38,883 nt of DNA, taken from contig JAQXHF010000079.1 of assembly GCA_029007095.1 (NCBI GenBank), positions 1 to 38,883 of the forward strand, written 5' to 3'. Both the position numbers and the translations under genes were made by a program. The stretch comes from Clostridia bacterium (GTDB taxonomy: Bacteria > Bacillota > Clostridia > Oscillospirales > Acutalibacteraceae). The notes below the pieces were generated by a model that saw only the letters and a program-made list of their open reading frames with translations, did not search any database and was not told the origin of the DNA. This document shows, in pieces, positions 1-38,883 of this stretch (position 1 is its first letter; each line of letters starts with the position of its first letter).

Positions 1-1401
1 GATACCGTCAATTTCAGTTCCGCCGCAGCCTACATAAGCCGGAACAAATTCCTTCAACTGCTTAACAATTCGGTTACCGAATGCAAGACGGAAATGCTCG
101 ATTACATAGTTGTCAAGTTCTTCGATCTTTTTAAGATTTTCATCAGAAACTTTATACTTTGTCTGACACTCTCTGAACATTTCCTCAAGATGCTTATAGC
201 TAAGGTTAAGGTTATCTGTCCACGGTGCGTCAAAATATTTACCCTTACTGTTAAGGTCAATGGGAATAGCACGGTCATAAACCTTATCAGAAACCGCAAA
301 GGTAGAGTCATCGTTATTGATAGTGCCTATGTACCACATATTCTCAGGGAGTTTAAGCTTACCGTCTATGATATGTTTAGGATCGGTAGGCCATACGCTC
401 GGAACAAGTGATACAACCCACTCATCTCGTGACGGCATTTCAAGTATTGAGAGAAGCTCTGCGAAATAATACTCAACACGAGCAATGTTCATCTCGTCAA
501 GTACCGTAATGAATATTTCATCTTTAAATGTAGCTTCATACATTTTTTTGAGAACTTCGGTTTCGTTAAAACGCTTTGTGAATTCGTTAAAGTAACCGAA
601 GATTTCTGTACGGTCACGCCATGACGGCTGAACCGAAGCGATGGTACAGGGATTTTTAAGGAACTTACCCCATGCATAAGCAAGAGAAGTTTTACCTGTA
701 CCGGAAATTCCCTGTAATATTATAAGTCTTGTCGATGCAAAAGCTGAAAGGAACAGACGAATTGTTTTAATCTCATAGAAAAGTCCGAGACGCGAACAAG
801 CATAATTTCGGAACATTTCACATATTTCCGGAAGAGTTATATCATTATCAAAATCAGGAGCAACATAGTTTTCAATTTCAAGATCAACCTGGGTGCATTT
901 GTAGAATCGGCTGTAATCGTCCGCAGTTTTATCCGCTTCACCGCTATCTTCTTTGTTTTCCAGCGTTTCATCTTTTTTATCGCTGTCATCGGTTGTTTCA
1001 TACGGACTCTCGCCCGGCTTCAATCCAAGCTGAGAAACTTTCATTGCAAGTATTTTTTCTTTCTCGGTAGTCAGCTTGATTATCTCTCGGTTAAGATTGC
1101 CGACCTCATTGAGTAATTCTTCCTGATCGACGAGAGTTTTTCTGACTCTTACATACTTCTTTACAAGTACAACTATCAGCACTATCAATGCTGCAAGAAC
1201 AGCAACCGTCGCAATAACGGCAAGTATAGCAAGAATCCAATCAACGGCGGTAAAATCTCCCGCCCAAGATTTGAATATACTGATATATTCCGGTATGTTA
1301 AAGATATTCGCTATACCTAAGCCGATACCTTTGAGAATTCCCCAAACACCCTTTACAAAAAACTGATTAAGGAACTCTGCAATGAATTTTGTTACTGTCA
1401 T
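1..1401 (-). CDS. Membrane-anchored AAA+ ATPase, McrB/dynein-related (AAA_5-like), C-terminus runs off window
   Basis: Read directly on the minus strand; absent from the ORF track because its stop lies outside the window. N-term MTVTKFIAEFLNQFFVKGVWG..., TM segment DWILAILAVIATVAVLAALIVLIVVLVKKY, charged coiled-coil-like linker, Walker A GISGTGKTS, Walker B ITVLDEMN, sensor GTINND, DRA arginine-finger-like motif. Confidence 0.85.
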   Translation of the reverse strand, partial: MTVTKFIAEFLNQFFVKGVWGILKGIGLGIANIFNIPEYISIFKSWAGDFTAVDWILAILAVIATVAVLAALIVLIVVLVKKYVRVRKTLVDQEELLNEVGNLNREIIKLTTEKEKILAMKVSQLGLKPGESPYETTDDSDKKDETLENKEDSGEADKTADDYSRFYKCTQVDLEIENYVAPDFDNDITLPEICEMFRNYACSRLGLFYEIKTIRLFLSAFASTRLIILQGISGTGKTSLAYAWGKFLKNPCTIASVQPSWRDRTEIFGYFNEFTKRFNETEVLKKMYEATFKDEIFITVLDEMNIARVEYYFAELLSILEMPSRDEWVVSLVPSVWPTDPKHIIDGKLKLPENMWYIGTINNDDSTFAVSDKVYDRAIPIDLNSKGKYFDAPWTDNLNLSYKHLEEMFRECQTKYKVSDENLKKIEELDNYVIEHFRLAFGNRIVKQLKEFVPAYVGCGGTEIDGI

Positions 1402-1450
1402 CTTTCAGCCACCCTTTGCTTATCTTCTTGATTTTTATAATAGGAACGAA

Positions 1451-2155
1451 TTACTTTTCGTCGCCGTCCTTCTTTTCCTTTTCCTGCTGCGCCAAGTATT
1501 CTTCTACCGCTCTGCGCTTTTGCTCCTCGCTTATGTCCTCAGCTTTCGCTTCCATAAACATCGCGATCAGCTTATATATCTGCCAGATAAAGAACAGGGC
1601 CAACGGTACGATTATGCAAATCATAAATCCGGTTCTGCTCTGAAGGAACTCCAAAGCCGATCCGAAATTGGAAATCTTTAATCCTTCAAGTGCCTTTCCG
1701 GACTCGTCGTAACCGGAATTAACCTGCTTTGCAATAACTTCATCAGGCAATACCATTACATTATCTTCGGTGCTCATCGCATCTCCCTTTGTAACGAAGC
1801 ACTTGATTGAATTATCATCGTTGTATTCGATATCGTAAATTCTATGGGTATTATAGCTTCTGAAACTTTTTCCCTGTGAATCCGTAAGAACAGTTGAATA
1901 TGTTATAACTTCTCCAACTTTCAGCGTCTGAGGATCTTCAACCTCTTTGGTTATAATCAAATCTCCCGACTCAAAGGTAGGTGCCATTGAATCTGACTGA
2001 ACTGCAAACGGAGTGTATCCAAGGATATTGCCTATTCCCATTTCGGAATTTTTTGAAGTAAAGGTCATAACAGTTATAATGATAGCTATTATGATAATCA
2101 CTATAAGCAATATATCGGAAATAACTCCCAAAACGCTCTTTGCTTTATTATTCAT
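1451..2155 (-). CDS. sipW: SipW-type signal peptidase I (S26B-like)
   Basis: 234 aa; N-terminal TM, catalytic-type motif FAVQSDSMAPTFESGDLIITK, STHRI-like segment SYNTHRIYD, C-terminal TM; adjacent to TasA-like substrates. Confidence 0.85.
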   Translation of the reverse strand: MNNKAKSVLGVISDILLIVIIIIAIIITVMTFTSKNSEMGIGNILGYTPFAVQSDSMAPTFESGDLIITKEVEDPQTLKVGEVITYSTVLTDSQGKSFRSYNTHRIYDIEYNDDNSIKCFVTKGDAMSTEDNVMVLPDEVIAKQVNSGYDESGKALEGLKISNFGSALEFLQSRTGFMICIIVPLALFFIWQIYKLIAMFMEAKAEDISEEQKRRAVEEYLAQQEKEKKDGDEK

Positions 2156-2333
2156 TAAAATTCACTCCTGTTTAATTCTGACTTAAACCGTCATTTTTGA
2201 GCGCCGCTCCGATGCTCAAAAATCGCAGCTTCAATCGAGTTCATGGGAGGCGTTAAAAATTAACGCCATCCCATAATAGTGACGGGCATTCCGCAGGAAT
2301 CGAGTCCTGCGGAAATACGGTTCAAAGAACAAC

Positions 2334-3239
2334 TTAATCGATCGTAAACTGAAGATCAACATTAAGTGTGCCGCCGGCTGCGTCTGAAAGGCAGTCAACA
2401 TCGTTACCTTCCATCCAAACATAAACTCTGATACGGTTTATACCGGCTTCAAGCGGGAACTTCATGGTATCCTTAGTAGTATCAGTTGCCTGAACTTTGG
2501 CTTTACATGTATAAACACCATTTGTTTGCAGAGTATCGCTTCCAACAGTCTGATCCGCAGCAGCAACATTTACATATTTGGTATCAATGTATGTTCCGTT
2601 CTTTGATTCATCAAGGTGAAGTGTTGATGCAGGTTCATACATACTTGAATAATTCGTGGTACCGTTCATTTTTGCCAATGTTTTTGCTGTGGTAGGATCT
2701 GCATCCGAACCGCAGTCAACAATAGCCATTCTCATTGATCTGAGTGCCACTTCATTATCGCCGTCAGGAATTGTGATATCCGAATTCTTCCAATATACGG
2801 TCTGTGCAGTTGCAACTTTAAGGAAAACATCAAATACAACATATCCGCCATCAGCATCGGTAACTTTTGTTGTTGTCAGTTTTCCGGCATCACTCATAGA
2901 TCCTTCAAAGAAAGTCGGGAAAGTGTTTGCACTAACAGTCATATGACTCGAAGACGGCTTTAACTCATCAGGGAAATGATTAGTGTTATCCGCATCGGCA
3001 GCAAATCTTGTTCCGGACTCGCCTTTAAGATCAGACAAAGTGATAGCAGTTGTCCAAGCATTTGTGTTAGCTGAAATCTGAATACCTTCGGGTGATGTAA
3101 CCGTAAGGTTCATTTGCTCAACCGTTGCCTTCTTGGACATTGTGAACCATGCAAATGTCGATGAAGTCAAAACGATCGCAGACACAATAAGCATAGCAAT
3201 TGCTGAAATAAACGCGCGCTTTTTAAATGTCTTTTTCAT
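2334..3239 (-). CDS. TasA/camelysin-like SipW-dependent exported protein
   Basis: Start at MKKTFKKRAFISAI (3239) preferred; signal segment ending SSTFAWFTMSKKA matches SipW-cognate signal peptide pattern (AWFT); followed by sipW. Confidence 0.75.
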   Translation of the reverse strand: MKKTFKKRAFISAIAMLIVSAIVLTSSTFAWFTMSKKATVEQMNLTVTSPEGIQISANTNAWTTAITLSDLKGESGTRFAADADNTNHFPDELKPSSSHMTVSANTFPTFFEGSMSDAGKLTTTKVTDADGGYVVFDVFLKVATAQTVYWKNSDITIPDGDNEVALRSMRMAIVDCGSDADPTTAKTLAKMNGTTNYSSMYEPASTLHLDESKNGTYIDTKYVNVAAADQTVGSDTLQTNGVYTCKAKVQATDTTKDTMKFPLEAGINRIRVYVWMEGNDVDCLSDAAGGTLNVDLQFTID

Positions 3240-3374
3240 TTGTATCTTTACCTCCATAAAGATTTTATGCTTTGGCGACCGTTAACGCGCCGCCAAACGC
3301 ACAAGTGTATATCCTTAAATGTTAACGGTATTTAAGAGAAAGATAAACTTCTGTGGCAATAATATGTATATTGC

Positions 3375-4181
3375 TCAAGAGTTTGCCCCGTCACCGTTCT
3401 CAAGCGAATAGCTGTTAAATGTCATAGACAGTTTAACCTCTCCCTCAAGAATATCGTCAACACATTCGGGATCCCATCCCTCAAGCCAAACGACAACAGT
3501 ATATTTATCTATGTCGCCGACTTTGAAACTGTCGTTTACCGCTTCCATAACTTTTGTGTTGCTAAGGAAGTTTTTATCAACATTGTAGTGTCCGTCATTA
3601 TCTTCAAGCTCGTCGACAGTACCGTGCTTTGGTTTAGCATAGATAGTCGGTTCACCGTTGATATATACCATTACACGCAAAGCCTCGTCCGCGTTCAATG
3701 CTACCGAATCCATCTGAATACTTGCATTGTAACCGACATCGACTTCACCGGCATTTTTAACATAAAATGTATATGCAAGGAACTCCTGACCGTTTGAGCG
3801 GTTGTGAGAGCCGTCAATATCATTAAGATCTTCCGGCAGCCATTCGTATGTACATTCAAGCATATTCTCACATTTCGTTCCAGAAAGAAATCTCGTAGGA
3901 TTTTTAAAATCAGCAGTTTCTGAAAGCGAGATTCCCATATTGAAAGCGTCCTTATTCATCGTCACGGTGAAGTCACCCGCTTTATTAACATACGACGAGC
4001 AAGCAAACATAACCGAGAGGAAAAGCAAGAGGATAACAAGAATAATAACCAATATTCTTATCAAAGCTTCTCTTTTTTTTACCTTTTTTGATTCGGTTTT
4101 GACGCCGTAACGGCTCATTCGGTCGAGCTGTTCGGGATTATCGGAAATCGGCTGCGAATCTTTTTTCTTTTTCTTTGCCAA
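3375..4181 (-). CDS. TasA-like membrane-anchored exported protein (hypothetical)
   Basis: 268 aa; Lys-rich N-term then a single TM (LIRILVIILVILLLFLSVMFACSS), AGDFTVTMN, FYVKNAGEVDVGYN; C-terminal motif VVWLEGWDPECVDDILEGEVKLSMTF parallels the neighbouring TasA-like protein. Confidence 0.6.
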   Translation of the reverse strand: MAKKKKKDSQPISDNPEQLDRMSRYGVKTESKKVKKREALIRILVIILVILLLFLSVMFACSSYVNKAGDFTVTMNKDAFNMGISLSETADFKNPTRFLSGTKCENMLECTYEWLPEDLNDIDGSHNRSNGQEFLAYTFYVKNAGEVDVGYNASIQMDSVALNADEALRVMVYINGEPTIYAKPKHGTVDELEDNDGHYNVDKNFLSNTKVMEAVNDSFKVGDIDKYTVVVWLEGWDPECVDDILEGEVKLSMTFNSYSLENGDGANS

Positions 4182-4200
4182 GCTTAATCCTCCTCCGATC

Positions 4201-4977
4201 TCAGCTTATTTGCTTTTCTTTTATAAATTCTCCGAAATACGGGCCTCTGAATCGGTCTGCGCCCATTTTTTTGAGCAAATCAAAAACTTCTTTTGAATCA
4301 ATGCCGTCAAATGCGCTTTGAACTTCAATTTTCTTACAGAAATCAATAAGGCCCTGCACGGTATTCTGGACTTTTTCATCCGTCAGTATTCCGTCAATCA
4401 AGTCGGAATGGAAACCGATATAATCCACATCATAATGAGTCAAATGTGTAAGCGAGGTATATTCTACTCCGAAATCATCTATCATTATGGTGAATCCGGA
4501 TTCTCTGAGCGCTTTAATATTTTCTAAAACCTGTTCCTTGACAGCTTCCAATATGCTCTCGTTTATAACAAAACATAATTTATCGTGAGCTACCTTATAT
4601 TTGTCTGTTATTTTAAGAACCTGGCTCACAAAATTTTTCTTTGCGATTGTTTTTACGGATATCCATATCATAAGCGAATTTATATCCGCTTCTCTCTGCT
4701 CGCATCTTAATATTGCCTCGCAGGCTTCTTCAACCGCCCAAAGGTTAAGCTGGCACACCTGAGAGCTTTTTTCTGCAACAGGTATAAAAAGCTCCGGTAA
4801 AACAACGCCCATTACCTTGTCATTAATCTGCATGGTCGTTTCGTAATCTATCGCCATATTCAGATGAATGTCAAACACAGGTCTGTAATGAAGCTCAATA
4901 GTTCTCATTCTGCTTTTTGACGGAGAGTCATTATTTTTAGCGGCCATAAGATTCTGTCCCCTCGTATAAAACGGCAA
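4201..4977 (-). CDS. Degenerate EAL-domain protein
   Basis: EAL fold motifs recognisable (HYRPVFDIHLN, MIDDFGVEYTSL, GADRFRGPYFG), but several catalytic motifs are replaced. Confidence 0.75.
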   Translation of the reverse strand: MPFYTRGQNLMAAKNNDSPSKSRMRTIELHYRPVFDIHLNMAIDYETTMQINDKVMGVVLPELFIPVAEKSSQVCQLNLWAVEEACEAILRCEQREADINSLMIWISVKTIAKKNFVSQVLKITDKYKVAHDKLCFVINESILEAVKEQVLENIKALRESGFTIMIDDFGVEYTSLTHLTHYDVDYIGFHSDLIDGILTDEKVQNTVQGLIDFCKKIEVQSAFDGIDSKEVFDLLKKMGADRFRGPYFGEFIKEKQIS

Positions 4978-5157
4978 AAGCCTTTACTTACAGTTCAAAA
5001 TAAATGATTATACTTATAGAAATATTTATAATTAACTTTACCACATCGTTTACAAATAGTCAACAATTTTTGATCAAAAATCGTACAAAAAGCGAATTTT
5101 TTTACGGTTAATGATTGTTTTTTCTTTATTAAAAATTATCATATGAAAGCGACAAAA

Positions 5158-5208
5158 ATATAAAACGATTTGCGTCGGCTCAAATATTTAAGCACCTACG
5201 CAAATCGC
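5158..5208 (-). terminator. Intrinsic terminator after Gfo/Idh/MocA gene
   Basis: CGATTTGCGT ... ACGCAAATCG inverted repeat followed on the minus strand by TTTTATATTTTT. Confidence 0.7.
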
Positions 5209-5228
5209 TCTTTTGTTGAGTAAAAAAA

Positions 5229-6203
5229 TCATAAAATACCGCATTCGGTCTTCACACGGTACATAACGGAGCAAACCTCCGATATGATTTTGTTGCACTC
5301 GTCATATTCATTTTTAAACTTATCAGGCTCCGTAATATAATTGTAAAAATCCTGAGCTTCTCTGCCCATAAGTATATGCTTTTCATCTTCTTCTACGAGA
5401 ATTTTGCTGCTGCCGTCAGAATAATGAGCCTTAACTCCTGTTAACTTTGAAATCGACTCAATAGTGATTGTTCCCTTGTCTCCGATTATCTGAGAGCCTG
5501 TGTAGTCCTGTCCGATTTTTGAATAAGTCAAAGTAATCTGCATACCGTCATAGTCAAGTACTGCTGTACCGTATCCGTCGGCGCCCGTTTCTACAAAGCC
5601 TGCCGAGCTGAATATTTTTTTCGGCATACCAAAGAAATCAATAGCCGGATAATAGCAGTAAATTCCAAGATCTCTGAGACAACCCGTAAGCATTTTCGGA
5701 TTAAAAATATTTGGATTTTCACCTCTTTTGAGCGCTTCATATTTTGAAGAAAGCTGAGAAAAATCAAAATGTGCGGTTGTAATATTTCCTATTTCTTTCA
5801 AAGCATCTTTGATAATTTTTCTTGCAGGCTGATGCAACATCATTATAGCTTCTGTATAAATCAAGCTTCTGCTTTTCGCTAAATTTAAAAGCTCATCAAA
5901 CTGCTCAAGTTCAGTAACTATCGGCTTCTCGCAAAGAACATGCTTGCCGTGTTCAAGCATAAGCTTGCTTTGTTCATAATGCAGACAATTAGGACTTGCA
6001 ATATATACCGCGTCAATATCGCTCTCGGCAAATTTTACAATATCCGTATATACCTCGGCTCCGCCGAACTTAGCGGAAAACTCTTCGCCTTTTTCGTGCG
6101 TTCTTGAATAAATTGCCGAGAAAGTCATACCGTCAACGAGAATCGCACCTTTGACGAACTCCTCTGCTATCCAACCCGATCCTATTACTCCGAACTTAAC
6201 CAT
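5229..6203 (-). CDS. Gfo/Idh/MocA family oxidoreductase
   Basis: MVKFGVIGSGWIAEEFVKG Rossmann motif, CEKPIVTELEQF motif; start at 6203 supported by GGAGG upstream and avoids a larger overlap with the next gene. Confidence 0.9.
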   Translation of the reverse strand: MVKFGVIGSGWIAEEFVKGAILVDGMTFSAIYSRTHEKGEEFSAKFGGAEVYTDIVKFAESDIDAVYIASPNCLHYEQSKLMLEHGKHVLCEKPIVTELEQFDELLNLAKSRSLIYTEAIMMLHQPARKIIKDALKEIGNITTAHFDFSQLSSKYEALKRGENPNIFNPKMLTGCLRDLGIYCYYPAIDFFGMPKKIFSSAGFVETGADGYGTAVLDYDGMQITLTYSKIGQDYTGSQIIGDKGTITIESISKLTGVKAHYSDGSSKILVEEDEKHILMGREAQDFYNYITEPDKFKNEYDECNKIISEVCSVMYRVKTECGIL

Positions 6204-6216
6204 AACTACCTCCGAT

Positions 6217-7407
6217 TTACAATTCATCAATTCCGGATTTCTTTTGAACATCAATTTGTTCCTTGCTTATCCTCATTATATCGACAGACTCTCTGATTCT
6301 GTTCTTCGCATTTTCGGGCGCACAGAACAGGGTTTCAAAAAACCTAACTATATAAAAGAAAGGGAGCAGGAATTTATACTTTTTCAGCACAGGATATCTA
6401 ACAGACATAATATCAAGTCTCGGGAAAAGCAAATCAATTAAATTTTTAAATTTCTTCTTGCTGAAATTTTCGGACTTCATATTATCTACAATAAAGGCAT
6501 TTTTCAGTTTATTTTCATTGGAACCGTAAACGCCACCGGACGCAATATAAGCGGCGAAACCGTCAAAATTCCCGTCAAAGCTGCCGCCGAACCAATTTTC
6601 GGATAATGCTTCCGCTTTCTTTGCAAAAATATCAAGACCGATTTTTTTAAGCTCGGACGAAATATATTCAAAGTCCATATCGGGATAAGCTCTGCGGTAA
6701 ACATACAAATCCAAAATCGTCCTTATTCCTGTGCCGCCGTATCTGTAATGTTTGGCAATGTGGGCGATCATAAATATGTATTCGTCCTCATGTTTGAGTC
6801 TGTAACGATAATCACAATTTTCGCACTTGACCGCCCGCGAAAATCCGTCCCTGAAATAAGCCGACAGCTTTTCAAACTGACTGTCAACCATAGCGCGGTG
6901 GAATTCAAAAAAAATCCCGTTACGATTTACAACGCTGTGCAAATCGCCCTCGCCGCGATATTCAAATCCGTCCTCTTTAAAGCTTGATACAACCTCGTCA
7001 ACTTTTTGTCGGTCTATCAAAATATCAATATCGCTCATCGTACGCATATCAGGCATAGGATACGCATCCTTGATATTAAATCCCTTTAAAGGCATATGGC
7101 GCACCTGCATTTTTTCAAGCTTGTCCAAAGCCTCCTGAGTTTCAATCTGCTGCTGAGCTTCAACAATCTTTGCTTTCATTTTTGTTTCTTTCAGAAGCTT
7201 TGCAAAATACTCAGGCGGAGCGTTTTGCAGCTTTTCGGCAGAGTATCCAACCAGATTCAATACGCTGTGAGAATCAGCGTAATCGACAATCTCACTCCAT
7301 GAAATACCATCGGGTATGTCATCCGGAGCAGCACCGTTGACAGACGCGGCAACAAGCCTTATCGTATATGTCCAAACAGCGCTTTTACCGTCATTTTTAG
7401 TCATCAT
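6217..7407 (-). CDS. Nucleotidyltransferase family protein (PF14907-like)
   Basis: MPLKGFNIKDAYPMPDMRTMSDIDILID...EFHRAMVD motif pattern of the uncharacterised nucleotidyltransferase family. Confidence 0.75.
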   Translation of the reverse strand: MMTKNDGKSAVWTYTIRLVAASVNGAAPDDIPDGISWSEIVDYADSHSVLNLVGYSAEKLQNAPPEYFAKLLKETKMKAKIVEAQQQIETQEALDKLEKMQVRHMPLKGFNIKDAYPMPDMRTMSDIDILIDRQKVDEVVSSFKEDGFEYRGEGDLHSVVNRNGIFFEFHRAMVDSQFEKLSAYFRDGFSRAVKCENCDYRYRLKHEDEYIFMIAHIAKHYRYGGTGIRTILDLYVYRRAYPDMDFEYISSELKKIGLDIFAKKAEALSENWFGGSFDGNFDGFAAYIASGGVYGSNENKLKNAFIVDNMKSENFSKKKFKNLIDLLFPRLDIMSVRYPVLKKYKFLLPFFYIVRFFETLFCAPENAKNRIRESVDIMRISKEQIDVQKKSGIDEL

Positions 7408-7601
7408 CTGCCCTCGCTTTCCGAATCGTATATTTAATATACATTATATATAAGGTAAATTTACAATAAATTGTTTTTTAGTTTCACTCGCAAAATCATT
7501 AGGTATATTAAGTATATAATAAAAAACTAAAAAAGTCCATATCAAAAATTTTAAAAACTATTGACAATCAAGAAAATCTATGATAAGATAATTGAGCATT
7601 C

Positions 7602-7690
7602 GGAGAGATACCGAAGTGGTTATAACGGAACGGTCTTGAAAACCGTCGTATGGCAACATACCGTGGGTTCGAATCCCACTCTCTCCGCCA
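7602..7690 (+). tRNA. tRNA-Ser (anticodon TGA), CCA encoded
   Basis: Acceptor GGAGAGA/TCTCTCC, anticodon loop CTTGAAA, long variable arm, GGTTCGAATCC T-arm, GCCA end. Confidence 0.95.
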
Positions 7691-7733
7691 CATAGAATCG
7701 GGTTTCATTTGAAGCCCGATTCAGAATAATTTT
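7691..7733 (+). terminator. Hairpin between the two tRNA genes (possible terminator or processing element)
   Basis: GAATCGGG-TTTCATTTGAAG-CCCGATTC near-perfect hairpin; weak T-tract. Confidence 0.35.
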
Positions 7734-7751
7734 AAACAGCGTTACCTACAC

Positions 7752-7842
7752 GGAGAAGTACTCAAGTTGGTGACGAGGCGCCCCTGCTAAGGGCGTAGGT
7801 CGGGTAACCGGCGCGGGAGTTCGAGTCTCCCCTTCTCCGCCA
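7752..7842 (+). tRNA. tRNA-Ser (anticodon GCT), CCA encoded
   Basis: GGAGAAG/CTTCTCC acceptor, anticodon loop CTGCTAA, long variable arm, GAGTTCGAGTCTC T-arm, GCCA end. Confidence 0.95.
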
Positions 7843-7888
7843 AAAATAACCGTCATTTCGATACAACGGAATGGCGGTTATTTTATAT
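7843..7888 (+). terminator. Terminator after tRNA-Ser(GCT)
   Basis: AAAATAACCGTCATTTCG ... CGGAATGGCGGTTATTTTATATTT stem and T-rich tail. Confidence 0.7.
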
Positions 7889-8045
7889 TTAAAATCATCA
7901 TATTCAAAAAATCCGGTTAAGGAAAGATTTGTTGATAAAGTCACGCTATTCTTCCACAAAAAGGAAATAATTTAGTTTGCCGGGAAATCGGAAAAATCAA
8001 TACCGTTCAATAGATTATTCCTATATAACAATCTTGCAGAAAATA

Positions 8046-8074
8046 TTGACAAAGCGATATTTCGGTGTTATAAT
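8046..8074 (+). promoter_or_regulatory. Sigma-A-type promoter for cysK
   Basis: TTGACA (8046-8051), 17-bp spacer, TATAAT (8069-8074). Confidence 0.85.
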
Positions 8075-8075
8075 G

Positions 8076-8101
8076 CCTATCAAACAGGTAGGTTTGATAG
8101 G
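8076..8101 (+). promoter_or_regulatory. Perfect inverted-repeat operator overlapping cysK transcription start
   Basis: CCTATCAAAC-AGGTAG-GTTTGATAGG: perfect 10-bp arms, 6-bp spacer, immediately after the -10 box. Confidence 0.7.
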
Positions 8102-8137
8102 AAATCGGCCACCCAATATTTTTCAGGAGATGTTATT

Positions 8138-9067
8138 ATGAAAATTTATGAACAAATTACCGATTTAATCGGTTCAACTCCGCTTGTAAAGCTTAAAAAC
8201 TACTCTGCAAAGCGTGAGCTTGAAGCTACAATTCTCGCTAAGGTTGAGTTTTTCAATCCCGCCGGCAGCGTTAAGGACAGAATCGCCAAGGCTATGCTCG
8301 ACGAGGCAGAAGCTAAGGGGCTTTTAAAACCCGATTCGGTTATAATTGAACCGACAAGTGGAAACACGGGTATAGGACTCGCTTCCGTTGCGGCAGCAAG
8401 AGGATACAAGGTCATTCTTACTATGCCGGAAACAATGAGCGTTGAGCGCAGAAATCTATTAAAGGCATACGGAGCGCAGCTTGTACTTACCGACGGTGCA
8501 AAAGGAATGAAAGGCGCTATCGCAAAAGCAAATGAGCTTGCCGCAGAAACTCCGAACAGCTTTGTTCCGGGACAATTTACAAACAAAGCTAACCCGGAAA
8601 TACACAAGAAAACAACAGGTCCGGAAATCTGGCAGGATACCGACGGCAAGGTTGATATCTTCGTTGCCGGAGTCGGCACAGGCGGTACTGTTTCGGGAGT
8701 CGGTGAATATCTTAAATCACAAAATCCGAATGTAAAAGTCGTTGCCGTAGAGCCTGCTACATCACCCGTTCTTTCAAAAGGTACTCCCGGTCCGCATAAG
8801 ATTCAGGGAATCGGCGCAGGCTTCGTTCCCGAAACTCTCAATACCGGAGTCTATGATGAAATCATTACGGTCGAGAACGAGGACGCATTTGCAACAGGCA
8901 GAGCACTCGCAAGAGAGGACGGATTGCTTGTCGGTATTTCCTCAGGCGCGGCAGTATTTGCAGCTACCGAATTAGCCAAGAGACCTGAAAACAAAGGAAA
9001 GACGATAGTCGCCCTCCTCCCCGATACAGGTGAGCGCTATCTTTCAACACCGATGTTTGCAGAATAA
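8138..9067 (+). CDS. cysK: Cysteine synthase A (O-acetylserine sulfhydrylase)
   Basis: PLP lysine motif [50 protein letters not shown]. Confidence 0.96.
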
Positions 9068-9086
9068 AGCAATTTAATATAGCAAC

Positions 9087-9125
9087 GGACTGCCGCAACC
9101 GATTGATTGCGACAGTCCGATTTTT
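9087..9125 (+). terminator. Intrinsic terminator of cysK, at the convergent junction with the Rrf2 gene
   Basis: GGACTG-CGCAA / TTGCG-CAGTCC stem followed by TTTTT. Confidence 0.8.
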
Positions 9126-9562
9126 CATATACAGTAATCATTTCCGTAAAGGTCTTCTTGGCGGTTCACAATGTCCTGCAAGGTAATTGAATCAAGATAT
9201 TCATTGATAACCTTGTTAAGTCCCTGCCATATCGGCAAGGTTGGACAGGTTGCGCTCCTTGCACAGTCATTAGGTTCATGCTCTACACAAGGGACGGGAG
9301 CTAAACTTCCCTCGGTAAGGCGCAAAATCATACCGACCGTATATTTGTCAGGCGTATCGGCTAACATATATCCGCCCTGATAACCTCGATTGGTTTTGAG
9401 TATATCCGAACGGTTAACTATCGGTACGATCTGTTCAAGATATTTTTTGGATATATTCTGCCTTTCGGCAATATCTTTAAGCGCAACATAACCGTCATTT
9501 TTATGCTCTGCCAAATCAATAAGCATCCGCAAAGCATAACGGCCTTTTGTTGAAATTTTCAT
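9125..9562 (-). CDS. Rrf2 family transcriptional regulator with three-Cys cluster
   Basis: MKISTKGRYALRMLIDLAEH..., ISKKYLEQIVPIV, GGYMLA; cysteines in PCVEHEPNDCARSATCP. Confidence 0.92.
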   Translation of the reverse strand: MKISTKGRYALRMLIDLAEHKNDGYVALKDIAERQNISKKYLEQIVPIVNRSDILKTNRGYQGGYMLADTPDKYTVGMILRLTEGSLAPVPCVEHEPNDCARSATCPTLPIWQGLNKVINEYLDSITLQDIVNRQEDLYGNDYCI

Positions 9563-9604
9563 TTTTCCATCTCCTATTAAGATAAAACTTGCCGGAAAAA
9601 TAAA

Positions 9605-10276
9605 TTATTGCTTCCACTTGAAATTTTCTTTGCCTGCTCCGACCTCAAAATGATATTTCACGATGCCCAAATCGACATAGGAGTAAAAACCTCCGTCCGA
9701 TTTAACCGTAACATTATCGCCGTTAAACGAGAAAAAGAATTTCTGCTGATTCATCGCAGTAGGCGCGAGCAACGCCGCTTCCATTCCCGATTTGAACCAT
9801 TCGGGCGCATTTTCAAAGTTACTGCAAAGCTCGGACATCTGCTTTGATTTGTGAGGAACTCCGCTATCCGTGCCCTTTCCGACCGAAAGCACACAAACAA
9901 TTTTATCATCGCTGTCGAGTCCGCTGTTTTTCTTAGCTTCGGACTTTGAAAAGCTCATTGCAACCCAGCAGGTGTTAAGTCCGAGCGTCTGGGCTTTTAT
10001 TGCAATTTTTTCACCGTAATATCCGACTCTTTCATCAAGATTATAGTCAGACTTATTTCCTGCAAGAACGATATAATTTCTCACACCGCTGAATTTGCGT
10101 GACATCAAGCCGCCAAAAGCCTTAGGTTCATCGGTAACAAGCCGGATTTTCATTCCGCTTTCTTCATTGCAATGCACAATCATTTTTTTAAGTTCGGCGG
10201 TCGCTTCTTTTGACAGCTTATCGTCGGTATAAGAGCGCACAGAATGTCTTTCTCTTATTGCCTGCAAATCCGTCAT
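9605..10276 (-). CDS. Nitroreductase family protein
   Basis: MTDLQAIRERHSVRSYTDDKLS N-terminal motif; duplicated-domain arrangement with GYYGEKIAIKAQTLGLNTCWVAM. Confidence 0.85.
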   Translation of the reverse strand: MTDLQAIRERHSVRSYTDDKLSKEATAELKKMIVHCNEESGMKIRLVTDEPKAFGGLMSRKFSGVRNYIVLAGNKSDYNLDERVGYYGEKIAIKAQTLGLNTCWVAMSFSKSEAKKNSGLDSDDKIVCVLSVGKGTDSGVPHKSKQMSELCSNFENAPEWFKSGMEAALLAPTAMNQQKFFFSFNGDNVTVKSDGGFYSYVDLGIVKYHFEVGAGKENFKWKQ

Positions 10277-10330
10277 AGGAATCCGACCTTTCTTAAAATA
10301 ATATTTTGGCAAGATAAGAAGATGTTAAAA

Positions 10331-10846
10331 TTATTTAAGCTTCAGCTTTTCACCGAGCTTGACCTTGTATAAGAAAATGAAGGCTATAATGAACTCAGAC
10401 ACAGACATAATTGCAGTCTGCACAAGTCTCGTGATAAACATTTCCTTGTACGGAGTGCCGTAAAGCATGGAAATCCACAGCGTATCAAGGAACTGTCCGA
10501 TTAAAACTCTCCTGATGAGAACGGCGGCAATAATTCTCGGAACCGAGCATTTCTTGTAAAGGAATAATCCGTAAACCAATCCGACCAATGCCGCCGAAAA
10601 GGTGAATCCCGGAAAAAATGCGCCAATCGGGAAAAGTAACGCGCCGATTAAATCCGATATCGACGCAACGACCACGCCGTAAACAGGGCCGAAAAGATAA
10701 GAAACCAACATAACCGGAATGAAAGAAAATCCGATTTTAATGTTGTATAGCTGAATTGACAGCCATCTCGACAGCACTATTTCAAGCGCTATCATAACGG
10801 CTGATACCGCTATTTTTTTCGTTATGTCTTTGCTTTTGTTTGTCAT
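10331..10846 (-). CDS. folT: Folate-family ECF transporter S component
   Basis: Multi-TM; SRWLSIQLYNIKIGFSFIPVMLVSYLFGPVYGVVVASISDLIGALLFPIGAFFPGFTFSA; downstream of a THF riboswitch. Confidence 0.88.
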   Translation of the reverse strand: MTNKSKDITKKIAVSAVMIALEIVLSRWLSIQLYNIKIGFSFIPVMLVSYLFGPVYGVVVASISDLIGALLFPIGAFFPGFTFSAALVGLVYGLFLYKKCSVPRIIAAVLIRRVLIGQFLDTLWISMLYGTPYKEMFITRLVQTAIMSVSEFIIAFIFLYKVKLGEKLKLK

Positions 10847-10900
10847 AAAAAATACCTCCTTACATCCATTGTTGAATAATAAGGAGCGCACTCTCTATTA

Positions 10901-10997
10901 TTCAGCGGGATGCAACGGCTGCACCGCAAGAATTCTTTTCGTCCGACGGACAACTCCCCGTTCCGTCGGCACTTAACGCGCAACCGTCTACTCTGAA
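10901..10997 (-). ncRNA. THF (tetrahydrofolate) riboswitch
   Basis: Minus-strand TTCAGAGTAGACGGTTGCGCGTTAAGTGCCGACGGAACGGGGAGTTGTCCGTCGGACGAAAAG...TGCGGTG...GTTGCATCCCGCTGAA matches recalled THF riboswitch conserved core; P1 TTCAG/CTGAA. Confidence 0.85.
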
Positions 10998-11039
10998 ATT
11001 TTGTATTATTCTATCACATTTATTTAGGTTTGTAAATAG

Positions 11040-11963
11040 CTATTTAGCGTCATACCCGTTTATTTTCATAAATTCGCCTGATTTTTTCTTTATATAAACA
11101 GTCAGCATAGCTCCAAAAGGTATGGCGGCAACTGTCAGCAATTTTTTAGGCGATTCTTTGATAAAATTCTTGTTTTTTGAAATTATACTGCTCGAAACAT
11201 AATGAATACAATTTCTGAAAACATCCTTTAAATCGTTATTATCTTTCATACTCTCTTTGCGTACAAAAGCAAAGCCCTTAGGATTCAAAAGATACTGTCG
11301 GTACATATTTGTGCTTGAACCGTCCTCCATATACTCGACGACGCAAACAGGCTCATTAAGTATTATCATAGTGTATTCTTTGTCGGCTTTTTCGTATTTA
11401 TATGCGAGTGAAACATATTTTTCACCGTCGAATTCGGGATACGGCGGATATTTTTTCATAACATCCGTTCTGTAAACAAGCTTTTTATCTCCCTTTCCGC
11501 CCCTTTTATAATATCCGCCGAGAGTCGTATCAAAGCGGTCGTCTTCGAGCGGTTTGCCGATAATTTTGCCGTTCTCCGCCATATCGCAAGCGATAATTCC
11601 CGAATATTTTTCGTTTCCGTTCTTCTTCCAGCAAGAAACAATTTTCTCTACGGCGTCATCGGTCATATAATCGTCAGAGTCAATGCATACATTTAATTCC
11701 GTATTTATATTTTCATAAGCCGTATTGTGCGCCGTATGCATTCCGCCATTCTTTTTATAGACATATTTAATTTCAAAGCCGTTGTCTTTCTTTTGCCACT
11801 CGTGTATAAGCTCGGCAGTATTGTCTGTCGAACCGTCATCAACCACAAGCCAGACAAAATCCTTACAGGTCTGTCTTAAAAGGCTTTCATAACAGCGATT
11901 TATCGAATATGCCCTATTGTAAGCGGGTGTAAAAACCGTCAGCGTTTTATTTGCAGTATTCAT
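11040..11963 (-). CDS. Glycosyltransferase family 2
   Basis: TLTVFTPAYNRAYSINRCYESLLRQTCKDFVWLVVDDGSTDNT, CIDSDDYMTDDAVE. Confidence 0.9.
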   Translation of the reverse strand: MNTANKTLTVFTPAYNRAYSINRCYESLLRQTCKDFVWLVVDDGSTDNTAELIHEWQKKDNGFEIKYVYKKNGGMHTAHNTAYENINTELNVCIDSDDYMTDDAVEKIVSCWKKNGNEKYSGIIACDMAENGKIIGKPLEDDRFDTTLGGYYKRGGKGDKKLVYRTDVMKKYPPYPEFDGEKYVSLAYKYEKADKEYTMIILNEPVCVVEYMEDGSSTNMYRQYLLNPKGFAFVRKESMKDNNDLKDVFRNCIHYVSSSIISKNKNFIKESPKKLLTVAAIPFGAMLTVYIKKKSGEFMKINGYDAK

Positions 11964-13083
11964 TGATATAAAACTCCTCAAGCCATTTTGCGTTTTCCTC
12001 AATGTCAAACTTCTTTTTAACTATTGTTTCGTATGTATCTTTGCGCTCATAACCGTCGGCAAATTTAAGCACCTCGTCCGCCCACACGCCGGGGGTTTCG
12101 TCCAAAGGAACTGTCACTATATTTTTTGTAATTTTGCAATCCTTGGGTACAGCGTCCGAAATGACGCATTTTATTCCCGACGCCTGAGCCTCAACCAATG
12201 TCACGGGCAAGCCCTCATACAACGACGGAAAAAGGAACACATCGGAAGCAAGAAGCAAATCGTTTATATCGTCGCGCACTCCGAGGAAACGGACGCAGTC
12301 ACCGAGGCCGAACTTCTCCGCCTTTTGCATAATGCGCTCGCGCAACTCACCGTCGCCGGCAAGGAGCAAAACCGAATCAGGATTTTTATAATGAATGAGA
12401 TTAAAAATATCAAGAATGAAATTGTGATTTTTCTGAGCGTTAAATCTGCCGACATTTATAACCGTAAACTTACCGTCAAGATTCATTTCACGGCGAAGAT
12501 CAGCAGCTTTTTTCCTATTCCAGCGGAATTTATCCGCTTCGATAGCATTGTTCATCATTATAAACTTACGCTTTGCGCGTCTGCCGAAAAGCCATTTCCC
12601 GGCGTCCATACCGCATACAAAACGGTAATCCGTATATTTCCTTATTTTATGCTTGAAAACAAACCTGACAATATCCTTGGCTTTCTCCGACAGAGTTTCA
12701 CTTTTGAAATTCGGGGCATTATGCGCGTGGCAAATAGTGCATTTAACTCCGTGTTCCTTTGCGATTTTAAAGGCAAAATATCCAAGCTCGGACATATGAG
12801 AATGAACTATGAGATACTCCGGGTGCTCGTCAAAAAACTGATTAAGCTGAGCCTTATACTTCTTGAAATTTTTGGGATAAATCGGGCATAGACGATATAT
12901 TTTTCCGCCGAGAGCTTCAATTTCATCATCATAATCGCCCCGTTCCTCCCGATGAACTATAAAATCAAACTGCACTTTTGAGCGGTCGATTCTGCGGTAA
13001 TAATTCATTACCATTGTTTCCGCTCCGCCGCGGTTCATAATTGTAAATAAGTTTAAAATTCTAATCGGTTCGCCCATTTTCAT
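11947..13083 (-). CDS. Glycosyltransferase family 1 (GT4-like)
   Basis: MNRGGAETMVMNYYR, INVGRFNAQKNHNFILDIF, FPSLYEGLPVTLVEAQASG. Confidence 0.93.
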   Translation of the reverse strand: MKMGEPIRILNLFTIMNRGGAETMVMNYYRRIDRSKVQFDFIVHREERGDYDDEIEALGGKIYRLCPIYPKNFKKYKAQLNQFFDEHPEYLIVHSHMSELGYFAFKIAKEHGVKCTICHAHNAPNFKSETLSEKAKDIVRFVFKHKIRKYTDYRFVCGMDAGKWLFGRRAKRKFIMMNNAIEADKFRWNRKKAADLRREMNLDGKFTVINVGRFNAQKNHNFILDIFNLIHYKNPDSVLLLAGDGELRERIMQKAEKFGLGDCVRFLGVRDDINDLLLASDVFLFPSLYEGLPVTLVEAQASGIKCVISDAVPKDCKITKNIVTVPLDETPGVWADEVLKFADGYERKDTYETIVKKKFDIEENAKWLEEFYINEYCK

Positions 13084-14120
13084 CGTCCTATCATAAATTG
13101 AATTATCAAAAGAAGTATATAAACTCCCGCAGCCAGTTTATGCTTGCAAAGAGTGAAAAATATTTTCCAATGAATCGGGAAAAAGCTCAAATCAAGCTTT
13201 GAATACGCTTTGGAATATCTGTCGCTCGATAGAATTGTTTTTATGTTTTTTATTCTCTCCGACGCGCCTTTTTTATTGCAAAGCTCATTCAGTCCCAATC
13301 CGATTATGCTAAGGCACACACGGTTATAAAACGCTTCTTCATAAAGATTTCCTTTATCCGATATGTAGCTCTGCATTTTATCGTAAAGCAAGCTCCATTG
13401 GGAGTATAGCTTCGGTTTATATTTCTTTGTAAGCGAGGTTTCGTTATCCTTTCGATAATGATTAAAAGGTTTATTTATAAACACGGTTTTACTGACAAAA
13501 CCGAAATAATACAGATTAAAAAGCGCGTCTTCCGTTCCGATAAGTTTGGTGTCAACGAACTTCAAGTTATTATTCACAATTATGTCACGGCAATACAGCT
13601 TTCCCCACGCCGTAACTATTGAGTCTGCGTTTTCCGGGTTTGACAGCTCCTCTCCGACAAGTCCGACAATTCTGCGATGAATCATTGTTTCCGTGTGTTC
13701 ACGGTCAAAAACCATATCGGAATCAAATATTTTTTTTACCGAAGAAGCGTCCCCGAATTCTCTGACATAGCCCCACATAACCGCCTGAGCCGAATTCTTT
13801 TCCGCGGCTTCTACTGCCTGTCCGACCGTTTCAATATCTATCCAATCATCGCCGTCAAGGAAAACAATGTAATCCCCTGTCGCGTAGCCGATTCCTGTAT
13901 TCCGCGCACCGGAAAGGCCTTGATTTTCCTGATGAATTACACGAATTCTGCTGTCCTTATCTGCGAAAGACGAAAGTATATCGGGACTTGAATCTGTGGA
14001 ACCGTCGTCAACACAAATAATCTCAATATTTTCATAGCTTTGTCCGACCGCGCTTTCCATGCATTTCGGCAAATATGCTTCAACATTATAAACAGGAATA
14101 ATAACACTAACCTTTTTCAT
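13080..14120 (-). CDS. Glycosyltransferase family 2
   Basis: MKKVSVIIPVYNVEAYLPKCMESAVGQSYENIEIICVDDGSTDSS, FLDGDDWID. Confidence 0.94.
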   Translation of the reverse strand: MKKVSVIIPVYNVEAYLPKCMESAVGQSYENIEIICVDDGSTDSSPDILSSFADKDSRIRVIHQENQGLSGARNTGIGYATGDYIVFLDGDDWIDIETVGQAVEAAEKNSAQAVMWGYVREFGDASSVKKIFDSDMVFDREHTETMIHRRIVGLVGEELSNPENADSIVTAWGKLYCRDIIVNNNLKFVDTKLIGTEDALFNLYYFGFVSKTVFINKPFNHYRKDNETSLTKKYKPKLYSQWSLLYDKMQSYISDKGNLYEEAFYNRVCLSIIGLGLNELCNKKGASERIKNIKTILSSDRYSKAYSKLDLSFFPIHWKIFFTLCKHKLAAGVYILLLIIQFMIGR

Positions 14121-14210
14121 ATTTGCCTCCGTTCAGACAATCTTTTAATATATTTTGATTTTAACACAAACTATTTTATATTTCAATACATATAATTCAT
14201 ACAGCAAAAA

Positions 14211-14256
14211 TAAAGCAGCCTAAACAGATTTTTAATCTGTATAAGCTGCTTTTTGT
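14211..14256 (-). terminator. Intrinsic terminator downstream of ileS
   Basis: AAAGCAGC..AACAGATT-TTT-AATCTGT..AAGCTGCTTTTT palindrome with T/A tracts on both strands. Confidence 0.65.
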
Positions 14257-14267
14257 GTCTTAATCTG

Positions 14268-17200
14268 TCAGCATGCGGCGGCTGAAACCTTAACTCCGAG
14301 AGTAACCTTTTCGCCGTTGATATTCCAATCTGCGGAATATCCGTCAGGTTCTCCTACTGTTATTCCGTCAGCGAGAACGGCCGTGAAGATTTCATCCTTA
14401 TTCTTTTCGATTATCTTAACTATCTTATCATTGCCCTTTACGGTAATAAGAATTCTGTCCATAACATTGAAATCAGCGTCCTTACGCATTGTTTGAACCT
14501 TGCTGATTATCTCACGGACAAAGCCCTCCTCGATAAGCTCATCGGTAAGCGTGGTATCAATCGCAACGGTTACTCCGAAATCGGATACCGAGAAAAGTCC
14601 CTGGCGCTGTACGGTTTCGATAAGCAAATCGTCGGCAGTAAGCTCTATTTCGCCCGAACCGATACTAAGCTTTATCGAGCCGTCGCGGTCAAGCTCTGCC
14701 TTTGCCTTAGCCGTATCAAGCTCAGAAAGTGCCGTGCGAATTTCGCCAAGCTGCTTGCCGTATTTAGGACCGAGAGTTTTAAGCTGCGGTTTGAAATTAT
14801 AGCTCATAAGCTCGTCGGCTTCATCAACAAAATTAACCGTCTTAACATTCAGCTCATCACGGATTATATCGGCGTAATATCCGTCGAGCTTAATATCAGC
14901 CTTGACATACATTGCACCGAGAGGCTGACGGTTTTTAATGTTGGCGCCGTTTCTGGCAGCTCTTCCGAGTCCGACTATATTCAGAATCTCGTCCATATTC
15001 TTTTCAAGTTCTTCGTCGATATATTCGCTGTTTACCTCCGGGAATGAGCAAAGATGTATGCTTTCGGGAGCGTCCTTATCAACAGTACAAACCAAATTCT
15101 GATAAATCTGCTCAGTCATAAACGGAATCATAGGCGCAGAAGCCTTTGCAACCGTGACAAGAGCCTGATAAAGCGTCATATATGCGTCAATCTTGTCCTG
15201 ATCAAGATCCTGCTTCCAATAGCGTTCACGGCAACGGCGAACATACCAATTACTCATATCGTCCACGAATTCTTGAAGAGCCTTGCAGGCTTCGGGAATA
15301 CGGTAATTGAAAAGGTTGTCATCAACCGACTTAACCATCGAATTGAGCTTTGAAAGAAGCCATCTGTCCATTACACAAAGTCTTGAATAATCAAGCTCGT
15401 ATTTAGTAGGATCAAATTTGTCGATATCGGCATAAAGGACATAGAATGCATAGGTATTCCAAAGAGTACCCATAAACTTACGCTGTCCCTCGATAACCGC
15501 CTTACCGTGGAATCTGTTTGGCAGCCACGGAGCCGAATTTGTATAGAAATACCAGCGAATTGCGTCCGAACCGTATGTTTCAAGCGCTTCAAACGGATCA
15601 ACCGCATTGCCCTTTGACTTACTCATTTTCTGTCCGTTTTCGTCCTGAACATGGCCGAGAACTATAACATTCTTAAACGGAGCTTTATCAAAAATCAATG
15701 TTGAAATTGCAAGCAAAGAGTAGAACCAACCTCTTGTCTGGTCAACAGCCTCCGATATAAAGTCAGCCGGGAACTGCTCCTCAAATACTTCCTTATTCTC
15801 AAACGGATAGTGATGCTGAGCAAAAGGCATCGAACCCGAATCAAACCAACAGTCGATAACTTCGGGAACTCTGTGCATCTGCTTTCCGCACTCAGGACAT
15901 TTTATAGTAACCGCGTCGATATACGGACGGTGAAGCTCAATATTTTCGGGACAGTTGTCAGACATACTGCGAAGCTCCTCAATGCTGCCTATTGAATGTC
16001 TGTGTCCACATTCGCACTCCCAAATATTAAGCGGTGTACCCCAATATCTGTTACGGCTTATGCCCCAATCCTGAACATTTAAAAGCCAATCTCCGAATCT
16101 TCCCTTACCAATGCTTTCGGGAATCCAGTTAATTGTATTATTATTCTTTATCAAATTGTCCTTAACTGCGGTCATCTTGATAAACCATGATTCTCTTGCA
16201 TAGTAGATAAGAGGAGTATCACAACGCCAGCAGAACGGATAATCATGCTCGAATTTCGGAGCGTCATAGAGGAGTCCTCTCTGTTCAAGATCTTTAAGTA
16301 TAGGCATATCGGCTTCTTTAACAAAGAGACCGGCAAACGGAGTTTCAGCCGTCATATTACCCTTTGAATCAACAAACTGAACAAACGGGAGGTCATAATT
16401 TCTGCCTATGCGTGAGTCATCTTCACCAAAAGCAGGCGCGATATGAACGATACCTGTACCGTCAGACATTGTAACATAACTGTCACAGGTAACAAAATGC
16501 GCCTTTTTATGCTGAACAGCGGCGCGCTTGCCCGCACATTCGTAAAGAGGTTCGTATTCTCTGTGTTCAAGCTCGGAACCTTTGTAAGTTTCGATAATTT
16601 CGTAAGCCGGATTTCCGTCCTCTGCAAGCGGAGAAAGAACCTTGTCAAGAAGTGCAACAGCAAGATAATAAACCTTTCCGTCGGCGGCTTTAACCTTTGC
16701 ATATTCCTCGTCGGGATTTACGCAAAGCGCTGTGTTGGAAGGCAAAGTCCACGGTGTAGTTGTCCAAGCGAGGAAATATGCGTCCTCATCTACACACTTA
16801 AAGCGTACAACCGCGGAACGCTCCTTAACGGATTTGTATCCCTGAGCAACCTCGTGAGATGACAGCGGAGTGCCGCAACGGGGGCAATAGGGAACTATTT
16901 TAAATCCCTTATAAATTAAACCTTTATCATATATCTGTTTAAGCGCCCACCATTCAGACTCGATATAGGAATTATCATAAGTAACATAAGGATGCTCCAT
17001 ATCCGCCCAAAAGCCGACGGTAAAGGAGAAATCCTCCCACATACCCTTGTATTTCCAAACGCTCTCTTTGCACTTTTCGATAAAAGGTTCCAGACCGTAT
17101 TCCTCAATCTGTTCCTTTCCATCCAAGCCGAGAAGCTTCTCTACTTCAAGCTCAACAGGCAAACCATGAGTATCCCATCCTGCCTTTCTCGGAACATGAT

Positions 17201-17423
17201 AGCCTTTCATCGTTCTGTATCTCGGTATAAGATCCTTTATAACTCGCGTCAGAACATGACCGATGTGAGGTTTTCCGTTAGCAGTGGGCGGACCGTCATA
17301 AAAAACATAGGACGGGCCTTCCTTTTCACAGGTTTTTTCAAAAATTTTGTTTTCTTTCCAGAACTTTTCTACGGATTTTTCTCTCTCAACGAAATTCAAA
17401 TCGGTAGGAACCTTCTCATACAT
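14268..17423 (-). CDS. ileS: Isoleucyl-tRNA synthetase
   Basis: GPPTANGKPHIGHVLTRVIKD (HIGH), KMSKSKGNAVDPFE (KMSKS); start MYEKVPTDLNFVEREKSVEKFW at 17423. Confidence 0.97.
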   Translation of the reverse strand: MYEKVPTDLNFVEREKSVEKFWKENKIFEKTCEKEGPSYVFYDGPPTANGKPHIGHVLTRVIKDLIPRYRTMKGYHVPRKAGWDTHGLPVELEVEKLLGLDGKEQIEEYGLEPFIEKCKESVWKYKGMWEDFSFTVGFWADMEHPYVTYDNSYIESEWWALKQIYDKGLIYKGFKIVPYCPRCGTPLSSHEVAQGYKSVKERSAVVRFKCVDEDAYFLAWTTTPWTLPSNTALCVNPDEEYAKVKAADGKVYYLAVALLDKVLSPLAEDGNPAYEIIETYKGSELEHREYEPLYECAGKRAAVQHKKAHFVTCDSYVTMSDGTGIVHIAPAFGEDDSRIGRNYDLPFVQFVDSKGNMTAETPFAGLFVKEADMPILKDLEQRGLLYDAPKFEHDYPFCWRCDTPLIYYARESWFIKMTAVKDNLIKNNNTINWIPESIGKGRFGDWLLNVQDWGISRNRYWGTPLNIWECECGHRHSIGSIEELRSMSDNCPENIELHRPYIDAVTIKCPECGKQMHRVPEVIDCWFDSGSMPFAQHHYPFENKEVFEEQFPADFISEAVDQTRGWFYSLLAISTLIFDKAPFKNVIVLGHVQDENGQKMSKSKGNAVDPFEALETYGSDAIRWYFYTNSAPWLPNRFHGKAVIEGQRKFMGTLWNTYAFYVLYADIDKFDPTKYELDYSRLCVMDRWLLSKLNSMVKSVDDNLFNYRIPEACKALQEFVDDMSNWYVRRCRERYWKQDLDQDKIDAYMTLYQALVTVAKASAPMIPFMTEQIYQNLVCTVDKDAPESIHLCSFPEVNSEYIDEELEKNMDEILNIVGLGRAARNGANIKNRQPLGAMYVKADIKLDGYYADIIRDELNVKTVNFVDEADELMSYNFKPQLKTLGPKYGKQLGEIRTALSELDTAKAKAELDRDGSIKLSIGSGEIELTADDLLIETVQRQGLFSVSDFGVTVAIDTTLTDELIEEGFVREIISKVQTMRKDADFNVMDRILITVKGNDKIVKIIEKNKDEIFTAVLADGITVGEPDGYSADWNINGEKVTLGVKVSAAAC

Positions 17424-17444
17424 CTGCCTTACACTCCTTTGTGA

Positions 17445-17690
17445 TAAAAAATAAAGTCTTACCCCGTCAAAAACAGGGCAAGACGAACTCGCAACCACCT
17501 ATTTTACAACATACCTAATATGCGTTCCGTTTAACGGTGGAAAACCGTCGGGGCTTACTGAAAATTCAGCCTGAAGCTCGGAAGTGATATTCAACGCAAT
17601 GCACCTCGTACCGAACTTTCACCGTCTTCGGCTCGCTATAACTTCGCAATGCGCCTACTGTCTTCGTCACAGCCTTTTTCTGCGAAAAAA
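17445..17690 (-). ncRNA. T-box leader (Ile) with terminator upstream of ileS
   Basis: Minus strand: stem-I-like region ending GAATATCACTTCCGAGC with candidate ATC specifier (17586-17588), T-box AGGTGGTTGCGAG (17488-17500), terminator GTCTTGCCCTG-TTTTTGA-CGGGGTAAGAC-TTTATTTTTT (about 17445-17485). Confidence 0.88.
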
Positions 17691-17824
17691 CCGCTTATAT
17701 AAATCTCATAATATTGCCATATAAGGATATCACAAACGCTATTTTCTGTCAAGAGAAATTAACTTAAAATACGCTTAATTTTGATAAATTGTAATGCAGT
17801 TCAACGATAAATCTGTGCAAACAC

Positions 17825-17856
17825 AAAAAAGGCCGCCGGAGTTACCCCCGACGGCC
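17825..17856 (-). terminator. Intrinsic terminator after the 605-aa ORF
   Basis: GGCCGTCGGGGGTAACTCCGGCGGCC followed by TTTTTT on the minus strand. Confidence 0.85.
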
Positions 17857-17892
17857 AAAGCTCACTGAGCTTTAAAAGCTTCCGTTATTCAA

Positions 17893-19680
17893 TTAGAAAT
17901 CAACTTCAGCGATAGTACCGTTGGATCTATCAAAGATAGTCCATGTCTTGCTGAGGCCAACCTTAGAGATAACGCTGTTCTCACCAACAGAAACTCTGAG
18001 GATACCATAGATCTCTGCGTGACCGCCGATATCAATCTGGCCCTCGAAGTCCATACCTGCTGCAAGCTCTACAAGATAGTCAACAGGAACAGTGTAGGTT
18101 GAATCAACCAAAACATTGCCGTCTGCGTCAACGACTCTTGCAGTTGCCTCAACATAAGCACCGAGACCACCCTCAACGCCTACATCAACGAGGTTGTAAC
18201 CATAGAGACCAAGAGCAACATCAAGGCCAAGGCAGATGTTGAACTCACCGTAGATGTCAACCTTACGGTCAACAACAGTAGAGTCGTTAACAACGCTTAC
18301 CTTATTGTTGATGATTTCTACGCCATGGCTTTCCTCTGTTACAACAGTGATTGACATCTTGCCGTTAACATCAATGTTAAGGAGAATATCAAATGTAACT
18401 GAGAGAGGAGTTGAACCAAGAGGTACAGTTACAGAGAAGAGCTTGATTGAAGATGAATCGAAGGAGCTGAGAATATACTTGTCGATAGCGTTTGTGATAA
18501 CATTATCAACATTGATCTTCTCGCCAACTGTCTCGTAAACATCACCAAACTCCTTAGCATAAGAACCGGAGATTGTTGTGGTGTCAACAAGATCATAGTC
18601 GAAGTTAAGATAAACTTCGTTAAAGTTGAGCTTCTTGATGTCCATATCAGCCTTTGCATCTACTGCAAGGTTGGTAAGAGAATAGGACTTTGTAAGGTTT
18701 ACGCCATCGCATACATCCTTAGCGATGCTGAAATCAAGGCCTGTATCTGTGATCTTAGCCTTAATCTTGAAGCCCTTAATTGAGAAGCTAACATTAGCAA
18801 GCTTCTTGAGAGCCTTAGCGATGTCGTCCTTTGAAAGAGCCTCTGTGTCGATGTAACCGTTGCTGATAACATCACCGTTACCGTCAGCGATCATAGCTGT
18901 TGTGAAATCAACATCTGTGCTACCAACATAGTCGATGCTATCAATAAACTCATCAACAGCAGCAGGAGAAGTTGTAGCTACGGTCTGACCGTCAACAACC
19001 TCAACAGACTCAACTGTGCAAGCTGAACCTGTGTAGTTGTCGTTGTTCTTCTCAAGAACAAGTACGTCACCGACTTCTACATCTTCACTGAGGGTAACAA
19101 CATTACCGTCAACTGTGTAGTCAGAAACTTCTACTACATTGTCGCTGTAAACAACATCATCTGAGTATTCTGTGGGAACCTCATTCTTGATCTTTGCGTT
19201 AACAGCAGCAGCAATAGCAAGGTCAACCTCTGCTCTGGGCATGTCACCGGTGCTAACCTTAGCGTCAGCTCTCGGTGTGATGATTCCGTTAACAAGAGCT
19301 GTTGAAAGCTTTGCAACATTGGTGAAATCGTCAGCGTTAGCGATAACAGCAGACTCATCAATGTCAAGGCCGGCAGCAGTTACAAGAACGGTTGCTACGA
19401 ACTCATAATCAACAGGAGCTGTGGTGTCTATTGTCTCATAGTCAACGAGAACGTCATACTTTGCAGCTGTAGCAACAGCGGTAAAGTACTCGTCGCTGGG
19501 ATCAACACCAAGGACAGCCTCTGTAGCGTCACTTGTTTCATAGCCGAATGCCTGATCTACCTGTGCAAGAAATGCGCCAGTCTCAACAACTTCTGTGCCG
19601 GGGATAACAAAACCCGGGAAGATAGCTGACAAAAGAGTCATAAGCATTGCAAGGATAGATGCCATGATTTTTGTGAACAT
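17893..19680 (-). CDS. Large secreted protein of unknown function with SLH-like N-terminal repeats
   Basis: Start MFTKIMASILAMLMTLLSAIFPGFVIPG (signal peptide) with AAAAGGAGG; long acidic, beta-rich, low-Cys sequence; strong promoter and terminator. Confidence 0.75.
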   Translation of the reverse strand: MFTKIMASILAMLMTLLSAIFPGFVIPGTEVVETGAFLAQVDQAFGYETSDATEAVLGVDPSDEYFTAVATAAKYDVLVDYETIDTTAPVDYEFVATVLVTAAGLDIDESAVIANADDFTNVAKLSTALVNGIITPRADAKVSTGDMPRAEVDLAIAAAVNAKIKNEVPTEYSDDVVYSDNVVEVSDYTVDGNVVTLSEDVEVGDVLVLEKNNDNYTGSACTVESVEVVDGQTVATTSPAAVDEFIDSIDYVGSTDVDFTTAMIADGNGDVISNGYIDTEALSKDDIAKALKKLANVSFSIKGFKIKAKITDTGLDFSIAKDVCDGVNLTKSYSLTNLAVDAKADMDIKKLNFNEVYLNFDYDLVDTTTISGSYAKEFGDVYETVGEKINVDNVITNAIDKYILSSFDSSSIKLFSVTVPLGSTPLSVTFDILLNIDVNGKMSITVVTEESHGVEIINNKVSVVNDSTVVDRKVDIYGEFNICLGLDVALGLYGYNLVDVGVEGGLGAYVEATARVVDADGNVLVDSTYTVPVDYLVELAAGMDFEGQIDIGGHAEIYGILRVSVGENSVISKVGLSKTWTIFDRSNGTIAEVDF

Positions 19681-19802
19681 AAAAATTCCTCCTTTTATAT
19701 TTCGGAACAAGGAACAGCAGTCTGAAAGTGGTATAACGTTAGTACCGCTTTGAAGCGAAGGATATGTGAAATATCCACCTGTGTTTTCCTATATCCACGC
19801 TG

Positions 19803-19831
19803 ATTATACAATATTTTCCGTTAATTTGCAA
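19803..19831 (-). promoter_or_regulatory. Sigma-A-type promoter for the 605-aa ORF
   Basis: TTGCAA (19831-19826), 17-bp spacer, TATAAT (19808-19803) on the minus strand. Confidence 0.8.
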
Positions 19832-20110
19832 GTATTTTTTTGCAATTTATTAACATTTTTATGTAAATTTTACCATGTTACCATATTTTGTATCAAAATG
19901 ACTATCGACATACTACAAACTATTGACGCAAGATTGATACTCATAAATTTTTTAATACATATATCAAAAATCAACCCCAAAATTTGGCTATATTGCCACT
20001 TTGTGAAAAAATATTTGTGCAATTTTCAGATTAAAATTTTTTATTTATTAAAAATAAAAATGCTTTATAATATAAAGTTTATTAAAAGTGCCAAAGTGTA
20101 AATCGCAATA

Positions 20111-20139
20111 TTGAAAATAAATAAGTTTTATGATATAAT
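20111..20139 (+). promoter_or_regulatory. Promoter of DtxR/MntR-like gene
   Basis: TTGAAA (20111-20116), 17-bp spacer, TATAAT (20134-20139). Confidence 0.7.
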
Positions 20140-20170
20140 CCTATAAAATTCGATGACAGGAGGAAACAAA

Positions 20171-20534
20171 ATGAGATTACAGGAATCCGGTGAGATGTAT
20201 CTTGAAACTATATATATACTTTCCTCGAAGCTTTCAAATGTAAGAAGCATTGATATCAGCGAATATATGAGCTTTTCAAAGCCGAGCGTAAGCCGTGCTG
20301 TCGGTTTGCTGAAATCCGGCGGATACATCGAAATTGATGCAAGCGGATATATCACTTTGACTCCGGAGGGTAATTATTGCCGAGAAAACTTATGAAAGAC
20401 ATACCCTGTTAACAAAAATATTTGTTAAACTCGGAGTAAACGAAGCTATTGCCGCCGAAGACGCCTGCAAAATTGAACATGATATAAGCGACGAAACCTT
20501 TGCCGCTATCAAAAAATACTTTACAAGCATATAA
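20171..20534 (+). pseudogene. DtxR/MntR-like metal-dependent regulator interrupted by a 1-nt frameshift
   Basis: Frame 1: MRLQESGEMYLETIYILSSKLSNVRSIDISEYMSFSKPSVSRAVGLLKSGGYIEIDASGYITLTPEG; continuing in the other frame: IAEKTYERHTLLTKIFVKLGVNEAIAAEDACKIEHDISDETFAAIKKYFTSI*. Span is 364 nt (3n+1). Confidence 0.82.
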
Positions 20535-20589
20535 TTCGTTACACTATATAATATGAATAATAATTATAAATATTGTATTTAACAATGAT

Positions 20590-20635
20590 AAAAAGTAAAG
20601 CCACCGTACTCTCTGTGTGAGAATTCGGTGGCTTT
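20590..20635 (-). terminator. Terminator at the end of the ribosomal superoperon
   Basis: AAAGCCACCG ... CGGTGGCTTT inverted repeat followed on the minus strand by ACTTTTT. Confidence 0.8.
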
Positions 20636-20653
20636 TGTCAGTTAATTACCTTA

Positions 20654-21010
20654 TTATTTTGCTTCCGGCTCAACGAGCTCGATGATGCACATTTCTGATG
20701 CGTCACCGCGGCGAGTTCCGGTCTTAATAATACGGCAGTAACCGCCGTTTACATCCTTATATTTGGGAGCAATCTCAGTGAAGAGCTTGTTGACAACGCT
20801 CTCTTTGGTAACGTATGCCAAAACCTGTCTTCTTGAATGAAGTGAACCGTCCTTGGCGATGGTGATCATCTTCTCCGCCATTGAACGAACTTCCTTTGCC
20901 CTTGTAACGGTGGTCTCTATTCTGCCTTTTTCTAAAAGGTATGTTACCATACCTCTGAGCATTGACTTACGATGGTCGCTTGCTCTTCCAAGCTTTCTGG
21001 AACCTGGCAT
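20654..21010 (-). CDS. rplQ: 50S ribosomal protein L17
   Basis: [34 protein letters not shown]. Confidence 0.98.
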
Positions 21011-21068
21011 TTAAAGTCACTCCTTTACCGTTAGTTGTGATGATAAAATAGTTTACAGTTAAAAAGAA

Positions 21069-22019
21069 TTACTCGTCATCTCTGCGAAGGTCATATCCGA
21101 GAGAAAGAAGTTTTGCAACAACCTCGTCAAGAGATTTTCTGCCGAGATTGCGAACCTTCATCATATCGTCCTCGGATTTGCCGATAAGATCTTCTACTGT
21201 ATTGATACCTGCTCTCTTCAAGCAGTTGAAAGAGCGCACAGACAGGTCAAGTTCCTCAATGGTCATCTCCAAGGCCTTTTCCTTGCCTTTGTTCTTATTC
21301 TCAATCATAACCTCAGTCTCAAATGCCTCGTCGGAGAGGTCTCCGAAAAGACTGAGATGCTCGTTGAGGATCTTGGCGCCAAGAGAAACGGCTTCCTTTG
21401 CGGAAATAGTACCGTTTGTCCACACCTCTAATGTGAGTTTGTCATAGTCAGTAATCTGACCGACGCGTGTGTTCTCGACTGTGTAATTTACCTTTAATAC
21501 AGGTGAATAAATAGAGTCGATAGCAATTACGCCAATCGGCGGTTGAAGATACTGCTTGTTTCTTTCAGCAGAAACATATCCTCTGCCCTTGCTGCAAGTA
21601 AGCTCCATTACAACATGCGCGTCGCTGTCGAGCGAAGCAATGTGAAGATCGGGGTTAAGAATTTCAACCTCCGAATCGGTCTTGAAGCTGCCTGCGGTAA
21701 GCTCGCCCTCGCCCTTAACATCTACATACATAGTTTTCGGGCCGTCACCGTGTATTTTAAGGATAACGCTCTTCAGGTTAAGAACGATTTCCGTAACATC
21801 CTCTTTAACGCCGGGAATCGTTGAGAACTCGTGAAGAATTCCATCAATTTTAACGGAAGTTATTGCATAACCCGGAAGTGAGGAAAGTAAAACTCTTCTC
21901 AGGCTGTTACCGAGAGTAGTGCCGTAACCTCTCTCCAACGGATCAACAATAAATTTACCGTAAGTACCGTCAGGTAAAACATCGGCTGTTTCGATTCTTG
22001 GTTTTTCTATTCCAATCAT
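21069..22019 (-). CDS. rpoA: DNA-directed RNA polymerase subunit alpha
   Basis: [29 protein letters not shown]-terminal domain [22 protein letters not shown]. Confidence 0.98.
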
Positions 22020-22059
22020 TCAAAACCCTCCTTGTTGTATTTAGTTTACGGTTTAATGA

Positions 22060-22683
22060 TTATTTAGAGTAAAGCTCAACGATAAGCTGTTCGTCAACAG
22101 GACATGCAATCTGATCTCTTTCGGGGAGATTGATAACTTTGGCTTCTGTTTCAGAAGTCTTATCAAGCCACTGCGGAACAGGGCGTGCGCCGTTAGCTTC
22201 AAGAACTGCCTTGATCTTAACGCTGTCTTTGCTCTTGTCAGCGATAGCGATTACATCGCCGGCCTTCAAAAGATAAGAAGGAATGTTTACCTTACGGCCG
22301 TTTACTGTGTAGTGACCGTGTGTTACAAGCTGTCTACCTTCGTTTCTCGAGCTTGACCAGCCCAAAAGGTAAACAACATTATCAAGACGGCTTTCGCAGA
22401 TTTTGAGAAGGTTCGGACCTGTCATTCCCTGCTTACGCTCGGCCTCGACAAAATATTTTGAGAACTGACTCTCCTGAATACCGTAGTATCTCTTAGCCTG
22501 CTGCTTTGCGCGAAGCTGAAGACCGTATTCGGAAGTCTTTTTGCGGCTCTGACCATGCTGGCCGGGGGCATAAGAACGGCGCTCTACTGCACACTTAGCA
22601 GTGTAGCATCTGTCTCCTTTGAGGAAGAGCTTCTTACCCTCACGGCGGCACATTTTACATACCGCACCGGTATATCTTGACAT
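22060..22683 (-). CDS. rpsD: 30S ribosomal protein S4 (zinc-binding form)
   Basis: [36 protein letters not shown]...[25 protein letters not shown]. Confidence 0.98.
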
Positions 22684-22711
22684 TAGTGGTTACACCTCCT
22701 GAAATTATGAG

Positions 22712-23119
22712 TTATACACGTCTTCTCTTGGGCGGGCGGCAGCCGTTGTGCGGAATCGGAGTAACATCCTTAATAAGGCTGACTTCGAGACCGGCTGTTT
22801 GCAAAGCTCTGATTGCAGCTTCACGACCTGCTCCGGGACCCTTAACGTAAACCTCAACAGTTTTCATACCATGCTCGATAGCAGCCTTAGCTGCGGTCTC
22901 GGCAGCAGTCTGTGCTGCAAACGGAGTAGACTTCTTAGAACCTCTGAAGCCCATCTCACCTGCGCTAGCCCACGATACTGCGTTACCCTGTGTATCACTT
23001 ATAGTAACGATGGTATTGTTGAAGGTGGATTGGATATGAGCTGCGCCGCGTTCAATATTTTTGCGTTCACGGCGTCTGCGAACTGCAGTGCCCTTCTTAG
23101 CGGAACCCTTGGGTGCCAT
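22712..23119 (-). CDS. rpsK: 30S ribosomal protein S11
   Basis: [30 protein letters not shown]...[15 protein letters not shown]. Confidence 0.98.
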
Positions 23120-23134
23120 ATTATCCCTCCTAAA

Positions 23135-23503
23135 TTACTTCTTCTTGTTAGCAATAGTCTTTTTCGGACCCTTGCGTGTACGAGCGTTTGTCTTTGAGCG
23201 CTGACCTCTTACGGGCAGGCCCTTTCTGTGGCGTACGCCACGGTAACAACCGATTTCGATAAGTCTCTTGATATCAAAAGCGGTCTCTCTGCGCAAATCA
23301 CCCTCAACCTTAACATTATGGTCGATGTATTCACGCAATTTAGCTACATCTTCCTCAGTAAGATCCTTAACTCTGATGTCGGGATTTACGCCTGTAGCTT
23401 TGATAATGTCGCTTGCTGTCTTGCGACCGATACCGTAGATGTAAGTAAGAGCGATTTCAACTCTCTTCTCTCTCGGCAGGTCAACACCTGATATACGCGC
23501 CAT
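23135..23503 (-). CDS. rpsM: 30S ribosomal protein S13
   Basis: [26 protein letters not shown]...[18 protein letters not shown]. Confidence 0.98.
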
Positions 23504-23541
23504 TCTTCAGTTGCACCTCCAATAAGATGGTTTGCGTCGGA

Positions 23542-23655
23542 TTAGCCCTGACGCTGTTTGTGCTTGGGATTCTCACAGATTACCATGACTTTTCCCTTGC
23601 GCTTAATAATCTTGCACTTCTCGCAAATTTTCTTTACAGAAGGTCTGACTTTCAT
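23542..23655 (-). CDS. rpmJ: 50S ribosomal protein L36 (not in ORF track)
   Basis: Read directly: [37 protein letters not shown]. Confidence 0.97.
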
Positions 23656-23688
23656 TTGTATGCCCTCCTTGAAAAATTGGCCTTTAGC

Positions 23689-23907
23689 TTATTTTGATCG
23701 CCAAGTTATGCGTCCGCGAGTGAGATCGTATGGCGAAACTTCGACCTTCACTTTATCTCCGGGAAGGATTCGGATGTAATTCATCCTGAGCTTGCCCGAA
23801 ATGTGCGCCAGTATTCTGTGACCGTTTTCCAGCTCAACCTGAAAGGTTGCATTTGGCAATGCCTCAATGACAGTTCCTTCAAGTTCAAGCATATCCTGTT
23901 TTGACAT
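23689..23907 (-). CDS. infA: Translation initiation factor IF-1
   Basis: [53 protein letters not shown]. Confidence 0.98.
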
Positions 23908-23920
23908 ATACTAAACCTCC

Positions 23921-24670
23921 TTAAAGCAGAGTAAGTATCTTTGGACCGCTCGGTGTTATTGCAACCGTGTGTTCAAAGTGGGCGGACAGCTTACCGTCTC
24001 TGGTTTTTACCGTCCAACCGTCGGGTAATGTTTTGACTCCTGCTTTACCCTCGTTAATCATGGGTTCGATAGCAATCGTCATACCCGGCAACAGGCGAAC
24101 TCCCCTACCGGGTGTTCCGAAATTCGGTACACTTGGATCTTCATGCAGCGAGTTGCCGACTCCGTGTCCTACAAATTCACGGACAACAGAAAATCCGCGT
24201 GACTCGCAATACTGAGCAATAGCCGAACCGATATCACCGATTCTGCCGCCTGCGACAGCTTTCTGAATTCCTACATAAAGGCTTTCTTTGGTCGTGTCGC
24301 ACAGCCGCTTCGCTTCCGGGCTCATCTTGCCCGCCGCGAAAGTAGCAGCATTATCGCCGTTAAAACCGTTCAACTCGGCGCCAAGGTCAATACTGACTAT
24401 GTCGCCTTCTCGTATAACACGCTTTTTGCTCGGTATTCCATGAATGACCTCGTCGTTTATGGAAATGCATGCCGTAGCAGGATAGCCGTTATAATTAAGG
24501 AAATTAGGTTTAGCTCCGCATTTCACAATATAATCATAGGCTATCTTGTCTATCTCGCCGGTTGTTACACCCGGCTCGACAGCCTCACCTGCTAACTTTA
24601 ATGCTCCTGCCGAAATGATGCATGCCTCTCGCATGAGAGCAAGCTCTCTGTTCGTTTTGAGCACTATCAT
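23921..24670 (-). CDS. map: Methionine aminopeptidase type I
   Basis: NDEVIHGIPSKKRVIREGDIVSIDLGA, GHGVGNSLHEDPSVPNFG. Confidence 0.97.
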   Translation of the reverse strand: MIVLKTNRELALMREACIISAGALKLAGEAVEPGVTTGEIDKIAYDYIVKCGAKPNFLNYNGYPATACISINDEVIHGIPSKKRVIREGDIVSIDLGAELNGFNGDNAATFAAGKMSPEAKRLCDTTKESLYVGIQKAVAGGRIGDIGSAIAQYCESRGFSVVREFVGHGVGNSLHEDPSVPNFGTPGRGVRLLPGMTIAIEPMINEGKAGVKTLPDGWTVKTRDGKLSAHFEHTVAITPSGPKILTLL

Positions 24671-24672
24671 GC

Positions 24673-25305
24673 TTAATCCTCCAATGCCTTGAGTGTGAGA
24701 GCCGTTGTATCGGCTACATCCTCCTGGCCTTCAACTACTCTGAGAATTCCTTTCGCTGAGTAGTAATCCTTGAGCGGCTCAGTCTGCTTGTGGTAAACTT
24801 CAAGTCTCTCAAGTACGGTGTCGGGATGATCGTCCTTACGCTGAATAAGCTCTGCGTCGCAGACATCGCAAACGCCGTCCATAGCCGGAGCCTTATACTC
24901 CGTATGATAGGTAGCGCCGCATGACTTGCAAACTCTTCTGCCCGACATTCTTGCAATGATTTTCTCGTCCGGAACCTCAATATCAATTACTCTGTCGATA
25001 TCTATTCCCATAGCGTCGAGAGCCTCGGCCTGAGGAATAGTACGCGGAAATCCGTCGAGTATAAAACCGTTGCTGCAATCATCTTTGCCGAGTCTGTCCT
25101 TGATGATGCCGATTACGACATCATCGGGAACAAGTTGACCGGCGTCAATATAGGACTTAGCTTTAAGTCCCATTTCCGTGCCCTTTGAAAGAGCTTCGCG
25201 GATAATGTTTCCTGTTGAAACAGCGGGTATATTGAGCTTGTTGCAAATTACCTCAGCCTGAGTACCCTTACCCGCTCCGGGAGCTCCGAGAAGAATCAAC
25301 TTCAT
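24673..25305 (-). CDS. adk: Adenylate kinase (zinc-lid form)
   Basis: MKLILLGAPGAGKGTQAEVI, GFPRTIPQAEAL, lid CKSCGATYH...CDVCD. Confidence 0.98.
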   Translation of the reverse strand: MKLILLGAPGAGKGTQAEVICNKLNIPAVSTGNIIREALSKGTEMGLKAKSYIDAGQLVPDDVVIGIIKDRLGKDDCSNGFILDGFPRTIPQAEALDAMGIDIDRVIDIEVPDEKIIARMSGRRVCKSCGATYHTEYKAPAMDGVCDVCDAELIQRKDDHPDTVLERLEVYHKQTEPLKDYYSAKGILRVVEGQEDVADTTALTLKALED

Positions 25306-25322
25306 TTGAAAGCTCCTTTCTA

Positions 25323-26651
25323 TCAATCAAGGAATCCCTTGTAATGACGCATCATCATCTGAGATTCAATCTGTTTAACAGTTTCAAGCGCGACACCAAC
25401 AAGAATGATTATTGATGTACCGCCGAGAGAAATCTGCATTCCGTCACCGTCAAGCGCAGCAGAAGTAATAAGCTGGAAGAGGATCGGGAACAGCGCAACA
25501 ACAGAAAGAAGAAGAGCGCCGAGAAGGATAATTCTTGATAATACCTTTGAAATGTAATCCGAAGTCGGCTTGCCCGGACGAATACCCGGAATAGCGCCGC
25601 TGTTCTTACGGATGTTGTTTGCCATTTCGATCGGATTGTACTGAATTGAAGCATAGAAATATGCAAAGAATATAATCAATACAAAGTACAAAATCGCATA
25701 TACCCAGCTATTGCTGCTGAAGTATTTAAAGAAATGGTCATACCAGCCGTCGCCTGCCGATGCACCGACAAAAAGATTGATTGTCGGGGGAAGCGAAAGA
25801 ATAGAGCTGGCGAAGATAACGGGGAGAACACCGGACATATTAACCTTGATGGGGATATGTGTGCTCTGTCCGCCGTACATTTTACGACCTACAACTCTCT
25901 TAGCATACTGAACCGGAATACGGCGCTCAGCATTGTCCATCCATACGATATAAGCAACCATAAGGAGAAGACATACAGCAACTACAACAGAAAGAACTGC
26001 GTAAACGCCGCCTCTTGAGAAGTAACCGGTCTCCGAACCGAAAAGCTGTGCAATAATAGTGGGAATTCTGGAAACGATACCTGCAAAAAGGATAAGCGAG
26101 ATACCGTTGCCGACGCCCTTGTCATTTATCTGCTCACCGAGCCACATAATAAATGCGGTACCGGCTGTGAAGCAGAGTATAATAACAACCGCCTGGAAAA
26201 TTTCAGCAAAAGTGCCTGTAACACTCATAAGATTGCCGTTGCCGCGCAGATAGAAGTAATAAGCTGTACTTTGAAGCAAGCCAAGAGCAACTGTAACATA
26301 ACGAGTGATAGTTGCTATCTTCTTTCTGCCTTCCTCGCCGTCCTTAGCGAGTCGCTCAAGAGGAGGAATAGCGACAGTCAACAACTGCATGATGATGGAG
26401 CTGTTAATATACGGAGTAACCGACATAGCGAATATTGTACCGTAATTAAAAGCGTCACCCGTCATCATATTCAAATATTCCATAAATGTGCCGGACATTG
26501 CTGCGTCTGTGAAGATGCCGTCAGCGCCCGCATTTACGAACGGTACGGGGATAGCCGCGCCGACACGGAATATAAGAAGAATTAATGCTGTGAATAACAT
26601 TTTCTTACGAAGATCAGCGATCTTCCAAGCATTGGCAAGCGTCTTTAACAT
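25323..26651 (-). CDS. secY: Preprotein translocase subunit SecY
   Basis: Multi-TM, AERRIPVQYAKRVVGRKMYGGQSTHIPIKVNMSGVLPVIFASS. Confidence 0.98.
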   Translation of the reverse strand: MLKTLANAWKIADLRKKMLFTALILLIFRVGAAIPVPFVNAGADGIFTDAAMSGTFMEYLNMMTGDAFNYGTIFAMSVTPYINSSIIMQLLTVAIPPLERLAKDGEEGRKKIATITRYVTVALGLLQSTAYYFYLRGNGNLMSVTGTFAEIFQAVVIILCFTAGTAFIMWLGEQINDKGVGNGISLILFAGIVSRIPTIIAQLFGSETGYFSRGGVYAVLSVVVAVCLLLMVAYIVWMDNAERRIPVQYAKRVVGRKMYGGQSTHIPIKVNMSGVLPVIFASSILSLPPTINLFVGASAGDGWYDHFFKYFSSNSWVYAILYFVLIIFFAYFYASIQYNPIEMANNIRKNSGAIPGIRPGKPTSDYISKVLSRIILLGALLLSVVALFPILFQLITSAALDGDGMQISLGGTSIIILVGVALETVKQIESQMMMRHYKGFLD

Positions 26652-27095
26652 TTATACCACCTCTGCAATTCCGCCCGCAGCTTCAATCTTCTGCTTAGCA
26701 GATTCTGAGAATGCGTTTGCCTTTACTGTAAGCTTCTTGCTAAGCTCGCCGTTACCGAGGATTTTAACGCCGTCAAAGGAATTCTTAACAAGACCGGCGT
26801 TTGCAAGTGCGTTTACATCTACTACCGCGCCGTTATCAAACTTAGCTTCGAGAGAAGAAACATTGACAGCAACTATCTCCTTGCGGAAAATGTTGTTGAA
26901 TCCTCTCTTGGGAAGGCGTCTCTGCAAAGGCATCTGGCCGCCCTCAAAGCCCGGACGCATTCCGCGACCTGCTCTGGCTTTCTGACCTTTATGACCTTTA
27001 CCTGCTGTCTTACCCTGACCTGAACCGGCGCCTCTGCCTATACGCTTACGCTCCTTGGTGGAACCGGCTACCGGTGAAAGTTCGTGCAACTTCAT
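26652..27095 (-). CDS. rplO: 50S ribosomal protein L15
   Basis: [41 protein letters not shown]. Confidence 0.98.
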
Positions 27096-27112
27096 AATTC
27101 GCACCTCCTTGC

Positions 27113-27292
27113 TTATGCTTCGGTTACCTGGATAAGGTGAGCAATCTTCTTCACCTTACCAAGCGTCTGCGGATTGTTCGGCTGAACCGAAATGTCTCCA
27201 ATTTTGTGAAGACCAAGTGCATGAGCGGTGGCAATCTGGTCCTTTTTGCTGCCGATCAAGCTCTTAACGAGCTTTACCTGTACATCTGCCAT
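27113..27292 (-). CDS. rpmD: 50S ribosomal protein L30 (not in ORF track)
   Basis: Read directly: [59 protein letters not shown]. Confidence 0.97.
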
Positions 27293-27306
27293 TTATACCA
27301 CCCTCC

Positions 27307-27807
27307 TTAACCTAAAATTTCCTTTGCCGACTTGTTGCGAACTGCTGCAACCTCATCGACATCACGGAGTTTTGAAAGACCGTCAATAGTAGCTCTGACT
27401 ACATTGCACGGATTGTTTGAACGCAAAGCCTTAGAACGGATATCCTTGATACCTACCATCTCAACAACAGCACGAACAGGACCGCCGGCAATAACTCCGG
27501 TACCGGGTGCGGCAGGCTTCAAAAGAACTTCTCCTGCGCCGAACTTACCGATAATCTCATGAGGAATTGTTGTTCCTTTAAGAGATACCTTAATAAGATT
27601 TTTCTTAGCGTCCTCGATACCTTTACGGATAGCGTCCGGAACTTCGCCTGACTTGCCCAGACCGAAGCCAACTGTTCCGTTGCCGTCACCGACGACTACG
27701 AGAGCAGCAAACTTGAAGATACGGCCGCCTTTAACTGTCTTAGAAACACGGTTGATAGTAACAACGCGTTCCTGAAGCTCCATAGCCGATGCATCAATCT
27801 TAGCCAA
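27307..27807 (-). CDS. rpsE: 30S ribosomal protein S5
   Basis: [50 protein letters not shown]. Confidence 0.98.
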
Positions 27808-27825
27808 AAGTAACTCCTCCTTAAC

Positions 27826-28185
27826 TTAGAACTTGAGGCCGCCCTCACGGGCGCCTTCGGCCAGTTCCTGAACACGGCCGTGATATATATAACCACCGCG
27901 GTCAAAAACGCATTTGTCAATGCCTTTTTCAGCGGCGCGCTTTGCGAGAACCTCGCCCACCTTACGGGCTGCGGCTTTGTTTCCGCCATATTCCGCAAAA
28001 TCCTTCTCAACAGTAGAAGCTGAAGCAATAGTTACACCTGCTACATCATCTATTAACTGAGCGTAGATATGCTGTAATGAACGGAAAACATCAAGGCGCG
28101 GGCACTCAGCAGTGCCGGAGATCTTGTTACGCACTCTTTCGTGGCGAGCAAGTCTTGCCTTTTTACTGTCTGGTCTGTTAACCAT
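27826..28185 (-). CDS. rplR: 50S ribosomal protein L18
   Basis: [34 protein letters not shown]...[26 protein letters not shown]. Confidence 0.98.
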
Positions 28186-28209
28186 AAGTGTTTCACTCCT
28201 TCATTAAGA

Positions 28210-28755
28210 TTATTTGCCACCCTTACCGGTTTTACCTTCCTTGCGGCGGATATGCTCATCAGCATATTTGATACCCTTGCCCTTGTAAGGCTCCGGAGGA
28301 CGCTTTTCGCGTACTTCAGCGGCAAACTGACCTACCTTCTGTTTGTCAGGACCGGAAATAACGATTTTATTCGGTGCCGGAACTTCGATTTTGATACCTT
28401 CCGGCTGAGCAACGATTACCTGATGTGAGTAACCGATATTCAAAACAAGGTCTGTACCCTGCATAGCGGCACGATAACCGATACCGTTGATTTCAAGCTC
28501 TTTCTTGAAGCCTTCGTGAACGCCCTTAACCATATTGGCAATGAGAGTTCTTGTAAGACCGTGAAGAGATTTGTTGAGCTTCTCATCATTCGGACGGGTA
28601 ACGATAACCTCGTTGTTCTCAACAGCGATATTCATATTGCTGTTGAAAGTCTCGGTAAGAGTGCCCTGAGGGCCCTTAGCCGTAACAGTGCTGCCGTCAA
28701 CCTGAACATCGACGCCTGCGGGAATTGCGACCGGTAATCTACCTATTCGTGACAT
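28210..28755 (-). CDS. rplF: 50S ribosomal protein L6
   Basis: [17 protein letters not shown]...[30 protein letters not shown]. Confidence 0.98.
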
Positions 28756-28770
28756 CCTAACAGCACCCCC

Positions 28771-29169
28771 TTACCATACAAACGCAAGAACTTCGCCGCC
28801 GATGTTGGCTTTGCGTGCGTCCTTGTCGGTCATTACGCCCTTGGAAGTGGAAACGATTGCGATGCCGAGGCCTTTCATAACCTTAGGCATATCTTCGCAA
28901 CTCGAATAAATACGCAGACCGGGCTTTGATACTCTGCGTAAGCCTGTTATAGCTGAAGTCTTGTTCTGACCGTATTTGAGAGCAATCTCGATCATGCCCT
29001 GCTTACCGTCGTCCTCGACCTTAAAGCTCTTAATGTATCCCTCATCAACAAGAATCTGAGCAATTGCTTTCTTCATGTTTGACGCGGGGACTTTGACAGA
29101 ATCATGTTTTGCAGAACTTGCGTTACGAATTCTGGTCAACATATCTGCTATAGCATCTGTAGTTTGCAT
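28771..29169 (-). CDS. rpsH: 30S ribosomal protein S8
   Basis: [40 protein letters not shown]...[26 protein letters not shown]. Confidence 0.98.
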
Positions 29170-29199
29170 ACTGTCAACCTCCTTATTGCAATTGCTTGC

Positions 29200-29385
29200 T
29201 TACCAGCTGGCTTTCTTCACACCGGGGATCTGACCTGCATGGGCAAGTTCCCTGAAGCAGATACGGCAAACTCCGTACTTGCGAAGATAGGCATGTGGTC
29301 TGCCACAGATTTTGCATCTGTTGTAAGCTCTTGATGAGTACTTAGCAGGAGCTGCCTGCTTAACTTTCATTGATTTCTTAGCCAC
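29200..29385 (-). CDS. rpsZ: 30S ribosomal protein S14 type Z (zinc form)
   Basis: [41 protein letters not shown]. Confidence 0.97.
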
Positions 29386-29397
29386 AATAAACCCTCC

Positions 29398-29940
29398 TTA
29401 TCTTGCGAACGGAGCGCCCATAAGCGTAAGCAGCTCACGAGCTTCTTCGTCTGTTTTGGCTGTGGTCACGAAGCTGATGTCCATACCGCGAACCTTATCA
29501 ATCTTATCATAGTCGATTTCCGGGAAAATCAACTGTTCCTTGATACCCAAGGAGTAGTTACCGCGACCGTCGAAAGAGTTTGCGTTGATTCCCCTGAAAT
29601 CACGAACTCTCGGAAGAGCGAGATTGAAGAATCTGTCCATAAACTCATACATTCTGTCGCCGCGAAGCGTAACTTTAACGCCGATAGTCATTCCCTCACG
29701 GAGCTTGAAGTTAGCGACGGATTTCTTTGCCTTACAGAGATACGGCTTCTGACCGGTAATCTGCATAAGGTCAGAGGAGATAGCGTCAATAACCTTCGGG
29801 TTATCTCTTGCTTCGCCGCATCCGACATTTATAACAATCTTATCAAGCTTCGGGATTTGCATGACGCTCTTGTACTCAAACTTCTTCATCAAAGCCGGTG
29901 CGACTTCGTTCAGATAGGTTTCTTTTAACCTTGCTGCCAT
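29398..29940 (-). CDS. rplE: 50S ribosomal protein L5
   Basis: [40 protein letters not shown]. Confidence 0.98.
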
Positions 29941-29959
29941 CTGTCATGTTCCTCCCTAA

Positions 29960-30286
29960 TTAAAATTCTGCATTGCATTTTTTGCAAATGCGTTTCTTAT
30001 TCTTCTCGCCCTCTGCCTTAACAGCATGACCGACTCTTGTCGGCTTGCCGCACTTGGGGCAAATGAGCTGAACCTTATCGGCATACAGAGCGCTTTCAGC
30101 CTTAATAAGGCCGCCCTCTTCGCCCATTCTTCTGGGCTTTACATGCTTGGTAACGATGTTAACGCCCTTGACGATAACCTTTCCCTCTGACGGAGAAACT
30201 TCCATTACCTCGCCCTTTTTGCCGCGGTATTTACCGTTGATAACGACAACCTGGTCGCCCTTCTTAACGTGTACCTTATTATTCAT
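29960..30286 (-). CDS. rplX: 50S ribosomal protein L24 with C-terminal four-Cys zinc-ribbon-like extension
   Basis: [26 protein letters not shown]...[12 protein letters not shown]...[10 protein letters not shown]. Confidence 0.97.
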
Positions 30287-30301
30287 TGTTGCACCCCCTG
30301 A

Positions 30302-30670
30302 TTAAAGCACTTCGGGAGCCAGAGAAAGAATCTTCATGAATTCCTTATCACGAAGCTCTCTTGCCACAGGTCCGAAAATACGCGTGCCCTTTGGGTTTTT
30401 ATCATCCCTGATTATAACGGCTGCATTCTCATCGAAGCGAATGTAAGTACCGTCGTTGCGGCGAACACCGCTGGCAGTTCTAACTACGACTGCCTTTACA
30501 ACCTCACCTTTTTTAACAACGCCACCGGGTGCTGCTTTCTTAACCGAAGCAACGATAACGTCGCCAATGTTGGCGTACTTTCTGCCGGTACCACCGAGAA
30601 CTCGGATACATCTGATCTCCTTTGCTCCGGTGTTGTCGGCAACTTTGAGGTTACTTTCTTGCTGTATCAC
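30302..30670 (-). CDS. rplN: 50S ribosomal protein L14
   Basis: [27 protein letters not shown]...[23 protein letters not shown]. Confidence 0.98.
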
Positions 30671-30697
30671 AGTTTTTGCCTCCTTACACCTGCCAAA

Positions 30698-30955
30698 TTA
30701 TTTGGCCTTCTCGATAATCTCGACAACACGCCATCTCTTGTCCTTGGACAGAGGACGGGTTTCCATAATCAAAACCTTATCGCCAACGCCGCACTCGTTC
30801 TTCTCGTCGTGAGCCTTAAACTTAATAGTACGGTTAACGATCTTCTTGTAAAGCGGATGCTTTACCTTATCCTTAACAGTAACAACAACGGTTTTGTCCA
30901 TCTTGTCGCTGCTTACAATACCTACACGGGTTTTTCTGAGGTTTCTTTCTTCCAT
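30698..30955 (-). CDS. rpsQ: 30S ribosomal protein S17
   Basis: [43 protein letters not shown]. Confidence 0.98.
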
Positions 30956-30975
30956 CACAGTTAACCTCCCTTTCA

Positions 30976-31179
30976 TTACGACTCAGCGCCGTGAAGCTCG
31001 ATATCACGCTGAACAGTCTTTATTCTTGCGATATCCTTCTTAACGGCGTTAATACGCATCGGGTTGTCGAGCTGGTTAATAGCCTGCTGGAAGCGAAGCT
31101 TAAAGAGCTCGTCTTTCAAGTCATGGAGCTTTGCGTCAAGCTGTTCAGCTGACATCTTTCTGATTTCACTTGCTTTCAT
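30976..31179 (-). CDS. rpmC: 50S ribosomal protein L29
   Basis: [43 protein letters not shown]. Confidence 0.98.
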
Positions 31180-31601
31180 TACTGCTCAACCCCCTCGTCC
31201 TTTGATACGAACTTGCACTTGATGGGAAGCTTTGTAGCTGCAAGACGGAGAGCCTCACGAGCTGTTGCCTCGTCAACACCTGCAATTTCAAACATAACTC
31301 TGCCCGGCTTAACTACTGCAACCCAGTATTCGGGCGAACCTTTACCGGAACCCATTCGGGTTTCAGCCGGCTTCTCTGTAATCGGCTTATCCGGGAAAAT
31401 TTTAATCCAAACCTGACCGTTACGCTTGATGTAACGAGTCATGGCGATACGAGCCGCCTCAATCTGGTTGGAAGTGATCCATGCCGGTTCAAGAGCTTGA
31501 AGACCAAAATCACCGTTTGTAACCTTGTTACCACGGGTAGCCTTACCTTTAAGGCGTCCTCTCTGAACACGGCGGTATTTAACTCTCTTAGGTAAAAGCA
31601 T
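31179..31601 (-). CDS. rplP: 50S ribosomal protein L16
   Basis: [43 protein letters not shown]. Confidence 0.98.
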
Positions 31602-32278
31602 TATTTAGAACCCTCCTTGCGGCGCGGTCTGCGGTTGCTGCTTTCATGGAGAACCTCGCCCTTGTAAAGCCAAACCTTAACACCGATACGGCCATAGGTT
31701 GTCTTTGCCTCAGCGAAACCGTAGTCAATGTCTGCACGGATGGTCTGAAGCGGGATTGTACCCTCATGATAAGTCTCGGAACGAGCAATTTCTGCACCGC
31801 CCAAACGACCTGATACCTGAATTTTGATGCCCTTAGCACCGAGCTTCATTGTGCGTCCGATGCACTGCTTCATAGCGCGGCGGAAAGATACTCGTCTTTC
31901 AAGCTGGCCTGCAATGTTCTCGGCTACAAGCTGTGCGTCGAGGTCGGGCTGCTTGATTTCGATAATGTTGATCGAAACATCCTTGTCGCCGCCGAGCTTT
32001 TTCTTACAAATTTCTTTAAGCTTCTCGATTTCCGAGCCGCCGCGACCGATTACCATGCCCGGCTTAGCGCACTGAATGTTGATGTAAACACGCTTTGCGT
32101 CACGCTCGATTTCAACCTTTGGTACACCTGCAGGAGCGAGTGTAGCAAGAAGGTACTCACGAAGCTTGTAATCCTCAACAAGAGTATCGCCGAAGTTCTT
32201 TTTATCAGCGTACCAGCGGGATTCCCAATTCTTAATAACACCGATTCTAAGACCGGTAGGATTTATTTTCTGGCCCAT
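31601..32278 (-). CDS. rpsC: 30S ribosomal protein S3
   Basis: [33 protein letters not shown] region [15 protein letters not shown]. Confidence 0.98.
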
Positions 32279-32297
32279 TTGTTTACCTCCTCCTCGC

Positions 32298-32630
32298 TTA
32301 TTCTGCTTCTCTGAGCACCATTGTGATGTGAGAAGTCTTCTTATTTATTCTGTATGCGCGGCCCTGAGCTCTCGGTCTGATACGCTTGAGGATAGGACCC
32401 TGACATACGAAACATTCTGAAACATAGAGCTTTGAAACATCCATGTCTTTATTTTCCGCATTAGCCATAGCTGATTTAAGCAGCTTAGCAAGCGGTTCAC
32501 ACGCAGCCTTCGGCGTGTGTTTAAGGATAGCCATTGCTTCGTCGCAAGGCTTATTTCTTATAAGGTCAAGCACAATCTGAACCTTTCTGGGCGCTATACG
32601 CACATAGGTTGCTTTTGCTGTTGCTTCCAT
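32298..32630 (-). CDS. rplV: 50S ribosomal protein L22
   Basis: [21 protein letters not shown]...[24 protein letters not shown]. Confidence 0.98.
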
Positions 32631-32653
32631 TGATACACACTCCTTTCGGCTAA

Positions 32654-32935
32654 TTATTTACCGTTATTTGATGTTTTTGAACCTGCATGACCTCTAAAGG
32701 TTCTTGTAGGTGCAAACTCGCCCAACTTATGACCAATCATATCCTCTGTTACATATACAGGAACATGTTTGCGTCCATCATGAACAGCAAATGTGTGGCC
32801 GACAAAGTCGGGGAAGATTGTAGAGCTGCGGCTCCAAGTCTTGAGAACAGTTTTTTCGCCTCTTTCGTTCATTTCGCAAACTCTCTTATAAAGCTTAGGC
32901 TGAACGAAGAAACCTTTTTTAGCGCTTCTGCTCAT
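32654..32935 (-). CDS. rpsS: 30S ribosomal protein S19
   Basis: [19 protein letters not shown]...[52 protein letters not shown]. Confidence 0.98.
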
Positions 32936-32954
32936 AATCTATATCTCCTTTCAC

Positions 32955-33788
32955 TTATTTGCCGTTACGACGTCTTACGATAAGCTTGTTTGAAGCCTTC
33001 TTCTTGTTGCGTGTCTTGTAACCGAGAGCAGGCTTGCCCCACGGAGTAACAGGACCGGGACGACCGATAGGCGACTTACCTTCACCACCACCGTGGGGGT
33101 GATCGTTCGGGTTCATGACAGAACCGCGGACTGTCGGTCTCCAACCCATGTGGCGTTTTCTACCGGCTTTACCGATTTTAACGTTCTCATGGTCAACATT
33201 ACCAACCTGACCGATAGTAGCCATACAGTTGATGGGAACTTTACGAAGCTCGCCGGAGGGAAGTCTTAAAAGAGCAAACTCGCCTTCCTTAGCCATAAGC
33301 TGTGCAGCGTTGCCGGCTGCTCTTGCGAGCTGACCGCCGCGGCCGGGATAAAGCTCAACATTATGAACGAAAGTACCTGTCGGGATATTGACAAGCGGAA
33401 GAGCATTACCGGGTTTAATATCGGCGTCGGGACCGGCCATAACCGTGTCGCCAACATTTAATCCTGCCGGAGCGAGGATATAGCTCTTTGTTCCGTCCTC
33501 ATACTTGATGAGAGCGATGTGAGCGGAGCGGTTGGGATCGTACTCGATTGTAGCAACCTCAGCCGGTACATCAAACTTTGCTCTCTTGAAGTCGATTACA
33601 CGGTACTTCTTACGGTTTGCGCCACCGCGATGACGAACTGTAATGCGACCGTAGCTGTTTCGACCTGATTTGTTTCTCAGGGGCTCAAGAAGACTCTTCT
33701 CGGGAGCGACCTTTGAAATCTCTGAATAATCTGTAACCGACATATTTCTTCGTGAATTTGAAGTCGGCTTATAGACCTTGATCGACAT
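32955..33788 (-). CDS. rplB: 50S ribosomal protein L2
   Basis: [24 protein letters not shown]...[22 protein letters not shown]...[22 protein letters not shown]. Confidence 0.98.
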
Positions 33789-33861
33789 TTGATTCACACT
33801 CCTTTAAATGGCTTAGCGGAGTATGTCGAACTCCATACATTGCCACCGGAATTTCTGTTAA

Positions 33862-34158
33862 TTACATCATACCATCGAAGAATTCGATAGTCTTTGAGTC
33901 CTCAGTAAGAGTAACGATAGCCTTTTTCCACGAAGCTGTGTAGCCCTGTGACATACCCTGTCTGCGAAGCTTGCCGAGGCAGTTGATGGTGTTAACCTTA
34001 GCTACCTTAACCTTGAAAAGCTCCTCAACGGCTTTGGCAATCTCAATTTTGTTAGCGTCCTTGGCAACCTCGAAGGTGTACTTCTTATCAGCAGTGCCAA
34101 GCATACTCTCTTCTGTGATTATCGGACGGAGGATGATGTCCTGTGCAACTTTACTCAT
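33862..34158 (-). CDS. rplW: 50S ribosomal protein L23
   Basis: DIILRPIITEESMLGTADKKYTFEVAKDANKIEIAKAVEELFKVKVAKVNT. Confidence 0.98.
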   Translation of the reverse strand: MSKVAQDIILRPIITEESMLGTADKKYTFEVAKDANKIEIAKAVEELFKVKVAKVNTINCLGKLRRQGMSQGYTASWKKAIVTLTEDSKTIEFFDGMM

Positions 34159-34778
34159 GCATATACCTCCTCAATTTTAGCAACGGCGTCTTTAAGAACT
34201 ACCATAGTGTCGCTGTTAAGAATGTCATAAACATTGAGCGTATTAACAAGTGCAACCTTTACGCCTGCAATGTTGCGTGCGCTTCTGTAAATGATGTCGT
34301 CCTTTTCAGGAAGAACAAGAAGAACCTTCTTGCCTGTTTCAAGAGCGGACAAAACCTTTACAACATTCTGTGTCTTGATAGCGTCAAGTTTAAGGCTGTC
34401 AAGAACTACAAGCTCCTCAGCCGAAACCTTTGAAGAGAAAGCGGACTTCATTGCAAGTCTTCTGACTTTCTTGTTGATAGAGAAGCCATACTCTCTCGGC
34501 TTAGGACCGTGAGCTATACCGCCGTGAGTCCACTGCGGAGCTCTTGTCGAACCCTGACGGGCGCGGCCTGTACCCTTCTGACGCCACGGCTTCTTACCGC
34601 CGCCGCTAACCTCTGAACGCGTACGGGTTGACTGTGTGCCCTGACGCTGATTTGCCAAATAGTTAACTACGCAAAGGTGCATAGCAGCTTCATTCGGCTC
34701 GATTCCGAAAACTGACTCTGCGAGAGCGAGGTCGGAAACCTTTTTACCGTTCATATCGAATACTGATACATTAGGCAT
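34155..34778 (-). CDS. rplD: 50S ribosomal protein L4
   Basis: QRQGTQSTRTRSEVSGGGKKPWRQKGTGRARQGSTRAPQWTHGG. Confidence 0.98.
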   Translation of the reverse strand: MPNVSVFDMNGKKVSDLALAESVFGIEPNEAAMHLCVVNYLANQRQGTQSTRTRSEVSGGGKKPWRQKGTGRARQGSTRAPQWTHGGIAHGPKPREYGFSINKKVRRLAMKSAFSSKVSAEELVVLDSLKLDAIKTQNVVKVLSALETGKKVLLVLPEKDDIIYRSARNIAGVKVALVNTLNVYDILNSDTMVVLKDAVAKIEEVYA

Positions 34779-34796
34779 ACTTTAACACTCCTTCCG

Positions 34797-35429
34797 TTAC
34801 GCTTTCTTGGCATCGGCGATAACAACGATTCCGCCCTTAGGACCGGGAATAGCGCCCTTAACGGCGACGAGGTTGTTCTCAGCGTCAACCTTAGCAATAG
34901 TTAAATTCTGAACTGTGGTGCGGTCAACACCGTAATGACCTGCAAGCTTCTTGCCCTTGTAAACTCTTGACGGAGTTGAGCAAGCGCCCAAAGAACCTGC
35001 GTGTCTTGCAACGGGGCCTGTACCGTGAGACTCTCTGAGTCTTGAGAAGTTCCAGCGTTTGATGGAACCTGCTGTGCCGTGACCTTTGCTGGTACCGATT
35101 ACATCAACTTTTTCGCCTACTGCGAAAACATCTGCCTTGATGATGTCACCTACGTTAACATCTGCAATACTTTCAAGGCGGAACTCTTTAAGTACCTTCT
35201 TGGGAGCGACATTGTTCTTGTCAAAATGGCCCTTCATGGGCTTATTGACTCTCTGTGCTTTAACATCGCCGAAACCAACCTGAACAGCTTCATAGCCGTC
35301 ATTTTCGATTGTTTTCTTCTGAACGACAACGCACGGACCGGCTTCAACGACTGTTACGGGGATTACATTACCCTTTTCGTCAAAAATCTGCGTCATGCCG
35401 ATCTTCTTACCGATAAGACCTTTTTTCAT
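34797..35429 (-). CDS. rplC: 50S ribosomal protein L3
   Basis: [40 protein letters not shown]...[23 protein letters not shown]. Confidence 0.98.
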
Positions 35430-35491
35430 ATACCTTATCCTCCTTATAGGTTATTGGTTGACAACTGCGTCAACTTGACCTGTGGCGTAAA

Positions 35492-35803
35492 TTAAAGCTT
35501 AATTTCAATTTCTACGCCTGCAGGAAGCTCAAGACCTCTCAAAGCGTCAACAGTCTTAGCTGACGGTCTGATGATGTCGATAAGCCTTTTGTGTGTACGC
35601 TGTTCAAACTGCTCTCTGGAATCCTTGTACTTGTGAACAGCACGAAGAATTGTAACAACTTCCTTTTCTGTCGGGAGAGGAACGGGACCTGAAACCTGAG
35701 CGCCTGTGCGCTTTGCAGTCTCAACGATCTTTTCCGCAGCCTTATCGACAAGGTTGTGGTCATAACCCTTCAATCTGATTCTGATTTTTCCCTTAACTGC
35801 CAT
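35492..35803 (-). CDS. rpsJ: 30S ribosomal protein S10
   Basis: [71 protein letters not shown]. Confidence 0.98.
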
Positions 35804-35821
35804 GATTTTGCCTCCTTAAAA

Positions 35822-36107
35822 ATTTGGCGGGCAACGCTCGAACCTAATTTCGCAACGCGTCCGGGTGTTTCCACTCGTTACATTTAAAAACCGGAAAATG
35901 GGTTAGTTTTCCGGGAATGTGCGCAAATCTAAGTTCAAACGCACATACAGACAATGATTCGCCAAAGGGGAACGAATCATGTATGTAGGTTATTCAATCG
36001 CCCGGTTTAAAATCGGACATACTCCGTGAGAATTCCCGGCTTCAATGAGCCGCCACCTCTCACATCAACGCATATCAACGCACTTGATTGCATAATAATC
36101 AGCGTGC
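35822..36107 (-). promoter_or_regulatory. Long structured 5' leader of S10 operon
   Basis: About 300 nt between promoter and rpsJ with several strong hairpins (36026-36063, 35943-35986, 35918-35945) and a terminator. Confidence 0.65.
35886..35914 (-). terminator. Intrinsic terminator inside the S10-operon leader (candidate attenuator)
   Basis: Minus strand CCGGAAAA-CTAACCCA-TTTTCCGG-TTTTT; 8-bp perfect stem plus U-tract, upstream of rpsJ. Confidence 0.75.
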
Positions 36108-36113
36108 TTTGAT

Positions 36114-36142
36114 ATAATACCATACATCAAAGCTAAAATCAA
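36114..36142 (-). promoter_or_regulatory. Promoter of S10 operon
   Basis: TTGATT (36142-36137), 17-bp spacer, TATTAT (36119-36114) on the minus strand. Confidence 0.6.
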
Positions 36143-36279
36143 GTCTTTTTAACAAATTTTTTTGATTTTTTTCGGTAATTTTTCATAAATGATTTTTGCA
36201 TTTTTACCGCTATTCTATATATATAAATGTATAGGGATTTTTCCGTTTATATTGCGTTTTTATCAACATAAATAAATCA

Positions 36280-36335
36280 AAAGCTGTAATTCACAAAAAG
36301 TTCTTCCGCTTTGTTGTAAATTACAGCTTTATATT
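36280..36335 (-). terminator. Terminator-like inverted repeat after infB-rbfA-DHH operon
   Basis: AAAGCTGTAATT ... AATTACAGCTTT arms, A/T-rich flanks. Confidence 0.55.
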
Positions 36336-36386
36336 TTTTATAATGAACCGATTGAAGCTGAAACTTCATTCCCGATATACATTTAA

Positions 36387-37337
36387 CTACTGCCTATCAA
36401 GATATTTTTCAACATTCATCAATACTGTCTGAGCCGCCTTATCGGCCGGGCCTGCAACCTTGCAACCGCCTGCACAGCGATGACCGCCACCGCCCATTGA
36501 AGCGCATATTTCGGAAACATCGACAGGCTCATGACTTCTCATAGAAACCTTGAAGTCGCCGTCTTCCTTTTCTCTCATCGTAACGCCGACGAGTACGCCC
36601 TCGATTTGTCTTGGCAAAGCTGCTATGGCGTCAACCTCTGTTTCATTTGAACCGCTTTCAGAATACATATCCTGTGTAATAGTAATAACGGCGCATCTTC
36701 CGTCGAGATACAACTTCATTGAGTCAAGAGCAAGCTTTTCGAGCTTAGCATAAGTCCTCGTCTTGGTATCAAACATAACCGTATTTATCTTCGCATTTTC
36801 CGCTCCGGCTTCAATCATATCCGCCGCCATACGCATAGTTCTCGGAGTTACATTTGAATATTTGAAGCAGCCTGTATCCGTGCAAAGTCCCGTATATATA
36901 CAGTTTGCCATTTTTGAATTTATCTGCACGCCGAGCGTCTTTATAATTTCGAGAATTATCTCACAAGCCGCCGCGGCATTAGAATCAAGAAGCGTATAAT
37001 CGGCATATTTAAGATTTGAGCTATGATGATCTATGCAAAGCTGAATTTTGCCGGCATAAGCCGTTTCAAGCTCCTTACCTAACAGTTTGGGATCGGCAAC
37101 ATCGACAGCTACGACAAAATCCTCATCGAAGTCTTCATCAAGCTCACCGAGGTAACTGTATTTAGGCGGAATTTTATCCGAGCATCTGACAGCGGCATTT
37201 TTTCCGATTTCAGTCAGCGCCGCCTTTAATGCAAATCCGCATCCGAGAGTATCTCCGTCAGGATTACCGTGAACGAGAATAAGAATATTATCATTGTCTT
37301 TAAGCAGTTCTGCTGCCCTATTCAGGTCAATTATCAT
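36387..37337 (-). CDS. nrnA: DHH/DHHA1 phosphoesterase, NrnA-like (oligoribonuclease/pAp phosphatase)
   Basis: LVHGNPDGDTLGCGFAL, VAVDVAD, CIDHHSSN, GGGGHRCAGGCKV; downstream of rbfA. Confidence 0.9.
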   Translation of the reverse strand: MIIDLNRAAELLKDNDNILILVHGNPDGDTLGCGFALKAALTEIGKNAAVRCSDKIPPKYSYLGELDEDFDEDFVVAVDVADPKLLGKELETAYAGKIQLCIDHHSSNLKYADYTLLDSNAAAACEIILEIIKTLGVQINSKMANCIYTGLCTDTGCFKYSNVTPRTMRMAADMIEAGAENAKINTVMFDTKTRTYAKLEKLALDSMKLYLDGRCAVITITQDMYSESGSNETEVDAIAALPRQIEGVLVGVTMREKEDGDFKVSMRSHEPVDVSEICASMGGGGHRCAGGCKVAGPADKAAQTVLMNVEKYLDRQ

Positions 37338-37686
37338 CAGATTCAATCCTCAAATCATCCATCAATTTAACAATATGCATTCCGTGTTCTACCGAATCGT
37401 CAGCAACAAAGAGAAGCTCCGGCGTTTTTCTCAAATGCAGTCTTTTTCCAACCTCACGGCGGATATATCCCGTCGCAGATTTAAGTCCCTTTACAGCTTC
37501 CACAGCCGTTTCTATACCGTCCATAGCGCTTATATAAACCTTTGCATACGAAGCGTCAGAGCTGACCTCAACCCTTACTACGGTCAGAAGTTTACCCATC
37601 ACACGAGGATCTTTAAGCTCCCTGATAACCGCAACAATTTCGCGTTTGATATCCTCGGAAACTCTGTCAATTCTGTAACCTGCCAT
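37327..37686 (-). CDS. rbfA: Ribosome-binding factor A
   Basis: RIDRVSEDIKREIVAVIRELKDPRV...VEVSSDASYAKVYIS...LHLRKTPELLFVADDSVEHGMHI. Confidence 0.96.
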   Translation of the reverse strand: MAGYRIDRVSEDIKREIVAVIRELKDPRVMGKLLTVVRVEVSSDASYAKVYISAMDGIETAVEAVKGLKSATGYIRREVGKRLHLRKTPELLFVADDSVEHGMHIVKLMDDLRIESDDN

Positions 37687-37698
37687 CAGTTAAATACC

Positions 37699-38883
37699 TC
37701 AATCTCTGTATTCTTCAACAATATAAGATTCAAAAATATCTCCAACCTTAATATCGGAATATTTATTAAGGCTTATGCCACATTCATATCCGGAAGCGAC
37801 CTCTTTGACATCGTCCTTGAAACGGCGCAGGGAAGCAATCTCGTCATCTGCAACTATGATACCGTCACGGACAACTCTGATTTTTGAATTTCTCGCAACC
37901 TTACCGTCAAGCACATAACAGCCTGCAACCTTGCCGACCGAAGAAATCGTTATAACATCGCGAACCTCTGCTCTACCGAGATCTACATCGCGGAGCTTCG
38001 GAGCTTCCATTCCCTTGATTGCGGCCTGAATATCCTCAATGCAATCGTAAATTATACGATACATTCTCATCTCAACTCCGTCGCGCTCGGCGAGCTGAAT
38101 TGCCACCGGATCGGGACGGACATTAAATCCAACAATTATCGCGTTTGAAGCGTTGGCAAGCATAACATCGGATTCGCTCGGTGCGCCGACGCCGTTATGA
38201 ATTACCCTTACTCTGACTTCATCACTTGAAAGCTTCTCAACGCTCTGCTTAACAGCCTCGGCAGATCCCTGAACATCGGCCTTAACGATAACATTAAGCT
38301 CTTTCATTTCGCCCTCTTTGAGAGAATCGAAAAGATTATCAAGAGTAACCTTATGCATTGCCTTAAACTGTTCTTCCTTGGCCTCGTTCTTTCTCTGCTC
38401 AACAAGCTCTCTTGCAAGCTTCTCGTCGCTTACTGCGTCGAAAATGTCGCCTGCCTGCGGAACCTCGTCAAGTCCCATAATTTCAACGGGAACCGACGGG
38501 CCTGCCGTTTTAACCTTTTTGCCCTTATCGTCTGCCATTACACGCACACGACCGACAGCCTGACCTGCGACAATTATATCACCGGAATTGAGCGTACCTT
38601 TCTGAACAAGCAGCGTTGCGATAGGACCTCTGCCCTTGTCAAGTCTTGCCTCGATAACAATACCCTTTGCCGCACGGTTCGGATTAGCTTTAAGCTCCTG
38701 CATTTCCGCAACAAGCAGGATATTTTCAAGCAATTTATCAATACCCATATGAGTTTTTGCAGAAACGGGAACGCAGATAACATCTCCGCCCCATTCCTCA
38801 GGAACAAGATTATGCTCCGTCAACTGCTGCATAATTCTGTCGGGATTTACATCGGGTTTATCCATCTTATTTATAGCTACGAT
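37699..38883 (-). CDS. infB: Translation initiation factor IF-2, N-terminal part outside window
   Basis: Frame runs to the window edge with VAINKMDKP (G4 motif NKMD); [48 protein letters not shown]. The ORF-track start at 38865 is an internal Met. Confidence 0.97.

Follow-up and report, generated by a model that had tools for sequence, protein, structure and literature searches.

The window, that is, the whole stretch of 38,883 nucleotides that was analysed, is an entire contig (G000:C79) of a gut bacterium's genome of 1.85 Mb, assembled in 146 contigs. Five genes of the minus strand are all present at its left end, encoding a stand-alone EAL protein, two exported proteins here named TasA2 and TasA1, a SipW signal peptidase and a transmembrane (TM)-anchored AAA+ NTPase (Table 1). 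All five had been proposed in a preliminary description of the sequence and were confirmed. Alignment with relatives placed the start of TasA1 at 3239 instead of 3257, and relatives likewise favoured the ATG at 4947 over the TTG at 4977 as the start of the EAL gene. The AAA+ gene is incomplete at its left: the window spans the entire contig, whose end cuts the gene. A simple terminator scan gave three matches, at chance level and none between the genes. An origin in a mobile element or defence island was considered and rejected, the flanking genes being housekeeping genes.

Table 1. Genes and sequence features at the left end of the window.
Feature	Positions	Strand	Details
TM-anchored McrB-type AAA+ NTPase	1..1401	-	466 of about 520 residues; C-terminus lost at contig end
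AAA+ NxD motif NNDDSTF	298-318	-	
AAA+ Walker B ITVLDEMN	487-510	-	
AAA+ Walker A GISGTGKTS	685-711	-	
AAA+ coiled coil	1024-1146	-	
AAA+ TM helix	1162-1239	-	
SipW, ER/archaeal-type signal peptidase I	1451..2155	-	TIGR02228 78 bits, cut-off 51.85; second TM and cytosolic tail
SipW tail motif KRRAVEEYLAQQ, candidate docking motif	1484..1519	-	up to four repeats in relatives
TasA1-SipW gap, three strong RNA hairpins	2156..2333	-	dG -68.5 kcal/mol, z -5.9 vs shuffles
Conserved covarying hairpin (YGATTT ... AAATGAC)	2180..2235	-	about 80 nt 5' of sipW start
TasA1, exported TasA-like subunit	2334..3239	-	SipW-type signal TFAWF at 3144-3158
TasA2, membrane-anchored TasA-like protein	3375..4181	-	basic cytosolic tail, TM 4005-4067, extracellular domain
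Catalytically degenerate stand-alone EAL protein	4201..4947	-	PF00563 E=2e-46

The AAA+ protein carries the membrane anchor that had been claimed for it and matched McrB-type proteins in NCBIfam (PRK11331, E=4e-8), among PDB McrB chains (E=5e-7) and in PADLOC (PDC-M26A, E=1e-35). The motif NNDDSTF was invariant across 22 aligned homologues, the NxD outgroup having NMDETTF at this place. A TM helix was present in 55/55 SipW-linked homologues, versus 0/19 soluble, more distant NxD McrB homologues; a coiled-coil-like segment comes after the helix. In the phylogenetic analysis a 99% branch parted the TM-anchored sequences from the outgroup, and the SipW-linked ones grouped into one clade (SH-aLRT 88 by a quick method), beside NxD relatives. 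No SipW was found near distant McrB homologues in the 19 loci examined, indicating that the SipW link is confined to a single clade. A sister type consists of a TM-AAA+/DUF2357/TM-AAA+ tandem with a transglutaminase-domain membrane protein and without SipW; since these relatives keep the TM-AAA+/DUF2357 pair, the NTPase core is not bound to fibres everywhere.

To survey gene linkage, 43 loci were collected with the AAA+ protein alone as query, and counts were limited to the loci with enough flank. SipW was encoded upstream of the AAA+ gene in 37/37 testable loci and a TasA-like protein in 36/36, an EAL gene was present in 32 of 33, and a gene for a DUF2357 protein followed the AAA+ gene in 39/39, at a median gap of 39 bases. 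The labels of TasA-like and EAL genes in distant loci come from iterated profiles, Pfam confirming EAL in two of them (L055 and L059), and some loci belong to close relatives, thinning at 93% identity leaving 34 SipW-linked sequences. All 320 mapped genes of the 43 loci lay on one strand within their loci. Thirteen more loci from an order-wide sample, in which 46/396 genomes encoded the AAA+ protein or a near homologue, agreed for DUF2357 and SipW. The gene linkage is thus far beyond chance, and the proposed co-localisation holds within the linked clade: every testable TM-anchored AAA+ protein adjoined SipW and a TasA-like protein, and nearly always an EAL protein, with no homologue of this clade found away from them. 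The system was present in 16/18 same-genus genomes, its own genome counted. All four SipWs of the latter above the TIGR02228 cut-off belong to this locus, and a same-genus genome without the AAA+ gene (G017) encodes no SipW above it.

The gene order in relatives is EAL, TasA2, one to several TasA1, SipW, AAA+ and DUF2357, after which a giant exported protein, further TasA-like genes and a second SipW usually follow. The preliminary description had advised looking left of coordinate 1 for further partners, and relatives together with a second contig of the same genome (G000:C4) revealed them. This contig starts within the charged tail of a DUF2357 gene, after which it encodes an exported protein of 2412 residues, TasA-like proteins and another three SipWs. 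Its adjacency to the window is deduced from synteny, because a search of the assembled contigs of the genome did not find the N-terminal part of DUF2357, of which the tail end alone is assembled. Partner proteins matched the DUF2357 (McrC N-terminal) family PF09823 in 29/29 cases and end in a long charged helix, composed mostly of lysine, glutamate and alanine in most members. No sign of a nuclease was seen in these tails, nor any match to one among the operon proteins scanned. Comparison of the predicted DUF2357 fold with the PDB gave no significant match, McrC included, and a profile search against PDB sequences gave nothing relevant.

The two exported proteins had been described as TasA-like, a designation that stands on their features and not on family models. 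Three features underlie it: a SipW-type signal (TFAWF), a beta-sandwich in the predicted structure and a weak resemblance in fold to strand-complemented filaments. Among the fold matches of the TasA1 model the archaeal thread (Saci_0406, 7pnb) ranked best and bundling pili (7ueg) 19th, both being strand-complemented archaeal filaments and the match weak (E 0.013, probability 0.54). Neither TasA1 nor TasA2 matched the TasA or camelysin (PF12389) models, a downstream subunit in one relative (L073) reached only E=0.08 against TasA/camelysin (PF12389), and profile searches of both proteins against PDB sequences gave nothing relevant. SipW-type signals are found on TasA1 and on further subunits. 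TasA2, with one TM helix and a predicted extracellular beta domain, is a candidate fibre base.

The claim that the EAL protein is degenerate was verified residue by residue. Compared with MorA, it retains E, E, D and D and has lost N, K, the E of EGVE and Q; the ExxxR arginine is replaced by Q. The catalytic N, K, E and Q are lost in 34, 33, 34 and 32 of 34 family members, respectively, the N column being alignment-dependent, and in divergent members the first E and second D are gone too. Three of the loci contain, in addition, a gene for a membrane GGDEF-EAL protein possessing every catalytic EAL residue, which makes a c-di-GMP connection plausible.

SipW, whose identity was upheld by its family match, carries residues of catalytic type that we take to be Ser56 in QSDSMAPT and His104 in NTHRI. 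The cytosolic tail of AAA+-adjacent SipWs contains the pattern [DE]E.K..[AI]I.E[YF]LA.Q, present in 53/68 SipW-class proteins, with up to four copies in one tail, and in 39/55 loci, 16/55 missing it. Matches numbered 68, versus 1.4 expected from shuffled tails. Since the pattern was picked after viewing the tails, the SipWs of loci in which no AAA+ gene appeared serve as the fair control, and it occurred in 0/38 of these, a set including three downstream-type SipWs of one genome (G001) in which the locus is probably cut. The motif reads as a candidate docking motif.

The gap between TasA1 and sipW folds strongly in relatives as well (z -4.7 to -9.3). The covarying hairpin within it, which in relatives sometimes precedes TasA1 instead of sipW, has an invariant GATTT/AAATGAC core, and 11/16 of its pairs changed on both sides, versus 7.5 in shuffles, 2/500 of which reached as high. 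A covariance model found one strong copy in the own genome, within this locus, and at least one in 14/17 other same-genus genomes, each on a contig bearing the AAA+ gene. The hairpins probably set the ratio of subunit to SipW expression. In an Rfam search no family scored above its gathering score at the locus, and control by a c-di-GMP riboswitch was rejected, no riboswitch being found near it.

Part of this combination, which the preliminary description had found unfamiliar, already has a name. CoCoPALM designates NxD McrB-type GTPases with an FtsB-like TM/coiled-coil domain beside signal peptidases (eLife 2024, PMC11090510), which are named in a few sentences of the main text and left there to later work; beyond that paper and its preprint, no treatment of it was found among the papers searched. 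The locus shares with CoCoPALM an NxD McrB-type AAA+ protein, a TM/coiled-coil fusion, a McrC homologue with coiled coil and an adjacent signal peptidase. Of the features tested, all were found here (NxD in 22 homologues, TM 55/55, a coiled-coil-like segment after the TM helix, DUF2357 39/39, signal peptidase 37/37), the assignment being one by features and the FtsB likeness that paper's term. The locus therefore represents a variant of CoCoPALM, to which the EAL protein, the TasA-like set, the tail motif and the RNA element are added. The main text of the paper describes neither TasA-like genes nor a degenerate EAL, and it includes no giant exported protein, further SipWs, motif in the SipW tail or cis RNA (PMC11090510). 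New here are the catalytic loss across the EAL family, the SipW tail motif and the covarying hairpin. We give about an even chance to the window holding the first third of a surface-fibre operon of CoCoPALM type, built around a membrane-anchored McrBC-like NTPase.

Resemblance to other fibre systems is partial. The tapA-sipW-tasA operon of B. subtilis and sipW-calY of B. cereus likewise combine SipW and substrates bearing SipW-type signals with a membrane-linked accessory subunit. Unlike this locus, however, they contain neither an NTPase nor an EAL gene; its subunits in turn miss the TasA/camelysin models, and unlinked SipWs are without the tail motif. In B. subtilis, TasA fibres form through strand exchange, helped by TapA, and the paper on TapA does not mention ATP (PMC10151520), so that a motor is not obviously needed. 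The FimX-PilZ-PilB system of type IV pili offers an analogy only: there a catalytically dead EAL, that of FimX being without activity (PMC8389850), stands beside a filament-linked hexameric NTPase, whereas this locus encodes no type IV pilin or PilZ protein and its filament and NTPase families are unrelated.

The union of fibre parts, an McrB-like motor, a dead EAL and a tailed SipW in one cluster suggests that fibre building has taken over a restriction-type motor as its power source or control. In such a scheme, by analogy with McrBC, DUF2357 would insert as a stalk into the AAA+ ring and stimulate NTP hydrolysis. SipW tails would dock to this cytosolic assembly and thereby tie the maturation of subunits to the NTPase, and the pseudo-EAL could act as a c-di-GMP receptor or scaffold licensing the complex, in the way FimX licenses the pilus motor PilB (PMC8389850). 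The NTPase complex would then drive or gate the release and assembly of TasA-like subunits on a TasA2 base. Judged from sequence, the most likely reading, held with confidence and doubt in equal parts, is that SipW-dependent fibre production is controlled or powered by a membrane McrBC-like NTPase, which SipW tails recruit and the pseudo-EAL informs.

An alternative that spares this scheme all but its licensing step is that the EAL protein is a structural scaffold with which c-di-GMP has nothing to do. The family-wide loss of N, K, E and Q, extending in divergent members to the first E and second D, speaks for it and makes it a serious possibility, a little short of even. Yet there are degenerate EAL proteins, FimX among them, that bind c-di-GMP but leave it uncleaved, and the intact GGDEF-EAL membrane proteins within three of these loci also argue against a purely structural role. 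We infer that the locus may respond to c-di-GMP, as the preliminary description had supposed.

The AAA+/DUF2357 pair might instead police export, docking on SipW tails to gate signal-peptide cleavage or to extract cleaved signal peptides or stalled precursors from the membrane, with no part in fibre assembly. AAA+ proteins are often unfoldases, the ring is anchored in the membrane and the tail motif sits on SipW and not on the subunits, all of which speaks for this explanation. No protease or substrate-binding domain was seen, however, and SipW homologues elsewhere function without such a partner, which leaves it rather unlikely.

Less likely still is an anti-phage system, in which a relative of CoCoNuT or type IV restriction would guard fibres that serve as phage receptors, or act on RNA. 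The closest characterised relatives are indeed NxD McrBC defence systems (PMC11090510), and the match to the PADLOC candidate PDC-M26A points the same way. With CoCoNuT and McrBC type IV restriction (McrB 6ut6, 6hz4) the locus shares the AAA+ core and a DUF2357 partner, and with the CoCoNuT branch the NxD motif; it differs in having a membrane anchor and surface-fibre neighbours, and neither nuclease nor nucleic-acid specificity domain. CoCoNuTs that miss the McrC nuclease always have another nuclease nearby, according to that paper (PMC11090510), whereas the operon proteins scanned here yielded none. The housekeeping flanks and the presence in nearly all same-genus genomes also count against defence, and the TM anchor and SipW tail motif indicate the envelope. 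We infer, in line with the preliminary description, that a role in export, assembly or remodelling is favoured over defence. Least probable is that the pair is a passenger of an independent fibre operon, as TasA/SipW operons elsewhere (the unlinked controls, B. subtilis) would allow, because SipW and DUF2357 accompany the AAA+ protein in every testable locus across its divergence to about 50% identity and the tail motif is clade-specific.

An NTPase that controls or powers fibre production may be pictured further, if only tentatively and with the balance against it, as an McrBC engine turned into an NTP-driven, c-di-GMP-licensed builder of strand-complemented fibres in a Gram-positive membrane, recruited via repeated signal-peptidase tail motifs; this would constitute a new kind of fibre secretion. 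For experiment, the tail motif of SipW and the covarying hairpin offer small and specific handles, and a fibre role would hand the CoCoPALM class a concrete, testable function. The current view holds that TasA-type fibres form with no NTPase involved, and a conserved membrane McrBC-like motor in operons of this kind would show a defence enzyme re-used for the envelope.

The covarying hairpin that precedes sipW, the signal peptidase gene, is present as a single strong copy in the genome under study and had no match in Rfam at the gathering score. In its cytosolic tail, SipW carries a short motif, K..[AI]I.E[YF]LA.Q, which occurs in tandem repeats in relatives, for example at loci L056 and L159. 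Positions of these and other features are listed below.

Features located in the window and at related loci
Feature	Location	Strand	Remarks
Covarying hairpin	window 2180-2235	(-)	5' of sipW; GATTT/AAATGAC core invariant
SipW cytosolic-tail motif	window 1484-1519	(-)	
Tetrahydrofolate riboswitch	window 10901-10997	(-)	upstream of the gene in the next row
Folate ECF transporter S component gene	window 10331-10891		downstream of the riboswitch
Membrane GGDEF-EAL protein	L160 14120-16480		
Membrane GGDEF-EAL protein	L162 3614-5890		
Membrane GGDEF-EAL protein	L163 12640-14946		

The three GGDEF-EAL proteins, with intact EAL residues, are encoded directly downstream of SipW/AAA+/DUF2357 genes.

SipW was absent from two sets of AAA+/DUF2357 loci. 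At L152, L153 and L154, the DUF2357 gene lies between tandem genes for TM-anchored AAA+ proteins, adjoined at L152 and L153 by one for a transglutaminase-core membrane protein; this tandem arrangement is a sister system. At L155, L156, L157 and L158, larger TM AAA+ proteins (564-838 aa) are paired with DUF2357 partners, which in L156 and L158 end in a CxxCGKxH-like motif.

On own-genome contig G000:C4 (L073 8247-11784), three SipW genes are interleaved with several short TasA-like genes in less than 4 kb, a pattern that would fit a separate, dedicated substrate for every peptidase.
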